From a virus, in the IMG/VR virus record IMGVR_UViG_3300008259_000013, positions 67,288 to 131,287 of that record: a stretch of DNA of 64,000 nucleotides. One strand, given 5' to 3'. The notes beneath the pieces are model-generated. The model ran no database searches and had not been told where the DNA came from. It saw nothing but the letters and a program-made list of their open reading frames with translations. Numbering within the stretch: position 1 is the first letter of the stretch; each line of letters starts with the position of its first letter. The position numbers and the translations under genes were made by a program. Below are positions 1 through 64,000 of this stretch, piece by piece.

Positions 1-114
1 CGGTACTGGCGGCACTGGTGGAATAGGGTCCACCGGTTCAATAGGATCTACTGGATCAATAGGATTCACAGGTGGCACTGGTGCTACAGGCGGCACTGGC
101 GCTACTGGTGGCAC
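1..114 (+). repeat. Perfect 114-bp direct repeat, copy 1
   Basis: Bases 1-114 are identical to 1045-1158, as far as can be read by eye. Both lie in the collagen-triplet part of the fibre gene. Copy 1 is cut by the window edge, so the repeat may be longer. The copies diverge at 115 versus 1159. Confidence 0.85.
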
Positions 115-1959
115 AGGCGGTACTGGCGGCACTGGTGGAATAGGATCCACCGGTTCGATAGGATCTGTAGGTAGTAGAGGTTCTATTGGTGGCACTGGCG
201 GCACTGGCGCTACTGGTGGCACAGGCGGTACAGGCGGTACTGGCGGCATAGGATCTACTGGATCAATAGGATTCACAGGTGGCACTGGTGGAACCGGCGG
301 AACAGGTGGTACTGGAGGAATAGGAAGTACGGGTGCTACTGGTAATCCATTCGGGGGAGGAACGTTTACTGGAGACGTTACTTTTCAAGGTCTTGCTACA
401 AGTCAAAAAGGTGTTTCTGATGTAACTGGTTCTGCAAATAACGCTACTCCATTAAGATTAACTCATCCAGGAGGCGGAGCTTATGCGACTAATGCAGCAT
501 CAATAACAGGAGCAATAAAAATAAGACTCCCTTTAAATGCTTATCGTTCTAGCACAATGATGAGAATGACTGTAAAAATTTATCTTTATAGCGGCGGATC
601 TACAGGTAATTCAAGAACAATAGACATTGGTGGTTACAATTATAACTTAGGTGGATGGTACAATATATTTGCTTATCAAAATTCAATGAATGGTGTGGCC
701 GCATTGAATGTTAGATTTGGTTTTGAAGGTGGATATAACGTAATTTGGATTGGAGAAACAAATACTGTTTGGGATTACCCACAAGTATTTATAGAAGATT
801 TTCAAGCGGGTTACAGCGCTACCGATCAAAGTAGGTGGGCTAGCGGTTGGGATATTAGTTTTATAACAACTTTTGGCACTGTTGAAAATGGTCCTATAAC
901 AGCGGCTCTTTCTATGGGCTCAACAGGAAGTACTGGCGGCACAGGCGGAACGGGAGGCACAGGTGGAACAGGCGGAATTGGATCAACGGGATCTACTGGC
1001 GCTACAGGAGGAACTGGTGGCACTGGCGCTACTGGTGGCACAGGCGGTACTGGCGGCACTGGTGGAATAGGGTCCACCGGTTCAATAGGATCTACTGGAT
1101 CAATAGGATTCACAGGTGGCACTGGTGCTACAGGCGGCACTGGCGCTACTGGTGGCACGGTGGCACTGGCGGCACTGGCGCTACTGGTGGTACTGGCGGC
1201 ACTGGTGCTACAGGCGGCACAGGCGGTACTGGTGGAATAGGATCAACTGGGTCGATAGGATCAACTGGGTCGATAGGATCATCAGGAGCTACAGGAGGTA
1301 CTGGCGCTACTGGTGGTACTGGTGGCACTGGCGCTACTGGTGGCACTGGTGGCACTGGTGGAATAGGATCGACCGGTTCGATAGGATCTGTAGGCAGTAG
1401 AGGTTCTACGGGTTCATCAGGAGCAACAGGTGGCACCGGCGCTACAGGCGGTACAGGCGGTACAGGCGGTACAGGGGGCACAGGCTCAGCGGCTATAACA
1501 AATAATACTGATAATAATGTTTTAACTGCTACTGGCTCAGCTACAATAAATGGTGAAGTTAACTTACAATTTGATGGTAATAATTTCTATGTTAATGGCG
1601 CAGTAGTACAAGATAGCGCATCACAATCTATTAGCGGGACCGCTGCTCTTACAATTGACGTTCAAGCTGCGAACTTGCATGTGATATCAGTTGCGGCAGG
1701 AACGGTAACATCGAGTATAACATATAACAACAGAGGTAATAATCCGAAAGTTAATACTTTAATTTTAGTATTTAAATATTCAGGTACACATACTATTACA
1801 TGGACTAACGTTTTATGGGCAAATAATACAACTCCAACAGTAACAGGCGCAAACACTTACGCTGACGTATATATGTTAACATCTTATCAAGGTGGCGCAG
1901 GCACTCCAAGTTGGATTGGAACGGTTGTCGCGCAAGGCTTAATAAGTACAACTCTATAA
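2..1959 (+). CDS. Collagen-like tail fibre, 5' partial, frame broken near 1158
   Basis: The reading frame is open from the left edge, so the N-terminus lies outside the window. It alternates Gly-X-Thr collagen-type triplets (about 2-346), a globular domain (about 347-915), more triplets (about 916-1485) and a C-terminal globular domain ending at the TAA at 1957. Collagen-like triplets are common in phage side-tail fibres, where they trimerise into rods. The frame entering from the left runs past 1158 into non-repeat sequence and stops at 1240. From 1159 the Gly-X-Thr pattern resumes in another frame and stays open to 1959. One base therefore seems to be missing at about 1157-1159. This may be an assembly or sequencing error in a repeat, or a real inactivation. 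The next gene starts 3 bases after the stop. Confidence 0.8.
1045..1158 (+). repeat. Perfect 114-bp direct repeat, copy 2
   Basis: This is the second copy of bases 1-114, offset by 1044 bases. Its right end coincides with the one-base frame discontinuity of the fibre gene. That is what recombination or mis-assembly between repeat copies could leave behind. Confidence 0.85.
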
Positions 1960-1962
1960 TCT

Positions 1963-2730
1963 ATGCTTACAAGTATTGCATCAAATTTAAACGGAAGCGC
2001 CTTCCCATACAACCCTTCCGCCGCAGCTACGGTTAACAGATTTAATTTAAGCCAAGGTAGAAGTTATAACCCAAAGAAATCTACCAGCAACTTTTTAGAT
2101 GTATCTGGTAATGGTGTAGTTGGGACAGCGTATTCTGTATCAAATGAATATTACCCATGGAAATATGGTGGCATGGTTTATTTAAATAACACTACAGGTT
2201 ATAACCCAACACCAGGTAGCGGTCAAACTATTTATTTAAATGTTGGCACTACCAATGAATATACATTTATAGTAGCATGGGAATATGTAGCGTCTAATTT
2301 AACATACGGCGCAGATATCATAGCAGGTGCTTATGCTAATAGTACTCACGACTGGTGGATTGGGCAGGTTGATTATAATCCTGCTAACCCTTATCGTTAT
2401 TCCCGGAATGGCACAGGTTATACTTTAGGAGGTGCTCCAGTAGCTGGGAGACGTTACATTGCAGTAGTTGGGAATAGCTTTGCGACAAACACTGGATATT
2501 TTTATTTATTTGATAGTGCTGGTAATTCGAATAGTAACGTTAGCATTGGCGGTGTTGCGTTAAACACATCAGGTAAAATTGCTCTTGGTAGATATGGAGA
2601 CTATGGATTTGATAACTATATGCCTAGATGCTATTTCGGAGATGCAATTTATAGTAGCACATTTTTATCTGGCGCAAATGCTTTAGCAATAAAAGATCAA
2701 ATCAAATACAGATACGGAATAACAGTTTAA
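1963..2730 (+). CDS. LamG/concanavalin-like fibre or decoration protein
   Basis: This 255-residue protein is rich in Gly, Asn, Ser, Thr and Tyr. Its C-terminal third reads like a LamG jelly-roll ending: a GKIALGRYG-type strand, a strand with GDAIYSS, then a short helix and YRYGITV at the end. Phages use this fold for carbohydrate binding or trimer tips in fibres. It starts 3 bases after the fibre gene stop and has no Shine-Dalgarno motif. There is no signal peptide or membrane segment. It is probably a receptor-binding or accessory fibre protein made with the collagen-like fibre. The fold is inferred from pattern only. Confidence 0.6.
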   Translation: MLTSIASNLNGSAFPYNPSAAATVNRFNLSQGRSYNPKKSTSNFLDVSGNGVVGTAYSVSNEYYPWKYGGMVYLNNTTGYNPTPGSGQTIYLNVGTTNEYTFIVAWEYVASNLTYGADIIAGAYANSTHDWWIGQVDYNPANPYRYSRNGTGYTLGGAPVAGRRYIAVVGNSFATNTGYFYLFDSAGNSNSNVSIGGVALNTSGKIALGRYGDYGFDNYMPRCYFGDAIYSSTFLSGANALAIKDQIKYRYGITV

Positions 2731-2731
2731 T

Positions 2732-3289
2732 ATGAACACGAATCTTTACTTTTTAATTCAAAAAAATTCAGACGGATCTATCACGATTCTAAATGGACCA
2801 GATTATTTGCCTATTACTTTCCTTAATGTTAGTAATTTTAATAATCTTGAAAAAGACGCGCCTCAATTACTAAAAAATCTAGATTGGCTAGACAGGCCCA
2901 CGTTAAGTTTTTGGCAGGCTGTTATTGGAGTTAAGCCAGTAGGCGTTTTTAGTAAAAAAATTGTATCTGAAAATAATGTAAACCCTGAATCAGAAACAGT
3001 AAATGTTGTCTATATCGAAGTAGATTTAACACCTCAAGAACAAGAGGAAAAAAAACAACTTCTTAAAAATAGATACACCCCAGTAAGAGACTCTTGTTTG
3101 AAACTCACAGACTTCACTCAGTTAGCCGACGCTCCTATTTCCGAACAAGCTAGAATCGATTTTTCTAATTTCAGGCAACAGTTGAGAGCAATGTTTGATA
3201 TTTCTGATTATAGTCAATTAGCTTGGCCTGCGATTCCTACGTCTGCTCCAAATATAACTATACCACCATTTCCGCCAATAGAAAAATAA
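2732..3289 (+). CDS. Putative tail-fibre assembly chaperone-like protein
   Basis: This 185-residue protein starts 2 bases after the LamG-like gene (TAATATG). The segment from about residue 120 (RDSCLKLTDFTQLADAPIS, then a FRQQLR element and a Pro-rich end) follows the pattern of phage tail-fibre assembly proteins: Arg-x-x-x-Leu, a Thr-Asp-x-x-Gln-x-x-Asp-Ala-Pro turn, and a Tyr/Phe-Arg-x-x-Leu-Arg helix. Its position directly after fibre genes supports a role in folding or attaching them. The N-terminal half is not recognised. Confidence 0.55.
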   Translation: MNTNLYFLIQKNSDGSITILNGPDYLPITFLNVSNFNNLEKDAPQLLKNLDWLDRPTLSFWQAVIGVKPVGVFSKKIVSENNVNPESETVNVVYIEVDLTPQEQEEKKQLLKNRYTPVRDSCLKLTDFTQLADAPISEQARIDFSNFRQQLRAMFDISDYSQLAWPAIPTSAPNITIPPFPPIEK

Positions 3290-3323
3290 AGTTAGAACTC
3301 TTATTCTTGTGTAATTAACTAAT

Positions 3324-3848
3324 ATGAAGGTTGTTGATATAGCTCAAGAAATTTATTTTGATTTAAATAGCCCAAGCGATTTAAGCATAGCGGCTATATC
3401 TTTTTGGGTAAGAGCTAACGTCGGGGCTTTAAATAGTTTCTTGTTTTCTAATTTTGTTATAGATGGAACTACTTATGAAATAGTAGACGCAGATGATAAC
3501 AATGCCGAAATAAATATTAATGCTGTGGCGATATTAAAAAAGATGTACATGATACATCGTTACGCCGTAATTATTAGATCTAAATTAACTTCTACAGATT
3601 CAGACGACGTAATAGAAGTAACGCATAACGACACAAAAGTAAGAAAAATAGACAAAAATCAAATCATTAAAACAGTTAGCGCAGAAAAGAAACAAGAAGA
3701 AGAATCTCTCAAGCTTCTAATTAGCGCATATAGAGGAAAACAATTTACCCCAGAACAGGTAGTCGGAGACGATATTGTCGCTGGAGCATTCCCAGACAAT
3801 TATCCATACATTAGATCTGGCAGAACTTATGGATATACAGCTTATTAA
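3324..3848 (+). CDS. Unknown phage protein, last gene of the fibre block
   Basis: This 174-residue protein is not confidently recognised. The N-terminal 95 residues look compact and alpha/beta, with a helix-rich stretch around ISFWVRANVGALNSF. Residues 110-140 are charged and Lys/Glu-rich, and the end is Tyr/Gly-rich. There is no signal peptide or membrane segment. It is the last + strand gene before a convergent minus-strand gene, overlapping that stop by 4 bases. A virion or connector role is possible from its position only. Confidence 0.6.
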   Translation: MKVVDIAQEIYFDLNSPSDLSIAAISFWVRANVGALNSFLFSNFVIDGTTYEIVDADDNNAEININAVAILKKMYMIHRYAVIIRSKLTSTDSDDVIEVTHNDTKVRKIDKNQIIKTVSAEKKQEEESLKLLISAYRGKQFTPEQVVGDDIVAGAFPDNYPYIRSGRTYGYTAY

Positions 3849-4042
3849 AGATCTGAGTTTTCTTCTATTATTTTTTCTATTTGAGTTATTTCAAAAAGAA
3901 TCTTACTCTTTAGACTCTTCAACTCATTAAGCACAGCGGCGGCTTGTTTTTTAGATTTGGCTTTTTCTAGTTTTTTTATAAGTCTGTCTGATTCTTTTTC
4001 ATAAAACTCCGCCGTCTTGAGCATCATTTGCAAATGGTCCAT
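3845..4042 (-). CDS. Small coiled-coil protein
   Basis: This 65-residue protein is almost entirely charged heptad-like helix: Leu and Ile at regular spacing within Glu/Lys-rich sequence. It probably forms a short coiled coil. It converges with the preceding + strand gene, the two stops overlapping by 4 bases. An intrinsic terminator (4054-4080) lies just upstream of its start, so it needs its own promoter or read-through. Function is unknown. Confidence 0.5.
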   Translation of the reverse strand: MDHLQMMLKTAEFYEKESDRLIKKLEKAKSKKQAAAVLNELKSLKSKILFEITQIEKIIEENSDL

Positions 4043-4053
4043 ATAAAATGAAA

Positions 4054-4080
4054 GAGGGGAGCTTTCGCTCCCCTCAGTTT
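4054..4080. terminator. Bidirectional intrinsic terminator
   Basis: A 9-bp perfect GC-rich stem (4054-4062 with 4067-4075) closes a TTTC loop. The T-run at 4078-4080 continues in AT-rich sequence on the + strand. On the minus strand the stem is followed by TTTCATTTT. It can end the minus-strand gene 4087-4275 and any + transcript running out of the fibre block. Confidence 0.85.
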
Positions 4081-4086
4081 TGTATT

Positions 4087-4275
4087 TTAACGCTTACGTC
4101 GAGCCGCTCGCTTACTTAGGGTTTGTGGGTCAGATGCAGTTGCGAAACCGAATGCATTACGCGCAATACGCTTGGTGTCGGTTCGATGTTGGTTGATCTT
4201 AACAACCTTCTGGACATCAGTCACTGTTAGCCTACCGCAGTCAGACTCGGTAACCGTAATAGAGTACTTATTCAT
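4087..4275 (-). CDS. Small basic protein
   Basis: This 62-residue protein has a beta-like N-terminal half (YSITVTESDCGRLTVTDV) and a strongly basic C-terminus ending RAARRKR, which would suit nucleic-acid binding. It is not recognised. A TTGACT-N18-CAATAT promoter lies 7 bases upstream of the ATG and a terminator follows, so it appears monocistronic. Confidence 0.6.
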   Translation of the reverse strand: MNKYSITVTESDCGRLTVTDVQKVVKINQHRTDTKRIARNAFGFATASDPQTLSKRAARRKR

Positions 4276-4282
4276 AGCATCT

Positions 4283-4312
4283 ATATTGTTGCTGAAAAAT
4301 AGAAAAAGTCAA
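4283..4312 (-). promoter_or_regulatory. Sigma70-type promoter for 4087-4275
   Basis: On the minus strand, TTGACT (4312-4307), an 18-base spacer, CAATAT (4288-4283) and a 7-base gap lead to the ATG. The predicted transcript starts at or next to the start codon. It belongs to a family seen repeatedly in this window. Confidence 0.6.
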
Positions 4313-4647
4313 GTTATTTTTACAGAAATTTCCCTGCTTTCTGGGTTTTCTTTTTCCGGCAAAGAAACATTTAAAACACCGTTTTCTAGTTCAGCGGAAG
4401 TTTTTGCAAGATCGCAATCTTTTGGCAAAATAAATACGATTGACTTGGATTTTCTTTTGTTTTCTTTAGAGGGTGCAGCTTTAATAATCAATCTGCCTTG
4501 CTTGGTTTTAACAGAAACCTCTTCTTTAGAAAATCCGGGGACATCAAAAGAAAGCAAATACTTTCCATTTTCATGCCGCCAATCATATTCAATGTTAGAG
4601 GTGCTATCGATTAGGTTATAAAATAATGAATTATATGTATTGTCCAT
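4309..4647 (-). CDS. Hsp20-family small heat-shock protein
   Basis: This 112-residue protein consists of a short N-terminal arm and one alpha-crystallin domain (about residues 18-110). The domain shows the strand pattern YLLSFDVPGFSKEEVSVK and the GVLNVSLPEKE element that precedes the last strand. The C-terminal extension is short and lacks a clear I-x-I/V motif, so oligomer assembly may differ from cellular Hsp20s. Such proteins hold unfolded proteins without using ATP. Hsp20 genes are known in T4-like aquatic phages. No promoter of the TTGACW type is seen directly upstream. The last 4 bases overlap the next gene's -35 element. Confidence 0.9.
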   Translation of the reverse strand: MDNTYNSLFYNLIDSTSNIEYDWRHENGKYLLSFDVPGFSKEEVSVKTKQGRLIIKAAPSKENKRKSKSIVFILPKDCDLAKTSAELENGVLNVSLPEKENPESREISVKIT

Positions 4648-4677
4648 AGGTACTTTTTAAAAGCAAAGGCTGTGCCG

Positions 4678-5364
4678 TTAGATTTGGCTTAGATTTTCTA
4701 TGTTTTTCTTGTTTTTCCGAGACTTGGAGGAACTTTTTGTCTCACTAAGTGCGCCATAGATGAGACTAAATAACTCATAAACAGACTGCTTAGAAAAATG
4801 GCTCTCTTCAGGAGGCTTCGGAGATGTGTCTTGCCATTCTAAAACATAATCAGCGAGGGCTTCGACCTTTGGAGTATGAGTCGCTTCTTGATTGTTGACT
4901 GGGATTGAAAATGTTTTTTTGAAAGGGGATGCGCTTTCTATTTTATACTTTTTGACATGAATTAAAATACCGCCATTTTTCTTTAACCAATAAACTTCAT
5001 CGTTTTCATATTCAGCGTGTCTAATATCTGGAATGCAAATTATTCTTTCGTTTTTTGTTTTCTCGAACTTGGCTATGGCTTTAGAGATCTTGTCGGTCCA
5101 ATGAGTGCCTCTGGTTTCAATGCGCTTAACTTTGCCATGAAAAACCAAAAAGTCTCGTATTTTACTCTTGTCTTCTCTTGAACAAATTATTGGGTCTATG
5201 CCGTAGAGAGACAAAAGAGCTTCTTTGCATTCTTCTTTAATAGAATCTGCCAAAGCAATTCTTTCAAATTCATAGCCCATTTCTTCGAACAACTCTCTAA
5301 GCATATTGCATAAAGAGTCTTTGCCGTCGCCAGCTAATCCTGATATTCCTATTAATTTATTCAT
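4678..5364 (-). CDS. Deoxynucleoside monophosphate kinase-like P-loop kinase
   Basis: The protein has 228 residues. The start is the ATG at 5364, which forms an ATGA overlap with the stop of the HNH gene; a start 18 bases further up would lie wholly inside that gene. The N-terminal MNKLIGISGLAGDGKDS is a P-loop of the GxxGxGKD type found in phage dNMP kinases such as T4 gp1. The region with CIPDIRHAEYEND gives the Asp-Ile-Arg element used in substrate binding. The C-terminal 40 residues are Ser/Lys-rich and probably disordered. The role would be to phosphorylate dNMPs for phage DNA synthesis, together with the dUTPase and NrdJ in this window. Confidence 0.75.
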   Translation of the reverse strand: MNKLIGISGLAGDGKDSLCNMLRELFEEMGYEFERIALADSIKEECKEALLSLYGIDPIICSREDKSKIRDFLVFHGKVKRIETRGTHWTDKISKAIAKFEKTKNERIICIPDIRHAEYENDEVYWLKKNGGILIHVKKYKIESASPFKKTFSIPVNNQEATHTPKVEALADYVLEWQDTSPKPPEESHFSKQSVYELFSLIYGALSETKSSSKSRKNKKNIENLSQI

Positions 5365-5972
5365 TTGATAAAAACATTCCAATCTATATGATTTTTAAAT
5401 TCTATTAAATCTGTTGCCAGAATGGGCGGCATGGCTTTGGGCTTTCTTATGAGTTTCAGCCCAGCTTCTTCTGGGGTTTTGTTTCCTTTTTTAGAGTTTA
5501 TGTCTTTATGACATAGCACCATGTTTTCCCAAGTGTTTGGGCCTCCTCTAGACTTTGGAAAAGGGTGGTCTATATTTGCTTCTTCTGGTTTTAACTTTTT
5601 GCCGCTGTATTGGCAAATTCCTTTGTCTCTGATCCAAATGTTGTTCTTGGTAGGGCGGAATGTCTTTACTGGGATTTCAGCGTATTTAGAAGAGGCAATA
5701 ATTGTAGGAACTCTAATTGACATTTTACTTGTTCTTATTTCTAGGTCACATTCTCTAACTGGGAGCGTTATCCATTCTTCCCATTTGACCGCTTGAATAT
5801 CTTCTACTTCAGAAAAATTTAAAGAACCATCTTTATTTTTACCGTAGAGAACATTAAGCGCCACGCAGTTAGGATTAACAAGCTCGCTAAAAGCGTCTCT
5901 AACAGACTTAACTCCAATAGGTTGCCACCTCTTGTTAAGACATAGACATATAATTTTGTCCTCTATACCCAT
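5361..5972 (-). CDS. HNH endonuclease
   Basis: This 203-residue protein has a C-terminal HNH domain (about residues 110-165): GICQYSGKKL, NIDHPFPKSRGG, then TWENMVLCHKDINSKKGN. This gives the Asp-His of the first strand, the central Asn and the final Asn/Lys helix. Several zinc-ribbon Cys positions are missing. The N-terminal 100 residues resemble free-standing HNH proteins of phages and bacteria with a beta-rich front domain. It could be a homing, restriction-like or packaging-associated nuclease; no intron is seen around it. A strong promoter lies 6 bases upstream of the ATG. The dNMP kinase is translationally coupled behind it. Confidence 0.88.
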   Translation of the reverse strand: MGIEDKIICLCLNKRWQPIGVKSVRDAFSELVNPNCVALNVLYGKNKDGSLNFSEVEDIQAVKWEEWITLPVRECDLEIRTSKMSIRVPTIIASSKYAEIPVKTFRPTKNNIWIRDKGICQYSGKKLKPEEANIDHPFPKSRGGPNTWENMVLCHKDINSKKGNKTPEEAGLKLIRKPKAMPPILATDLIEFKNHIDWNVFIK

Positions 5973-5978
5973 GCATTA

Positions 5979-6007
5979 AGTATGATTTTTTTTCTTATTA
6001 ATGTCAA
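5979..6007 (-). promoter_or_regulatory. Sigma70-type promoter for the HNH-dNMP kinase operon
   Basis: On the minus strand, TTGACA (6007-6002), a 17-base spacer, CATACT (5984-5979) and 6 bases lead to the ATG at 5972. The expected start of transcription falls on the start codon. Confidence 0.75.
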
Positions 6008-6050
6008 GATTTTTTCTAGATTTTTTTAACGTTATTTTTAGAATGAATTG

Positions 6051-6206
6051 ATGAAGAAAAATTCTACTTCTAAAAATGCTATAAAGAAGGCGGCTAAGAA
6101 GCCAACGTCTTCTGGCAACGCAGGTAACACAGGCAACACAGGTAATGTTGGCAAGGGAGGCCAGCCAGGAAGTTCTGGTAGCTCGGGCTCCGCTAAAAAG
6201 CGATAA
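6051..6206 (+). CDS. Tiny Lys- and Gly-rich protein
   Basis: This 51-residue protein has a basic N-terminus (eight Lys in the first 17 residues), then Gly-Asn-Thr triplets, then a GSSGSSGS stretch and a KKR end. The Gly-x-x triplets match the style of the GSSGSSG linkers in the giant structural protein on the other strand. It stands alone on the + strand between two minus-strand operons and is followed 5 bases later by a perfect terminator. A TAGAAT hexamer sits 6 bases before the ATG, but no good -35 is visible. Function is unknown; its basic head would suit binding to nucleic acid or to an acidic surface. Confidence 0.65.
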   Translation: MKKNSTSKNAIKKAAKKPTSSGNAGNTGNTGNVGKGGQPGSSGSSGSAKKR

Positions 6207-6211
6207 AACAC

Positions 6212-6237
6212 GGCGCGATGAAAATCGCGCCTTTTTT
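6212..6237 (+). terminator. Intrinsic terminator after 6051-6206
   Basis: An 8-bp perfect stem (6212-6219 with 6224-6231) with a GAAA loop is followed by a run of Ts. This is a textbook rho-independent terminator. Confidence 0.92.
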
Positions 6238-6239
6238 AT

Positions 6240-6440
6240 TTAATAAATTAAGAAAGACTCGTCAGAGCAATCTTCCCAGTCTAAAGATTCAGAGGCTTTG
6301 GATTTTCTTTTGAATTGACTATAGCACACAGCGGCTCTTTGTTTTTGCTGCGGGAAATCCTTGTTCATTGTAGGATCCCCCATGCATTTTGATACAAACT
6401 CGCTTTGCTTTTCGTTCTTTCTAGGTTTAGGTAATGGCAT
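6240..6440 (-). CDS. Conserved small phage protein (MPLPKPRKNE type)
   Basis: This 66-residue protein has an N-terminal MPLPKP start followed by the pattern FVSKCMGDPTM, a FPQQKQRAAVCYSQF segment, and an acidic tail. The pattern 'xFxxxCMxD...FPxxxQRxAVCYxQ' recurs in many phages, both as stand-alone small proteins and fused to prohead proteases or other virion proteins. The function is not established. The two Cys might pair or bind a metal. It is the last gene of the minus-strand dut operon and ends next to a convergent terminator. Confidence 0.75.
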   Translation of the reverse strand: MPLPKPRKNEKQSEFVSKCMGDPTMNKDFPQQKQRAAVCYSQFKRKSKASESLDWEDCSDESFLIY

Positions 6441-6455
6441 ATAATCGTATTACAC

Positions 6456-6635
6456 CTAATTAAGAGACCTAATATCAAAAATATCAACAGAAACTAAGGT
6501 ATCTCCGTTTGATACAATGAACGTCTCCTCATCCTTTACGGCTGTAACCTCTCCGATCCACTCTCCTTCTGGATCTAAAATCTTTACAGTTTTGCCAATT
6601 AACCTTGAATTGATATCAAGTCTGGATTCTTTCAT
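6456..6635 (-). CDS. Small SH3/KOW-like protein
   Basis: This 59-residue gene fills the gap between its neighbours. Its ATG overlaps the stop of the upstream gene as ATGA, and it ends at the TAG at 6456-6458. After about ten residues, the sequence RLIGKTVKILDPEGEW followed by GEVTAVKDEETFIV has the strand-turn-strand rhythm of a small SH3-like or KOW barrel. The end is DIFDIRSLN. No function can be assigned. Confidence 0.7.
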   Translation of the reverse strand: MKESRLDINSRLIGKTVKILDPEGEWIGEVTAVKDEETFIVSNGDTLVSVDIFDIRSLN

Positions 6636-6931
6636 TTGATTTTTATTATTTTGTCTGAATATGGGAATGTTATGCTTATGTTTGAATAAGTTTTATTCGG
6701 ATCTAATATTTCAGCAAGAATTTTGATGGTATCTTGAGAAAACTTCTCTGCGATTTCAACATATTTGCTTTCATGGATTTCAGTAGCTGCCTTATTTGAG
6801 CAGTTGCATTTCGACAAACTGTCTATACAAAAAGACAGCGCTTCTACTAATTCTGAGGATCTTGACACTTCTGTCGGGCTTGTCGAGATGGCTTTGCAAA
6901 ATTCTATTAGTCCCTTAATTTCTATTTCCAT
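6632..6931 (-). CDS. Unknown small helical protein
   Basis: This 99-residue protein is mostly helical by composition. It carries a Cys-x-Cys (KCNCS) near residue 43 and a basic C-terminal beta-like tail. It is not recognised. It overlaps the membrane-protein gene upstream by 17 bases and couples to the SH3-like gene downstream by ATGA, so it is translated within the dut operon. A TATAAT hexamer lies 8 bases before its start but without a convincing -35. Confidence 0.6.
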   Translation of the reverse strand: MEIEIKGLIEFCKAISTSPTEVSRSSELVEALSFCIDSLSKCNCSNKAATEIHESKYVEIAEKFSQDTIKILAEILDPNKTYSNISITFPYSDKIIKIK

Positions 6932-7274
6932 GGTTAAACATTATATCTACAGTTTTGTATAGTATTACATACACAAAATAAACAAAAAAAACAAATTGAA
7001 TTTTTGAAACAGCAAAACATAACCAAAAGCCCAAACAATATGGGCAGCTCAATAATCTAGTAAAAAAATTATTGTTCTTGAGAAGCAAGAAGTCAAAATA
7101 ATTTGTCTTGCCATTGTTTTGAATTTTAAAACATTTATACTCAATGTCTCTGGTAAAAGACAAAATTTTAAATATCTTGCCGTATTCGACAATGAAATCT
7201 GTCTTATAAAGCAAAATAGAAATCGCCGCGCAAGAGGCGGCTTGGACAATATTATCCTGAATGCCCATAGCCAC
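6915..7274 (-). CDS. Membrane protein with CPYC motif (DUF1360-like)
   Basis: This 119-residue protein has an N-terminal hydrophobic stretch (about 10-22), a polar middle, the motif SCPYCLGFWLCF (about 77-88), and a strongly hydrophobic Phe/Val/Tyr segment (about 90-110). Cys-x-x-Cys-x-G-x-W next to a membrane helix is the signature of the DUF1360 family of small phage and bacterial membrane proteins of unknown role. It overlaps the dUTPase end by 23 bases. The ATG two codons downstream is an alternative start. Confidence 0.6.
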   Translation of the reverse strand: MAMGIQDNIVQAASCAAISILLYKTDFIVEYGKIFKILSFTRDIEYKCFKIQNNGKTNYFDFLLLKNNNFFTRLLSCPYCLGFWLCFAVSKIQFVFFVYFVYVILYKTVDIMFNHGNRN

Positions 7275-7674
7275 CCTCGCCTCGCTTGGTTGAAGTTAGG
7301 TCGTTAGACTTTACAAAATTAACATGAGCGCATGGCTCAATTATTATTTGAGCAATTTTGTCTCCAGCTTTCACATTAAAATCAACATTGTTGTCGGTGT
7401 TATACAAAATAACACCAATATCGCCCCTGTAGTCAGAGTCTATTACACCGGCTAAAACGTCAATTCCATTTTTATATGCCAGTCCAGATCTTGGAGCTAT
7501 TCTTCCATAGTGGTTCATGGGAATGGCCATGCTGACGTTTGTCTTAATCAATGCCCTGCCAAGTCTGGGAATAATTGCGCTTTCAGCAGCATACAAATCG
7601 TATCCAGCAGAAAATGCAGTAGCTTGCGTAGGAATCTTGGCCAAGTCGCTTAACAGTTTGATGTGTATGTCCAC
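7252..7674 (-). CDS. dut: dUTPase (dUTP pyrophosphatase)
   Basis: This 140-residue trimeric-type dUTPase has all five motifs: AGYDLYA (1), PRSGLAYKNG (2), GVIDSDYRGDIGV with the catalytic Asp (3), GDKIAQIIIEP (4) and the C-terminal RGEGGYGHSG arm (5), in which Tyr and His replace the common Phe and Ser. It converts dUTP to dUMP, which keeps uracil out of phage DNA. The start is GTG at 7674, six bases after a CATAAT -10 box, so the mRNA is predicted to be leaderless. It is the first gene of the minus-strand operon running to 6240. Confidence 0.96.
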   Translation of the reverse strand: MDIHIKLLSDLAKIPTQATAFSAGYDLYAAESAIIPRLGRALIKTNVSMAIPMNHYGRIAPRSGLAYKNGIDVLAGVIDSDYRGDIGVILYNTDNNVDFNVKAGDKIAQIIIEPCAHVNFVKSNDLTSTKRGEGGYGHSG

Positions 7675-7680
7675 GACGAT

Positions 7681-7708
7681 ATTATGCAGCTATAGTAAAA
7701 AAAGTCAA
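7681..7708 (-). promoter_or_regulatory. Sigma70-type promoter for dut operon
   Basis: On the minus strand, TTGACT (7708-7703), a 16-base spacer, CATAAT (7686-7681) and 6 bases lead to the GTG start of dut. It is back to back with the promoter of the + strand gene at 7751. Confidence 0.8.
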
Positions 7709-7716
7709 CTTAAAAT

Positions 7717-7745
7717 TTGATTTTTTTACTTTTTGAGATCATATT
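7717..7745 (+). promoter_or_regulatory. Sigma70-type promoter for 7751-8158
   Basis: TTGATT (7717-7722), a 17-base spacer, CATATT (7740-7745) and 5 bases lead to the GTG at 7751. With the dut promoter it forms a 76-base divergent control region. Confidence 0.65.
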
Positions 7746-7750
7746 AAAGT

Positions 7751-8158
7751 GTGAACATCATTGAATGTTATCAGCTACTCAACGAGTACTTCAACAGCCG
7801 CAGTTGCTTCAATCTAAAGAAAAATAGGAAAGAAGTGATTTTGGTGTCTGACGATGAACCATCGGAAAACGCGGCGCTTGTCTGCGCTCTGAGAGAAATG
7901 GAAAAAGCCAATGTGCTTCGCTCATGCGTTCTAGACGGCGAAGAATATTGGGTTTTAGTGAAGTCTCTTGAGTCCTTTTCTCAGACGATAGAAGTAAGCG
8001 GGCTGGTAGCCGCTGGCATAGCTTCTATTATTAATAATATGTGCCAAGAGTTAAACAGCGAGTCAGAGAAGTGCGACGTTTTAAATATTACAGAAAAGGA
8101 TTTAAAGAATTTAATTTATATCGCTTCTAAGGCCACTCCAGACTCGCTTAAGAAATGA
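7751..8158 (+). CDS. Unknown conserved-looking phage protein
   Basis: This 135-residue protein begins at GTG, chosen because the promoter -10 box ends 5 bases upstream. It is alpha/beta in composition, with an N-terminal helix (NIIECYQLLNEYF), a strand around EVILVSDDEP, and a Cys-containing middle that could form a winged-helix-like fold (ALREMEKANVLRSCVLDGEEYWVL). No catalytic motif is recognised. The promoter of the structured RNA begins 1 base after its stop. Confidence 0.6.
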   Translation: MNIIECYQLLNEYFNSRSCFNLKKNRKEVILVSDDEPSENAALVCALREMEKANVLRSCVLDGEEYWVLVKSLESFSQTIEVSGLVAAGIASIINNMCQELNSESEKCDVLNITEKDLKNLIYIASKATPDSLKK

Positions 8159-8159
8159 T

Positions 8160-8187
8160 TTGACTTTTCCAGAAAACAGGTCATAGT
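8160..8187 (+). promoter_or_regulatory. Sigma70-type promoter for the structured RNA and sigma factor
   Basis: TTGACT (8160-8165), a 16-base spacer and CATAGT (8182-8187) predict a transcript start at about 8193-8195. That is the first base of the 5' strand of a 10-bp long-range helix, so the promoter and the RNA structure support each other. Confidence 0.75.
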
Positions 8188-8192
8188 CATCC

Positions 8193-8646
8193 AGACTGTT
8201 GTGCAGAGGTAACCTGAGCAAAACCATGCTCACTTAAGAATAAAATCTTATTTAAACTCGTAAGAGACAGCAAGCCCGTTGAAAGACGATAGGAAATTGG
8301 AGGAAACTCCAGCGTGCGTTCGGGAGAGGTCGCGTCGTAACTGAGTCCTATTTAAAACTACTAGAAACTTCATTCCTCTCAAAGGAAAAGGCGATGGTGG
8401 AACGTCTGAAAAAAAGTCGCTGCGCAAACAACAGTCTAGCATAGCCAAAAGTAGTCACTAGCTAAACGGACTCACTAAAGCCGGAGATGCGATGACTGAT
8501 GTGGGTACTTTTGGGTGAATAATATCTTAGATAACAACATCTAAGCTGACCTACTATTGCTTAATAGCCAACTCAAGGAAAAGTTATAAGGCGATGGTGG
8601 AGAGGCAAAGTCTCTGTGGCAACACAGAGCATTAAGGAAAAAGTTT
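8193..8646 (+). ncRNA. Large structured RNA or leader with nested pseudoknots
   Basis: No convincing coding frame is seen in this 454-base stretch, but there is dense RNA structure. Three perfect long-range helices occur: 8193-8202 with 8428-8437 (10 bp), 8342-8348 with 8468-8474 (7 bp), and 8445-8453 with 8506-8514 (9 bp). Their order makes two interlocking pseudoknots. Local hairpins lie at 8216-8231, 8235-8250, 8298-8311 (GAAA tetraloop), 8373-8387, 8391-8420, 8526-8545, 8554-8567 and 8612-8629 (GCAA tetraloop). No U-run follows the last hairpin, so transcription probably enters the sigma factor gene, which has AAGGAAAAAG just upstream of its ATG. Size, ornateness and phage context recall GOLLD or ROOL RNAs, but I do not see enough to assign it to either. 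A regulatory leader or a processed RNA are both possible. Confidence 0.75.
8388..8601 (+). repeat. 14-base motif repeated exactly 200 bases apart
   Basis: AAGGCGATGGTGGA occurs at 8388-8401 and again at 8588-8601 inside the structured RNA. In both copies an AAGGAAAAG element lies just upstream. A third AAGGAAAAA-type element precedes the sigma factor ATG. The first copy supplies the 5' strand of the 8391-8420 stem. Confidence 0.85.
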
Positions 8647-9255
8647 ATGTCTAAATCAAAATCTATTAAAGATCTTGATCTTGTTTTAGTTAATAAGATC
8701 AAAGATAATAACTGCAACGACAGTTTCGAAAAATTATCAGGTTCTTACGATAATTTTTATTTCTCTATCGCAAGAAAATATTCTCAAGCATTAAACAGAA
8801 TGGGAATGAGCAAAGAAGAGATAAAGTCTGAAAAAGATTTTATTCTTTACAAAGCAATTCAGTCTTTTGATGCGAAGCAGAAAACGAAGTTTTCAACTTG
8901 GTTTTGCAACTGTGCGAGATATCATTTTCTTAATTACATTAATTCAAACAAAAAATACATCTTGAACGAGGGTTTAGGTGTTGATGTTTATATTAATAAA
9001 GATATCTTAACTGTAACAGATAAGAATAATGATTTATTTGATTATTTGTCTTCTCTTCTTTCTTCTTTCAAAGATCCTAGAGTTAATGAGGTATATAAAT
9101 TAAGGTATTTTTCTAACACGGCTAAACCTGTTACATGGAATAAGATCGCTAAAAAACTAAATATAAGCACACAGACAGCAATCAACCTGCACGAAAAGGC
9201 TAGAGTTTTCCTAAAAAACAAGATTCTTAGTAAAAATTCTTTCGATTTGGTTTGA
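8647..9255 (+). CDS. Phage RNA polymerase sigma factor
   Basis: This 202-residue protein has a region 2-like segment at about residues 28-105, including KAIQSFDAKQKTKFSTWF and a CARYHFLNYINSNKK helix. This matches the 'FDpxxgxkFsTwa...R..i.n' core and -10 recognition helix of sigma70-family factors. Residues 145-195 (TWNKIAKKLNISTQTAINLHEKAR) form a region 4 helix-turn-helix for -35 contact. It probably redirects host RNA polymerase to a later promoter class, likely including the minus-strand structural genes. Its gene is preceded by the structured RNA and an A/G-rich ribosome-binding region, unlike its leaderless neighbours. Confidence 0.85.
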   Translation: MSKSKSIKDLDLVLVNKIKDNNCNDSFEKLSGSYDNFYFSIARKYSQALNRMGMSKEEIKSEKDFILYKAIQSFDAKQKTKFSTWFCNCARYHFLNYINSNKKYILNEGLGVDVYINKDILTVTDKNNDLFDYLSSLLSSFKDPRVNEVYKLRYFSNTAKPVTWNKIAKKLNISTQTAINLHEKARVFLKNKILSKNSFDLV

Positions 9256-9279
9256 CTTTTTGGTTTTTTGGGTCATAAT
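9252..9279 (+). promoter_or_regulatory. Sigma70-type promoter for 9289-9585
   Basis: TTGACT (9252-9257, overlapping the sigma factor stop codon), a 16-base spacer, CATAAT (9274-9279) and 9 bases lead to the ATG at 9289. Confidence 0.75.
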
Positions 9280-9288
9280 GTGTTTAGC

Positions 9289-9585
9289 ATGAATGCTACC
9301 AAGACTGAAAACAAGTGGGATAACCGCGAACTGGGCGCCTTGTGGACGAAAGTCAGCAAGGATAAATCACAGAAGTATATGACTGGTCATATTAACACCT
9401 CTTTGGAGGGAAAGATTGACATTGTCATTTTCTCGAACAAGGAAAAGAAAACCGATAAATCTCCAGATTTTCGGATTTATGCTTCTGATCGCTCGGACAA
9501 GCAAAAGGATCAGGCTAGCAAAACCTCTCCAGCACTTGCCCAAAAAGTGCAATCGGAGTCTGAGGATGACGACGGAGTTCTATAA
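9289..9585 (+). CDS. DUF736-like small protein
   Basis: This 98-residue protein starts at the ATG at 9289. An in-frame TTG further up lies inside the promoter and is not used here. WDNRELGALWTKVSKDK, a KYMTGHI strand and KSPDFRIYASD resemble the DUF736 and related small phage families: a GALW element followed about 40 residues later by a PDFRI strand. The C-terminal 30 residues are polar with an acidic end (ESEDDDGVL), as in some single-strand DNA-binding proteins. The function of the family is unknown. It is monocistronic, with its own promoter and terminator. Confidence 0.6.
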   Translation: MNATKTENKWDNRELGALWTKVSKDKSQKYMTGHINTSLEGKIDIVIFSNKEKKTDKSPDFRIYASDRSDKQKDQASKTSPALAQKVQSESEDDDGVL

Positions 9586-9607
9586 TAAAAAGTAGAAAAT
9601 CCTTTTC

Positions 9608-9637
9608 ACCTACCTATAACAATAGGTAGGTTTTTTT
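9608..9637 (+). terminator. Intrinsic terminator abutting the next start codon
   Basis: A 10-bp perfect stem (9608-9617 with 9622-9631) with an AACA loop is followed by Ts to 9637. The ATG of the next gene starts at 9638, directly after the T-run. Confidence 0.93.
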
Positions 9638-10720
9638 ATGCAATTTGCCGTTCAAGTTCCGCTAAATTCTTTGAGCTTTGGCCAAGTTAGTTTTAATTTG
9701 CTTTACGAGTTTTACAAGCTCGGGCTTAATCCACATATTTTCAAATCTTCTGACCATCAGATAGACTTTTCAGCTTATGACTTTGAACAAGACTTTACCA
9801 ACTGGATCATTAAAAATCACAATGAAGCACTATTGAAGCATAATAGAAATATTCCATGTATAAGACTTTGGCATATTAATGATTCACTCAGGACATATTC
9901 AAATAGGCAAATTCTTTTAACTTTCCACGAAACGGATCAACTTACTCCTATTGAAGCAAATATCTTAAAAAATAGCGAAGTTTGCGTGACTTCAAAATAC
10001 ACTCAAGATGTTTTCGCGGACGCTGGCGTTTCTTCTTCTATCGTACATCTTGGATTTGATTCTAATCACTTTAAGATTTTAGATAAAAAATATTTTGATG
10101 ACGGAAGAATAACTTTTAATCTTTGCGGCAAGTACGAAAAACGCAAGCATCATACAAAGATTGTAAAGACATGGATTAAAAAATTTGGTAAAGATAAGAG
10201 ATATTCTTTGCAATGCGCTTTACACAATCCGTTTTATCAAGACCCCGCTGAATTAAAAGGAGTATTCTCAAATATGTTAGACGGCAAGCCCGTTTTTAAC
10301 GTTACATTTTTGACATCGATGCCAAAAAATTCCACCTACAATGATTTTCTAAATTCTTCAGATATCGTTATCGCAATGTCTGGCGCAGAAGGCTGGGGCC
10401 TTCCAGAGTTTCAATCTGTAGGGCTTGGCAAGCACGCAGTTGTTTTAAATGCCACATCTTACAAAGAGTGGGCTAATAAAGAAAACTCTATAATTGTCGA
10501 GCCAAATAATAAAATTGAAGTCTATGATGGAAAGTTTTTCTCTAAGGGAGCGCCATTCAACCAGGGAAATATTTTTGATTTTAGTGAAGATGAATTCATT
10601 GCTGGCTGTGAAGAAGCGATTAAGAGGGTCGAATCAGATAGAGTTAATCACGAAGGATTAAAACTCCAAGAAAAATTCAAGTATTCAGATACGGCTAATA
10701 AACTGCTATCAATGATTTAA
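9638..10720 (+). CDS. Glycosyltransferase, GT-B (GT4-like)
   Basis: This 360-residue protein has the two-domain layout of retaining GT-B enzymes. The N-terminal domain contains GQVSFNLLYEFYKLG. The C-terminal Rossmann-like domain starts near FNLCGKYEKRKHH and carries the nucleotide-sugar signature SGAEGWGLPEFQSVGLGK (about residues 247-264), where the GWGLP-E element corresponds to the GT4 E-x7-E region. The donor and acceptor cannot be deduced. It starts immediately after a terminator and has no Shine-Dalgarno motif, so how it is transcribed and translated is unclear. The next gene follows after 1 base. Confidence 0.85.
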   Translation: MQFAVQVPLNSLSFGQVSFNLLYEFYKLGLNPHIFKSSDHQIDFSAYDFEQDFTNWIIKNHNEALLKHNRNIPCIRLWHINDSLRTYSNRQILLTFHETDQLTPIEANILKNSEVCVTSKYTQDVFADAGVSSSIVHLGFDSNHFKILDKKYFDDGRITFNLCGKYEKRKHHTKIVKTWIKKFGKDKRYSLQCALHNPFYQDPAELKGVFSNMLDGKPVFNVTFLTSMPKNSTYNDFLNSSDIVIAMSGAEGWGLPEFQSVGLGKHAVVLNATSYKEWANKENSIIVEPNNKIEVYDGKFFSKGAPFNQGNIFDFSEDEFIAGCEEAIKRVESDRVNHEGLKLQEKFKYSDTANKLLSMI

Positions 10721-10721
10721 T

Positions 10722-11096
10722 ATGCCAATTTATCTATTTAAGAACCCTAAAACCGGCAAAATTGTTTCTGTTTTTCAGCAAATGAATGAAGAACATGTTC
10801 ATTCTGAAGATGGAATTAAGTATGAAAGAGTCTTTACAGTACCTAACGCTCAAATTGATGCCGATATTGATGTTGATTCTTCTGAAAAGTTTATAGAAAA
10901 AACAGGAAAAATGAAAGGCACACTTGGAGAAATTTGGGACTACTCTCAAGAATTAAGTAACAAAAGAGCTGAAAAAAACGGTGGTATTGATCCTGTGCGT
11001 CAAAAAGCAGAAGAAAAATATTCCAAAAAGCGCAGGGGTATGAAATATAAAAACAAGATAAACCCTTCGGAAATGCCCAAGATTCAGCTTGACTAA
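10722..11096 (+). CDS. FmdB-like N-terminal domain protein without zinc ligands
   Basis: This 124-residue protein begins MPIYLFKNPKTGKIVSVFQQM, resembling the FmdB-type putative regulatory domain found in many phages ('MPxYxFxNxxTGexxxxf'), but no Cys pairs are present. After residue 45 it is charged and probably helical, with the KYSKKRRGMKYKNK basic patch. Similar phage proteins are annotated as hypothetical. It sits between a glycosyltransferase and the ribonucleotide reductase. Confidence 0.5.
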   Translation: MPIYLFKNPKTGKIVSVFQQMNEEHVHSEDGIKYERVFTVPNAQIDADIDVDSSEKFIEKTGKMKGTLGEIWDYSQELSNKRAEKNGGIDPVRQKAEEKYSKKRRGMKYKNKINPSEMPKIQLD

Positions 11097-11118
11097 TTCT
11101 ATTTTCCGGGAATATTGT
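11089..11118 (+). promoter_or_regulatory. Possible promoter for nrdJ
   Basis: TTGACT (11089-11094), an 18-base spacer and TATTGT (11113-11118) lie upstream of the ATG at 11134. The gap to the start codon is 15 bases, longer than in the other promoters of this family, so support is weaker. Confidence 0.45.
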
Positions 11119-11133
11119 GTAAACCATCATCCT

Positions 11134-13104
11134 ATGAGCATTCTATCTAAAGATTTTATTTCAAAATATAAAGGCAAACAACCAAACTGGGGCTTCAATG
11201 GTTTGGGCTATGTTGTCTACAAAAGAACATACGCAAGACTCAAGGAAGATGGCTCTACCGAAGAGTGGCATGAAACTGTAGAGCGTTGCGTAAATGGGGC
11301 GCAAAAGATTGGCGCTGGATACACAGAAGAAGAGGCCGAAAGAATATATGATTATGTATTTAATCTAAAGTGCAATTTTGCCGGAAGAATGCTTTGGCAG
11401 CTTGGTACATCTACAGTTGATCGCTTTGGGGCTAATTCATTGCTTAATTGCTGGGCTGTAGCAATGCGAGAGCCTAATGCATTTTTGTTTCTTTTTGAGA
11501 ATCTGATGCTTGGTGGTGGCGTTGGTTATAGTATCCGAAGAGAAGATGTTCATGAGTTACCTAAAATAAAGAAAAGTGTAAAGGTTATTCATGAAGGCTC
11601 TAAAGATGCTGATTACATTGTCCCTGATAAGCGCGAAGGCTGGGTTAACTTGCTATCTAAAGTCTTGGATGCTTTTTATGTCACTGGCAAATCGTTTTCT
11701 TATTCGACCATTCTTATCAGAGGGTATGGAGAACCAATCAAAGGCTTTGGGGGAAAAGCTAGCGGCCCACAAGTCCTTATTGATGGAATCGATAAGATCA
11801 CAAAAATTTTCCAGTCTAGAGAAGGCAAAAAACTTCGTTCGCTCGATGTTCTAGATATCTGCAATATAATTGGCAGCATTGTTGTCGCTGGTAATGTTCG
11901 TCGAAGTGCTGAAATCGCTCTTGGCGACCCTGACGACATTCTTTATTTGCGAGCAAAGAATTGGGGCACTGGCAATGTTCCAAACTGGAGAGCTATGAGC
12001 AATAATACTATTTATGCTGATAGCTACAGTCATGTTCTTGAAGAAATTTGGAAAAACGGCTATGAAATAAACCCAGACAGCGGATACGCGAACGGAGAGC
12101 CTTATGGCTTTTTTAATCTACCGCTTTCTCAAAAATTCGGAAGAATTAAAGATGGCGACATTTCTCAAAACGCAATGTATCCGACAGATATAGATAATTG
12201 CGAAATGACCAATCCATGCGCTGAAATTAGCCTTTCTAATTATGAATGCTGCAATCTTTGCGAACTGTATTTAAATAATATCTCTAGTAAAGAAGAGCTT
12301 CTTGATTGCTCTCAGCTTCTTTATAAAACTCAAAAAGCAATAGCTTCTCTCCCTTTCATCCATGAAGAAACTAATAAAATCGTTCACAAGAACATGCGCC
12401 TTGGCCTTGGCATTACTGGTGTATGTCAGTCTCTTGATAAGCTTTCTTGGCTTGATGATTGCTATGTTGCTCTTCGCGCTTTTGATAGGGCTTGGAGCAA
12501 GAAGCGCGGATGGCCTGAAAGCATTAAGCTCACGACTGTTAAACCCAGCGGCACATTAAGCTTGCTTGGCGGAGCTACCCCCGGAGTACATCCAGCATTT
12601 AGCCAATATTATATGCGCACAGTTCGCATGTCTAGTTCTGATGCGTTAGTTCAAATTTGTAAGGACATGGGTTATCATGTTGAGTTTCTTGTTAATTTTG
12701 ACGGGACAGAAAACAGAGATACTGTTGTTGTTTATTTCCCATGCAAAACACCAGAAGGATCAATCTTGGCTAAAGATATGGACGTTTTGAAGCAGCTTGA
12801 CATGGTGAAAAAGCTTCAAACAGATTGGTCTGACAACGCCGTGTCCGTAACTGCTTATTATAAACCAGAAGAACTTGATTCATTAAAAGCTTGGCTTAAG
12901 GAAAATTACGAGCATAATGTAAAGAGCGTTAGCTTCTTGCTGTTTAAAAACCACGGATTTAAGCAGGCTCCCTATCAAGAGATTGACGAAGAAACATATT
13001 TGTTAGCTTCGTCTAAAGTTAAACCAATATCTTCTTTATCTATCAACAGCACTGAAATGCTAGATATGGCTGAGTGCGCTACTGGCGCTTGCCCAATCCG
13101 CTAA
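11134..13104 (+). CDS. nrdJ: Adenosylcobalamin-dependent ribonucleoside-triphosphate reductase (class II)
   Basis: The protein has 656 residues from the ATG at 11134. An in-frame TTG 45 bases earlier overlaps the previous gene and a likely promoter, so it is not chosen. It shows the class II active-site set. Cys106 (LLNCWAVAM) and Cys373 are the redox pair. Cys362 in NPCAEISL is the thiyl radical position. The KPSGTLSLLGGATPGVHP loop is present. The C-terminal CATGACPIR is the swinging-arm Cys pair that re-reduces the active site. It is close in plan to monomeric Lactobacillus-type reductase (about 739 residues) but shorter. The enzyme makes dNTPs without oxygen or a second subunit and depends on host or environmental B12. 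It probably feeds phage DNA synthesis. Confidence 0.95.
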   Translation: MSILSKDFISKYKGKQPNWGFNGLGYVVYKRTYARLKEDGSTEEWHETVERCVNGAQKIGAGYTEEEAERIYDYVFNLKCNFAGRMLWQLGTSTVDRFGANSLLNCWAVAMREPNAFLFLFENLMLGGGVGYSIRREDVHELPKIKKSVKVIHEGSKDADYIVPDKREGWVNLLSKVLDAFYVTGKSFSYSTILIRGYGEPIKGFGGKASGPQVLIDGIDKITKIFQSREGKKLRSLDVLDICNIIGSIVVAGNVRRSAEIALGDPDDILYLRAKNWGTGNVPNWRAMSNNTIYADSYSHVLEEIWKNGYEINPDSGYANGEPYGFFNLPLSQKFGRIKDGDISQNAMYPTDIDNCEMTNPCAEISLSNYECCNLCELYLNNISSKEELLDCSQLLYKTQKAIASLPFIHEETNKIVHKNMRLGLGITGVCQSLDKLSWLDDCYVALRAFDRAWSKKRGWPESIKLTTVKPSGTLSLLGGATPGVHPAFSQYYMRTVRMSSSDALVQICKDMGYHVEFLVNFDGTENRDTVVVYFPCKTPEGSILAKDMDVLKQLDMVKKLQTDWSDNAVSVTAYYKPEELDSLKAWLKENYEHNVKSVSFLLFKNHGFKQAPYQEIDEETYLLASSKVKPISSLSINSTEMLDMAECATGACPIR

Positions 13105-13123
13105 TCACATAAAAAATTACAAA

Positions 13124-13167
13124 ATTAGGGTCTAATTTTATGGAAATTTCCATAGTTAGGCCCTAAT
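13124..13167 (+). terminator. Long inverted repeat after nrdJ (possible terminator)
   Basis: The outer stem pairs 13124-13135 with 13156-13167, perfect except for one G-T pair. The inner part is a perfect 16-base palindrome (13139-13154). It could end the nrdJ transcript or act as a protein site, but there is only a weak T-run (ACATTTTAAT) after it. Confidence 0.55.
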
Positions 13168-13180
13168 ACATTTTAATAAC

Positions 13181-13957
13181 ATGAAATTTTACGTCAGAGG
13201 CGGGGTGGGCGATTTTTTACAATGCTCTTGGTTTATACAAAATAACAAAACCAAAGAATTTATTGTCCACACACATTTTAAAGAGGCCGAATCTTTTTTC
13301 AAAAACTTAAATGCAGAAAATGTTTTCTTTTACTATTTTGATACTATAGAAGAACACGATAAACAAATAGATAAAATTCTTGAAAACCATGGAGAAAACT
13401 CTACCACCAACATAAGAGAATGCCCCAGAAGTTATTATTCTAACATTAATTTTTCTCAACAATTCAAAGACGAAGCTGAATCTTTTATTAAAAAGTTTTC
13501 TAATAAAAAACCAATAATAGGTATTCATCCTTTCGGAAGCAATTTTTCTTGCGACACTTATTCTCGTTTCAATTTACCTATAAAATATTTATCTCCAGAG
13601 ATAGTTTCAGAAATGATTAGCGAAAATTATAATTATATTATATTTGGATCTAAATCTCAACTAGAGTCTTACGGAATACCACAGTCTGAAAATATACTAC
13701 ACACTGACATTAGCATTGAATCCTGTTTGGAGTTAGTGAAACTCTGCTGTAAATTTTTTGGCACAGACAGCTGCTTTAAAACAATGTCTTCTATGTCAAG
13801 AATACCAACATATTGCGTTTTAGGAGATTTCGAGGATACTATAAGAGATCAATTTTTTATTAATCAATACGAAAAAGACAATGTTATGAAAGTTTTTAGA
13901 TTCAAAGATGCCTATTCTGAAAAAAACAAGCTAATTGACTTTTTAAAACTAAATTGA
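13181..13957 (+). CDS. GT9-like (heptosyltransferase-family) protein
   Basis: This 258-residue protein begins KFYVRGGVGDFLQCSWFI, the GxGD N-terminal loop of GT9 ADP-heptose transferases. The second domain starts at IIGIHPFGSNFS. FFGTDSCFKTMSSMSRIP resembles the 'DTG.mHlAaalg.P' donor-binding segment but lacks its His. It is shorter than typical GT9 enzymes (about 320-350 residues). Given the heptose kinase and nucleotidyltransferase later in the cluster, a heptosyltransferase role is plausible but unproven. This is the first gene of the 15 kb sugar cluster, starting after the inverted repeat. Confidence 0.65.
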   Translation: MKFYVRGGVGDFLQCSWFIQNNKTKEFIVHTHFKEAESFFKNLNAENVFFYYFDTIEEHDKQIDKILENHGENSTTNIRECPRSYYSNINFSQQFKDEAESFIKKFSNKKPIIGIHPFGSNFSCDTYSRFNLPIKYLSPEIVSEMISENYNYIIFGSKSQLESYGIPQSENILHTDISIESCLELVKLCCKFFGTDSCFKTMSSMSRIPTYCVLGDFEDTIRDQFFINQYEKDNVMKVFRFKDAYSEKNKLIDFLKLN

Positions 13958-13958
13958 T

Positions 13959-14696
13959 ATGAAATTTTCTTTATTTCTAAATACAAGAAATAGACCTCAC
14001 CTACTTAGAAATTTTTTAAATTCTGTCTATCAAACTACAAGCGATAAAAATTCTATAGAAATTATTATTACTTATGATGACGATGACGAGCTAACTCACG
14101 CTATTTCTAAAAATAATTTTGGACTGGATATAAGGTTTATCAGAGGTCCAAGGCCTGATAATTTAATTGCCTCTTACAACAGAATGGTCAGAGTTGCAAA
14201 AGGAGAAAATCTTTTTGTTTGCAACGATGATATCTCTATTTTAACTAAAAGCTGGGATGAAATAGCCTTAAATAAAATAAATGAATACAAGGAAATTCAT
14301 GGATTTTCTGATAATATTTATTATTGCAAAACCCACTGCAATAGCGCAGATAGAGACATAACCGCAGGATATTGTTCTTTTCCAATAATTTCCAAAAAAG
14401 CGACCGAGGTTTTAGGGTTTTTCATGTATGAATCTTTTAAAACTTTAGGAGGAGACACTTCTATATACAGACTCTATAAAGAAATAGAAAGAATTATAGA
14501 TTTACAAGAAATAAAAATAGATCATATTTTGCATAATACTGTTTCTGCGGTTTGTTCTCCTGATAAAGTAGCCGAAGAATATAGACATAAATTTTTTTCT
14601 AATGTAATAAACCCACTGACTTTTGATGTATCTAAAGAAGCTAAATTACTAATAGATTATATAAATGAAAATTCTGAATCTAAGTTCTTTGAATAA
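13959..14696 (+). CDS. GT2-like glycosyltransferase (GT-A fold)
   Basis: This 245-residue protein has N-terminal MKFSLFLNTRNRPHLLRNFLNS, typical of family 2 enzymes, an EIIITYDDDDELT acidic stretch and CNDDISIL in the DxD position (about residue 86). The C-terminal part is not diagnostic. It is probably cytosolic, as no membrane segment is seen. It starts 1 base after the previous stop; the next gene overlaps its end by 32 bases. Confidence 0.75.
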   Translation: MKFSLFLNTRNRPHLLRNFLNSVYQTTSDKNSIEIIITYDDDDELTHAISKNNFGLDIRFIRGPRPDNLIASYNRMVRVAKGENLFVCNDDISILTKSWDEIALNKINEYKEIHGFSDNIYYCKTHCNSADRDITAGYCSFPIISKKATEVLGFFMYESFKTLGGDTSIYRLYKEIERIIDLQEIKIDHILHNTVSAVCSPDKVAEEYRHKFFSNVINPLTFDVSKEAKLLIDYINENSESKFFE

Positions 14697-15207
14697 CTGC
14701 AAAATAAAAGACCTTTTTGTTCTTCAGCCAGAAACTTTTAGCGATTTTAGAGGGGAAAATTTTGAAGGATACAACGACTGCTCCTATCAAAAAATTTTTT
14801 CTTCTAGCGAAAGGTGGTCGAAAGCAAGCCCCAAATTTATAGTAGATAGTTTTTCTAAATCTAGAAAAGATGTCTTGCGTGGATTTCATGGAGATATTTT
14901 TACATGGAAACTTATAGAGTGTCTGAAAGGATCAATATACTTTGCCGTCATAGACTTAAGGAAAGATTCTGAAACATTCGGTGAACATCAAACATTTACT
15001 CTCACAGAACATAATAAGTACCAAGTGCTTGTACCGAATGGGTGCGTTAATGCGCATTTATGTGTCAGTGAAGAATGCTTATTTCATTATAAATTTACGC
15101 ATGAATACGTTGCGCAAAAAGACCAGATGCATGTAAAATGGAACGACCCAAAATATAATATTTTTTGGCCTATAAACAATCCAATCCTTTCTGAAAGAGA
15201 TAAATGA
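14665..15207 (+). CDS. RmlC-like dTDP-sugar 3,5-epimerase family protein
   Basis: This 180-residue cupin shows the RmlC pattern: FSDFRGENFE near residue 26, SFSKSRKDVLRGFHGD with the catalytic-type His, the IECLKGSIYFAVIDLRKDS strand pair, VLVPNGCVNAHLC in place of 'ip.G.aHGF', and a C-terminal WNDPKYNIFWPI segment. The family epimerises 4-keto-6-deoxy sugars at C3 and C5, or at one position only. No dTDP-glucose pathway partner is seen nearby, so the substrate is open. It overlaps the next gene by 4 bases. Confidence 0.8.
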   Translation: MKILNLSSLNNCKIKDLFVLQPETFSDFRGENFEGYNDCSYQKIFSSSERWSKASPKFIVDSFSKSRKDVLRGFHGDIFTWKLIECLKGSIYFAVIDLRKDSETFGEHQTFTLTEHNKYQVLVPNGCVNAHLCVSEECLFHYKFTHEYVAQKDQMHVKWNDPKYNIFWPINNPILSERDK

Positions 15208-15713
15208 AAAATTTTATAATAGTCTCTGCGATAAAAGAAGAGTTTCCATTTGACGAAGATTTTCCAATTATTTACACTGGAATCGGCAAAGTAAACGCTG
15301 CGATTGGTTTGTGTAATTACTTAAATCTTAATCCAAAAATAGATATTGTTATAAATTTAGGATCTGCTGGAGGATTAAATTGCGAAATTGGATCAATTGT
15401 TGAATGCGGTATTTTTATAGACGGCCAATTAGACTATCCCGGATATATACAAGAGCAAATAGTATTTGGAATTAATAAAAAAACATGTTGCACTTTTGAT
15501 AATTTTGTAACTGAAAAACCAAAAATTTATGCAAATTGTGTCGATATGGAGGCGGCGGCTCTCGCCAAAACTTGCATGCAAAAAGAACTTAAATTTTTGT
15601 GTTTTAAATATATTTCTGATATAATAGGTGAAGAAAAACAAACAACTAAATGGCTTAAAAATTATAAAGAAGGTAAAAATCTTCTGAGAAAAGCTCTAGA
15701 AAACATAATATGA
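15204..15713 (+). CDS. MTA/SAH nucleosidase-like protein, shortened
   Basis: This 169-residue protein is about 60 shorter than cellular MtnN. It has VSAIKEEFPF with the N-terminal acid, the YTGIGKVNAAIGLCNYL element, NLGSAGGL, a purine and ribose site CVDMEAAALAKTCM, and the SD pair (KYISDIIG) containing the catalytic Asp. The middle, which normally supplies part of the sheet and dimer contacts, is reduced. The expected activity is cleavage of adenine from methylthioadenosine, S-adenosylhomocysteine or 5'-deoxyadenosine. Two genes downstream is a radical SAM enzyme that produces such by-products. It overlaps both neighbours by 4 bases. Confidence 0.75.
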   Translation: MKNFIIVSAIKEEFPFDEDFPIIYTGIGKVNAAIGLCNYLNLNPKIDIVINLGSAGGLNCEIGSIVECGIFIDGQLDYPGYIQEQIVFGINKKTCCTFDNFVTEKPKIYANCVDMEAAALAKTCMQKELKFLCFKYISDIIGEEKQTTKWLKNYKEGKNLLRKALENII

Positions 15714-16645
15714 AAATTTTAATCACAGGGGGCGCGGGATATTTAGGCTCAGTATTAACTGAAAACTTACTTAAAGAAGGTAACGAAGTAACTATTTTAG
15801 ATAATTTATGCTATAATCAGTTATCTCTGAGCGGATTTTTTTCTAATAAACTGTTTAAATTTGTACTGGGAGACGTTAGAGAAAAATCTCTTTTAGAAAA
15901 ACTTGTAAGTGAAAATGATGTAATTATACCATTGGCAGCTATTGTTGGAATGCCAGCTTGCAAAAGCAATCCCCAAGCCGCAATCGATATAAATCTAAAT
16001 CAAATAAAAAATATAATTAAATTTTCTAGTAAAAACCAAAGAATCATATTGCCTAATACTAATAGTCAATATGGCTCATCTTCTGAAATAATTACAGAAA
16101 GTAGTCCTTTCAAACCCCTATCTCTTTATGCAGAAACCAAATGCGATGCCGAAAAAGCGCTTCTTGACTCTGGAAATGGAATTGCTCTAAGACTAGCTAC
16201 TGTTTTTGGTATGTCTTATAGAATGAGAATGGATCTTTTAGTTAACGATCTTGTATTTAAATCTTTGACTGATGGATATCTTGTTCTTTTTGAATCTCAT
16301 TTTATCAGAAATTATATTCATGTAAGAGATGTTTCTAAGGCTTTCTCTTTTATGATATATAGATACCTAAATTGCAATAATAACGCTTTCAATGTAGGTC
16401 TTTCTGATGCTAATTTAAATAAATTGCAATTAGCAGAAACTATCAAAAAGTTTATTCCTGAATTAGTTATCGTGCAAAATGAATTCAAAAAAGATTTTGA
16501 CCAAAGAAATTATAGAGTGTCAAATAAAAAAATAGAATCATATGGATGGTCTCCAGATTTTTCTCTAGAATCCGGCATAAAAGAATTGATTAATGGGTAT
16601 CAGCAAATAATAAAATATAAAAATAAAGATTTTACTAACTTGTAA
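15710..16645 (+). CDS. NAD-dependent epimerase/dehydratase (extended SDR)
   Basis: This 311-residue protein begins KILITGGAGYLGSVL, the GxxGxxG NAD-binding loop. It has LGDVRE at the adenine site, PNTNSQYGS where the catalytic Ser/Thr lies, and YAETKCDAEK with the YxxxK pair (about residues 141-145). HFIRNYIHVRDVSKAF is the substrate-domain element seen in UDP-glucose 4-epimerase-like enzymes. It probably acts on a nucleotide sugar. The substrate cannot be read from sequence. Confidence 0.87.
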   Translation: MKILITGGAGYLGSVLTENLLKEGNEVTILDNLCYNQLSLSGFFSNKLFKFVLGDVREKSLLEKLVSENDVIIPLAAIVGMPACKSNPQAAIDINLNQIKNIIKFSSKNQRIILPNTNSQYGSSSEIITESSPFKPLSLYAETKCDAEKALLDSGNGIALRLATVFGMSYRMRMDLLVNDLVFKSLTDGYLVLFESHFIRNYIHVRDVSKAFSFMIYRYLNCNNNAFNVGLSDANLNKLQLAETIKKFIPELVIVQNEFKKDFDQRNYRVSNKKIESYGWSPDFSLESGIKELINGYQQIIKYKNKDFTNL

Positions 16646-16652
16646 TTTATTT

Positions 16653-18173
16653 ATGGATATATTATTTGTTTCTCCCGGTAACGCCTCTGGAATTTACCAA
16701 GACCTTTCTGAAAACTATTCTGCGATAGAACCTCCGACTTGGGCATTACTTTTAGCTCAATCTTGCAGATCTATAGGTCTTAGCGTAGGAATTCTTGATA
16801 TAAACGCTGAAAAGCTAAATAACGATAAAGTCTTACAAAGAATAAATGCACTCAATCCCAATCTGATTTGTTTTGTCGTCTACGGTCAAAATGTTAATTC
16901 TGGGACCGTCAATATGTCTGGGGCATTATATACTTCTAATTTTTTAAAGGAAAAAGACGTAAAAATTCCAATCTCATACGTAGGTTCATATATGCAGGCT
17001 GTTCCTTTCAAAGTAATGAAAGACGAGCCTTCTATTGATTTTGCTTTTACGAATGAAGCGGTTTACGCTTTAAGAAATGTAGCCAAGCTTAAAGATTTTT
17101 CTAATTTAGAAAATATAAATGGAATTATTTGGAGAAAGAATGGAGTTATAACAATAAACCCTCCAGAAAAATCTGTTCCAAACGATAGGATGGATATAGA
17201 CTTACCTGGTTACGCTTGGGATCTTCTTCCTTATCAAAATAAACCGCTAGATTTATATAGATCTCCATTATGGCATTCTGAATATAATGAAGACAATAGA
17301 ACACCATACGCCGCTATACAAACATCTTTAGGATGCCAATTTTCTTGCAGTTTTTGCATGATTAATATCATTAACAGAAATGATAACGATGAAATAGGCG
17401 TAGCTGGCAAATATAGCGGCATGAGATATTGGAGTCCTGATTTTATTATTAAAGAATTCGAAAAACTGTATTCTCTTGGAGTTAGAACAATAAAAATAAC
17501 AGACGAAATGTTTTTATTAAATAAAAAATTTTATGCCCCGCTTTGCGAAATGCTACGCGATAGAGGTTATGGCAAAAACTTAAGAATGTGGGCATATTCA
17601 AGGATAGACACAGTAAGAAATCCTGAGCTTCTTAAATTAGTAAGATCTGCTGGAATTAGATGGCTGGCCCTCGGCATAGAAAGCGCAGATAAAACAGTAA
17701 GACTAGAAGTATCTAAAGGAAAATTCGAAGATGTAGACATTAAAAGAGTTATATCTCAAATCCATGACGCTAACATTGAAGTAATGGCGAATTATATATT
17801 TGGCCTTCCCGGAGACACTGTTGAAAGCATGCGTAAAACTCTTGACTTTTCTAAAGATTTATGTACATCTGGATGGAATGCTTATGCCGCCATGGCATTA
17901 CCAGGAAGTCAATTGTATAAAGATGCTATCTTAAAAAATACAAAATTGCCAGACTCTTATGAAGGATATTCTTTTCATGGCTACGAGACTCTTCCCCTGC
18001 CAACAGAATCGTTGTCCGCTGAAGAAGTGTTAAAATTCAGGGATTCGGCTTTTTCCGAATACCACTCTTCTGGCGCTTTTTTGGATAGAATAAAAAATAA
18101 ATTTGGGGAAAACGCTGTAAAAAATATAAAAGACATGTTAAAGATAAAAATAGTTAGAAAAATCTATAATTAA
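16653..18173 (+). CDS. Radical SAM enzyme with B12-binding-type N-terminal domain
   Basis: This 506-residue protein opens with an N-terminal 180-residue Rossmann-like domain (MDILFVSPGNASG, PPTWALLLAQS) of the B12-binding radical SAM class. No DxHxxG motif is seen, which is common in this class. The radical SAM core has Cys228-x3-Cys232-x2-Cys235 (GCQFSCSFC), which binds the 4Fe-4S cluster, then ITDEMFLL, LALGIESAD and FGLPGDT of the BchE/HpnP-like family. Such enzymes methylate unactivated carbons or carry out cyclisations and rearrangements. In this cluster a sugar or lipid substrate is plausible. The host must supply cobalamin, as for NrdJ, if it binds B12. Confidence 0.88.
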   Translation: MDILFVSPGNASGIYQDLSENYSAIEPPTWALLLAQSCRSIGLSVGILDINAEKLNNDKVLQRINALNPNLICFVVYGQNVNSGTVNMSGALYTSNFLKEKDVKIPISYVGSYMQAVPFKVMKDEPSIDFAFTNEAVYALRNVAKLKDFSNLENINGIIWRKNGVITINPPEKSVPNDRMDIDLPGYAWDLLPYQNKPLDLYRSPLWHSEYNEDNRTPYAAIQTSLGCQFSCSFCMINIINRNDNDEIGVAGKYSGMRYWSPDFIIKEFEKLYSLGVRTIKITDEMFLLNKKFYAPLCEMLRDRGYGKNLRMWAYSRIDTVRNPELLKLVRSAGIRWLALGIESADKTVRLEVSKGKFEDVDIKRVISQIHDANIEVMANYIFGLPGDTVESMRKTLDFSKDLCTSGWNAYAAMALPGSQLYKDAILKNTKLPDSYEGYSFHGYETLPLPTESLSAEEVLKFRDSAFSEYHSSGAFLDRIKNKFGENAVKNIKDMLKIKIVRKIYN

Positions 18174-18174
18174 A

Positions 18175-18783
18175 ATGAAACAATATTCTGAAAAAGATTT
18201 ATTAGATTTTGAAGAAGACATCGCAAAAGAATTTAATTCAGGCAAAATAAAGGCTCCGATTCATCTTCACAATGGAAATGAGAAAGAAATAATAGAAATA
18301 TTTAAAAACATAAATCCTAAAGATTGGATTCTATGCAGCTGGAGAAGTCATTATCACTGCCTGCTTAAAGGAGTGCCTCCAGAAGAATTAAAACAAAATA
18401 TAATGGACGGAAAATCTATAGCTCTTTGTTTCCCAGAGTATAATATTTTTTCTTCAGCTATCGTAACCGGCATTCTTCCTATCGCGGTAGGAATAGGTAT
18501 GGCGTCAAAAATGAATGGTGATGGAAGATGGGTGTATTGTTTTGTCGGCGACATGACATCTGAGACAGGATGTTTCGAAGAGTGTTATAAATATGTTTGC
18601 AACCACGATCTTCCAGTCAAATTTATAATAGAAGATAATGGCAAATCTGTTTGTACAGATACTCGGAAAATATGGAACACCATAAGACTTAGCAAAGAAG
18701 GCTTATTTAATAAGCATCTTTACTATTATAAATATGAAACAAAATGGCCTCACGCTGGAGCCGGACAAAGAGTTCAATTTTAA
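18175..18783 (+). CDS. Thiamine-diphosphate enzyme, E1-alpha-like subunit
   Basis: This 202-residue protein has the ThDP-binding motif as GD (125-126, VGDMTSETG) ending with Asn155 (IIEDNGKS), plus SWRSHYHCLLKG resembling the 'YRxHxxxlarG' segment of pyruvate dehydrogenase E1-alpha. The usual E1-alpha length is about 330; the C-terminal third is missing or reduced. The next gene encodes the matching beta-like subunit 1 base later. Two-subunit ThDP enzymes cleave and transfer two-carbon keto units, as dehydrogenase E1 or transketolase-like synthases. In a glycan cluster it may make a branched or keto-derived sugar, which is inference. Confidence 0.8.
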   Translation: MKQYSEKDLLDFEEDIAKEFNSGKIKAPIHLHNGNEKEIIEIFKNINPKDWILCSWRSHYHCLLKGVPPEELKQNIMDGKSIALCFPEYNIFSSAIVTGILPIAVGIGMASKMNGDGRWVYCFVGDMTSETGCFEECYKYVCNHDLPVKFIIEDNGKSVCTDTRKIWNTIRLSKEGLFNKHLYYYKYETKWPHAGAGQRVQF

Positions 18784-18784
18784 T

Positions 18785-19315
18785 ATGAAATATTTTGATG
18801 AATTAAAAAGATCAATGGATTATCTAGCGGCTCATCCGGACACTTTATTTATTGGCCAAGCTGTTGAGTATGCTGGCACAGCAATGAGCAACACTTTAAA
18901 AGATGTACCAAATAATAAAAAACTAGAGCTTCCTGTTTGCGAAGATTTGCAAGCTGGAATGACAAATGGCTTTGCTTTATCTGGCAAAATTCCAATAAGC
19001 ATCTATCCACGATGGAATTTCTTTTTGCTCGCCACAAATCAAGTAGTTAATCATTTAGATAAGATCCCAATGATTTCTGATTTTAAAACTAAAGCAATTA
19101 TTAGAACTGGAATTGGTTCGGAAAGACCTCTTCATCCGCAGCATCAACACGTTGGCGATTTCACTGATGCATTTAATCTTATGCTCAAAAATGTAGAAGT
19201 AATTAGGCTTGACGAGCCAGAAGATATATTTCCAGCTTATGAAAAAGCTTTAAATAGAACCGATGGCAAATCAACTATTTTAGTTGAGTGGGGAGATTTT
19301 TATAACGAAAAATAA
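18785..19315 (+). CDS. Thiamine-diphosphate enzyme, E1-beta-like subunit (Pyr domain)
   Basis: The protein has 176 residues from the ATG at 18785, placed 1 base after the alpha stop (TAATATG). A longer start at 18734 would lie inside the alpha gene. FIGQAVEYAGTAMS, LPVCEDLQAGMTNGFALSG and IPISIYPRWNFFLLATNQ match the pyrimidine-binding domain of E1-beta, with the Glu needed to activate ThDP probably in VCEDLQ or AVEYAG. The C-terminal transketolase domain of about 130 residues is absent, so this is a minimal version. It should pair with the preceding gene. Confidence 0.78.
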   Translation: MKYFDELKRSMDYLAAHPDTLFIGQAVEYAGTAMSNTLKDVPNNKKLELPVCEDLQAGMTNGFALSGKIPISIYPRWNFFLLATNQVVNHLDKIPMISDFKTKAIIRTGIGSERPLHPQHQHVGDFTDAFNLMLKNVEVIRLDEPEDIFPAYEKALNRTDGKSTILVEWGDFYNEK

Positions 19316-19333
19316 AAACTGCAATTAAAGATA

Positions 19334-20155
19334 ATGGATTTCTCTTTTTTAATTGCCTCTAAAAAACCGTATGATGACTACGCTCGAAAATCTGTTGATT
19401 CCATTTGTGCGATAGATACTAAATTAAAATACGAAATCATAATATGCCACCAAGATGAAATAAGAGACAGCAGAGTCAGATGGATAAAAGACGATAAGCT
19501 ATCTGGATCTTGTTATGCTTATAATACTTGCTATAAATATTCTTCTGGTAAATATATTTTTATTTTTACAGATGATGCTATTTTGCATGGAGACATTTAC
19601 GGAACAATTGATTTTCTTGAGTCTGATTTATTTAAAAATAAAAAATTTAAGATAACAACTTTGCCTGGAATGCTGCGAGATAAAACAAGCCCTATTAATA
19701 TTACAAAATTTGAAAAAGAACCGTCCTATCCTGATATATTAAAATTAACAGATTGTTATATTATTTGTCCGCCGTTTAATGTTCCATGTTTCCCAATATT
19801 TTCTAGGGAAACCGTAGATAATTTTTTGGGTGGCATTCTTTTCCATCCAAGCGTAAAAATATGTCATGACTGGTGGCTTGGGGCTTTTTTGTATTTTAAT
19901 GGCGAACCAATAGTGCAGTACGACAAAGCTTTAATTATTGGAGATCCTATTTTAGCAATACCACATGAAGATTTAATTTTGGAAGATACAAAAGTAAAAT
20001 TTTTTGGAGAAAGCTATGTGAATACATATAGAATTATTAAAAACTATTTCAAAGGCATGCCTTACGTATACGATGAAGGAAAAAGTTATATTTCAGAGCA
20101 AGAAATCCTAAAATTAAAAAATGAAAGAAAAACATCACATCCTATTTGTAACTGA
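19334..20155 (+). CDS. GT2-like glycosyltransferase
   Basis: This 273-residue protein has N-terminal MDFSFLIASKKPYDDYARKS, followed by YEIIICHQDE, a GSCYAYNTCYKYSSGKYIFI segment and FTDDAIL in the DxD position (about residue 80). These are GT-A family 2 features. A CHDWWLG element near residue 180 fits the acceptor side. The C-terminal end is overlapped by 35 bases by the next gene. Donor and acceptor are unknown. Confidence 0.75.
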   Translation: MDFSFLIASKKPYDDYARKSVDSICAIDTKLKYEIIICHQDEIRDSRVRWIKDDKLSGSCYAYNTCYKYSSGKYIFIFTDDAILHGDIYGTIDFLESDLFKNKKFKITTLPGMLRDKTSPINITKFEKEPSYPDILKLTDCYIICPPFNVPCFPIFSRETVDNFLGGILFHPSVKICHDWWLGAFLYFNGEPIVQYDKALIIGDPILAIPHEDLILEDTKVKFFGESYVNTYRIIKNYFKGMPYVYDEGKSYISEQEILKLKNERKTSHPICN

Positions 20156-21095
20156 AAAGTGGTTCAATGGCTGCCCGCAGCTTTCATTCACAAATAATTT
20201 TCACAATTTATTCAATACATTTAACTCGGCCGTAGGTGAAGATTTTTCCTGGAACACAATTCACATAGATGAATCGTATTCTATTTATGGAAAACATGTA
20301 GATGAAATAATCTTAAACTACTGTTTATACAATAACGTATCCGTTGTTTTTTATTCTCTTTTAGGCACTGACCCCAGAAATCCAACAATAAAAACATATC
20401 AAGCTCTTAAAAATGCTAAAATAAAGCAATGTTTTATGTGGCCAGATACTGCTGGCTGGGCTATAGAAAAAATAAAAGAACTTGACAGTTTATCTGATCT
20501 TCACATCTCTTGGGATAATCCATCTATTAAAATTGGATATTCAAATAAGCATTTATCTATGTGGGTTCCTCAAGATCAATTTTTATTTTGCCCAGACGAA
20601 CAAAATATAGATGTTAATTTTTCTGGCAGCAAGCATCAGGAAGACAGAATAGAATATTTAAATTTTTTAATTAAAAAACTAAATGCAATATCAATTAGAG
20701 GCGGGCAAGCGGAAGAAAGGCTAAGCCCTCAGCTATATGCATTTTTGATAAGAAGAAGCAAAATAAATCTTAATTTCCCACTGCACCCTTTCGGATTTGA
20801 TCAGGTTAAAGGAAGAGTGTTTGAAGTTTTGGCTTCTAAATCTTTGCTTTTGGAAAAGGCTAATAGCGAAACAAAAAAATTATTAATTCCAAATGAAGAA
20901 TACGTTGAGTTTTACAGCCCCCAAGATGCTTTAGGCAAAATTAAATATTTTTTAAACAACGAAGAGCACAGAATCGACATAGCTCGAAAAGGATATGAAA
21001 AATATAGAGAAAAATATTCGTCTGATATATTTTGGAAAACTATAATTAATAAACTGTTTGCGTCTCAAATTTATGAAATTAACAATAATTTTTAA
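20121..21095 (+). CDS. GT-B glycosyltransferase with CgeB-like C-terminal domain
   Basis: This 324-residue protein lacks a standard N-terminal GT motif. The C-terminal part (about 215-315) has LNFPLHPFGFDQVKGRVFEV, LASKSLLLEKANSE and a repeated YEKYREKYS end. This matches the 'glycosyl transferases group 1' or CgeB-like domain, in which the R-x-F-E element binds the nucleotide sugar. It starts within the previous gene's C-terminus. Its role is probably a step of the same glycan. Confidence 0.65.
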   Translation: MKEKHHILFVTEKWFNGCPQLSFTNNFHNLFNTFNSAVGEDFSWNTIHIDESYSIYGKHVDEIILNYCLYNNVSVVFYSLLGTDPRNPTIKTYQALKNAKIKQCFMWPDTAGWAIEKIKELDSLSDLHISWDNPSIKIGYSNKHLSMWVPQDQFLFCPDEQNIDVNFSGSKHQEDRIEYLNFLIKKLNAISIRGGQAEERLSPQLYAFLIRRSKINLNFPLHPFGFDQVKGRVFEVLASKSLLLEKANSETKKLLIPNEEYVEFYSPQDALGKIKYFLNNEEHRIDIARKGYEKYREKYSSDIFWKTIINKLFASQIYEINNNF

Positions 21096-22068
21096 TACAT
21101 GCGGAATATCCGGCAATGAAAATGTAGAAAGATACATTTCTTCAATAAATAGCATTCTTAATCAAAAATTTGATGACTTTAGAGTTGTTTTGTCTAGTTG
21201 CTTAAACTCCAATAAAACAAAAAACAGACTTATAAACGAATTTAAAAATAAAATTTCTTATAGCTTTATAGACGAACTTTTACCTGTAAACATAACTTTT
21301 AATAAAAGCGTTCAAAGCTCAGTAGCTCATATTGGCAAATCCGATGGATACTTATATGTTGATTCTGGTATTGATATGTCAAATGATTTAAATACTTTGT
21401 CTAAATTGTATGATTTGCATAAGTCTGGACCAAACGGAATGACCGCTTCTAGAGTAGATTGTGACGCTGGCTATTGGCTTTGGTTCGGCCAAAATGTTCC
21501 GGGATGGTCTCCTTATCATAATCCAACTCCGGAGCAGGATTTCGAATGCAGCCAAGCAATGTTTAAAAATGGTAATTTTACCGTCCCAATTGGCAAAACA
21601 GTTAATTTACACCTTCAGATTTTTGACAATTCTATATTTGAGTCTTTTGATAACAGATTAATGCCTGATATTTTTGCCTCTCACTCTACGGAAGGCACTT
21701 TCACTTTCATTAATTCTTGTTTAAATAAAAAATTCGTTGTTCATAAAGATGTTTCAGTCAACCATTTCACCAGCATGGATGGAGGAAGCTCTGGATTTAG
21801 GCCAGAAAGAGCAGGCGTCCCTGGATATCAACACACGATAAATTTTAGCAAAAAAACTATAATGGACGCAGTTAATAGCCAAGAAGCGAAAGAATGCGGG
21901 TTCGGTTATGAGGAATGCCAAAATATACTAATTCATGATGAATCTAAATTTGATGAAAATGGATTTTCAAAAAATCCAGAAAGATTAAAGAAATTTTTAT
22001 TAGAAGGCTTTTATCTTTCAAAAGAAGAGTTTAGTTACGAAAACATCAATCATGTTTTCTTTAAATAA
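21073..22068 (+). CDS. GT-A-like glycosyltransferase, divergent
   Basis: The protein has 331 residues from the ATG at 21073 (MKLTIIFNTCG). An in-frame TTG 15 bases earlier is less likely. The N-terminal part follows GT2 style: ERYISSINSILNQKFDDFRVVLSSCLN. SDGYLYVDSGIDM sits where the DxD motif would be. The C-terminal two thirds contain a conserved-looking HSTEGTFTFINSC stretch and VNHFTSMDGGSSG. It overlaps the previous gene by 23 bases. This is a weaker match than its GT2 neighbours. Confidence 0.6.
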   Translation: MKLTIIFNTCGISGNENVERYISSINSILNQKFDDFRVVLSSCLNSNKTKNRLINEFKNKISYSFIDELLPVNITFNKSVQSSVAHIGKSDGYLYVDSGIDMSNDLNTLSKLYDLHKSGPNGMTASRVDCDAGYWLWFGQNVPGWSPYHNPTPEQDFECSQAMFKNGNFTVPIGKTVNLHLQIFDNSIFESFDNRLMPDIFASHSTEGTFTFINSCLNKKFVVHKDVSVNHFTSMDGGSSGFRPERAGVPGYQHTINFSKKTIMDAVNSQEAKECGFGYEECQNILIHDESKFDENGFSKNPERLKKFLLEGFYLSKEEFSYENINHVFFK

Positions 22069-22069
22069 T

Positions 22070-22828
22070 ATGATAAAACTTTCAGTTATAATACCAGGAA
22101 TAAGACCTCAAAATTGGCAAAAAATTTATGAAAGCGTTAAGGATTCTTTAGGTTCTTATCAGTTTGAAATGGTCGCTATAGGCCCAAACTTACCAAGTTC
22201 TTTTTTTAACGACAAATTAAATTTTAAATACGTAAGAGATTTTGGACACCCCAGCAGATGTTTGCAAATAGCTTCGATTTTATCTTCTGGAGAATATCTA
22301 TGTTGGCTTCCTGATGACATTATTTTAGAATCAGGCTCTCTTGGTAAATGCGTCGAATTTATGATTGGAAAATCATCTTTGGACGGAATGACGCTAAGAT
22401 ATTCGGAAGGGCAAGGATTTACAGGCTCTCAAGACAAAGATGACTCTTATTGGATCGGATACACCCACCCAGACCAAAGATTTCCGCATGTAAACAAAGA
22501 TTGGAAAATAGCGCCAGTGTTTTTATATAACAGAAACCATTTTATATCAATTGGAGGTTTGGATTGTAGATTCGAGCATATAAATTTTAATACTCATGAT
22601 TTTGCTTATAGAACTCAAGCTTTAGGTGGCAAAATTTACCTTTCTCCAACTAAAGTTTTTAGCGCAGACTGGACTCCAAACGATCCTATTATATCTGGGG
22701 CTCATTATGAAAATGACGCGCCATTATTCGCTCAAATATATTCTCAACAAAATTTTATTAGAAACGTGAGCATTGATAATTGGAAAGACCAACCAAATTA
22801 TTGGCCAAGAAGAAATTATAAAATATGA
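22070..22828 (+). CDS. GT2-like glycosyltransferase
   Basis: The protein has 252 residues from the ATG at 22070, 1 base after the upstream stop; an earlier ATG at 22052 lies inside the previous gene. MIKLSVIIPGIRPQNWQK, then GEYLCWLPDDIIL (the DD position, near residue 82) and SIGGLDCRFEHINF, are typical of family 2 GT-A enzymes. The next gene overlaps by 4 bases. Confidence 0.78.
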   Translation: MIKLSVIIPGIRPQNWQKIYESVKDSLGSYQFEMVAIGPNLPSSFFNDKLNFKYVRDFGHPSRCLQIASILSSGEYLCWLPDDIILESGSLGKCVEFMIGKSSLDGMTLRYSEGQGFTGSQDKDDSYWIGYTHPDQRFPHVNKDWKIAPVFLYNRNHFISIGGLDCRFEHINFNTHDFAYRTQALGGKIYLSPTKVFSADWTPNDPIISGAHYENDAPLFAQIYSQQNFIRNVSIDNWKDQPNYWPRRNYKI

Positions 22829-23382
22829 AACTGCACCTAGGCTGTTATCGCAAAAAAATTCACGGCTATACTAATATAGACATACGAGAAGAAGTAAATC
22901 CAGACTTAGTTGACGATGTTTTCTCTTTAGAAAAAATCTCAAATAATTCAGCGGAATTAATTTATGCCTGTCATGTTTTAGAGCATGCTAGACTGGATGA
23001 GGCTAAAAAAGCTTTTGCAAGATGGAATTCTATATTAAAGCCAGAAGGTGTTCTCAGAATAGCCGTTCCCGATTTGGAAGCTGTTTTTGATTATTATAAA
23101 CAAACTGGAAATATTGCAGAGCTTAGATCTTTTATATATGGTTCTCAAAAGCATCCATACGATATCCATTACACTGGATGGGATTTTCATTCTCTAAAGA
23201 ATGACTTGGAACAATGTGGATTTAAAAATGTACGCAGATACGACTGGAGAGAAACTGATCATTTTTATATTGATGATTATAGCCAATCTTATATGCCTAA
23301 AATTTCCTATAAATCAAGAAGAATCAACGATATAATAGAAGGAAAATTAATGAGCTTAAATGTAGAGGCCACTAAACAATGA
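22825..23382 (+). CDS. Class I SAM-dependent methyltransferase
   Basis: This 185-residue protein begins MKLHLGCYRKKIHGYTNID, the 'LhLGcG...GwiNvDi' glycine-rich SAM loop in which Tyr replaces Gly. IYACHVLEHARLDEA is the 'sxHvlEHl' motif of Methyltransf_11-type proteins, and SILKPEGVLRIAVPDLE is the post-I strand. Proteins of this group methylate sugars or stay as orphan methyltransferases in O-antigen clusters. The by-product would be SAH, a substrate for the nucleosidase in this cluster. Confidence 0.85.
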   Translation: MKLHLGCYRKKIHGYTNIDIREEVNPDLVDDVFSLEKISNNSAELIYACHVLEHARLDEAKKAFARWNSILKPEGVLRIAVPDLEAVFDYYKQTGNIAELRSFIYGSQKHPYDIHYTGWDFHSLKNDLEQCGFKNVRRYDWRETDHFYIDDYSQSYMPKISYKSRRINDIIEGKLMSLNVEATKQ

Positions 23383-24308
23383 AAATTCTAGTAACAGGAG
23401 GCAATGGATTAGTCGGCAATGCTATCAAAAAAATTGCATCAAAAAATCCACAATTTGATTTTATTTTTGTCGGCAGAGAAGATTGCGATTTAACTAAAGA
23501 AAGCCAAGTCGAGTCTCTCTTTTTAAACTATAAGCCAAATTATGTCATTCATACCGCCGCTAAAGTAGGTGGAATTGGTGGCAATATGATCGGCCACGCT
23601 GACTATTTTTATCAAAATATTTTAATTAATTCTTTTCTAATACACTATTCGTGGAAATATAATGTAGAAAAACTTTTAGCATTTTCTTCGGTTTGCGTTT
23701 TCCCAGATGACTCTCAAATTCTTAAAGAAGAGAATATGCATAATGGGCCTCCATTTTCTGGAAATTTTGCCTATGCTTTTGCGAAAAGAATGGTTGATGT
23801 TCAAATAAGAGCTTACAAACACCAGCACAATATTAAAAATTATTGCTCTATTATTCCTTCCAACATAATTGGAACTCATGATTTTTATAATTTGCAACAC
23901 GGGCATGTTCTTCCGAGCTTAATACACAAAATTTATTTAGCCAAAAAAAACAACTCTAACCTAGAAGTTTGGGGAGACGGCAAGTCCCTTAGAGAGTTTA
24001 TTTTTGCCGATGATCTTGCCCTAGCTTTGGTTGATTTGCTAAAGAAAAGCAACATACCTGAAAGACTAACTATAGCTGGAAACAAACAGTATTCTATAAA
24101 AGATATTGTAGATATGCTTGTTAAAGCTTCAGGATTTGCAGGAGAGGTCATTTTCAATGGTGCTAAACCCAACGGCCAAAGAAATCGACAATCCGATTTA
24201 TCTTTATTCAACAGCTTATTTCCAAATTTTAATTTTACAAACATCGAAGAAGCTGTTAAAATTAGTTACGACTGGTTCGAGAAAAACTATCCCAACATAA
24301 GACTATGA
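23379..24308 (+). CDS. GDP-fucose synthase family (Fcl or ColC-like) epimerase/reductase
   Basis: This 309-residue SDR enzyme begins KILVTGGNGLVGNAI and has AKVGGIGGN, the FSSVCVFP strand with the catalytic Ser, and YAFAKRM with the YxxxK pair (near residue 136). VWGDGKSLREFIFADDLA is the GDP-fucose synthase signature. GDP-fucose synthase epimerises GDP-4-keto-6-deoxymannose at C3/C5 and reduces C4. The homologous ColC does the C5 epimerisation and C4 reduction that make GDP-colitose. The ColD-like dehydratase directly after it (4-base overlap) favours the ColC-like role. Confidence 0.88.
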   Translation: MKILVTGGNGLVGNAIKKIASKNPQFDFIFVGREDCDLTKESQVESLFLNYKPNYVIHTAAKVGGIGGNMIGHADYFYQNILINSFLIHYSWKYNVEKLLAFSSVCVFPDDSQILKEENMHNGPPFSGNFAYAFAKRMVDVQIRAYKHQHNIKNYCSIIPSNIIGTHDFYNLQHGHVLPSLIHKIYLAKKNNSNLEVWGDGKSLREFIFADDLALALVDLLKKSNIPERLTIAGNKQYSIKDIVDMLVKASGFAGEVIFNGAKPNGQRNRQSDLSLFNSLFPNFNFTNIEEAVKISYDWFEKNYPNIRL

Positions 24309-25486
24309 ATATAAAATGGCCATTAATGCACAACAATATCTCTCGCTCAGACGCGAATGCTATTATTGATTTTTTGTCTCAAGACCCGCTGCCTATTCTT
24401 ACCAACGCTTCGAAAGTAAAAGAGTTTGAGCAAAAGTGGGGCGAATGGTTGGGTACTAAATACAACGTGATGGTGAACTCGGGCAGCGCAGCGAATGAGC
24501 TATCTTTGCTTTATCTTAAGCATAAATTCCCTCAAGGAGGAGAGGTCATTGTTCCCCCTATGGCGTGGGTTTCAGACGTCGCTGCCGTTTTGCAAAATGA
24601 TTTTACTCCTGTTTTTTGCGATATTAAATTAAACAACCTTGCCCTCGATATCGAAGATGTTAAAAAGAAAATCACACCCAGAACAAGAGCTATTATTTTA
24701 ATACATATCCTTGGATACAACGGTATTTCAGATGAGCTAATCCAAATCTGCAAAGAAAAAAATATCTTATTGATTGAAGATGTTTGTGAGTCTCATGGGG
24801 CCACATTCAAAGGCCAAAAAGTCGGCACATTTGGTGATATTTCTAATTTTTCATTTTATTATGCCCATCACATGACCTCTATCGAAGGAGGGATGATAAG
24901 CACAAATAATCATGACATATATCAATTAATTAGAGCTTTTAGATCTCACGGCATGCTTAGAGAAACCACGGACGAAAGTTTAAAGCAAAAAGTTTTAAAT
25001 GAACATCCAGATCTTAATAAAGATTTCGTTTTCCTAGAAGCTGCTCATAATTTTAGATCAACAGAAATCAACGCTATATTAGCCCTAAATCAAATACAAA
25101 ATCTAGACGAAAATAATAAAATACGAGCAGAAAATTTAGATATATTTTTAAATAATTTAAACCCAGAAAAGTTTTTCGTTGATTTCGACAGAGTAGGCAA
25201 CTCTAATTACGCTTTCACGTTAATTCTAAAAAAACCAGATTGGGCATTAAGAATTAATGTAGAAACAGCATTGCGCAATGCAGGTATTGAGTTTAGGCGA
25301 GGTTTGTCTGGCGGAGGCAACCAACTACGTCAACCCTATCTTAAGAGATTATTTGGAAATAGTTATCTTAATTTTCCAATAACTGATCACTGCCATAACT
25401 TTGGCTGGTACATTGGAAACTACCCAGAACTTCCAAAACAGCGAATTACAGAGCTTACTTCTATCGTAAATGATTTACCTTCATGA
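24305..25486 (+). CDS. ColD-like PLP-dependent GDP-4-keto-6-deoxy-sugar 3-dehydratase
   Basis: This 393-residue protein is of the DegT/DnrJ/EryC1 fold. VNSGSAANELS binds PLP phosphate, LLIEDVCESHGA holds the Asp that contacts the PLP ring, and the segment SNFSFYYAHHMTSIEGGM carries His188-His189 where aminotransferases have the Schiff-base Lys. A Lys-to-His change at this place is the hallmark of the C3-deoxygenating enzymes ColD (His188 in E. coli) and E1/RfbH. These enzymes remove the C3 hydroxyl instead of making a stable amino sugar. Beside Fcl/ColC and Gmd, it suggests a GDP-3,6-dideoxy sugar such as colitose, or a heptose analogue. It overlaps both neighbours by 4 bases. Confidence 0.85.
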   Translation: MNIKWPLMHNNISRSDANAIIDFLSQDPLPILTNASKVKEFEQKWGEWLGTKYNVMVNSGSAANELSLLYLKHKFPQGGEVIVPPMAWVSDVAAVLQNDFTPVFCDIKLNNLALDIEDVKKKITPRTRAIILIHILGYNGISDELIQICKEKNILLIEDVCESHGATFKGQKVGTFGDISNFSFYYAHHMTSIEGGMISTNNHDIYQLIRAFRSHGMLRETTDESLKQKVLNEHPDLNKDFVFLEAAHNFRSTEINAILALNQIQNLDENNKIRAENLDIFLNNLNPEKFFVDFDRVGNSNYAFTLILKKPDWALRINVETALRNAGIEFRRGLSGGGNQLRQPYLKRLFGNSYLNFPITDHCHNFGWYIGNYPELPKQRITELTSIVNDLPS

Positions 25487-26460
25487 TTTTAGTCAAATCT
25501 CCATTTAGAGTATCATTTTTTGGCGGATCAACCGACTATGCTGATTTTTATGAGCAGCATGGCTCTTTTATATTCGGGTGTGCTATCAATAAATATGCAT
25601 ATCTTTCTATCAGAAACAAGCCTAAAATTTTATCAGAAGCCAGCACCATAAGTTATTCTAAGTTTGAACGAGTTAAAGATTTAAGAGATATAGAAAATCC
25701 TTTGATCAGAGAAACTTTAAAATATTTCGGAGTAAATGGATCAATAGAATTTATCTCTTTTTCTGATATTCCATCTAGAACTGGCCTAGGAGGCTCTTCT
25801 TCTTATTGCGTCGGCATGAGCCATCTTTTAAGAACCTTTTTAGGCAAAGAAATATCAAAAAAACAAATAGCAAAAGATGCTATAGAAATAGAAAGGAATA
25901 TTCTCAAAGAAAGCGGAGGAATCCAAGACCAGATTTGGGCAGCGTATGGCGGTTTAAATACGATAGAAATACAAAAAAATGGAAACTTCTTTGTAAAACC
26001 ATTGCCAATCACAAATGAATTCAAGCAGCATCTCCGCGATTCAATGATTCTAATTTATTCTAACGAGCAAAGAATTTCTGATAACGTAGCTAAATCTCAC
26101 GAAAATAAAGATAAAATGCCAATCTTGAAATTGGCTTACGAAGCTTATAATCATTTACTTTCCGAAGACATTAAATCTATGGGAAATCTTATGTACAATG
26201 CTTGGCTCGAAAAATCTAAAATTTCCAGCCATGTTTCTACCAAATCTGTTGAGTCTATAATATCTTCATGTATGAACGCTGGGGCTTATGGAGCTAAATT
26301 GCTAGGAGCTGGAGGATGTGGATTCGTCTTGGTTTTATGCGACCCCTCCGTTAAGAAAAAAATATCAGAAATTTTTGCAGATAATATTTTAGAATTTGAT
26401 TTTGACTATAATGGAGCTTATACAATCTTTGATAATTCATATGGATCATCCATTAAATGA
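25483..26460 (+). CDS. GHMP kinase, HddA-like heptose 7-phosphate kinase
   Basis: This 325-residue protein has N-terminal LVKSPFRVSFFGGSTDYADFY, the form seen in D-glycero-alpha-D-manno-heptose-7-phosphate kinases ('aPlRisfaGGGTDl'). The ATP loop is PSRTGLGGSSSYCVG, followed by a QDQIWAAYGG segment and C-terminal KLLGAGGCGFVLVL. HddA phosphorylates sedoheptulose-derived heptose 7-phosphate at C1 on the way to GDP-heptose. Other sugar 1-kinases such as fucokinase are less similar at the N-terminus. The nucleotidyltransferase behind it overlaps by 20 bases. Confidence 0.82.
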   Translation: MILVKSPFRVSFFGGSTDYADFYEQHGSFIFGCAINKYAYLSIRNKPKILSEASTISYSKFERVKDLRDIENPLIRETLKYFGVNGSIEFISFSDIPSRTGLGGSSSYCVGMSHLLRTFLGKEISKKQIAKDAIEIERNILKESGGIQDQIWAAYGGLNTIEIQKNGNFFVKPLPITNEFKQHLRDSMILIYSNEQRISDNVAKSHENKDKMPILKLAYEAYNHLLSEDIKSMGNLMYNAWLEKSKISSHVSTKSVESIISSCMNAGAYGAKLLGAGGCGFVLVLCDPSVKKKISEIFADNILEFDFDYNGAYTIFDNSYGSSIK

Positions 26461-26887
26461 TTTTAGAGTCGGTATCGTATCTGGATATTTTAATCCAATA
26501 CACTATGGACATATAGAATATATCGATGGCGCAAAAGATAATTGCGACCTTTTGATAGCTATAGTCAATAGCGATTTACAAGTTTTTTTGAAAGGAAGCA
26601 AGCGCTTCATGGACGAAGAGCATAGAAGAAAAATCGTTTCTAGATTAAAATCTGTTGATATAGCTACTATTTCCATTGACAAAGATAAAACTCAATGCGC
26701 TACTTTAATTAAAATAAGAGAGATGTTTCCTAAATATAAAATGTACTTTTTTAATAGCGGAGATAGAAAGGAAGGCAACCTCGTATCGGCAGAATCTGAA
26801 ACATGTAAAGCTCATAATATTTTTGAAATCGTATTAGATTTGCCTAAAATATATTCATCAAGTGATTTATTAAAAAATAATTTATGA
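26441..26887 (+). CDS. HxGH-family nucleotidyltransferase (HldE C-domain-like)
   Basis: The protein has 148 residues from the ATG at 26441. VGIVSGYFNPIHYGHIEYI contains the HxGH motif (HYGH) of the cytidylyltransferase superfamily, and LLIAIVNSDLQVFLKG and FMDEEHRRKIVSRL follow as in the adenylyltransferase half of HldE (RfaE2). The C-terminal KIYSSSDLLKNN fits the ISTS-type nucleotide loop poorly. Downstream of the HddA-like kinase it may activate a heptose 1-phosphate. This differs from HddC, which is a GT-A-type nucleotidyltransferase. Glycerol-3-phosphate cytidylyltransferase is an alternative. Confidence 0.8.
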   Translation: MDHPLNDFRVGIVSGYFNPIHYGHIEYIDGAKDNCDLLIAIVNSDLQVFLKGSKRFMDEEHRRKIVSRLKSVDIATISIDKDKTQCATLIKIREMFPKYKMYFFNSGDRKEGNLVSAESETCKAHNIFEIVLDLPKIYSSSDLLKNNL

Positions 26888-27192
26888 CATTCAAAGAATA
26901 TTACCAAATGTATTTGACTTTGCACAAAAATAAATGGAACAGAAGACTTCATGTTCTTGGGCAATTAGTCACGATTGCTTATTTTATTGCGTGTGTTTAT
27001 TTGGTGTTTTGGAAGTCTTTGTTTTTCTTACCGTTGTTTATAGCTCTTCCTTTCGTAGTGTACCCATTTGCATGGAGCGGTCATTTTTTCATTGAGAAAA
27101 ATAAGCCAGCTGCTTTTAAGAATCCTATTTGGGCTAAAGCCGCAGATTGGGTAATGTTAAAAGATATCATCCTCGGCAGAATTGAATTCTAA
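26884..27192 (+). CDS. Mpo1/DUF962-like membrane protein
   Basis: This 102-residue protein has YLTLHKNKWNRRLHVLGQ, a pair of hydrophobic spans (about 29-45 and 46-61), and AWSGHFFIEKNKPAAFKNP followed by ADWVM. These are the conserved His and Glu positions of DUF962, the family of yeast Mpo1, an Fe(II)-dependent alpha-dioxygenase of 2-hydroxy fatty acids. The His residues that bind iron in Mpo1 appear present (H14, H23 and H68 are candidates). A lipid-modifying role would suit a cluster that alters host envelope. Phage members are poorly known, so the activity is inference. Confidence 0.8.
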   Translation: MTFKEYYQMYLTLHKNKWNRRLHVLGQLVTIAYFIACVYLVFWKSLFFLPLFIALPFVVYPFAWSGHFFIEKNKPAAFKNPIWAKAADWVMLKDIILGRIEF

Positions 27193-28322
27193 TGAAAATT
27201 ATTGTCACAGGCATACTTGGCCAAGATGGCGCCAATATGGTGGAGTATTTATTAAAAAATACTACCGCTGAAATTTATGGAATGATTAGAAGAAGCTCTA
27301 ATCCAAATTTTATAAATTGTTTAAATTTTATTGGAGATTCTAGATTTAAATTGGTTTATGGAGACCTTTCGGATAGCGTAAGCATAGATAATCTAGTAAG
27401 AGAAATCCAGCCAGATTATTTTATTAATTTTGCTGCTCAAAGTTTTGTAGGATGTAGTTGGAATATTCCGCTTCAGACATTCGACACTAACGCTACAGGC
27501 GTAGTAAGATGCTTAGAAGCTATAAGAAGATTTAAGCCAAACTGCCGATTTTACTCTGCTGGATCTAGTGAAGAATTTGGCGACGTTTCTGCTATTCCCC
27601 AAGACATAACCCACCCCATCCGCCCAAGGAGTCCATATGGTGCATCCAAAGCTGCTGCAAGACATGCTGTTAAAGTTTACAGAGAGTCTTATAACTTATA
27701 CGCTATACATGGAATTCTTTTTAATCACGAAGGAACTAAGAGAGGAGAAGAGTTTGTAACCAGAAAGATAACAAAGGGTGTTGCTAGAATATATCACGCT
27801 CTTAAAAATAATAAGACATTTAATCCGATAGAATTAGGTAATTTAGATGCTAAAAGAGACTGGTCCGACTCTGAAGATTTTGTTGATGGTGTATGGAAAA
27901 TGTTAAATCAAGAAATTTATAGAAAAGAAGATTTTCAACCAGAACTTTATAGAGAAGAATCTTATAGTAAAAATTTACTTAAAAACATAAAAGATTATGT
28001 TCTTTCTAGCGACGAGACTCATTCTATTAGAGAATTTATTGAAATTGCATTTAATGAAATTGGAATTGAAGGAGTTTGGCACGGAACTGGAATTTTAGAA
28101 GAATATAGTATTTCTACAAAGTACGCCATCGCAAATGATCCATTGTCTTCTGTTTTAATTAAAGTAAATGAAAAATTTTACAGACCAGCAGAAGTCGATT
28201 TATTGATGGGAGACTCTACGCCAGCCAGAACAGAACTTAATTGGCTTCCAAAAACTGATTTCCAAGGTCTGGTGAAAAAGATGGTCGCCCACGACATATC
28301 TCTCCTTGACAAATCGGCTTGA
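27192..28322 (+). CDS. gmd: GDP-mannose 4,6-dehydratase
   Basis: This 376-residue extended SDR begins KIIVTGILGQDGANMVEYLL and has a YGMIRRSS adenosine-phosphate site. The catalytic elements are AGSSEEFGDV (Ser/Glu) and SPYGASKAAARH (YxxxK), with LFNHEGTKRGEEFVTRKIT and LGNLDAKRDWSDSEDFV for GDP binding. The sequence FYRPAEVDLLMGDSTPA at the C-terminus is typical of Gmd. It makes GDP-4-keto-6-deoxymannose, or the heptose analogue in DmhA-type enzymes. A charged insert at about 250-275 is longer than usual. It ends the sugar cluster; its last codons contain the promoter of the replication operon. Confidence 0.93.
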   Translation: MKIIVTGILGQDGANMVEYLLKNTTAEIYGMIRRSSNPNFINCLNFIGDSRFKLVYGDLSDSVSIDNLVREIQPDYFINFAAQSFVGCSWNIPLQTFDTNATGVVRCLEAIRRFKPNCRFYSAGSSEEFGDVSAIPQDITHPIRPRSPYGASKAAARHAVKVYRESYNLYAIHGILFNHEGTKRGEEFVTRKITKGVARIYHALKNNKTFNPIELGNLDAKRDWSDSEDFVDGVWKMLNQEIYRKEDFQPELYREESYSKNLLKNIKDYVLSSDETHSIREFIEIAFNEIGIEGVWHGTGILEEYSISTKYAIANDPLSSVLIKVNEKFYRPAEVDLLMGDSTPARTELNWLPKTDFQGLVKKMVAHDISLLDKSA

Positions 28323-28334
28323 TCAGGCAATACT
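28306..28334 (+). promoter_or_regulatory. Sigma70-type promoter for the RecA-DnaB operon
   Basis: TTGACA (28306-28311, inside the end of gmd), a 17-base spacer, AATACT (28329-28334) and 6 bases lead to the GTG at 28341. Confidence 0.7.
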
Positions 28335-28340
28335 AGGCGG

Positions 28341-28700
28341 GTGACTGCGAAAACCAAAAAGCCCAGAAGTCTAAGCAAGCAACAACAATTAATCATAAAT
28401 TTTTTATTAGAAACTAAGTCTTGTAATTGGCCTAACGAGATGCGAATCGCAAATATGCTTATTAAAGAGCATGGCTTTGAGTGGCTCATGAGCCTTAGAG
28501 GCAGGACCAAAGTTATATCGCTTGTTTGGTTTTTGGGCGAAAACGGGAAAAATTTTCTAAGAGACATCAAAAAATATCAATCCCTTTCTTTTGAAAAGGA
28601 GAAAATAATTCTAGAAGATAAACCTGTTGCCCCAGAAGTCGAAGTAAATAAAAAACCAACCTCAGTCAAAGAGTTCTTAAATCTTTTTAACAAAAAATAA
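28341..28700 (+). CDS. Unknown protein at the head of the replication operon
   Basis: This 119-residue protein uses a GTG start, chosen because the promoter -10 box ends 6 bases upstream. A basic N-terminus (TAKTKKPRSLSKQQ) is followed by a helical region with WPNEMRIANMLIKEH and WLMSLRGRTKVISLVWFL, which suggests a DNA- or protein-binding helical domain. The C-terminal 40 residues are charged and low in complexity. No family is recognised. As the first gene before recA and dnaB it may be a replication accessory factor. Confidence 0.6.
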   Translation: MTAKTKKPRSLSKQQQLIINFLLETKSCNWPNEMRIANMLIKEHGFEWLMSLRGRTKVISLVWFLGENGKNFLRDIKKYQSLSFEKEKIILEDKPVAPEVEVNKKPTSVKEFLNLFNKK

Positions 28701-28701
28701 T

Positions 28702-29817
28702 ATGGCAAGACCCAAGAAAGAAGTGCAAGAAGTAGCAGAAGAATCAAACGCTTCAGGAAAACTAAAGGTTCTAGATAGCATCCTAAGCCGCAACAAAGAT
28801 CACCATTATGCTTTTGATAATAATATTGATTATATCGTCAGCAGCGGCAGCTTGACTCTCGATATTGAAATGGGCGGCGGCATTCACCCCGGTATAGTAC
28901 GGTCTTCTGGAATCACTGAAGGCGGCAAGACCAGCAACGCTCTTGCCTTCGCCCGTAATTTTCAAGTATTGCACCCTGAGAAAGGTTGTATTATTTATAT
29001 CAAATCAGAGGGCCGTCTTAGCGAAAATATGGTCGCTAGGTCTGGTGTTGATACAGATCCAGCAAAATGGCGAGTCATTCCTACAAACGATTATGAGTTT
29101 GTGACCGACACAATGCGCGAATTGATTAAAGATAATGATGAAGGCAACATTTACTTTTTTATAATTGATAGCCTCGACGCTTTGGTTCCCAGAAATGATC
29201 TAGCCAAGTCTGCTACTGAAGCGAACAAAACCGCTGGAGCGGCTTTGCTCACATCAGATCTGTTGCGCAAGATGGCTGCGGCCTTTTCTTCTAGAGGCCA
29301 TATTTGCTTCATTATTTCTCAAGTTAGATCTTCGATCAAGATTAACCCGTACGAGAAAGGCGACCCAAAGGTCACTAACGCAAGCGGCGGAAATGCTGCT
29401 CTGCACTACTCCGATTGGATCCTTGAATTCCAGCAGCGGTGGAATAAAGATTTTATTTATGCTAACGCTAAAGGCGATGGCAACCCTGTTGGTCATTGGT
29501 GCAAGATAGTCTTTAGAAAGACGCCTAATGAAAAGTCTGGTAGAGAGGTCCGCTATCCAATCAAATATGGACGCTCTAACGGCTCTAGTGTTTGGGTGGA
29601 ATACGAAATCGTAGACCAACTTTTAGCTTGGGAATTTGCCCACGCCAAAGGAGCGTGGATTACCATTACCGACGAGCTTATCAAAGAACTTGCTGACAAT
29701 AGTCTTGAGATGCCAAAACAACATCAAGGCGAGGCCAATCTTAAAAATTTCCTTGAAGAGCATCAAGACATTACACAGTATTTATTCAATAAATTTATAA
29801 GCGCTCTTAAAAAGTGA
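28702..29817 (+). CDS. RecA-like recombinase
   Basis: This 371-residue protein has Walker A GITEGGKTS (about residues 70-78), GCIIYIKSEG after strand 2, Walker B FFIIDSLDALV, a CFIISQVRSSI strand for the sensor Gln, and ASGGNAALHYSDWILEF resembling the L2 region and following strand. This is RecA/UvsX organisation. IKSEGRLS replaces the usual 'DAE' motif, typical of phage members. It should coat ssDNA and drive strand exchange for recombination-dependent replication or repair. The tail is short and not strongly acidic. The next gene overlaps by 4 bases. Confidence 0.9.
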   Translation: MARPKKEVQEVAEESNASGKLKVLDSILSRNKDHHYAFDNNIDYIVSSGSLTLDIEMGGGIHPGIVRSSGITEGGKTSNALAFARNFQVLHPEKGCIIYIKSEGRLSENMVARSGVDTDPAKWRVIPTNDYEFVTDTMRELIKDNDEGNIYFFIIDSLDALVPRNDLAKSATEANKTAGAALLTSDLLRKMAAAFSSRGHICFIISQVRSSIKINPYEKGDPKVTNASGGNAALHYSDWILEFQQRWNKDFIYANAKGDGNPVGHWCKIVFRKTPNEKSGREVRYPIKYGRSNGSSVWVEYEIVDQLLAWEFAHAKGAWITITDELIKELADNSLEMPKQHQGEANLKNFLEEHQDITQYLFNKFISALKK

Positions 29818-30230
29818 AGCTTTACAATGTGTACGGAAAGATAGTTAGCAAAAATGTCTCTCAATATTTGATTGACTGGGACGCTAATTCTCGATCCAAA
29901 GTACAATTCAACACAAAGCAATTCTTAAGGACTTACTGGAAAAATCATATAGTATACGAAGAGTTTCCCGTCTTTGGCTCTAGACTGAAAGTAGATATCG
30001 TCAACGCTACCCTCAGAATAGCCGTTGAAGTACACGGCAAGCAACACACTTCATATAATAAATTTTTTCATGGTGAGTCTCGTCTAAACTATCTTAAATC
30101 TATTAAAAGAGATGTAGCTAAAGAGAAGTGGCTATCTATAAATAAGTTCCAACTTGTGGAAATTTATGAAGACGAAGTCAAAAATCTTTCCGCTCAGTTT
30201 TTTAAGGATAAATTTAATATAATTCTTTAA
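29814..30230 (+). CDS. DUF559/VSR-like PD-(D/E)XK nuclease
   Basis: This 138-residue protein has VYEEFPVFGSRLKVDIVNA followed by LRIAVEVHGKQH. Asp61 and Glu72 with His74, Lys76 and His78 match the core 'vDfv...liiEvDGxxH' of VSR-like and DUF559 nucleases. The helix ending KSIKRDVAKEKWL and the strand FQLVEIYEDE complete the fold. It lies between recA and dnaB with overlapping ends, so it probably serves recombination or repair rather than being a mobile nuclease. Confidence 0.72.
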   Translation: MKLYNVYGKIVSKNVSQYLIDWDANSRSKVQFNTKQFLRTYWKNHIVYEEFPVFGSRLKVDIVNATLRIAVEVHGKQHTSYNKFFHGESRLNYLKSIKRDVAKEKWLSINKFQLVEIYEDEVKNLSAQFFKDKFNIIL

Positions 30231-31693
30231 TGGCCATATACTCGCTACAGGTAGAAAAATACGTCTTGTCTGGTCTTATCAGACATCCAGCTTCTTTCGC
30301 TGACATAGAAAGCTTTATTAATGAAAGTGATTTTATTAATGATGTGCATTACACCATCTTCTGCGTCTTCAAGGAAACGTTTAACAAAGGCGAGCAGATT
30401 GACAAGATCTTGATTTCTCAAAAATGCAAGAATCTTGGGATTACATTTAAGGATCAATCTATTGATATCTTTAGTTATGTTAACAGCATCTGTTTGATAC
30501 CAACCTCTCAGGCTGGTCTTATTGAAGGCGCTAAAGAGTTGCTTAAACTGCGCGTCAGGCGAGAAATCGAGCAGACCGGGGACGAGATCAAAAAGTTTGC
30601 TAATTCTTGCGCCGAAAAGCCAATTGAAGAAATCATTACAGAATCTGATAAGATTTACAATAGCAAAATTTGCACCTACGCCTCTGAAAATAATAAACCA
30701 GAAGACATAACTAATAATGTCATTGAAATTATTGAAGAGCGCGGCAACAACCCCATCGAAGACACAGGCCTAACAAGCCCTTACGCGAACTTTAATCGCC
30801 TCTATGGCGGAATTCGACCCGGCAATCTGTATGCTTGGGTAAGCAGGCCAAAGCATGGCAAGTCAACGATCCTAAATGATCTCGCCATCAAAATTACTTC
30901 AATTAACAAAGGATGCAAGGCGCTGGTTCTTGATACAGAAATGTCTACCATAGATATGAAGTTTAGAATAGCTTCATCTTTGACTGGAATTCCAGTATGG
31001 TATCTTGAAACTGGAAACTGGAAAAAGAACAATAATCTATATCAAAAGTTTGAGCAAAGTAAGGATAAAATTCGTGCTCTTAATAATCAAGTCGATCATT
31101 TACAAGTCGCAGGCAAACCAATTGAAGAGGTTGTTTCTATTGTCAAGCGCTGGTATTTCTCGAAGGTAGGTCGTGGCAATCAATGTGTTGTTGTTTACGA
31201 TTATATTAAATTAACCGGAGAATCAGATAAGAATAAACAAGAATATCAGCTAATCGGCGAAAAAGTCAATGCCTTAAAGGAGCTTTGCTCTGAGCTTAAT
31301 ATTCCCATTCTTACTGCTTGCCAATTAAATCGTAGCGCAGAAAGCGGCGTTGATGATAGCAGCGCGATCTCTCAGTCTGATCGGTTGCAATGGTTCGCTT
31401 CATTTGTAGCTATTTTTAGACGCAAAAGTGTTGAAGAAATAGCTGACGACGGCCCAGAATTTGGTTCTCATAAGCTCATACCGCTTGCCACCCGCTTTCA
31501 AGGAAAAGATTCTGCTGGCCATCACGACTTAGTCAGAATCCAAGAAGGCAAAAAAGTTAAATATATGCCTAACTATATAAGCTTTAACATTAATAATTTT
31601 AATGTTCAAGAGACTGGAACGCTTGAGGATATTCTGTCTGCGAGAGCGTTGAAACCTGAGCTTGATGATTCTGGCGATGGCGAAGTTCTATGA
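30230..31693 (+). CDS. DnaB-like replicative helicase
   Basis: This 487-residue protein has an N-terminal helical domain (about 1-100: EKYVLSGLIRHP, FINDVHYTIFCVF) and a RecA-like ATPase domain from about 180. Walker A is SRPKHGKST (205-213), with the usual first Gly changed. LVLDTEMS is the motif with the catalytic Glu, CVVVYDYIKLTG is Walker B, and ILTACQLNRSAE is the H3 strand of DnaB helicases. The C-terminal tail is acidic. It unwinds DNA at the fork as a hexamer, with the primase encoded directly after it (4-base overlap). Confidence 0.92.
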   Translation: MAIYSLQVEKYVLSGLIRHPASFADIESFINESDFINDVHYTIFCVFKETFNKGEQIDKILISQKCKNLGITFKDQSIDIFSYVNSICLIPTSQAGLIEGAKELLKLRVRREIEQTGDEIKKFANSCAEKPIEEIITESDKIYNSKICTYASENNKPEDITNNVIEIIEERGNNPIEDTGLTSPYANFNRLYGGIRPGNLYAWVSRPKHGKSTILNDLAIKITSINKGCKALVLDTEMSTIDMKFRIASSLTGIPVWYLETGNWKKNNNLYQKFEQSKDKIRALNNQVDHLQVAGKPIEEVVSIVKRWYFSKVGRGNQCVVVYDYIKLTGESDKNKQEYQLIGEKVNALKELCSELNIPILTACQLNRSAESGVDDSSAISQSDRLQWFASFVAIFRRKSVEEIADDGPEFGSHKLIPLATRFQGKDSAGHHDLVRIQEGKKVKYMPNYISFNINNFNVQETGTLEDILSARALKPELDDSGDGEVL

Positions 31694-32625
31694 ATGACTG
31701 CGAATCTGTAAGAAAAATACTTACTGACATAGGATATGTTTTAACTGATCATGGCCGAGAATATCGGACAAGACCTCTTTATAGAGATTCCGGTAACGAT
31801 AATGTTCTTAGAATTTGGAAGAATTCTGGCCAATGGGTGGACTTCAAAGAAAACATTAGCGGTTCTATTGAAGATTTAGTAAAACTTACCCTAAAACTTA
31901 AAACGATTGACGATGCTAAAAAGTGGATTTCTGAGAAAGGGATAGACACATCTTATTCTGAAGACCACCAGCAAAGAGTCACCACCACCCAAACTACTGT
32001 TTTCGATAAATCTTTATTAATAAAGCTCTCAAGAGACGATTCTTATTGGGAAGGAAGAGGTATTTCAACTCAAACCTTGCAACCGTTCCAAGGAGGCGTT
32101 GCTTCTACAGGCAAGATGTTTAATAGATATGTTTTTCCCATCTTTAACTGCAAAGATGAGATAGTCGGATTCGCTGGGAGAGATGTTTCTAAAACAAGTC
32201 TAGAAGGACGACCTAAGTGGAAGCTTATTGGAGATAAAAAAGAGTGGGCCTTCCCGCTAAAGGTTAATGCTAAAGACATCAAGTCTTCTAAAATAATTAT
32301 CTTAGTAGAAAGCATAGGCGATATGCTGGCGCTTAGAGAAAATGGAATTAATAATTCTATTGTTTCTTTTGGTTTAAACCTTTCTCCTAAAATTATTTAC
32401 TCTTTGATTGGCTATAATCCTAAAAAAATTATCATTGCTTTCAACGACGACTCTTTTAATAATGCTGCCGGAAATCTGGCGGCAGAATCAGCGCAGCAAA
32501 GGCTTTTAAATTACTTTGATCCAAGTCAAGTGCAAATCAAGCTTCCTTTCGGAGCAAAAGATTTTGGAGAAATGCATTTAAAAGATAGATCTTTAGTTTT
32601 TAACTGGTATAATTCTATCCAATGA
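31690..32625 (+). CDS. DnaG-type primase with TOPRIM domain, no zinc finger ligands
   Basis: This 311-residue protein keeps the shape of a CHC2-like N-terminal domain (REYRTRPLYRDSGN, IWKNSGQWVDFKENISGSIEDLVKL) but has no Cys/His cluster there. YVFPIFNCKDEIVGFAGRDV is the N-terminal catalytic subdomain. IIILVESIGDMLAL supplies the TOPRIM Glu, and IIIAFNDDSFNNAAGNLAA the DxD-like acidic patch. It synthesises primers for the DnaB/Pol III-type replisome in this operon. It is short: the helicase-binding C-terminal domain of bacterial DnaG is missing. Confidence 0.85.
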   Translation: MNDCESVRKILTDIGYVLTDHGREYRTRPLYRDSGNDNVLRIWKNSGQWVDFKENISGSIEDLVKLTLKLKTIDDAKKWISEKGIDTSYSEDHQQRVTTTQTTVFDKSLLIKLSRDDSYWEGRGISTQTLQPFQGGVASTGKMFNRYVFPIFNCKDEIVGFAGRDVSKTSLEGRPKWKLIGDKKEWAFPLKVNAKDIKSSKIIILVESIGDMLALRENGINNSIVSFGLNLSPKIIYSLIGYNPKKIIIAFNDDSFNNAAGNLAAESAQQRLLNYFDPSQVQIKLPFGAKDFGEMHLKDRSLVFNWYNSIQ

Positions 32626-33569
32626 GCAACGTAGAAAAAGTAAAGCTAAGCGCTAGTAAAATCAAAACTGCCGAAGGTTGCAGTTGGCTTTACTATACTA
32701 AATATATCCTTAAGCTGCCAGATACATCAAACTCTGGCGCATCTAGAGGAACAATCTGCCATTTAATTTTTGAGCTTCTCTTAACTGACAGACACAAGAA
32801 ATATTTTGAAGATCTATGCTCTGGTAAAGCTGGCGTGATTAAAAACCCAGCTATTCATAGACTTATTCTAAAACACGCTAAAAAACTAAAAGTAGATGAT
32901 GAAGAAAATCTAGATCTGATTTATAACATGATTCAGACTGGTCTTCAAAGCGACTTTTTTTGCAACGGAGCGTTACTTGTAGAAGCAGAGTCTGAGTTCA
33001 AGCTAGAAGAAGAAGACTACATCATCAATGGCTTCATCGACAAGCTCGCAAAATTCAGCGACACAGAATATAAAATATACGACTACAAATCAAGCAAGGG
33101 AAAATTCTCTAAAGAAGAAATTGACTTCAATCTTCAAAACTTGATGTATTCTTTAGCTGTATTTAAAACTAAGGGGCACATTCCTGACGTATCTTTTATA
33201 TTTCTTAAGTTTAAAAAGCAACCGATTCAAGAAGCCCCGAAACCAACCGCAGAACAGCTAGAAGGTTTTAAGGCCTATCTAAGTTATGTAGCTGGTTATA
33301 TTTCTTCTTTTGATGAAAAGAAAGCTATCGAAAATCTTGCTGCAAGCTCGCCAAAGAAAAAATGGATGTGTGGAAGCGATGTCCCCGGCAAGTGGATTTG
33401 CCCGTCGAGATCTCCAGTTACTTATTACGTTGGGGTTGACGAGAATGATAAATTTATAAAGTCTTCATTTAAAAAAGAAGATCTAATTAATGATGCAAAG
33501 GTAAAGTTAATAAACAAAAAAGACTACAAAGGCTGCCCCTTCTGGCGCAAGGATGACCCAACTTTCTGA
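32622..33569 (+). CDS. RecB/Cas4-like PD-(D/E)XK exonuclease
   Basis: This 315-residue protein has SASKIKTAEGCSWLYYTKYI at the start and RGTICHLIFELLL (the 'G..vH..le' helix). INGFIDKLAKF holds the first catalytic Asp and YDYKSSKGK the D-x-K pair, and FNLQNLMYSLAVF is the QxxxY helix. One N-terminal Cys (near 20) and three C-terminal Cys (KWMCG, KWICPS, KGCPFW) are arranged as in AddB/Cas4 nucleases that hold a 4Fe-4S cluster. That cluster is inference. Its role is likely DNA end processing with RecA. It ends just before the next promoter. Confidence 0.85.
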   Translation: MSNVEKVKLSASKIKTAEGCSWLYYTKYILKLPDTSNSGASRGTICHLIFELLLTDRHKKYFEDLCSGKAGVIKNPAIHRLILKHAKKLKVDDEENLDLIYNMIQTGLQSDFFCNGALLVEAESEFKLEEEDYIINGFIDKLAKFSDTEYKIYDYKSSKGKFSKEEIDFNLQNLMYSLAVFKTKGHIPDVSFIFLKFKKQPIQEAPKPTAEQLEGFKAYLSYVAGYISSFDEKKAIENLAASSPKKKWMCGSDVPGKWICPSRSPVTYYVGVDENDKFIKSSFKKEDLINDAKVKLINKKDYKGCPFWRKDDPTF

Positions 33570-33598
33570 TTGACTCTCTCCGAAAACCACGCCATAAT
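33570..33598 (+). promoter_or_regulatory. Sigma70-type promoter for the polymerase operon
   Basis: TTGACT (33570-33575), a 17-base spacer, CATAAT (33593-33598) and 5 bases lead to the ATG at 33604. This is one of the clearest members of the family. Confidence 0.85.
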
Positions 33599-33603
33599 CC
33601 ATC

Positions 33604-34368
33604 ATGTACTCGGCTGTCCCTTTATTTAAGTCTCACTATAGTCTTGGCAAATCTGTTCTAACTCTTGCGAAAGCCGGATCAAGCGAGCCTGATGAACCGA
33701 GTTCTGTAATAGACATTGCTAAAAAACTAAATCTTAGTAAAATATATTTAGTAGATGATTCTATTTCTGGCTTCCTTGAAGCTTGCAAATCTTGTGAAGA
33801 CGCCAAATTAGATTTTACTTTTGGCCTTCGCTTGACTGTCTGCGACGACATCAATAATAAAACAGCTGAATCCAGAGAGAAAGAGCACAAGATAATAGTC
33901 TTCATTAAAAAATCAGAAGGCTATCAGAATCTTATTAAGATATCTACCGTAGCAAGCACTAATGGATTTTACTATTATCCGAGAATAGACTGTAAAACTT
34001 TAAGAGAGCTTTGGAATAATGAGAATCTTTTGCTTTGCATTCCATTCTACGACTCTTATGTTTACAAAAACAATTTGACTTACAGCATTTGCGCCCCTGA
34101 CTTCAGCTTTTGCAATCCAACCTATTTTATTGAAGATAATAATCTTCCGTTTGATGGTATATTAAAGAAGAAAGTAGAGGAAATAGTTCCTGATAAAAAT
34201 CTTGTAGTCAAAGCTCAGTCTATTTATTACGAAAACAAAGAAGATTTCTTGGCATACCTTACTTTTAGGTGCATCTCAGAAAGAACAACTTTGAGCAAAC
34301 CCAACTTAGAGCACTGCTCTTCAAACGAATTCTGCGCCGAGTCATTCAAGGAAAAATATGGAAAATGA
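33604..34368 (+). CDS. PHP-domain protein, N-terminal piece of DNA polymerase III alpha
   Basis: This 254-residue protein reads like the N-terminal PHP domain of DnaE/PolC polymerases cut off as its own protein. PLFKSHYSLGKSVLTL corresponds to the 'hlHshySllds' start. IDIAKKLNLSKIYLVDDSISGF corresponds to 'a...g..alaiTDh.nl.G', and FTFGLRLTV to 'piiGvEl'. Several metal-binding His of active PHP domains are missing (for example in FKSHYS and VDDS), so catalysis is doubtful and a structural role more likely. It overlaps the exonuclease gene by 11 bases. Confidence 0.78.
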   Translation: MYSAVPLFKSHYSLGKSVLTLAKAGSSEPDEPSSVIDIAKKLNLSKIYLVDDSISGFLEACKSCEDAKLDFTFGLRLTVCDDINNKTAESREKEHKIIVFIKKSEGYQNLIKISTVASTNGFYYYPRIDCKTLRELWNNENLLLCIPFYDSYVYKNNLTYSICAPDFSFCNPTYFIEDNNLPFDGILKKKVEEIVPDKNLVVKAQSIYYENKEDFLAYLTFRCISERTTLSKPNLEHCSSNEFCAESFKEKYGK

Positions 34369-34996
34369 ACTACTGAGATTTGATAAGTCTAAAAAGCTTG
34401 TCTTTATTGATTGCGAGACTTTGAATCTCTGCCTTAACTTCTGCCAAAATCTTCCTTGGCAGATTGCGATGCTGCATACTGTTGGCGGCAAAAAGGTTGA
34501 CGAAAGAGATTTCTTGATCAAATGGGAAACCAACCTTAAGATATCAGACGATGCAAGACGAATCACAAGATATCCGGAACAACTTATCCAAACAACTGGC
34601 AAGAAATTTGACGATATCTTTGATACTGTTAGGGATTGGCTTGACTCTGCTGACTATATTGTCGGTCACAATATTCTTGGCTTCGATCTATATCTCATAA
34701 AGGAGATGTACCTGTTGAAAGGATTAAGGTCGAATCATTTAGTTGACAAAATTTTAGACACCAACTGCTTAGCTAAAGGAATTAAGTACGGGATTCCAAA
34801 ACTCCAAAAGGAATCCCTTGTAGAATATCAATATAAATTACTGCACACTTATAAAAAAGGAATCAAGACAAATCTAACAGCACTTGGTAAAGACTATAAT
34901 ATCGATCATGATTATGATAATCTCCACAACGCTATAATAGATTTGGAGCTTAACTTAAAAGTCTGGAACAAAATTAAATTTCAAGTCGAAATATGA
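34358..34996 (+). CDS. DnaQ-like 3'-5' proofreading exonuclease
   Basis: This 212-residue protein has the DEDDh set. LVFIDCETLN gives Asp18 and Glu20 (Exo I), IVGHNILGFDLYLIKEM the Exo II Asp, and NLHNAIIDLELNLKVW the Exo III His and Asp. The exonuclease is encoded between PHP and polymerase parts, the same order as in PolC, where it is inserted in the PHP domain. It should proofread for the polymerase downstream, whose start overlaps its stop by 4 bases. Confidence 0.88.
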   Translation: MENELLRFDKSKKLVFIDCETLNLCLNFCQNLPWQIAMLHTVGGKKVDERDFLIKWETNLKISDDARRITRYPEQLIQTTGKKFDDIFDTVRDWLDSADYIVGHNILGFDLYLIKEMYLLKGLRSNHLVDKILDTNCLAKGIKYGIPKLQKESLVEYQYKLLHTYKKGIKTNLTALGKDYNIDHDYDNLHNAIIDLELNLKVWNKIKFQVEI

Positions 34997-37560
34997 GCAA
35001 CTTTCACGATAATTTTTCTAATGTCAAGCTGCCTTTTCATGGCGTTAGATTGCCTGAATTCAATATCGAGTCTCGCTTAAAAAAGCAATATGGGCTAAAA
35101 GAAGATTCTTCTAACTACGATTTCTTGATGCAGGTATGCAGAACCAACTTCAAGAAACTAAATATCGCCAAAGAAGACTTTCCAAAGTATTCGGAAAGAG
35201 TAAAATATGAACTTGAGACCATTAAAGAACTTGGGTTTCTTGATTATATTCTTTTGGTTTGGACTGTTATTAACTACTGTAACGAAAATTCCATACCTGT
35301 CGGCCTTGGGCGCGGTTCTGCTGCTGGTAGTCTTATTCTTTATTTACTTGGCGTCACGAAGGTAGATCCAATTAAATACGAACTATTCTTTGAGCGTTTC
35401 ATTTCTAAGATTCGCGCAAAGAAACAGGTAGTAGATGGAATCACTTATCTTGACGGATCCTTGATGTGCGATGTCGATATCGATATCTGTTATTATAATC
35501 GCCATAAAGTAATTAAGTATCTTGACCAGCTTTTCTCTGGCAGAACTTCGAAAATCCTCACTCTTACCACCTTGAGCGGCAAACTGCTTATCAAAGAATG
35601 CGGTAAAATCATTGAGGAGAAGCAGGAATCAGAAATGAACGATGTAAGCTCTCTGATTCCAAAGGTGTTCGGCCAAGTGAAAGACTTGAAAGAGGCTTAC
35701 GCCGAAGTCCCAGAATTTCAAACTTGGTGCGACAATAATCCAAGAGCCTATAAGACAGCTTTGCGTTTGCGTAATCTTATTAAGAATAAGAGCGTTCACG
35801 CCTCCGGGATGATGCTTTCATACTACCCGATAGATCAAAGCTGCCCTGTTGAACTTACCAGCGACAAAGAACAGGTATCTAGTTATGACATGAATTGGAT
35901 TTCCATCTTCAATGTAAAACTAGACCTGCTTGGCCTTAGAAGCGTTTCAATTGTTGATAGAGTCTGCAAGCTTGTCGGGATTAAAGTTTCTGATATTGAT
36001 TTTAATGATTCTTTAATCTATCAGCAACTTCAAGATCTCAAAACTCCTCATGGATGCTTCCAAATTGAAGCTGAAACGAACTTTAAGGTATGCAAAAAGG
36101 TAAAACCTAAAAACCTAGAAGAACTTAGCGGTGTATTGGCGCTGGCTAGACCTGGAGCATTAGAGTTCGTAGATCAGTACGCTAACTTTACAAATAATAA
36201 TGTTTACGAACCGATCCACCCATTCTTCGACTCTGTACTTAGCAAGAGCGGCGGCGTTGCTCTTTATCAAGAGCAGTTGATGAAAATGTCTAATAAAATC
36301 GGATTCACGCTAGACGAAGCAGAAGTTCTTCGGCGTATCGTAGGTAAAAAGAAGGTTGAAGAGGTGAAGAAATGGAAAGAAAAGATTTCCGATAAAATCA
36401 AGGAGAATAATCTAGCCCCAGAAGTCGGAGATATTCTATGGCGTATTCTTGAAAATTCTGCTAATTATTCTTTCAATAAGTCTCACTCAATGAGCTATGC
36501 TGCTTTGGCGGCTTGTACAGTGTATCTCAAGTTCAAGCACTCCAAAGAATTCTTCTTGGCTTTGCTTGAGATGACGAAGCACGAACCTGCTCCTTTGGAA
36601 GAAATATCTAAGATTCAAAAGGAATTGCGTCATTTTGGCATTCAACTTCTTGGGCCTCATATCTTAAAATCAGAAACAGATTTTTCTATTCAAGGCAATA
36701 ATATTAGATTTGGCCTTTCTTCTATTAAGGGCATTTCTGAGAAGACAATGGATAAGCTCAAGCTTTTCAAGAGTGAGCAATCTAGTAAATTTGAAGTTTT
36801 CCAAGCAGCTAAAGAAGTCGGCTTGTCTATTGGCGTATTGTCTGCGTTGATTCAAGCTGGTGCGCTTGACGGCTTCTCTAGCTCAAGAAGCAGAGTCGTC
36901 CTAGAAGCTCAGCTATGGAATGTATTAACAGATAAAGAGAAAGTCCTAGCCATGGAGTATGGCCCTCAATGCGAAAACGATCTTCTTAAAACTGTTAAAA
37001 AACTTTCAGAGACCAAAAATGAGAACGGTAAACTTCTTATCAAAGAAACCCGTTTAGCCACCATTAAAAAGAAATATGATCCATATTTAAAGATCTATCA
37101 GCAGAATAATAAATCAGAAAGCTTTGCAAACTGGTTTTATGAAAATAAGCTATTAGGCTATAGCTACGACAAATCTCTCAATGGCATATTCTCGCAAAAA
37201 ATGCCAAATCTAATCACAACTTCTCAGGCTTTGGAATGCTCTGATAATCAGACAGTTTATGTGGTTGGCAAGGTTGACGATTCATCCGAATGGATATCTA
37301 AAAACGAGAAGAAAACCAAAACATTTAAGATGATTGTTTCTGATGAATTTGGTTCCATCCCAATTCTTACTTTCAATGATAAGATAGAATTTAATAAATC
37401 AGCAAATGGTGATAAACTACCTGAGAAAGACGATATAGTTATCGTTAAAGGACAAAAGAAAAAAGACTGCATTTTCGGCGACACAATAGGTATCCAAACC
37501 CTCAAAATCTACACAAAATTATCAGAACTGAAAGAAAAAAATCTTGACAATCAAGAGTAA
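34993..37560 (+). CDS. DNA polymerase III alpha catalytic core, without PHP
   Basis: This 855-residue C-family polymerase starts where the PHP domain would end (LPEFNIESRLKKQYGLK; then YSERVKYELETIKELGFLDY). GLGRGSAAGSLILYLLGV is the palm motif. CDVDIDI carries Asp160, Asp162 and Asp164, and VKLDLLGLRSVSIVD the third catalytic Asp (311). LARPGALEFVDQYANF, GVALYQEQLMKMS and SFNKSHSMSYAALA are further DnaE motifs. A helix-hairpin-helix region and an OB-like domain (QTVYVVGKVDD onward) follow. It lacks an evident beta-clamp motif at the extreme end. It is the replicative polymerase of this phage. Confidence 0.93.
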   Translation: MSNFHDNFSNVKLPFHGVRLPEFNIESRLKKQYGLKEDSSNYDFLMQVCRTNFKKLNIAKEDFPKYSERVKYELETIKELGFLDYILLVWTVINYCNENSIPVGLGRGSAAGSLILYLLGVTKVDPIKYELFFERFISKIRAKKQVVDGITYLDGSLMCDVDIDICYYNRHKVIKYLDQLFSGRTSKILTLTTLSGKLLIKECGKIIEEKQESEMNDVSSLIPKVFGQVKDLKEAYAEVPEFQTWCDNNPRAYKTALRLRNLIKNKSVHASGMMLSYYPIDQSCPVELTSDKEQVSSYDMNWISIFNVKLDLLGLRSVSIVDRVCKLVGIKVSDIDFNDSLIYQQLQDLKTPHGCFQIEAETNFKVCKKVKPKNLEELSGVLALARPGALEFVDQYANFTNNNVYEPIHPFFDSVLSKSGGVALYQEQLMKMSNKIGFTLDEAEVLRRIVGKKKVEEVKKWKEKISDKIKENNLAPEVGDILWRILENSANYSFNKSHSMSYAALAACTVYLKFKHSKEFFLALLEMTKHEPAPLEEISKIQKELRHFGIQLLGPHILKSETDFSIQGNNIRFGLSSIKGISEKTMDKLKLFKSEQSSKFEVFQAAKEVGLSIGVLSALIQAGALDGFSSSRSRVVLEAQLWNVLTDKEKVLAMEYGPQCENDLLKTVKKLSETKNENGKLLIKETRLATIKKKYDPYLKIYQQNNKSESFANWFYENKLLGYSYDKSLNGIFSQKMPNLITTSQALECSDNQTVYVVGKVDDSSEWISKNEKKTKTFKMIVSDEFGSIPILTFNDKIEFNKSANGDKLPEKDDIVIVKGQKKKDCIFGDTIGIQTLKIYTKLSELKEKNLDNQE

Positions 37561-37575
37561 AACCCTCATCATATA
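37544..37575 (+). promoter_or_regulatory. Possible promoter for 37580-38155
   Basis: TTGACA (37544-37549) and CATATA (37570-37575) lie before the ATG at 37580, but the spacer is 20 bases, so this is a weak member of the family. Confidence 0.4.
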
Positions 37576-37579
37576 ACGT

Positions 37580-38155
37580 ATGCTTCAATTCTACAAGCCT
37601 AACTCTAAGAATACTGGTTGCGGTTGTTCCTTTAAATATTCTGCCAAGGATGACTGTATTTTTGTCAATATGATCAAGCAAGCCAGTTGGGATGATCAAA
37701 CCAAGCGAGGATCATTCGCTGGTAATGCTCAAAACCCAAAGGCGTCTTGCTCTGTAAAGCTCAGCCTAACGGAGGCCGCTGATATTATTTCTGCCGTCCG
37801 TCGTAATGGAGAAGTTTCAGCTTTCCATGATTCTGCGAAACAAGTAACCAGAATCAAGTTCTCGCCTTATGTTCGACCCACCAAGGATGACCCAAGCAAG
37901 ACTGCTCAAGTAGGCTATTCTTTTTCAATCTCCAAGGAAAGTAAGGAAAACGCTCAAGACAAGACGTCTTTTCTAATTGGCTTTACTTTTGGAGAGGGAG
38001 TACGTCTTGAGTCTTTCTTTTGCTATGCTCTAGCTAAAAGTTTTGAAAAGGCTTCACTAGATCAAGATAATAGATCAGCCGCTATTCCTCCAGCAGCCTC
38101 TCCTAAGAAAGAGGAGGCTCCGAAGCAGGAATCGTCGGATGACGATCTATGGTAA
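37580..38155 (+). CDS. Putative single-stranded DNA-binding protein
   Basis: This 191-residue protein has a compact, beta-rich N-terminal domain (MLQFYKPNSKNTGCGCSFKY, CIFVNMIKQASWDD, GSFAGNAQNPKASCSVKLSL). A Pro/Lys linker and an acidic tip SSDDDLW follow. That tail is the hallmark of SSBs that recruit partners through an acidic C-terminus ending in a hydrophobic residue. Its position after the polymerase supports an SSB role. The fold itself is not recognised as a standard OB-fold SSB. Confidence 0.6.
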   Translation: MLQFYKPNSKNTGCGCSFKYSAKDDCIFVNMIKQASWDDQTKRGSFAGNAQNPKASCSVKLSLTEAADIISAVRRNGEVSAFHDSAKQVTRIKFSPYVRPTKDDPSKTAQVGYSFSISKESKENAQDKTSFLIGFTFGEGVRLESFFCYALAKSFEKASLDQDNRSAAIPPAASPKKEEAPKQESSDDDLW

Positions 38156-40014
38156 AAAAGAAAAAGATACTTTATCACAGCGATTTTGCTTTGTCTAAGA
38201 CTGGCTTTGGTAGAAATACCAAGGCCATTCTTTCTTATTTATATAAGACTGGCAAGTATGAAATTGTATCTCTTAGTGGCGGCCTAACATTAAACCATCC
38301 AGAGCTAGAAAGAACTCCCTGGAAAAGCTACGGCTCTTATCCTACCTCCGGTGCAGCTTTAGAAGACGCAAATACAAACTCAGATAAAAGCAGGCTTTAT
38401 TCTTATGGCGCGTTTGAGTTAGACAAAGTAATAGAATTAGAAAAGCCAGATATATATATTGGCGTCCAAGATTTTTGGGGAGTAGATTATGCCATCGAAA
38501 AGCCTTGGTTCAATAGGCTTAACCATGTACTTTGGGTTACTTTAGATTCTTTACCGCTTCTTCCTTCTGCCGTAGCTGCTGCTCCTAAAGTTAAAAATTA
38601 TTGGGTGTGGTCTAGTTTTGCTGAAAAAGAAATGCATAAGCTCGGGCATACTCACGTTAAAACTGTTCACGGAGCAATCGACATTTCCGACTTTAAGCCT
38701 CTATCAAAAGAAGATAAACGAAGTATAAGAAAAAAGAACGATATTTCTAATGATGACTTTATAATTGGTTTCGTTTTTAGAAATCAATTAAGAAAGTCTG
38801 TACCAAATCTTCTACAAGGTTTTAAAATTTTCAAAGAGAAAAATCCTCAATGTAAAGCCAAACTTCTTTTTCATACACATTGGAAAGAGGGCTGGGGTAT
38901 TGAAAAGCTGTGCAAAGAAACCGGAGTAGATATAACTGAAATATTAACCACTTATATTTGCAAAAAGTGCAGAAACTACGATGTGCGCTCGTTCGACGGT
39001 CACGAAGTAAACTGCAAGAAGTGCCAAAGCGAAAAGTCTTGCGTTACTACTTCTACATCTTTAGGAACTACTGAGGCGCAACTCAATGAAGTTTATAATT
39101 TGATGGATGTTTACTGTCATCCATTCACAAGCGGAGGCCAAGAAATTCCCATACAAGAAGCAAAATTAACTGGATTAATTACTCTTGTAACTAATTATAG
39201 TTGCGGAGAAGAGATGTGTGTTCCTGAAGCGAACTCTATCCCGCTTGAATGGAGTCAATATAGAGAATTTGGTACAGAGTTTATTAAAGCTTCCACTTGC
39301 CCTAATTCTATTGCTGAAAAATTAGGTATAGTTTTTTCTATGCCTGAAGAACAAAGAATCAAAATGGGAAGAGCCGCTAGAAAATGGGCTATTGATAATT
39401 TTTCTGTAGATAGCGTTGGTCAAAAAATCGAAAAGTTCTTGGATTCTTGCGATGTCAAAGAATATACTACGGAAAAAGATCCGCCCAAGCTTAACGATCC
39501 AGACGCCTCTATACCAGACACAGAAGACGAAGTCAAGTGGCTAAAATCTTTATACTCTTTAATCTTAAAGAGAGATATCGCTGACAATGATGACGGCTTG
39601 ATTCACTGGATTGAAAAAATTAAAAGCGGCGTTTCAAGGCCAACAATAGATCAATACTTTAGAGAGGTCGCTCGTAAAGAAAATGACAAAAATAGAACTT
39701 TTAAATTAGAAGACTTATTTGGAGACACCCAACCAGAAGATAGAATCTTTGTTTCTATAAATTCAACAATAGAAAATATATTCTTATCCACTAAAATAAT
39801 TTCTTCTATAAAAGAAAAATATCCTAACAAACACATCTTTGTTTCTTCTAATGAGCAAAGCCAACCCATATTCTCCGGCAACACTAATATAAAAGAAGCA
39901 TTTATACAAACAAAGCAATTCTCTGATCCAGAATTTTTAAGAAAGAATTTCTTTGAGAGTTATTGCTTAGATAATTTTTCAATCAACAATCATCATTCTG
40001 TTCTAATCAAATGA
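38149..40014 (+). CDS. Multidomain glycosyltransferase: GT4, zinc ribbon insert, DUF4214, GT9-like
   Basis: This 621-residue protein has a GT-B glycosyltransferase at 1-430 (KILYHSDFALSKTGFGRN; VIGFVFRNQLRKSV-like start of the C-domain; HPFTSGGQEIPIQEAKLTG donor site). A four-Cys insert sits at about 270-300 (CKKC and CKKCQSEKSC), probably a zinc ribbon. Residues 460-505 (WLKSLYSLILKRDIADNDDG, TIDQYFREVAR) match DUF4214, a domain found beside surface glycan enzymes. The last 80 residues (DRIFVSINSTIENIFLS) look like the start of a GT9-like domain that continues in the next gene. It is away from the main sugar cluster, between SSB-like and annealing-like genes. Confidence 0.75.
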   Translation: MVKKKKILYHSDFALSKTGFGRNTKAILSYLYKTGKYEIVSLSGGLTLNHPELERTPWKSYGSYPTSGAALEDANTNSDKSRLYSYGAFELDKVIELEKPDIYIGVQDFWGVDYAIEKPWFNRLNHVLWVTLDSLPLLPSAVAAAPKVKNYWVWSSFAEKEMHKLGHTHVKTVHGAIDISDFKPLSKEDKRSIRKKNDISNDDFIIGFVFRNQLRKSVPNLLQGFKIFKEKNPQCKAKLLFHTHWKEGWGIEKLCKETGVDITEILTTYICKKCRNYDVRSFDGHEVNCKKCQSEKSCVTTSTSLGTTEAQLNEVYNLMDVYCHPFTSGGQEIPIQEAKLTGLITLVTNYSCGEEMCVPEANSIPLEWSQYREFGTEFIKASTCPNSIAEKLGIVFSMPEEQRIKMGRAARKWAIDNFSVDSVGQKIEKFLDSCDVKEYTTEKDPPKLNDPDASIPDTEDEVKWLKSLYSLILKRDIADNDDGLIHWIEKIKSGVSRPTIDQYFREVARKENDKNRTFKLEDLFGDTQPEDRIFVSINSTIENIFLSTKIISSIKEKYPNKHIFVSSNEQSQPIFSGNTNIKEAFIQTKQFSDPEFLRKNFFESYCLDNFSINNHHSVLIK

Positions 40015-41165
40015 ATCTATTAAAGTCTTTTCAATCCACAACTGGTTTAGAGCCCGGCAAAGGACATATCTATGAAAAAATATATCCACTGCCATTTGAT
40101 AATTTTATAGTTTTAGATACTCAGTCTGCTGATGCTAACAGGAATTACAGTTTCTGGTTCAGAGTAATAGAGCTAATCGAACCAATACTATCAAAGCAAA
40201 AAATTAATATTGTTCAATTTGTGGAAGACAAGAAGTATCACTTTAATCATACTTATATTGACAATAGCGTTCACTTAAGCCAAAAAACCTATCTTCTTAA
40301 AAAAGCAAAATTCTTTTGCGGCGCTTCCAAAATATACTCTCTAATCTGTTCTGAGTATGGCGTGAAGCAATGCTACCTTAAATATGATTACTATTTAGAA
40401 AATACTCTAGTAGAAGATGATTGCATCATTCATTCTAATTACAAAAGAAAAAACTTTGTAAATCCAACTAATGCTCCAATAAATAATATTAGGCCGGAAG
40501 AAATAGCCAGAAAAATTATACAAATGATTTTGGGCTATGAACCTGAATTTGATAGCACAATATCTATCGGCAGGGTTTACGCAACTCAAAGCATAGAAAT
40601 TATTCCCGATAATGTTTTTGATATAAAAGCGGATGGTAAAAATGAAATAATTATAAGAATGGATTACCTTTTTTCTGAAGCTCATTTAGATAAGCAGCTT
40701 AAGATTTTGCCCGCCTTCATAGTTACGAACAAGCCAATAGATAAAAACATCCTACTACGCAATAGAAAAAATATCAAAAAAATATACTTTAAAATAGAAA
40801 AAAATTCTGAAGAAAATTTTGTAGCAGAATTAAGCAAAATAGGCATCGATTGTGATCTTATAACAGGCTTAACCGGAGAAGATTTAGATAAAGAAAAAAT
40901 CAAATACCTAGATTTTAAAAAAATCAATAGATTAAATGTTTTAGATTTAAGCTTTCTAGACGGCCTTGATAAGTCTAAAGTTTATTATAAAGTAAATAAA
41001 ATCGTGGTAAAGTCTAGTAAAACATTTTGTAGCAGATGGAACGCCAAAGCATCTTTGAGCCACTCAAATGTAAGAGAAGCGGAATGCGCTTTGCCGCCTT
41101 CTTTCGATGATGCTTTCAAAGAAGAGGCCGACTATTTTTATTTCTTGACAAAAGAGAAGCTGTAG
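40011..41165 (+). CDS. GT9-like glycosyltransferase C-terminal half plus unknown domain
   Basis: This 384-residue protein overlaps the previous gene by 4 bases. Residues 95-125 (LLKKAKFFCGASKIYSLICSEYG) resemble the donor-binding part of GT9 enzymes ('aklfvGndSGlsHlAaa'). It therefore seems to complete the GT9 N-half at the end of the upstream protein, as if a fused enzyme had been split. The C-terminal 200 residues have alpha/beta repeats with no clear family. No membrane segment is seen. Function is inferred from the pair. Confidence 0.5.
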   Translation: MNLLKSFQSTTGLEPGKGHIYEKIYPLPFDNFIVLDTQSADANRNYSFWFRVIELIEPILSKQKINIVQFVEDKKYHFNHTYIDNSVHLSQKTYLLKKAKFFCGASKIYSLICSEYGVKQCYLKYDYYLENTLVEDDCIIHSNYKRKNFVNPTNAPINNIRPEEIARKIIQMILGYEPEFDSTISIGRVYATQSIEIIPDNVFDIKADGKNEIIIRMDYLFSEAHLDKQLKILPAFIVTNKPIDKNILLRNRKNIKKIYFKIEKNSEENFVAELSKIGIDCDLITGLTGEDLDKEKIKYLDFKKINRLNVLDLSFLDGLDKSKVYYKVNKIVVKSSKTFCSRWNAKASLSHSNVREAECALPPSFDDAFKEEADYFYFLTKEKL

Positions 41166-41173
41166 GTCATAAT
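41145..41173 (+). promoter_or_regulatory. Sigma70-type promoter for 41180-41872
   Basis: TTGACA (41145-41150, consensus), a 17-base spacer, CATAAT (41168-41173) and 6 bases lead to the ATG at 41180. Apart from the first base of the -10 box it matches the sigma70 consensus. Confidence 0.88.
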
Positions 41174-41179
41174 CATCCG

Positions 41180-41872
41180 ATGAGTATTCCTCCAAAAGTT
41201 CTCAAGAGAAATGAGTACGGTCTTCTTGAAGACCCTCCCATCCCGTACGTATTTAATGATGACGGATACGTTAACTGGCGCAAAATGATCCGTCCAGAGT
41301 TCCTTGTGCCTAACAAGCAAAGAACTCAAGAAACCGACATCTCGAAGCTAGAAGATAAAGACCTATTGATTCTTTTGGGCGGCATTAAAGAACTCGCTCA
41401 AATCAGAGGTTTTACTTGCGTTTCTTATGATGTGCCAGAAGCTGGGCCTAATTACGTAATTGCTAGTTGCTATATTAATTGGATTGGCAATTATGAGACT
41501 TCTAATGTAGATGTGTCTTTCCAAGCCTTGGCTGACGCCTCTCCCGACAATACTCAAAGTTTTGCAAGAAACTACTTAGCTGCCATTGCCGAAAATAGAG
41601 CTTTCGTTAGATGCGTCAGAAACTTTCTAAAGATCAATATTGTCGGCCAAGAAGAAATCGGCACAAAGGTTGTTGATGAGCCAGCTCCAGAAAATCCAAT
41701 GTCTCCTGCTACTGTTCTTTACAATCTCATGAAAGAAAAGAACATCTCTTTTGAGCAAATTCAAAAGAGACTAGTCAAAGACAAGTACGAAAAGGCAGAA
41801 GAAATTACATCTATCAACGACCTTTCTAAGCCAAAGATTTTCGAGCTTATCGAAAGAATTAAGAAGGCTTAA
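41180..41872 (+). CDS. Possible single-strand annealing (Rad52/Sak-like) protein
   Basis: This 230-residue protein has YVIASCYINWIGNYETSNVD and then SFARNYLAAIAENRAFVRCVRNFLKI. The second segment resembles the 'A.a.AetrAi.RAlrn.lgi' helix found in Rad52/Sak-type and related phage annealing proteins. The C-terminal 60 residues form a helical domain (VLYNLMKEKNISFEQIQKRL) with a short linker rich in Pro and Glu. A strong private promoter and a place at the end of the replication module fit. The match is weak, so an unrelated replication accessory protein is possible. Confidence 0.45.
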   Translation: MSIPPKVLKRNEYGLLEDPPIPYVFNDDGYVNWRKMIRPEFLVPNKQRTQETDISKLEDKDLLILLGGIKELAQIRGFTCVSYDVPEAGPNYVIASCYINWIGNYETSNVDVSFQALADASPDNTQSFARNYLAAIAENRAFVRCVRNFLKINIVGQEEIGTKVVDEPAPENPMSPATVLYNLMKEKNISFEQIQKRLVKDKYEKAEEITSINDLSKPKIFELIERIKKA

Positions 41873-42136
41873 TTACCACCTGTTAGCAGGGCAGCTTTCG
41901 TAGTCGGCTTTTACTTTCATCGACACGAAACATCCGCAAATCGTGCATCGACCTAGATCTCTATCTAGGTCTTTGCATTTACTACATATGTCTAGTCTTT
42001 CTTGAGCTTTGTCTTTTTGAGATATTATCGGTCTTCCATTAGCTATTGCTGATCCAGCTTTCACCGCAGATCCGCTTAAACTTTTTGAAACCTTCGCTGC
42101 TTCTTTAAATAAATCGCTGAAGTCATTTAAGTTCAT
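41873..42136 (-). CDS. Small zinc-ribbon protein
   Basis: This 87-residue protein has an N-terminal helical half followed by ERLDICSKCKDLDRDLGRCT, then ICGCFVSMKVKADYESCPANRW. The C-x2-C ... C-x2-C-x-C ... C arrangement is a zinc ribbon found in many phage genomes as a stand-alone protein of unknown role. Its stop abuts the convergent + strand gene without a visible terminator. It overlaps the structural gene upstream by 4 bases and so belongs to the late minus-strand operon. Confidence 0.75.
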   Translation of the reverse strand: MNLNDFSDLFKEAAKVSKSLSGSAVKAGSAIANGRPIISQKDKAQERLDICSKCKDLDRDLGRCTICGCFVSMKVKADYESCPANRW

Positions 42137-45100
42137 ATTTTTATTGTTCCTGGAAACATATTTGCGTATGTAAAATCTATTGCTTTAGAATAAGAGTCTC
42201 CGCATCCGTAAGTACAGAATATAGCTTCTCCATTTATTCTCCCATTAGAAACTGATAATGCTTGCGCCGTTCCTCTTGCATTGGCTTCTATAGTGCCGCC
42301 TGCATTATAAAATTGAAAATAAGTATTAGGAACAGTATTAGCTGTCGGGAGCAAAGTCCCCGGAGGCACATATTTTTCATAGCTATCATTATTTAAACCA
42401 CGACAACCAATTGCTGTATATCCCCCTACTCCTATTGGCGCGCTATTATTAACGCAAGACGTTGTTTGTTCTGTAACTATTCCTAATATTTTTCTTCTAA
42501 ATGTTCTTAAATAACTTTCTTTAAATGCTCCCGCCATCAAAGGGTGCAAGAAAGGCTTAAAGCTTAAAGTCATTGAATCTTCAGAAGAAACTTTATATAT
42601 TCCTTGAGCCAAACCTAAAGGCTCAGCTTTATCTGATTTTAATTCTACTCTTCCTACACTTCTAGAAGCAGAAACTGCAATAGAAGAGTTTATTGGCAAA
42701 TAAAGACTAGCTTCATTTGTTAGGGCTTCTTTTGTTCCATTTGTATTAAATGAAATCAAATCAAATTCATTATCTCCTAAAGACGACTCGAACCAAGCAT
42801 TATAAGAATTCTTTTGATCTACAGCCCAAATCATTGGTAAAATAACTCTAACTTCATTAAGATTATTTATCCCCATAACTAGTCTATTGAACATCTCTGC
42901 TCTAGGCAGCATGTTTGGCAAAGGACCGAAGCCGTATTGCCCATCTCCTCTCACAGAAAGAGGCAGCAGCGTGAGCCATGGAGGAGGAGTAAACCTGCTC
43001 GTAGAGAAAACTGCTGCGCTGCCATCTGGCACAACAGTCAAATTATTTAAAGAAAACAATTCTGGAACCCCACCATCAGCGCTCTTTTGTTCTACATTTG
43101 GATTTAAAGAAACTGGAGTTATAGCACTAGAATCTTTTGTTGGCTCTATTGTGCTTGAAATCGTCGAGTCTTCCACTTCGCTCACGCCCGCGTCCGTATC
43201 TTCGGTATAAATTTGGCTATTTTCTAGTGGATTTGTAAATTTATCTGTATATAATTTTGAAATTATATTCCAAGTTTCATCTAATATTCCTATAGAAGAC
43301 ACATCTTTCTCTTCTGGCGTTGCGTCAAGATCGTAAAAAGCTACAGAATTTTCTGAGTTTGGCTGCTCTTCTGGTATAGAAAAATTTAAATATTCATCGA
43401 GCCTAGCCTTTTGCTCTACGGAAAAAGGATTTCCATTGTTTTGCTCAAGTCTTTGTTTGTCAGAATATACGCTTGCCAGTCTCACTCCGCCTTCAATAGA
43501 CGCTTTTAGATTGTCTCTATCAAAAGAATTATTCTGCAAAACCAATACGCTCCTGTTTATATTTAAATCATTAGCTACTATTTGGAAAGATCTTTTAACA
43601 AAAGGAACAAGGTCTGTGAAAGTCTGCTCTCTTTTGCTTTGTAAATTTTTGAATAAAGAATAACCGTGCCCCGGATCAGTTATTTGTATGCCCACTATTT
43701 TTCCATATTCATTTAACTTTACTATTCCCTCTGCTCGCTTGCCGCCCTGCGACTCAGGAACTAAGTTTGGAGGAGGTATTTTTAAAGTAGGAGGAATAAG
43801 GAATACATCTTTAGGCACTGAAGGTAAAAGAATAGAATTTACTGTACCTTCTAATACTGGATCTCTGTAAAAAACATCATATTCGCACGCTAATTTATAA
43901 AATATTTTAAAGTCAAATGTAGACGACGAAGATCTCCCATCTGAAGTTGTGATGCCTTTCAGTTCATCATATTTATAAAAACCAGCTTCAGGTATTCTAA
44001 TGCCCCTCAAAACTGGGCTATTTAAGTCTAAATTTATCTTTTTGTCTTTTTCGCTTCTTGTTTCGGCATTTAATGGCACATACTTATCGTAAGCAATGTA
44101 TCTCCAGTAAGGTGGAATTAGTAATTTAGAAAAACTCAGAGACTTTGTCCTTCCACTTGATGTGCATTCTACTTCATGTTTTACCACCAGAAGTCTTAAG
44201 TTATCATTTTTGTTATCTTCTAATTCGTCTATTCTATCAAATAAAGATCTTTGCGCCGCGATAATATCCACATCTCGCTCTATTGATAAAACAAATTTTT
44301 GAGATTTGGTAAAGAAACCAAATTTTTTGTTTTCCGTAGCCGAAGTCGTAGTTGGATCTTTTGTTATTGTTATTGCTTTAGTTAAATCTACATAAGAAGC
44401 TCCACTTTTATATTGTAATTTTACCTGGAAAAGCGTTGTTTTAATTGATATTTTATTTTCAAAAAAAGAATAGTCGAAAAAGTCATCATTTATTTTCCAG
44501 AATAAAACTATCGATTTATTAGCTAATCCTTCTTTGTTAGTTATTATACATGGATGTATTTCTGTAACTGAAGCTGGATAAAAATACCCCTTTGTTTCAT
44601 TATTTGTTTTTGTATAATTAGGCTCATAGTAGAAAAAATCATTTCCTACTCCATTCGTAAAATAATAATTTCCTATATCCAATCCTTTAAAAACTGAAGT
44701 ATCTAAAAAACCATGCGAATAAGTGGGTTCTGCGCTCGTAATCTCATCACCTTGAATTGATTCTGTCCGATTATTTGATATTGTATAAACCTCAGAAAAT
44801 TTAGTATATATTTCGTATCTTAAAGTTGCTGGATTAACTACATCTATTATATTTGTTGATATAGAAGAATCTATTGGTCTTTGTGGTTCTGCATTGTCTA
44901 TGTTATCAAAGAAAAGAGTCTTTTGCTCTGTAGTTTGAGGCGTAAACCTATCAAAACTAACCTTTATATAAAAATCAAAATACCCTCCAGAGTCTGATCT
45001 TATTATAGATTGCTTATTAAAATTAAAAATATAACCACTAATTTTTCCTTTGCTATCTTTTCTAGCTAAATATTTATCCTTACTTAGAATTATAGTTTTC

Positions 45101-45630
45101 CAACTTTCTGCGTCTTTTCTCTTATAAAAAAGCTCTAACCCTGATAAAGCAGATATATTGAACTCTTCTGTCGGCGCTAACACTAATTGCGCATTTACTA
45201 AATCATAAGTTTTAGGCTCTCTTTTTATAGAAAAGCTTTCTATGACGCTTGTTGGTAAATCTGTTATAGTTGAACTCGATGGATCTATGGTAATAGGCTC
45301 GGTGGATACTGTCCCAATAGAATTAGAAGCCGTTAATATGAATCTAGTTTTATATACTCTGTCTACCTCAAAAGACTTGAACTTTACAGTTTGTGCGTCA
45401 AATAATTCTGGCTCTCCTACGGGTTCTTCATCTCCATTTTTGGTAGTAAAAAATTGCTTTGATAAAACAGCCGAAGAAGCATTTAAAACTATTATTATTA
45501 AATTAAACTTATCTAAATTGTTTTCGTATTTTTCTACGGTTAGGCCCACTGTAGGCAAAGAAGATGTTCCCGGGTCTTCTCTATTTACAGCTATTGGATA
45601 TGATTTTTGTTGTGTTAATCTTATTGGCAT
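42133..45630 (-). CDS. Large virion-type protein, 1165 residues
   Basis: The sequence is beta-rich, with Ser/Thr/Asn/Asp-rich strands reminiscent of Ig-like or fibronectin-type repeats in the first 600 residues (for example NASSAVLSKQFFT and TDLPTSVIESFSIKREP). A mixed region follows, then a C-terminal domain with Gly-rich loops (PLPNMLPRAEMFNRLV, IGVGGYTAIGCRG). No enzyme motif or membrane segment is seen. The ATG is preceded by GGAG 8-11 bases upstream, so a Shine-Dalgarno start is likely. Its place in a block of very large genes suggests tail, baseplate or adsorption apparatus. The family is not recognised. Confidence 0.75.
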   Translation of the reverse strand: MPIRLTQQKSYPIAVNREDPGTSSLPTVGLTVEKYENNLDKFNLIIIVLNASSAVLSKQFFTTKNGDEEPVGEPELFDAQTVKFKSFEVDRVYKTRFILTASNSIGTVSTEPITIDPSSSTITDLPTSVIESFSIKREPKTYDLVNAQLVLAPTEEFNISALSGLELFYKRKDAESWKTIILSKDKYLARKDSKGKISGYIFNFNKQSIIRSDSGGYFDFYIKVSFDRFTPQTTEQKTLFFDNIDNAEPQRPIDSSISTNIIDVVNPATLRYEIYTKFSEVYTISNNRTESIQGDEITSAEPTYSHGFLDTSVFKGLDIGNYYFTNGVGNDFFYYEPNYTKTNNETKGYFYPASVTEIHPCIITNKEGLANKSIVLFWKINDDFFDYSFFENKISIKTTLFQVKLQYKSGASYVDLTKAITITKDPTTTSATENKKFGFFTKSQKFVLSIERDVDIIAAQRSLFDRIDELEDNKNDNLRLLVVKHEVECTSSGRTKSLSFSKLLIPPYWRYIAYDKYVPLNAETRSEKDKKINLDLNSPVLRGIRIPEAGFYKYDELKGITTSDGRSSSSTFDFKIFYKLACEYDVFYRDPVLEGTVNSILLPSVPKDVFLIPPTLKIPPPNLVPESQGGKRAEGIVKLNEYGKIVGIQITDPGHGYSLFKNLQSKREQTFTDLVPFVKRSFQIVANDLNINRSVLVLQNNSFDRDNLKASIEGGVRLASVYSDKQRLEQNNGNPFSVEQKARLDEYLNFSIPEEQPNSENSVAFYDLDATPEEKDVSSIGILDETWNIISKLYTDKFTNPLENSQIYTEDTDAGVSEVEDSTISSTIEPTKDSSAITPVSLNPNVEQKSADGGVPELFSLNNLTVVPDGSAAVFSTSRFTPPPWLTLLPLSVRGDGQYGFGPLPNMLPRAEMFNRLVMGINNLNEVRVILPMIWAVDQKNSYNAWFESSLGDNEFDLISFNTNGTKEALTNEASLYLPINSSIAVSASRSVGRVELKSDKAEPLGLAQGIYKVSSEDSMTLSFKPFLHPLMAGAFKESYLRTFRRKILGIVTEQTTSCVNNSAPIGVGGYTAIGCRGLNNDSYEKYVPPGTLLPTANTVPNTYFQFYNAGGTIEANARGTAQALSVSNGRINGEAIFCTYGCGDSYSKAIDFTYANMFPGTIKI

Positions 45631-48440
45631 TATTGTATCTCCGAGTCTAGGATTGGTTGATATTTAGCTTGGAACACAGCGTCTGTATCATTAAAAAGAG
45701 TGCTGTTTTGTATTTTAAATTTAAAAATATATTCAGTCACTCTTTCTGAAATTACACCATCTAAGTCTTTATTAGAGTCGGCTGATTCAAGTAGCAAAAT
45801 TTCAGGCTTGTAGTTTGAGTTCAAATAGCTAGAATAATTCCCTACAGGAATTACATTTCCATCAACATCTTTTAACTGCAAAAACGCCCAAAAAAATTCT
45901 CCCTTTGTTATCTCAGATATTTCTGTACTCAATATATTCGATGAATAATCAGAATATAAAATAACTTCTGCTTCCCCTATTTTAGACGGCACAGAGTATG
46001 AGTTAGAAGAGGTTTGAGTGCTTTCTGCTTTAGATGGATTCGCTGCAGATATTATATTCCTAACTGTTGCTCTAGCCCTCAGAGATGTAACTTGATTATT
46101 TATTTTTATGTTATTTATTTGTATTGTTCTTTGCCTAGTCAATCCAGATGTAAAGTAATATTCTATATCATCAAATTTTTCTTTTATTAATATAGGACCA
46201 TATAGCTGCTGATCATTTTGATCTATAATAGAGTATTCGACCTCATCCGCATAAGTATAAGTCAAAGGAAAAGATATCGACGCATTTGGGTAATCAAGCT
46301 GCACTCTAGACAAAGAAAAAGAATTACAAACCGGAGGATTAGAAACTGAAGTGTTTAAGAATGTGAAAGGAAAATTAAATGGCACTTCTCCATCTGCTAA
46401 AAATGAAAGAATTATTCTATTTTCTTTATCTAATAATCTAAATAAGTTAGACTTTGTTATCACTGCCGAAGAAACCCCGGCGCTTAAAACCATCGGCCTC
46501 AAAGTCGGATCATTCCCTAATCTTAAAAACATCGAAGAATATTTAGTATTAACTAAACTATAAGCTAATTGGAATGTGTAAGATCCCCCCTCCGTTATAT
46601 AATCTGAAAAAACAGTATAGTCAAGTATTTGATCTTGAGACAAGTCAGTAAATGTTAAAGAACTAGACGAATTTCTATTTTCGTCATAGATTGTTTTTGT
46701 TACGCCTCCTATTTTTATTGTTAAAGTAAAAGCTGGTATTGTTATGTTTCTAATTAATTCTATTGATTGTTCGTCCGTTGAGTATTGATTTCTTATTGTA
46801 TTTCCAAAATCATAATAGAAATTAAATGCTTTGCAAGAAAAAGTCCCGACTTTTCCTGTCGAGCTTATTATTGTTGTTTGATTTGTCCCATTAGCAGTGT
46901 CTGTCACGTTCACAGAAATGGTTGATTCTTGATTAAATCTATAGACTAACCTTGTAGCAAAATCAGTTTTGATTATAATTTGTTTTGCTTCAGTGTCCTC
47001 GTCTATTGAAACTATTCTTGGAATTTTAATTTCGACAGGAATATCCAAAGAATAATCTGTTCCATCAGCATCTGTCTCTACTACCTTAAAAACCCTGAAT
47101 CTTAATGTTATGGCTGTTATTGTTCCTGAGTCGGATAGAACCGTTCCATCAGAAATTTCTTTAATGCTAAAGTATTTTGACAAATCTAAAACTTGGTCTA
47201 TATAAGATACAGTCGCTGAAGCAACGCTTCCGTTATCCTTGAAAGCATGATAAACCGTTCCATCAAAATATTTTATATATCTAAAATTATATCCCCATAT
47301 GTCTGCTTTTACTGTATTAACCGATGCGAAGTTTTTGTATAATTCTAGTGTTTGATCTGCTTTTAATGAAAAAACTGCTATTACTGTTTTTGCTGTTCCA
47401 TTAATTGGACAAATTTGTTGATCTTCAAATATTTTTATTACTCCATTTACATTTACGGAAACTTCTCCAGCATTACTTGTGCATGTTATTGTATTATTAG
47501 GAGCTACAGATACTGAAGAATTGCAAACGTCAACATATTCAAATGATATTTCAGACGATATGTTTTCTAAAGTAGCGTCGTTAGTTTTTTCTAATTGAAA
47601 AGAAACTGGTCCATGAAAAACACTTTTAGTCACCCATCCATCTGACGTAACTAGAAGGATAAAAGGACAAAAATAGTCGCTTAACTTGATCGAACATTCT
47701 GTTAGTTGATCATCTAAATAATATCTTTGCGTGCCTGGATCATAATAAAATTTATTAGAAAAATCTTCTAAATAATCATGACTTTTATTTTCTATCAAAA
47801 TTAAATTTTTATAGTAAAAAGTAGCGGGTGATGCGGTGGGAGTAATTTTATAATTTAAAATTTTGCAATAACTATAGTTTATATAAACATTATTTGTAGG
47901 CACTTTATTTATGTCTATATCAGACATATTAAAAGAAAGCATCGTGGCAGAACTACCATCTCCAGAAGGAAGCAATTTATGATATATTTTATTTATTAGC
48001 AGCGCGGAATAAGAATATATATCGACCTCAAATACGCTAAGAGCTTCTGCGCTTACTATTGTTCTTCTTTCTATAAAATTTCCTGCTCCCAATTGCACGT
48101 TGCCCATGGTCCCGCCTACGCCATTACTCCCAGCGCCACCATTATCGCTAACGCATTTTAATTGGCCTGATCTATAACCGGCAGATAAGTAAAGATTTGA
48201 TATGTCTAAAGCTGTACCGCCGCCATCTAAACCCAAAGCATCAGTCCAAAATAAATTAGCATTATTAGCCACCCCGAGATGGTCTAAATAATTTCTAGCT
48301 ACACCCTTAACATAAGTTGGACTGTTAAAAGCCTCCGAAGGAGAAGTCAAATACTGATTATCGCTAAATATAGAAGCGTAAGAATCAGAAAAAGCATTAT
48401 CCGCATAAAAAAAATCAGCTCTTACATAAAAAGATGACAT
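45630..48440 (-). CDS. Large virion-type protein, 936 residues
   Basis: The protein is beta-rich throughout, with many aromatic and Ser/Thr residues. The N-terminal 120 residues include a Gly/Asn-rich loop (CVSDNGGAGSNGVGGT). Later segments look like successive beta-sandwich domains (for example DGTDYSLDIPVEIKIP and VNVTDTANGTNQTT). Nothing indicates enzymatic activity. The stop shares one base with the start of the gene behind it, which indicates coordinated translation. It is probably a tail or fibre-network component; the family is unknown. Confidence 0.75.
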   Translation of the reverse strand: MSSFYVRADFFYADNAFSDSYASIFSDNQYLTSPSEAFNSPTYVKGVARNYLDHLGVANNANLFWTDALGLDGGGTALDISNLYLSAGYRSGQLKCVSDNGGAGSNGVGGTMGNVQLGAGNFIERRTIVSAEALSVFEVDIYSYSALLINKIYHKLLPSGDGSSATMLSFNMSDIDINKVPTNNVYINYSYCKILNYKITPTASPATFYYKNLILIENKSHDYLEDFSNKFYYDPGTQRYYLDDQLTECSIKLSDYFCPFILLVTSDGWVTKSVFHGPVSFQLEKTNDATLENISSEISFEYVDVCNSSVSVAPNNTITCTSNAGEVSVNVNGVIKIFEDQQICPINGTAKTVIAVFSLKADQTLELYKNFASVNTVKADIWGYNFRYIKYFDGTVYHAFKDNGSVASATVSYIDQVLDLSKYFSIKEISDGTVLSDSGTITAITLRFRVFKVVETDADGTDYSLDIPVEIKIPRIVSIDEDTEAKQIIIKTDFATRLVYRFNQESTISVNVTDTANGTNQTTIISSTGKVGTFSCKAFNFYYDFGNTIRNQYSTDEQSIELIRNITIPAFTLTIKIGGVTKTIYDENRNSSSSLTFTDLSQDQILDYTVFSDYITEGGSYTFQLAYSLVNTKYSSMFLRLGNDPTLRPMVLSAGVSSAVITKSNLFRLLDKENRIILSFLADGEVPFNFPFTFLNTSVSNPPVCNSFSLSRVQLDYPNASISFPLTYTYADEVEYSIIDQNDQQLYGPILIKEKFDDIEYYFTSGLTRQRTIQINNIKINNQVTSLRARATVRNIISAANPSKAESTQTSSNSYSVPSKIGEAEVILYSDYSSNILSTEISEITKGEFFWAFLQLKDVDGNVIPVGNYSSYLNSNYKPEILLLESADSNKDLDGVISERVTEYIFKFKIQNSTLFNDTDAVFQAKYQPILDSEIQ

Positions 48441-48441
48441 A

Positions 48442-51400
48442 TTATTTTCTATTTATAATTTTAATTACAGAAGATTTAGAGAAATCGTCAAATTTAATAT
48501 CTGGCGCACTCTTTATCTTGCTTATTGTTATATTCACTTCTATATCAGAATTATTAATTATATTATAATTTGCATCTACTGTATTTTCTGGGAACAAGCT
48601 TTCTACATAAAGACCGCCTATTTCCATTTCGCTTTGTGGCAGTAAAGTATTGTCGGCTGTTTGAGATTGACCCAATAGCTTTTTGATATTATTTATTTGA
48701 GTTGGGTTTAGATTTGCGTCTAAGCCAATCGTAAGCTGTCTATTATCAGGCATCTGCCTAACTGGGCTCAAAGCAGAAAAGAACGAATAATTATAATTAA
48801 ATATAGGAGACCTAAGCCCCGTCTTCTTTATCTCGCATCTTTTAAATGTTATTGTTTTATTTGTGCCTTCTAGATTTATAGTTATAGTTTGGCTGTTGTC
48901 GATAGCGCTAATAGTCCACCAATCATCAACGTAATCGGAGTTTAACCAAAAAGCCGACTGGTCTCTTGGTATCCAAGCTATAATACTATTTGCAGTTGAC
49001 TTGTACGCATTTCTAATTTGAGCTTTGAATAACTCAAGTTGATCCACGGCGACCTCTTCTTCTTCAGTTATGCTTGCGTCTGCCCCACCTTCTTCCCCTT
49101 TCTCCTCGGCTTTATTAAACGGCCTGTCTATGTCTTCTACGACTTTATACAAACGAACGAAATTAGGATACTTTATTTCATAAGTTGTTACATCTTCTCC
49201 CACAAATGTCTCGCCATCTGAATAAAACTTTCCTTTATATTTTAAATAAGGCAACTCTGTAGTGTTGGTAAACGCCGTGTCTGTTGGTATATTTATATTA
49301 TCAAAAAAGCTCTGGCTTATGCTTACTTGATATTTAATTCCATTTTGTATGCCCGGCAAAGTATAAGTCGATTGGTAGGCATCAAAGAATAAAAATCTAT
49401 AAATTGTTTCATGGCCGATTCCTACTTCGTATCCTACCACATTAGAAGGCGAATCCGTTGGTATGTCTTTGCCATTATAGTAATTTCTAAGAGCCAGATT
49501 TATTGTCGTAGAAGTTCCATCTTTAGATAATAGTTTAACATATGATTTTTGCTCCACTTGATTGTCGTCTAGTATTGGCAAAAGCTCTTCATTTCTTATT
49601 ATTCCCAAATTTAGAGTTATTTCTCTCTGTGTCGATATCGCCGTGTTAGGATTGAATATGCAATAAAATTCGTCCCTAGCTTTTGCTTTTTTCAAATATC
49701 TAGAAACAACTCCGCTTGTCGGACCAGCTTCTACGATCATCACTGAATTTCTATAGACTTTTCTTCTTCTATTTTCATCACTTAATATATTTACAAAAAT
49801 ATCTCTTGGACAATTATTTATCAAGAAAATTTGCTGCCCATAGCTTGGTGCAGTTACCGTCAAGTCATTATTATTATCTGTTAATAGATAATGCCCGGCT
49901 GTTGTTATTCTATAGACTGGTTTTAACAAATTATACGATTGAGTATTATTTGTTAAATTCATCGAAGCTAAATTTGTTATATATATGCCTCTGAAATTAT
50001 TAACTACTGTTTCTATAATGGCTTGATCAGCATAATAATAAGAAGAAGCGTACGTCTCGTCTTTTATTAAAGGAGTGATTATGATATTTTTATTATCTTT
50101 ATCTGACTCTTTTTCCCCAGCAAAACTAACGTAATCATAAATACCATTCAAGAAAAACTTCAAATCAGTTTTTAATAAATAGTTCGTAGAAGAATCTTTC
50201 TTTGATATATAATAAATTCCTTTTTCGTAAGACCCCAAGAAACTAACTCTGGAATCACTTATTTCTATAAAAGATTTTGGCGGTATAGAACAAAAAGTCT
50301 CTGTAGCAAAATCAAAAAAGATGCTTAAATAATAAGGTGTATTATTGTAAATATAGAACTTTTCTGATCCAAGAAGCCCAGCGTTTAATAGCTTCAAACT
50401 ATACGAGTCGAAGAAATTGCCAGAACTGTTTACTTGAGAAGAGCCGTAAATAAACAATTTACTATTAGCATCATAAGAAGTTAAATCTTTAAGGTCAAGA
50501 ACTCCGAATTCTCTGTTTTTTATTATTATTTCTTCTGCTTTATTTTTTGAGTTATATCTAAATAAATATGTATACTTGCTATTGCCTATATTTTGAATGA
50601 CCTTTATTCTTGCTCCAAATTTTAGATTTGGATAAAGTTCATTTACTGTTTGTGTTAGATTTTCTGGCGCTCTTCCTTCTGCATAGTTGAGCGTTGTCAC
50701 TGAAAAAACTGACGAAGCATTTAAATCTAAGCTAGATGCAGTAAACAAGTTTTGAGTGGCATTTCTAATTACTCTTGTCAAAGCTCCATTGCCTAGCAAC
50801 GAATTATTAGAGCCAATGTACATTCTATATTTGCAAGGATTAAAAACATAAAAATCTCTAAATGATTTATCAATAAAACTATTGATGTCTACATTGAATC
50901 TATTAAAATTTGGAAGATATAAAAACTCATTGCCCCCTACTATTTCCGTGGTTGATAGCCCAGATATTCCTTTCAGATTTCTAGCCGTAGCAAATACTTT
51001 TTTAACTTGAGGCAAACTAGATGTTTCCTTTACCCAAGCAGAGCCGCTCACAGAATATAAAGCTATTGAATTTACATCAAGTAAATTGCTAGTCACCGCT
51101 GTGGAATAATTATAAATTGAATTCGGAGCAGAAGAATCTGACTTTACTAAATTAACAAATAATATCTTTTTGCCCGATAGCAATGAAGCCAAAGTCGAAC
51201 CACCAATACTTATATCAAGATTTGGCAAGTAAAATTTAGATGAGTATTTAGTTATTGGAATTAATATAACATTTGGCAAACCATTTATTGCATTTTGTGA
51301 TTTAAAAAACTTAGTTAAATCAGTATGATTTGTATCTATAACTTTTAAATTATATGCCCCGGCGTTGAACTCATCACTTACTCTGTCGGTCAAATAAAAT

Positions 51401-54400
51401 TGCTCCTTCTTTATCTTTGTTCCATCGTAAGATGCAAAAAGATAAAAATCATTGACAATATACTTTTTATCGCCTAATTGAGTTATGTCGATAGCTTTTC
51501 TCCCATAGCAGTAAATAATTTTCGAAGTTGAAACTGATACGGAAGAATAAACGTCAAAAACTGAATAATCAATATCCAGTTTAATAGCGTCACCATCTAT
51601 ATCAATAAACGCATCTTGTATTAAATCTATCTTAGAAAAACCAGCCGCCCACAAGGAAGCCAAAGGATGTTCTGCTTCTAAATCAAAGGCTTGATTACTT
51701 AGCGCTATAGAGGTCGGCAAATAAGACACGTTTTCTACTTCGCCAAAAATGTTTGAATCGCTAAAATCAGTAGTATCTGTAGTAACTGTGTAAGGCGCTC
51801 CAGTATATGTAAACAATTTTTGATTATTACCAGAAGATGGCAAAAGCGTATGCACAAGAACTCCACTCAATGTTTTTATTTCATATGGCCTTCCTGAAAC
51901 ATTTTTAATTACAAAAGAAATCGTTGCTGAAATATCCGGCAAAATAATAGAATCTACATCTGCTTTGTCTGCTTCTATTATATAATAAAATGTTGTGCCT
52001 CCTGATTTTCTAGTATTAGTTCTTTCAGAATTTACTTGCGCTATGAAGAATTCTTTGTTATTGTATATTGGATATACATAATTCGCTCCAGAGTTTTTTA
52101 CTAAGCGGTTTTTCTTAAGAGTTTTTGTAACTGAATCTACTGAAACTGTAACAGTATCATAAGCAAAATTTATTAAAATCTGATCTGTCGCTAATGCATT
52201 AGGAAAGCTTTTAGCAGTCGATCCGCTCTCACTTTCGTAACTGAATATTCTGGCGTCCGGTATTAAAGGCTTAGAAGCCTGAAGTCTTCCATTAACATAC
52301 TCATCTGGAGCATAATCAAAATCAATAGAATTAACTTCTTTTATTCTATATAGATTATTGCCATCCGCTGAATCAAATGATTGTATTCCGACGGATTGTT
52401 CCAATGTCGGCAAAAATATCTTTCCTTTATACCCATATTTTCTATTATAGCTATCTTTTATTGTAAATGTGTCTATTTGGCTATTTCTAATATAAAAATA
52501 GTCTTCATGATATCTATCTATTACATTATCCTCTAAATCAATAACAGTGCCGTTTACATTTCTGCTTAAGAAACTTGTTCTTTGCAATATTGGCAAAGCG
52601 TCAGAACTTGAACCAGTTACCCTTAAACATATTGAATTTTGAGCTAAATCCCCTATTTCATTTATTTCCAATGTAGAAGGATTATCTTCTGTAGATATTA
52701 TGTTCTCGGTATCTTTTACTGATTCTTTATTAATTTTATTTGGTAAAAATCTATTTCTGCAAATCAGGAACAGTTCTTTATTTTGAAGGCTAGAGGCAGG
52801 CGGCAAGTTGATTTGAGTTCCGCAGAAATTCAAGTCTAAAATATTAATAGAAGACGAAATCAAAGAATTATCTATATCAAAATAAAAATGACTCAGAGTT
52901 TCGTTTAGGATATCTAATCTGACAACTTGCGTCGAGCCTACTGTCACCAACATTGCTCTTGCTATTTGGTTTTCTGCTAGCGTATAGACTATATTTTCCT
53001 GGGTATTTCTATAGAAAAATACCGATTGGCTATTTTTATTTACAAAATAAACGAAAGACTCTTTCGGCAACCCTGCGTCTAAAGATTTAAGATCTATATA
53101 TTGAACCAAATCACCTTTAAGCAAAACTAATTGCTCTCTTGAATTTGACAACTCAAAGAATGGCGAAGAAGAAGGATATATAATAGAGTAAGTCACCAGT
53201 GAAGCAGATTTTTGCGTTACTGTTAACTTGAAATCTTGATATTGCCTTTGCAAAACTTCTATAGAAGAGCCATTAATTATTCTTATATTTAATGCTCTAT
53301 TTATAGATTCATCTTTCAGGAAAAAATAATCTCTAGTCGTTCCAACGGCGGTTGAGAATTGGGACAGGATTATATCTGTATCGTCTTTTAAGAGTTTAGT
53401 AGAATCTTCTTCTGTTTCTTTAGCTTTTAAATATATTTTTATTCCATCAAAATAAGTTTTCTGAGATTTTGAAGCGGATGAGCCATTCCAAGAAACATAG
53501 TTGAAAGAATCCGCATCTAAACTCAAACCATTGATAACTAATGAGTCTTTAGAAAAATTATAAATTGGCAGATTTGCAAAAGAATCAGCCGAAGAAAATT
53601 CTCCAGTTGTATGATTAAAATTTATAAACCCTTCTTTAGGATGATAAATTTTAGAGTCTTGCATTGTTACATTTGAATATGTACTTTGCGTTTGGATAGA
53701 CTTAGTCACTCCATCGTCTGAAAACAACAGTTTTTTTGTTTGATTTGCCGATATAGAAACCGTAGATCCAAATGTTACGTTTATAGAAGAATTAGAGTCG
53801 TTTACTAGAGTTAAAGTTTTCGACGCTATTGAGCTGCTATTTAAAACAGTTACGTTCGCACTTAAATAAAGAATATCATCATCTTGTTCTGCGTCTAGTA
53901 GATCAAAAGAAGAAGAAGGAAGCGAAGCAGCATTTGCTACAGTAATCACCCCATTGTTGGATATTTTAGCGTATTGATTAGTGTTTACTGATGATCCCCC
54001 TACAAAACAACTTGCGTTTCCAGTGTTTAAAACATAAGATTCAAACGAAGATGGAATATTCTCTAAAGATGCGTCCGCCTTGTCTGTCACGAAATAATAT
54101 TCATTATAATCTTGATTTATTTTGAAACCAGAGGTTTTAGACTCAGGGTTATTGAAGTCTAACAGTTGACTATAAGTTGGGCTAGAAACGCTTACCGGAG
54201 TGTAAGAAGCCACATTCTCGAACTTTGTTACTGTGTTTTGCTGGGAGTTTGAGTCCCCAACTTCAAAACCATATTCGCTGGCTAGAGTTTCTTTTTTCTT
54301 TACGACAGAAGATTTTATTCCGGAAACTACAATATCATAATAATTATTGCCATTGGCACCGAAATTATAAACTCCTAGATCCACATTTCTTTGACTAACA

Positions 54401-57400
54401 TCTGGTATAACATATGAAAAACTATTAATTCCAGAAGGCTCCGATCTTAAGAATGTCAGTTTGTTGTTTCTATCTTTCTGATATATATTGTAATAACCAC
54501 ATCCAGCAACCTCATTCCAATCTACCTTAATCGGCAAAAAGTTTGTTTTTTTGATTACATTCGCTGAGTCAGAAGAAACTACTAATTTTTCTTGCTTAAA
54601 AATCCTAAATTCGTAATTCGCATCGTCTAAGAAAAGTGGCAAATTAGTCTTGAAAGCCACCATTGATAAATAATTTGGCGTCTCTAAGTCCTCTGCTGAA
54701 AAATAATAAGGAGATATCGCCGAATATTCCGCTGAAATAATATCTTTCGAGAACCCAACGTCTTTCGACATCGTTGTCCACCCAGTAGAAGCCCCAGGGC
54801 CAGAAGATCCAGACGATCCAGAAGATCCAGCAGGTGCAGTTTTTAACTTGTATTGCAAATCATACTCCCATCCATAATTAAAATTTATGGAATATGGAGA
54901 TCCAGCATCGCCTATTAAAACTAAGTCCTTAGTATAAAAGTTATATTTTACTTTAGTTATCTGAAGCCTTCTTGTGTTCCTGAATCGCCCCTTGCCGTCT
55001 AGCACTTCTGTTGAAGGCCTTAATTTTGTTATGTAGCCATTTTCTAGTGTTTCTAAGACATAATTTGATTCGTATTTTTTAGAAGTTTCGTTTTCTTCTT
55101 TTATGTAAATATGATTTTCAAACAATCCGTCGCTTAAAGCGTTTATAGAAGATGTCGTGATTGGTTTGCCCTCATAGTTTTTAGAGGTATAAGAGCCATT
55201 CGGGAAAAAGAATAATGTCGAAAGAAGTTCTTTGGTTTCTTCTTTATCGTCTTGAAAAAATCTAGGTTCAGAGAAATTAGAAGAATCTCTTGAGCCGTAG
55301 ATATTATTATTTATTGGATTTTGATTAAAAAGTGTCCATTGATGATTTTCTAAATTTGCTACTACTTTATAATTATATGTTTGTATATTAATTCTAACTT
55401 TGGAAGGATCTAAAAGTGAACCAGAGTTATTTGCTATTGTGGTATTAATATATGATTTTGTTATCTTTGCATCGCCTTCGTTTTCTTCTTGTTGAAAAAC
55501 TGAATTTGTTAGTCCTTGTTTTATAAACTTCAAAACCACCAAATTTGAGAAAGACGCAGAAGTGGCAGATTCGCCGTTTTGCACATTACTCTTTATAAAA
55601 GACAGCGGAGCAGAAGAACTATTATATCCATATAAATGATAAGAATAAGATTTTGTATCTTGGTTCGATATTGTTATATTTGATGGAGGGGCGGCAGTCG
55701 CAGACCAAGCTCTAAAATTCGAAGTATCATCATAGCTAAAGCTGTTGCCAGTCACATATTCAATTCTGAACAATTTTTCCACTTCAATATCTTGGTCTTT
55801 GAACGATACTGCCCCGAAATTTTCGCCTGTCTGATAAGATAAACTGGCGGCAGAATTTTCCAAAAATCTTCTAAAAGACACTTCTTCATTGTAATCTTGC
55901 GCTGGATAGTAGTAATTTTGTTTACTTATTGTAAAACTATTAGCTTCGTATGGCTCATATGTTTGAACGCAGTAGAGTTTTTCGACCTCTTCAGCCGCTA
56001 AATCTGCGTCTCCCGGCGTATAAACTCCGCTTAAAATAGCTTGGTTAAGCTCAAATGCTTCGTTTGCTTTGTAAGACTTGGTGTATATTTCTCTTTCTAC
56101 AAACACCCTAGGAGCTTTCGCGGTATTAGAACTAAAAGAATTCACTCCATCTGCGATAGCCGGGCCGCCTATTCTCTCATTTACATCTCGCAAAGCTTGA
56201 GAAAACAAAGTATTATAACTATTTTCTGATAAAGAAGGATAAACATTAAAAGATGCTACATAATTTTTAGTATAAAAATAATTAACCGCTTTAAGCCAAG
56301 ACTCTTGATTTACGTAATTATTTTTTGTTATTACCCCATCGCTTTGTATTTGAGTAACTGAACCGTTTTGTATTTTTAAACCGTCTGAAGCGTATCTGTT
56401 GTTATCAAAAAGCGCTGTGTCTCCCTTGCAAAGTCCTGTAGCGTCTATAAAATAGCCATCACAAGTAGAGTTTACTACAGTTCTAAAAACAGGCTCTGAA
56501 GCAGTCGAATTTTTATCTTCATTAATATAATAAGCCAAAACCCCGAACTGATCTCCACAAGACACAAAAGTAGGGCTTAATCCATAGTTTGACAGAGGAG
56601 TAACTATGTAACTTTCTCCGGTATTTAGATAATTTGAATAGAAGTCTCTAGTTATTATTTTTTTAGGAAGAGGAAAATTCGGCAAAGCTGTTTTATAAAC
56701 AGGCATTTCATTATTTGCTTCCGTTAGCAAGTCTTGATCATTTTGGTCTATTTCAGCTCTGGTTTCCCAAGCCTCAGTATTTTCTGCCCTAGAATCCTCT
56801 TCTCCAAAATCATCGTTATAAGCTTTAGCTAAAGCATCAAAATTATCCTGTATTGTTTTAGCCAATTGACTTTGGTCTTCTTCGTCTCCTGCTTCTGGAA
56901 TTTGTATATCTTGAGCGTATTTTTCTGATTCATTTAATTGCTCTACGTCAATCAAATCTTGAACGTTTTCATATCCGAATGGCTCACCATCTTCGCTTAT
57001 TCTTGGATAAACTGCGCCACCTGCATTTAATGATATATTAACAGCACCAGCTCCTAGATTATAACTTGACATGACATACCCAGAAACCGCTGGTTTTTCT
57101 CTTGTGTTATATCTTTCTACTTGGACATCTAATTTATAAATTTCTTCTGTATCGCCAGTAGTTAGGAGAATAAACTTAAACAAGTTATCGCTTTTGCTTA
57201 ATTTGAATCCAGTGAAGAATGAGTCGTTCTTGATTTCTCTTGTTTTTATTTTGTCTGTATCTAATATATTTTGGAACTCTTCTTTAGTGAAAGAAATCTC
57301 TGTCACAGGTTCAAATGCATAACTTATTTGGCCATCTATTACTCCAGAGACCTCTTCCTTGTATTTAGAGTAGTCTATTATAGCCTTGCCATCTGCCGTT

Positions 57401-58158
57401 AAATCTGCATAATCATAAATACCAAGTGGCTCGCTTGCTCTAGAAATTCTATACTTTAAAGAAGTTTGGTTCTCTAACTGGAACGGTATTTCAAAAATTG
57501 AATTATCCTGCGGTAAAGAATATCCACTATCATTATATAAAAATTTGTATCTAGTTGTTACTTCATTTCTATAGCCCACATATCCAGAATCAATATATGA
57601 ATAAGTAGCATCAGTATTATTAGTGTATAGTGAAATATTAGTATTAGCCCAGTCTTCGCCAGAAACAGTTAATAGATCATTATTTGTTGACTGAGATTTT
57701 GTTAAACCTGTAATCTCATATCTTCTATATACTTTGCCAGGAAAGTCCATATCTGGCATAATAACATTTGGCTTTGACCCAGAAACGAATCTATCTGTTA
57801 TTTCAAAATCTCTTAAGTAATTGTAACCATCAATACCTAATAGCCCTTCTGTTATAAAAAACCTTGCTTTTGGGGCTTCTCCTTCGAAGTTGATGATAGA
57901 GAACTTTTTGCCTGTGACTGTAAATTTTGATGCGACGATGTCTTCCACCAACGGTCTTGGGACAGAATATCCATTAGGGCTATGGTTTGGGTTTTCGAAA
58001 AACGAAATCCAAAGGCCGTAAGTATATTTAGAAAAATCTGGTGTTATTCCAGAGCCCCCGCCGCTGCCAGAAGAACCAGATGAGCCAGAAGATCCTGATG
58101 AACCTACAGCACCTAAAACTGTTGTTATAAAATTTTTATTGTCTGTTTCTACGCTCAT
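48442..58158 (-). CDS. Giant virion-type protein, 3238 residues
   Basis: At 9.7 kb this is the largest gene in the window. The start is the ATG at 58158, one base after the upstream stop; a TTG 15 bases earlier overlaps that gene. Two Gly-Ser-Ser triplet linkers are visible: a run of Gly and Ser at about residues 19-37 after a short N-terminal arm, and GSSGSSGSSGPG near residue 1130. The rest is beta-rich and low in Cys, with Tyr/Asn/Ser-rich strands and a repeated strand-loop style suggesting tens of small beta domains. A long acidic-helical insert lies near residues 420-485. No protease, lysozyme or coiled-coil tape-measure signature is evident. It is likely a giant fibre, tail-tip or adhesin-like protein. 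Confidence 0.8.
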   Translation of the reverse strand: MSVETDNKNFITTVLGAVGSSGSSGSSGSSGSGGGSGITPDFSKYTYGLWISFFENPNHSPNGYSVPRPLVEDIVASKFTVTGKKFSIINFEGEAPKARFFITEGLLGIDGYNYLRDFEITDRFVSGSKPNVIMPDMDFPGKVYRRYEITGLTKSQSTNNDLLTVSGEDWANTNISLYTNNTDATYSYIDSGYVGYRNEVTTRYKFLYNDSGYSLPQDNSIFEIPFQLENQTSLKYRISRASEPLGIYDYADLTADGKAIIDYSKYKEEVSGVIDGQISYAFEPVTEISFTKEEFQNILDTDKIKTREIKNDSFFTGFKLSKSDNLFKFILLTTGDTEEIYKLDVQVERYNTREKPAVSGYVMSSYNLGAGAVNISLNAGGAVYPRISEDGEPFGYENVQDLIDVEQLNESEKYAQDIQIPEAGDEEDQSQLAKTIQDNFDALAKAYNDDFGEEDSRAENTEAWETRAEIDQNDQDLLTEANNEMPVYKTALPNFPLPKKIITRDFYSNYLNTGESYIVTPLSNYGLSPTFVSCGDQFGVLAYYINEDKNSTASEPVFRTVVNSTCDGYFIDATGLCKGDTALFDNNRYASDGLKIQNGSVTQIQSDGVITKNNYVNQESWLKAVNYFYTKNYVASFNVYPSLSENSYNTLFSQALRDVNERIGGPAIADGVNSFSSNTAKAPRVFVEREIYTKSYKANEAFELNQAILSGVYTPGDADLAAEEVEKLYCVQTYEPYEANSFTISKQNYYYPAQDYNEEVSFRRFLENSAASLSYQTGENFGAVSFKDQDIEVEKLFRIEYVTGNSFSYDDTSNFRAWSATAAPPSNITISNQDTKSYSYHLYGYNSSSAPLSFIKSNVQNGESATSASFSNLVVLKFIKQGLTNSVFQQEENEGDAKITKSYINTTIANNSGSLLDPSKVRINIQTYNYKVVANLENHQWTLFNQNPINNNIYGSRDSSNFSEPRFFQDDKEETKELLSTLFFFPNGSYTSKNYEGKPITTSSINALSDGLFENHIYIKEENETSKKYESNYVLETLENGYITKLRPSTEVLDGKGRFRNTRRLQITKVKYNFYTKDLVLIGDAGSPYSINFNYGWEYDLQYKLKTAPAGSSGSSGSSGPGASTGWTTMSKDVGFSKDIISAEYSAISPYYFSAEDLETPNYLSMVAFKTNLPLFLDDANYEFRIFKQEKLVVSSDSANVIKKTNFLPIKVDWNEVAGCGYYNIYQKDRNNKLTFLRSEPSGINSFSYVIPDVSQRNVDLGVYNFGANGNNYYDIVVSGIKSSVVKKKETLASEYGFEVGDSNSQQNTVTKFENVASYTPVSVSSPTYSQLLDFNNPESKTSGFKINQDYNEYYFVTDKADASLENIPSSFESYVLNTGNASCFVGGSSVNTNQYAKISNNGVITVANAASLPSSSFDLLDAEQDDDILYLSANVTVLNSSSIASKTLTLVNDSNSSINVTFGSTVSISANQTKKLLFSDDGVTKSIQTQSTYSNVTMQDSKIYHPKEGFINFNHTTGEFSSADSFANLPIYNFSKDSLVINGLSLDADSFNYVSWNGSSASKSQKTYFDGIKIYLKAKETEEDSTKLLKDDTDIILSQFSTAVGTTRDYFFLKDESINRALNIRIINGSSIEVLQRQYQDFKLTVTQKSASLVTYSIIYPSSSPFFELSNSREQLVLLKGDLVQYIDLKSLDAGLPKESFVYFVNKNSQSVFFYRNTQENIVYTLAENQIARAMLVTVGSTQVVRLDILNETLSHFYFDIDNSLISSSINILDLNFCGTQINLPPASSLQNKELFLICRNRFLPNKINKESVKDTENIISTEDNPSTLEINEIGDLAQNSICLRVTGSSSDALPILQRTSFLSRNVNGTVIDLEDNVIDRYHEDYFYIRNSQIDTFTIKDSYNRKYGYKGKIFLPTLEQSVGIQSFDSADGNNLYRIKEVNSIDFDYAPDEYVNGRLQASKPLIPDARIFSYESESGSTAKSFPNALATDQILINFAYDTVTVSVDSVTKTLKKNRLVKNSGANYVYPIYNNKEFFIAQVNSERTNTRKSGGTTFYYIIEADKADVDSIILPDISATISFVIKNVSGRPYEIKTLSGVLVHTLLPSSGNNQKLFTYTGAPYTVTTDTTDFSDSNIFGEVENVSYLPTSIALSNQAFDLEAEHPLASLWAAGFSKIDLIQDAFIDIDGDAIKLDIDYSVFDVYSSVSVSTSKIIYCYGRKAIDITQLGDKKYIVNDFYLFASYDGTKIKKEQFYLTDRVSDEFNAGAYNLKVIDTNHTDLTKFFKSQNAINGLPNVILIPITKYSSKFYLPNLDISIGGSTLASLLSGKKILFVNLVKSDSSAPNSIYNYSTAVTSNLLDVNSIALYSVSGSAWVKETSSLPQVKKVFATARNLKGISGLSTTEIVGGNEFLYLPNFNRFNVDINSFIDKSFRDFYVFNPCKYRMYIGSNNSLLGNGALTRVIRNATQNLFTASSLDLNASSVFSVTTLNYAEGRAPENLTQTVNELYPNLKFGARIKVIQNIGNSKYTYLFRYNSKNKAEEIIIKNREFGVLDLKDLTSYDANSKLFIYGSSQVNSSGNFFDSYSLKLLNAGLLGSEKFYIYNNTPYYLSIFFDFATETFCSIPPKSFIEISDSRVSFLGSYEKGIYYISKKDSSTNYLLKTDLKFFLNGIYDYVSFAGEKESDKDNKNIIITPLIKDETYASSYYYADQAIIETVVNNFRGIYITNLASMNLTNNTQSYNLLKPVYRITTAGHYLLTDNNNDLTVTAPSYGQQIFLINNCPRDIFVNILSDENRRRKVYRNSVMIVEAGPTSGVVSRYLKKAKARDEFYCIFNPNTAISTQREITLNLGIIRNEELLPILDDNQVEQKSYVKLLSKDGTSTTINLALRNYYNGKDIPTDSPSNVVGYEVGIGHETIYRFLFFDAYQSTYTLPGIQNGIKYQVSISQSFFDNINIPTDTAFTNTTELPYLKYKGKFYSDGETFVGEDVTTYEIKYPNFVRLYKVVEDIDRPFNKAEEKGEEGGADASITEEEEVAVDQLELFKAQIRNAYKSTANSIIAWIPRDQSAFWLNSDYVDDWWTISAIDNSQTITINLEGTNKTITFKRCEIKKTGLRSPIFNYNYSFFSALSPVRQMPDNRQLTIGLDANLNPTQINNIKKLLGQSQTADNTLLPQSEMEIGGLYVESLFPENTVDANYNIINNSDIEVNITISKIKSAPDIKFDDFSKSSVIKIINRK

Positions 58159-58159
58159 G

Positions 58160-61100
58160 TTATTGTCTTCCAACCATATTTGGACTTATTGGTACTGATT
58201 GATCGCCAGAATTATCATAAGAGTCTCTCATTAGGTCTTCAAATAAATAATCTCCTATAGCAGAATCATAACCTCCAGGTATATTTATTCCACTTAAACC
58301 AGCCCTAATAATAGCTTCTACTTGTCCCGGACTCATTTCAGAACCTTTATTCACAAAACCATTACACATTGCTCTTAAATAATATTCCATTTGTATATAA
58401 TGGTCGGAATACATTATCGTGTTTTTATCGACCTTTGGGATAAGTTTTACAAAGTAAAATCTTGGATAACAACACCCAAACGGTCTTTGTTTTTGCCAAA
58501 AGTTACCATTATCCATTGAAACATCCCCATTTACGCCTCTCGGGCATTGAATGCCAGCCATTGTATGACAAAGATAATTTATTAATGCATTTTCATCTGT
58601 TCTATATGAATCAACATTAACTGCCGCAAACTTTATAAACTCTTGGATTTTGCTACTTAGTCTTCCTTTAGGAGTTCCATCTCCAGTATTTTGTAATCTA
58701 TTTTCTATAATTACTTTAACGATATCTGATTTCGGGTCGTATGGATTTAGTCTAACTATTGATTTTATTTTATATGGAGGTCTATAAATAGGACAACTAG
58801 CTGCAAAGTTTGCTGGATGATTTAAATTTCCGCGCCAGTCTCCGTACTGAGGTTTTGTATTTGCGCTTTCTATGTAGTTGTATCCAGATGGCGCTTCTAC
58901 AATCAAAGGCAAATCGTTCGGCTTAGAAGACACATTAGCCAAAGCTTGCTTCACATTCCTTGATGTGCCTCTGAATGGCTCAAGAGACTGGCTAGCCGTT
59001 AAGCATCTTGCGTTTAAAGCTCCCATTATGTCTCCATACATTGAAGGCTTCCAATAAGAGCTATTAGACCAGTGGTATAAATTATAAGTCATGAACATGG
59101 TCCATTCGTTACTTATATTGCCAGATGGTTTTTGTTTTATTCCATCTATAATGATTTCTCCCTTATCTATTCCTTTAATTAAAGAGTCTGGTGTTATTCC
59201 ATCTAACTCAAAAACTCCGATTGTGCCCGTAGAATACTCTGAAACAAAATAATAATCTCCGCCCTTGAATGTCGCGCCGTGCTTTAATATTTTCTTTTTA
59301 TTATTATCTATATATATAACATGAGAATTTGTTCCCCTTAGTGAGGGTTCTAATTCTATCACAATATAATCCTTGCCTTTGACTATTGGAATAAATGTTT
59401 CTGCTTTTGCGCCTCTTATCGATCTGTTGCCTACTTCAGTAACAGATGGCCCCATGTTTCTGAAGATATCTACGCCAGTATTTTTCATACCCATTGCGTA
59501 TCTATTAAAATATAAAACAGAATCGCCATCTTCATTTACTTCATAATCCAATAAAGCTGTTCTATCAGCCATTCTTACGTTACTAGTTATGAATTTTCTA
59601 GCAGATTCATACACTGGATTAGCGCTAACATAAGCATCATTTTGATAAAGAGTTTTCTTTCTAAAGTTATACGCTACTCCATATCTTATATAATTTGTAA
59701 ATACTGTTTTAGCAGTATCCGCATTAAAATGCCCTACTGGGTCCATTTGCCCAGCATCTGTTCCTGCGCCTTCTGTAGTCGCCACTCTCATCATTACATA
59801 AGCATCAGCGGCGCTTGGCTTCATTTCTAGAACATGAGCGAACTGTATTGTTATGGCAAAGTTATTTTTTGTTACTGTTTGAGTTACAATTTTCTTTCCT
59901 AAATTTATAGAACCAAAATTATTGTAAGAAGGATTAGGTATTCCATTCGAACCTCTTATCTTAAAAGAAACACTCCCTTTAACTGGATAAACAAAATAGT
60001 GTATTTTATTGAATTGATAAACTTTATAAGTGTTAGCAGAGTTTAAGGAAAGATCATTAACTACTCCAGTTCTATTATTTAAAATATACTTATCATTAGA
60101 ACTCAATGACACAGATTCGTAAATTTCATTATTAACATAAATATCAATAAACATTCCAGATAACAGGGACTCCCCGTTCTCCGAAATACCACAAGCTATG
60201 TCAGAAGTTTGTATAAAGATAGCCGATAAACAAAATCTATTGTTAGATCCTGGAGGATTAGTATTAAAAGCTCTTAATTCTTTGCCAGATTCATCTTGAC
60301 CTTTAAATAAAAACGTATCGCTAGCATTTGTTGGTAAAAAATAATCATTTGTTGCCGTATTTTTAACTGCCAAATCAAATGAAATATTCCACAAAAAACT
60401 TCCTGGCCCTTCTGGGAAAAGTTCAGGATAGCCAAAAGAGTCATATTTTATTTTTTTATTTCCCAAGCTATCCGTCTTTATTTTACCCGAAGAATCTAGT
60501 TCATATTTTGGTCTAGAATAATTTGGGGCTAAAAGAAATTGTCTTGAAAAAAACTTTTCAAAATCAAACCCATGAGTTATCACGGTTCTTCCTTTTATTG
60601 AATGTCTAGCTCTTTGATCTTCTGTGCCTCTGAAAAAACTTAAATAATAAAAAATAGCTTGCTCAATTTGATCTTTGGAAGCATTCTTTTTTCTGAAAAT
60701 CCCGCCTTTTCCCTCTTGGTCAGGCACATAGCTAGGCGCATATCTTCCTGAAGATATTGCCTCTGTAACATATCTTAAATGCCTTCTGGCCGCAGAGCAT
60801 ATCCCTAAAGAAGAAAGCTGCAACTCTTTAGTTGATGGCTGCAAGGCATTTCTTGGTAAATATTTATAATTTTGCTCAAACGCTAAACAACCTCTTTGTA
60901 TTTCTGAATCGCTCCATACAATATTTAAGTTCGGATCGCCGCTTATTTTTTTAGGCATTTTGTCTGGCAGCGCTAGCTCTAAGCCGCTTAATCTAATCGG
61001 CTCAGACCAATATCCATGAACTCCATCTCTCGTATTGTCTTTAGTACCATTAGCTTGTGTTACTCTTGCTGCGTTGCCAAAAATCCAAGCCATAAACGGA

Positions 61101-61402
61101 TTGGCCACGTTTGCACCTTGAGCTTCTCCAGCTTGCGCTTCTGGCCAACCAAACTTACCATAAGTCATTTTCGGCTCTAAATTAGCATAAAATTTAAACC
61201 ACTCATCTTGCGCTGGAAATTGACTATCTTGAGGATTTCTTATTCCTCTAAACATTGAAAATGCGTAGTAAAAGATTCTCCAAGAACAATCTCCTAACCC
61301 AGATAAAATTTTCTCATTAAATGCGTCCGCCAACAGATTATGATGCTCGTAATCAGTTGATTGATTAATTTTTACTTTCTTGGCTAGTGGAAGAGATGGC
61401 AT
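58160..61402 (-). CDS. Large virion-type protein, 1080 residues
   Basis: The start is the ATG at 61402, with GGAG 6 bases before it; an in-frame TTG at 61414 lies inside the previous gene. The protein opens with polar helices (DYEHHNLLADAFNEKILSGL, CSWRIFYYAFSMFRG), unlike its beta-rich neighbours. The C-terminal 200 residues are Cys- and aromatic-rich (CHTMAGIQCPRG, PFGCCYPRFYFVKL). The middle is beta-rich. No family is recognised; a baseplate or tail-hub scaffold on which the giant protein assembles is one possibility, from gene order only. Confidence 0.75.
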   Translation of the reverse strand: MPSLPLAKKVKINQSTDYEHHNLLADAFNEKILSGLGDCSWRIFYYAFSMFRGIRNPQDSQFPAQDEWFKFYANLEPKMTYGKFGWPEAQAGEAQGANVANPFMAWIFGNAARVTQANGTKDNTRDGVHGYWSEPIRLSGLELALPDKMPKKISGDPNLNIVWSDSEIQRGCLAFEQNYKYLPRNALQPSTKELQLSSLGICSAARRHLRYVTEAISSGRYAPSYVPDQEGKGGIFRKKNASKDQIEQAIFYYLSFFRGTEDQRARHSIKGRTVITHGFDFEKFFSRQFLLAPNYSRPKYELDSSGKIKTDSLGNKKIKYDSFGYPELFPEGPGSFLWNISFDLAVKNTATNDYFLPTNASDTFLFKGQDESGKELRAFNTNPPGSNNRFCLSAIFIQTSDIACGISENGESLLSGMFIDIYVNNEIYESVSLSSNDKYILNNRTGVVNDLSLNSANTYKVYQFNKIHYFVYPVKGSVSFKIRGSNGIPNPSYNNFGSINLGKKIVTQTVTKNNFAITIQFAHVLEMKPSAADAYVMMRVATTEGAGTDAGQMDPVGHFNADTAKTVFTNYIRYGVAYNFRKKTLYQNDAYVSANPVYESARKFITSNVRMADRTALLDYEVNEDGDSVLYFNRYAMGMKNTGVDIFRNMGPSVTEVGNRSIRGAKAETFIPIVKGKDYIVIELEPSLRGTNSHVIYIDNNKKKILKHGATFKGGDYYFVSEYSTGTIGVFELDGITPDSLIKGIDKGEIIIDGIKQKPSGNISNEWTMFMTYNLYHWSNSSYWKPSMYGDIMGALNARCLTASQSLEPFRGTSRNVKQALANVSSKPNDLPLIVEAPSGYNYIESANTKPQYGDWRGNLNHPANFAASCPIYRPPYKIKSIVRLNPYDPKSDIVKVIIENRLQNTGDGTPKGRLSSKIQEFIKFAAVNVDSYRTDENALINYLCHTMAGIQCPRGVNGDVSMDNGNFWQKQRPFGCCYPRFYFVKLIPKVDKNTIMYSDHYIQMEYYLRAMCNGFVNKGSEMSPGQVEAIIRAGLSGINIPGGYDSAIGDYLFEDLMRDSYDNSGDQSVPISPNMVGRQ

Positions 61403-61404
61403 AA

Positions 61405-61974
61405 TTAACTCCAAACTCCAATTCCGCCGCCTCCGCCTCCGGATTGGGATTTTAAAGTTCTTGCGCTTATATTAGAATCTCTATAAGATAGATATTGTTT
61501 GCCTGCGCCATTTTTTGATTTAAGAGGCCCTTGACTTTGTTGCACAGAAGAATTGTTTATGTATGGAGTCTGCGCTATTTTAACTTGAGATATTTTTTCA
61601 AAAGAAACAGAAGCGACTAACTGTTCTCCATACTCATAGTTTTTTGAAAGATTGCCTTTCTGCCCAATAAAAGTAGATGGCATGGCTACCTTAGTAAAAG
61701 TTAGCGTCTTTATAAAATTCCTATCGCTTGTTTGTATAGTAGGTCCAAAAAAATTAATTAAATTGACTGGAACATTTAGGCATAAAATGTATCCTTTATT
61801 ATAATTTATAAAATCCTCTTCAAACAATGCGGCGGCTTCTGGCCCCATTTGCGCCGTAACAAAAGCCCTTAAAGTCGCGCTAACTTTTAAACCTACCGTA
61901 GTGTTTTTATCCGATCCATTCCAAGACGCTATATAAGGATAAGCGTCTTTTGCAGCTATTGTTGATCTTCTCAT
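61405..61974 (-). CDS. Unknown structural-block protein with Gly-rich tail
   Basis: This 189-residue protein has a beta-rich middle (KGYILCLNVPVNLINFFGPT, TLTFTKVAMPSTF) and ends in SQSGGGGGGIGVWS, an unusual glycine run. A GGAG Shine-Dalgarno motif sits 9 bases before the ATG. Its stop falls 2 bases before the next gene. It probably belongs to the same virion sub-assembly. The family is not recognised. Confidence 0.65.
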   Translation of the reverse strand: MRRSTIAAKDAYPYIASWNGSDKNTTVGLKVSATLRAFVTAQMGPEAAALFEEDFINYNKGYILCLNVPVNLINFFGPTIQTSDRNFIKTLTFTKVAMPSTFIGQKGNLSKNYEYGEQLVASVSFEKISQVKIAQTPYINNSSVQQSQGPLKSKNGAGKQYLSYRDSNISARTLKSQSGGGGGGIGVWS

Positions 61975-61975
61975 T

Positions 61976-63361
61976 TTATTTTACTCCTGTTATATATCTT
62001 TCTATTATATTGTTGTTTATGCCGCTAAGAGTAAGTTTTGCGACTAGTGGATTTTCGTCAAATTGAGTGCTATAAATAACTTTAACATTTATAGACGTAT
62101 CTTCTGTTATGGCAACTCCAGTTTTAACATATCCAGCGGAGCCAGAAACAAAAGAACTATCTCTATAACTTATCAAATTATTTCCTATTCCGGTAAGCAA
62201 ATCAAAAAATCCAGTTACACTCTTTGTGTAAAAAGAAGTCTGCGCCGTTCCAGAAGCTATGCTTGGATTTGTATTATTTAATATTCCGGTGCCCCCAGAA
62301 AAGATTACTGTTGGTGCGGATGTATATCCAGAACCAAAATTGGTCATAGTTACATCTACTACAGAATCATATGTTGTGCTGTCTATACCAAGAACAGCCA
62401 CTCCGGAGGCCGATCCCGATGCCCCACCTCCACTAAATATAACACTCGGCGCAGACAAATATCCATTGCCTCCACTAGCTACATTTACATCGGTTACCAT
62501 TCCCATGTAACCAGTAGCTCCAGAAAAATAAGTCAAAGAAATACTTATCGGTAAACTAGCAGGCACTAGCTCTTCTCTATTAGTAGAATATCCGTAATCT
62601 AAAACTAAAGACCCCACTTTAGAAACCCCACTTTCAAATGTTGCTTCTGATATAGAACTTAAAGAATCAGACCCTTCTTGAATATTAAAAACATACTCTA
62701 AGAATGGAACATCAACCCCCGTAACAGTCAACTGACTTGTATAATCTCCAGCGCTTGTATTTAATGTATAATTTGAAATAAGTTCTCCAAGACCAGGATA
62801 GTTTTGTTGTATTAATATTTGCTGACTGCTAGAAGATTTAACTAGTCCCGTAGGAATGCTTTGAAACGAAAACGAAGATTGAGAATCAAAATCTCCTGAG
62901 AAAACTTTGATTCCGCTTAGCGAATTTGTCGTTAGCGTGCCTGTTATATAATTTCCAGTTATAAATGTTTGAGGCGTCGTTAAAGAGAGCGTTGGTTTTT
63001 CTGAGCTAATACTTATAGAAGAATCTAACGTGCAACCAGTTAAATTAATAAAAAATCTTTCAGCGTAAAAATCTTCTTTTAGCCCAGATCTTACTATTTG
63101 ATCTCCATTTATAGCGTAGTCATAAGCAGCCCCTGAAAAATTTGTAGTAATATTAACTTGATTATCTGGGGTATAAGAGCCGCAGTATCGATTTTCATTA
63201 TCAATAATTTTGCCACTTATAAAAGAGATTTTGTAAGTTTTGCTTTGACCACTAAAACCTATGTCGCAAACGCCCGTGCAATTATCGAAAGAAAGACCAA
63301 ATTCTGCTGAAAAGCGGTTCTCTCTTAAAACACTTCTGAATGTATTGCCGGAGATTATCAT
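61976..63361 (-). CDS. Virion-type protein with GxGYxSAPxV repeats
   Basis: This 461-residue protein is rich in Ser, Thr and Gly. Residues about 290-370 contain two copies of a motif of the form GGNGYLSAPSVIFSGGGASG and GSGYTSAPTVIFSGGTG, a repeat common in phage tail and fibre proteins. The N-terminal part has several strands and three early Cys (CTGVCDIGF). Its ATG overlaps the stop of the upstream gene as TAATG. It is likely a tail or fibre component. Confidence 0.7.
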   Translation of the reverse strand: MIISGNTFRSVLRENRFSAEFGLSFDNCTGVCDIGFSGQSKTYKISFISGKIIDNENRYCGSYTPDNQVNITTNFSGAAYDYAINGDQIVRSGLKEDFYAERFFINLTGCTLDSSISISSEKPTLSLTTPQTFITGNYITGTLTTNSLSGIKVFSGDFDSQSSFSFQSIPTGLVKSSSSQQILIQQNYPGLGELISNYTLNTSAGDYTSQLTVTGVDVPFLEYVFNIQEGSDSLSSISEATFESGVSKVGSLVLDYGYSTNREELVPASLPISISLTYFSGATGYMGMVTDVNVASGGNGYLSAPSVIFSGGGASGSASGVAVLGIDSTTYDSVVDVTMTNFGSGYTSAPTVIFSGGTGILNNTNPSIASGTAQTSFYTKSVTGFFDLLTGIGNNLISYRDSSFVSGSAGYVKTGVAITEDTSINVKVIYSTQFDENPLVAKLTLSGINNNIIERYITGVK

Positions 63362-64000
63362 TAGCTTAAGAAGTTAGTGTTTACTAGTTTTATATTTGGT
63401 CTATTTTTGTAGATTAAAGTTTGCAAATTTAACGGCTTGCCCGGATAGCTCTGGAAAGAGCATTGAATAGTCAAGCCATTTTCTGCTAAAGCAATATTTA
63501 ATTTCGTTAAACCGTTGTCTACTGTAAGCAAAGACTTTAGCTGATCTGAAATACTAGAACAGAACAAATCAGCAGAATAACTTACGTTGGGCTGTAATAA
63601 AGATGCGGCTTTATAATCATAAATTGATTTTATTTTTTCGTGAAAGCTTTCAAAGGTGTCGAATTCATATCTTGGTTTTTGATTTGATCCATATCCTTGG
63701 AAATTCATAACTACAGGAGTTCCATCTCCAAAAGCGCCGCCGATTGATTGATTACTAGAGTAAGACTGCTCCGTCTCGTCTGCGTAAAGCTCTCTTACAT
63801 TCGGAGTAATATTATTTACATCTAATTCTAGCGAAAACCCTTCGTTGTTCAATATTCTTAGTATGTCATCTTTATCTTCTAGCCCGCCTCTAATAAAGTT
63901 TTTAAAAGGAGCGAAAATCTGACTAGAACTCTTGCTCTTTAAAGTAACTATATAGTTAACTTGCGATGGCAAAGTTATATATTCTGATTCTAATCTAGTA
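63361..64000 (-). CDS. Unknown structural-block protein, 5' partial
   Basis: The reading frame stays open to the right edge of the window, so the N-terminus is missing; an internal TTG at 63972 is not the real start. At least 212 residues are visible, with a mixed alpha/beta N-part (FAPFKNFIRGGLEDKDDILRI) and beta-rich C-part. No family is recognised. It is the most upstream gene seen of the minus-strand structural operon. Confidence 0.65.
   Translation of the reverse strand, partial: TRLESEYITLPSQVNYIVTLKSKSSSQIFAPFKNFIRGGLEDKDDILRILNNEGFSLELDVNNITPNVRELYADETEQSYSSNQSIGGAFGDGTPVVMNFQGYGSNQKPRYEFDTFESFHEKIKSIYDYKAASLLQPNVSYSADLFCSSISDQLKSLLTVDNGLTKLNIALAENGLTIQCSFQSYPGKPLNLQTLIYKNRPNIKLVNTNFLS

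Follow-up and report, generated by a model that had tools for sequence, protein, structure and literature searches.

A conserved pseudoknotted RNA ahead of a sigma factor operon in uncultured phages, with a duplicated strand that suggests a switch

Results

The RNA locus, its promoter and coding status

The window, i.e. the whole stretch of 64,000 nucleotides that was analysed, corresponds to bases 67288-131287 of an IMG/VR virus record (G000) with a total of 174,551 bases. Other genes on this phage record are a terminase, an rIIA-like gene and one for a virion structural protein, the relatives of which occur mainly in cyanophages. The locus considered here comprises the following features:

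7751..8158, + strand: conserved upstream gene of about 135 aa, outside the RNA (synteny; predicted winged-helix-like)
8160..8187, + strand: sigma-70-type promoter of the RNA (TTGACT 8160-8165, 16-nt spacer, CATAGT 8182-8187; 9/12 matches)
8193..8606, + strand: structured RNA of about 400 nt (33 distinct homologues plus L080; fold z-score -3.6)
8612..8629, + strand: hairpin CUCUGUG-GCAA-CACAGAG before the sigma gene (fold prediction, sequence check)
8647..9255, + strand: sigma factor gene, presumed regulated (Pfam Sigma70_r2 26 bits, cut-off 24; PHROG sigma factor)

The predicted start of the RNA, at about 8193, is the first base of helix P1, as an earlier note on this DNA had proposed, and sigma-70-type promoters likewise precede homologous RNAs, with 12/12 matches in L080 and 11/12 in L043. 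Over the 454 bases between promoter and sigma gene (8193-8646), stops interrupt every plus-strand frame and no plus-strand ORF of at least 50 aa was found, in agreement with the non-coding character first ascribed to this stretch. Its fold outperformed 100 of 100 dinucleotide shuffles. Read as a leader, the RNA would extend to 8646. Both GNRA loops described earlier were recovered, namely GAAA in hairpin P5 (8298-8311) and GCAA in hairpin 8612-8629.

A further promoter match in the window (9252-9290, TTGACT-16-CATAAT) ends 11 nt before an ATG of the DUF736-like gene, the message of which would therefore be nearly leaderless, in contrast to the long leader of the sigma gene. Elsewhere, a long collagen-like Gly-X-Y stretch (GSTGGTGGT...) open in several frames was observed at 557-1480 of the window, suggestive of a tail-fibre gene in which the frame may change. 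The minus strand carries two giant ORFs, of 3,238 and 3,511 aa, at 115729-125445 (window 48442-58158) and 139627-150162 of the record.

Homologues and limits of the family

A search using the sigma protein as query returned 21 loci. The RNA was present at most of the better-matched ones, although in some of them it was located about 1 kb upstream of the sigma gene and not adjacent to it. Pattern scans with the conserved core raised the set to 33 distinct RNAs, and a further pattern yielded one distant relative, L080, likewise located just 5' of a sigma gene. Loci L073-L079 and L081, six of which were read, gave no profile match and were rejected as relatives.

All RNA homologues were found in IMG/VR contigs. 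The core patterns had zero matches among 84,980 species genomes; three versions of the RNA, used as blastn queries against 50,697 phage records, produced no homologue (a single short hit of 31 nt), and the sigma protein had no match in 50,697 phage records. Relatives in cultured phages, sought through the RNA, the sigma or the upstream protein, were not found. Comparison with the Rfam 15 covariance models gave no match for the window RNA, either at the gathering cut-off or at E<=10, and none at E<=1 for nine diverse homologues. This applies to tmRNA, RNase P RNA, group I and II introns, the known riboswitch families, GOLLD and ROOL, the latter two being those to which the earlier note had been unable to match the RNA. 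ARAGORN detected neither tRNA nor tmRNA in the window.

Conserved fold and interlocking pseudoknots

The core fold, on the + strand throughout, consists of the following elements, listed with the evidence for each:

8193..8202, +: P1a 5' arm, partner 8428-8437 (10-bp helix); compensatory at 7/7 positions, 17 lineages
8203..8206, +: P1b 5' arm GCAG, partner 8420-8423; compensatory at 4/4 positions, 14 lineages
8216..8231, +: local hairpin GAGC/GCUC; other hairpins take its place elsewhere
8259..8287, +: most conserved core, CGTAAGAGACAGCAAGCCCGTTGAAAGAC; alignment; source of the search pattern
8275..8278, +: PkA 5' arm CCCG, partner CGGG 8321-8324, forming a pseudoknot with P4; arm-swap
8289..8293, +: P4 5' arm, partner 8347-8351; compensatory at 5/5 positions
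8298..8311, +: P5 hairpin with GAAA tetraloop; arm-swap, top covarying column pairs
8312..8335, +: P6, stem 8312-8316/8331-8335, loop containing the PkA 3' arm; column pair 8313-8334 in the best five
8373..8387, +: P8 hairpin UUCCU/AGGAA, 5' of repeat copy 1; alignment, sequence check
8415..8419, +: PkB 5' arm AGUCG, partner UGACU 8493-8497, interlocking with P1 and P10; compensatory at 3/5 positions
8445..8453, +: P10 5' arm, partner 8506-8514 (9-bp helix); compensatory at 8/8 positions
8453..8472, +: hairpin AGUC/GACU inside P10; alignment

In an arm-swap test, cognate helix arms were compared with arms exchanged between lineages (14-17 lineages). The proportion of pairs formed by cognate and swapped arms, respectively, was 97% and 48% for P1a (17 lineages), 100% and 64% for P1b (14 lineages), 99% and 54% for P4, 100% and 54% for P5, 99% and 87% for PkB (17 lineages) and 91% and 48% for P10, with p<5e-5 in each case. 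Values for PkA were 100% and 95% (p 0.0005), and a UCCG/CGGA double change at one position of this helix was seen in L007, L013/L019 and L062. Covariation, which the earlier note had put forward as the check on its fold, is present in these helices, and the structured RNA that it had placed between the promoter and a sigma gene is borne out by them as well as by the Sigma70_r2 match above cut-off.

Since the arms had been picked by hand, P1 and P10 were retested with regions set only by conserved anchors. This automated test, performed on 18 RNAs including one that was mis-anchored (L055), gave p<5e-5 for each helix, and two informative control region pairs gave no signal. A tree-based covariation test, run on a sequence-only alignment and of little power, placed its best five column pairs of about 125,000 all in P5 (8300/8309 and 8301/8308), P6 (8313/8334) and P10 (8450/8509 and 8452/8507).

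P1 crosses PkB and PkB crosses P10, so that two interlocking pseudoknots are formed. This topology had been recognised earlier from three long perfect helices. The 10-bp (P1) and 9-bp (P10) helices are exact and covary, but the 7-bp helix between them (TGAGTCC/GGACTCA, taken to be 8342-8348/8468-8474) is not conserved: close relatives L008 and L010 cannot form it, and its formation would be at the expense of P4 and of the local hairpin 8453-8472. The middle helix is thus PkB (8415-8419/8493-8497). The fold has been kept by evolution across about thirty versions in an uncultured group of viruses infecting bacteria, and the structured RNA family is real and, judged by Rfam 15 and by the open literature covered here, previously uncatalogued.

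Gene neighbourhood

Nearly all loci with enough sequence displayed the gene order winged-helix-like gene, RNA, (dNMP kinase), sigma, DUF736, glycosyltransferase. In most of these phages the upstream gene (7751-8158) is the first one on the plus strand after the strand switch. It matched neither Pfam nor PHROG, and its structure model (pLDDT 88.6) had weak PDB matches (E>=0.016), so that 'winged helix' is to be taken as a lead only. A role of this gene as obligate partner of the RNA was considered and rejected, as L080 and L043 have the RNA and the gene is missing from their available sequence.

Departures from this arrangement were of several kinds. In the sister phages L014-L018, L020 and L021, dNMP kinase and sigma are kept and the RNA is absent from that place, which indicates that the RNA is not required for the sigma gene in every phage; the absence from homologues that the earlier note would have counted against a role of the RNA was therefore encountered in part, in these phages, with the operon retained. 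Promoter-like sequences occur between RNA and gene in L013, L019 and L063. A tRNA directly beside the RNA was found in L012/L040 only, and the tRNA-Gly of L012 lies between RNA and gene. These intervening elements imply that RNA and gene need not be coupled. Clusters of three to eight tRNA genes were also observed in L030, L031, L038, L039 and L041, several kb from the RNA and on the opposite strand.

Duplicated strand and anti-repeat

Three further features, also on the + strand, concern a sequence that occurs twice in the RNA:

8388..8401, +: repeat copy 1, AAGGCGATGGTGGA (repeat search)
8588..8601, +: repeat copy 2, AAGGCGATGGTGGA, identical to copy 1 in the window (repeat search)
8551..8562, +: anti-repeat, CTACTATTGCTT; 12-bp complement, including G-U, to both repeat copies

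A direct repeat of 12-17 nt with a spacing of 185-214 nt was present in 26 of 30 RNAs, and shuffled sequences reached 12 nt in 3 cases out of 600. Repeats were absent in L055/L056 and weak in L007. The repeated sequence itself varies between lineages (GGCGATGGTGG, GGCTGACAGTC, GCTGGCAGTTC, GCTGGGAGTC, GGATAAGCAGTC and others), whereas the two copies inside one RNA are identical or nearly so. As copies stay alike while lineages differ, a shared partner is the simplest cause.

A scan along the RNA for such a partner gave a signal only in the stretch just 5' of copy 2. The predicted duplex between cognate anti-repeat and repeat had a mean of -10.4 kcal/mol (14 lineages), compared with -6.2 (sd 0.6) after shuffling of the repeats. 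When the anti-repeat was taken from another lineage, the mean was -8.9 kcal/mol, a difference with p 0.007 (0.015 on 11 lineages) that is optimistic because the region was selected after the scan (best window p 0.016 of about 35). In L013, L019 and L062, the copies of which are clearly different, the anti-repeat fits copy 1 better; L012 has poor complementarity, and that of several other lineages is modest. A pairing of anti-repeat and repeat thus appears moderately supported by these comparisons of sequence.

Two other origins of the repeats were considered and rejected. Small ORFs starting in the repeats (AUGGUGGAACGU...) are open in some lineages and stopped or startless in others, so that conservation of the repeats as coding sequence was discarded. 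The repeat does not appear to be antisense to a phage message either, since no site of the right sense with at most one mismatch exists in the 174-kb record. It is worth noting that in L058 an ATG of the 3' module could serve as start of the dNMP kinase frame (8672-9274, minus strand), which would then run in frame through copy 2 (MENVSKLAVGKRIIG...), and that copy 1 of this locus has an ATG at the equivalent position (MEKLAV...).

The distance from copy 2 to the next ORF is often only 28-60 nt, and what fills it differs among lineages. In L008 and L010 (analysed as L042 and L044), the ribosome site and start codon of sigma pair with a segment that begins within copy 2. The copy 2 of L061 gives rise to a terminator-like hairpin (AAGCUGG/CCAGCUU) with a U-run after it, and in L043 and L080 terminator-like hairpins stand immediately 5' of the sigma start. 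The window itself displays neither a terminator nor an obvious hairpin sequestering the sigma start. Across lineages, pairing of copy 2 with downstream sequence was not significant (p 0.38), which argues against a common expression platform; a candidate platform linked to the putative switching strand is found in L061, in L008/L010 and perhaps in L043, and is not general.

Discussion

Function of the RNA

The duplicated strand suggests that the RNA works as a switch, and the reading that we favour, at a probability of roughly 45%, is that of a cis-acting leader switch of the (dNMP kinase-)sigma operon, a function deduced from sequence features. The RNA would be the long 5' leader of this operon, in which dNMP kinase precedes sigma in many relatives. 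Its 5' part would fold into a compact core of P1, P4-P6 and PkA, with P1, PkB and P10 interlocked, and copy 1, within the core, would compete with copy 2, near the 3' end, for the single anti-repeat that immediately precedes copy 2. One state would have copy 1 held by the anti-repeat in a long-range helix, with copy 2 free to act on downstream sequence, through a hairpin covering the ribosome site or through a terminator, depending on the lineage. In the other, anti-repeat and copy 2 would form a local hairpin. Some signal, be it a metabolite, a protein or the timing of transcription, would choose between the two states. Here we infer switching, signal and direction of control; the promoter-like sequence, fold, duplication and conserved position are features of the loci themselves.

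In favour of a leader switch, nearly all loci of sufficient length have the RNA upstream of sigma or dNMP kinase-sigma, and the RNA resembles riboswitches and attenuators in its conserved fold within the 5' leader of a gene encoded on its own strand. Complementarity at p 0.007-0.015, missing in some lineages, may reflect two pairings of one strand that exclude each other. Against it stand the absence of a common platform, the weakness or loss of repeats and anti-repeat in some lineages, the intervening promoter-like sequences or tRNA, and the sister operons lacking the RNA. To our knowledge, the 400-nt core also exceeds known riboswitch aptamers in size, which counts against a switch.

Nearly as likely is a stand-alone, trans-acting structured RNA that is simply located ahead of the operon and possibly forms an RNP or RNA assembly, comparable to GOLLD and ROOL. 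The repeats might then be two sites for one fast-evolving partner, or provide alternative intra- or intermolecular contacts. That the RNA has a promoter of its own, from which transcription is predicted to begin at the first base of P1, is consistent with this, as are the promoter-like sequences 3' of the RNA in L013, L019 and L063, the tRNA in L012, the terminator-like hairpins in L043 and L080 and the lack of a common expression platform. However, in most lineages the interval from RNA to gene is short and contains no promoter match, so that the RNA is there the leader of the message; moreover, no mRNA target of the repeat was found in the 174-kb record, near matches being of the same sense as the genes. 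The earlier note had left leader switch and stand-alone RNA side by side, and the evidence is still divided between them: repeat, anti-repeat and position speak for the former, intervening promoters, tRNA and terminators for the latter.

A replication primer of the ColE1 RNA II type, in which two homologous segments compete and which primes near the divergent gene junction, is improbable. There is an analogy with the alpha/beta/gamma competition in RNA II, and the RNA does lie near the point of gene-strand divergence in most lineages. However, the cumulative GC skew of the record, which may be a fragment, reaches its minimum at the record end and its maximum at 107 kb and shows no extreme at about 75.5 kb, where the RNA lies, and neither a primer site nor origin repeats were identified. 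A ribozyme or intron-like element, with an anti-repeat aligning two identical cleavage or splice sites, is least credible of all, for although two identical sites, one guide strand and a compact pseudoknotted core would suit it, none of the group I, group II, RNase P or self-cleaving families of Rfam was matched, P1 joins the supposed 5' exon to the supposed intron, and no gene is interrupted.

Returning to the leader switch, its most complete form would be that of a new family of large pseudoknotted phage RNAs in which the interlocked core switches by strand exchange, one anti-repeat being shared by two identical copies of a lineage-specific repeat, and so times expression of the phage's sigma factor and the passage from one transcription programme to the next. 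As a whole, this proposal should be regarded as rather unlikely.

Comparison with known systems

Few large structured RNAs are known from phages. GOLLD and ROOL, which form homo-oligomeric RNA cages, resemble the present RNA in being large, multi-pseudoknotted non-coding phage RNAs from environmental samples. Unlike both, the RNA described here sits ahead of a sigma operon and carries an internal duplicated strand. Many GOLLD members exceed 800 nt and are often found near tRNA islands (PMC12286853). The present RNA, in contrast, is about 400 nt long, is not located in tRNA islands as a rule and has no Rfam match.

OLE RNA is likewise a large ornate RNA with a conserved complex fold. It occurs in bacteria and is not known from phages, whereas the present RNA comes from phages and is without Rfam match. 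In ColE1 RNA II, two homologous segments compete for one complementary segment (the alpha, beta and gamma elements), and the same three-segment competition in a structured transcript may be recognised here. However, RNA II primes the replication of a plasmid and is accompanied by an antisense RNA I, and no sign of antisense control or of an origin was found at the present loci. Riboswitches and attenuators offer a further, probable likeness, that of one strand complementary to two alternative partners in a 5' leader directly before a gene. The RNA described here differs from them by its much larger core, the absence of a shared expression platform and of a known ligand, and, in a few lineages, the promoters or tRNA that separate it from the gene.

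Beside these systems stands a compact family (about 400 nt) of more than 30 distinct sequences, positionally tied to a sigma factor and bearing an unusual duplicated strand that changes in sequence between phages while its copies stay alike. It provides a testable case either of a phage timing its transcription programme by a large RNA switch, or of an ornate RNA with a separate job.
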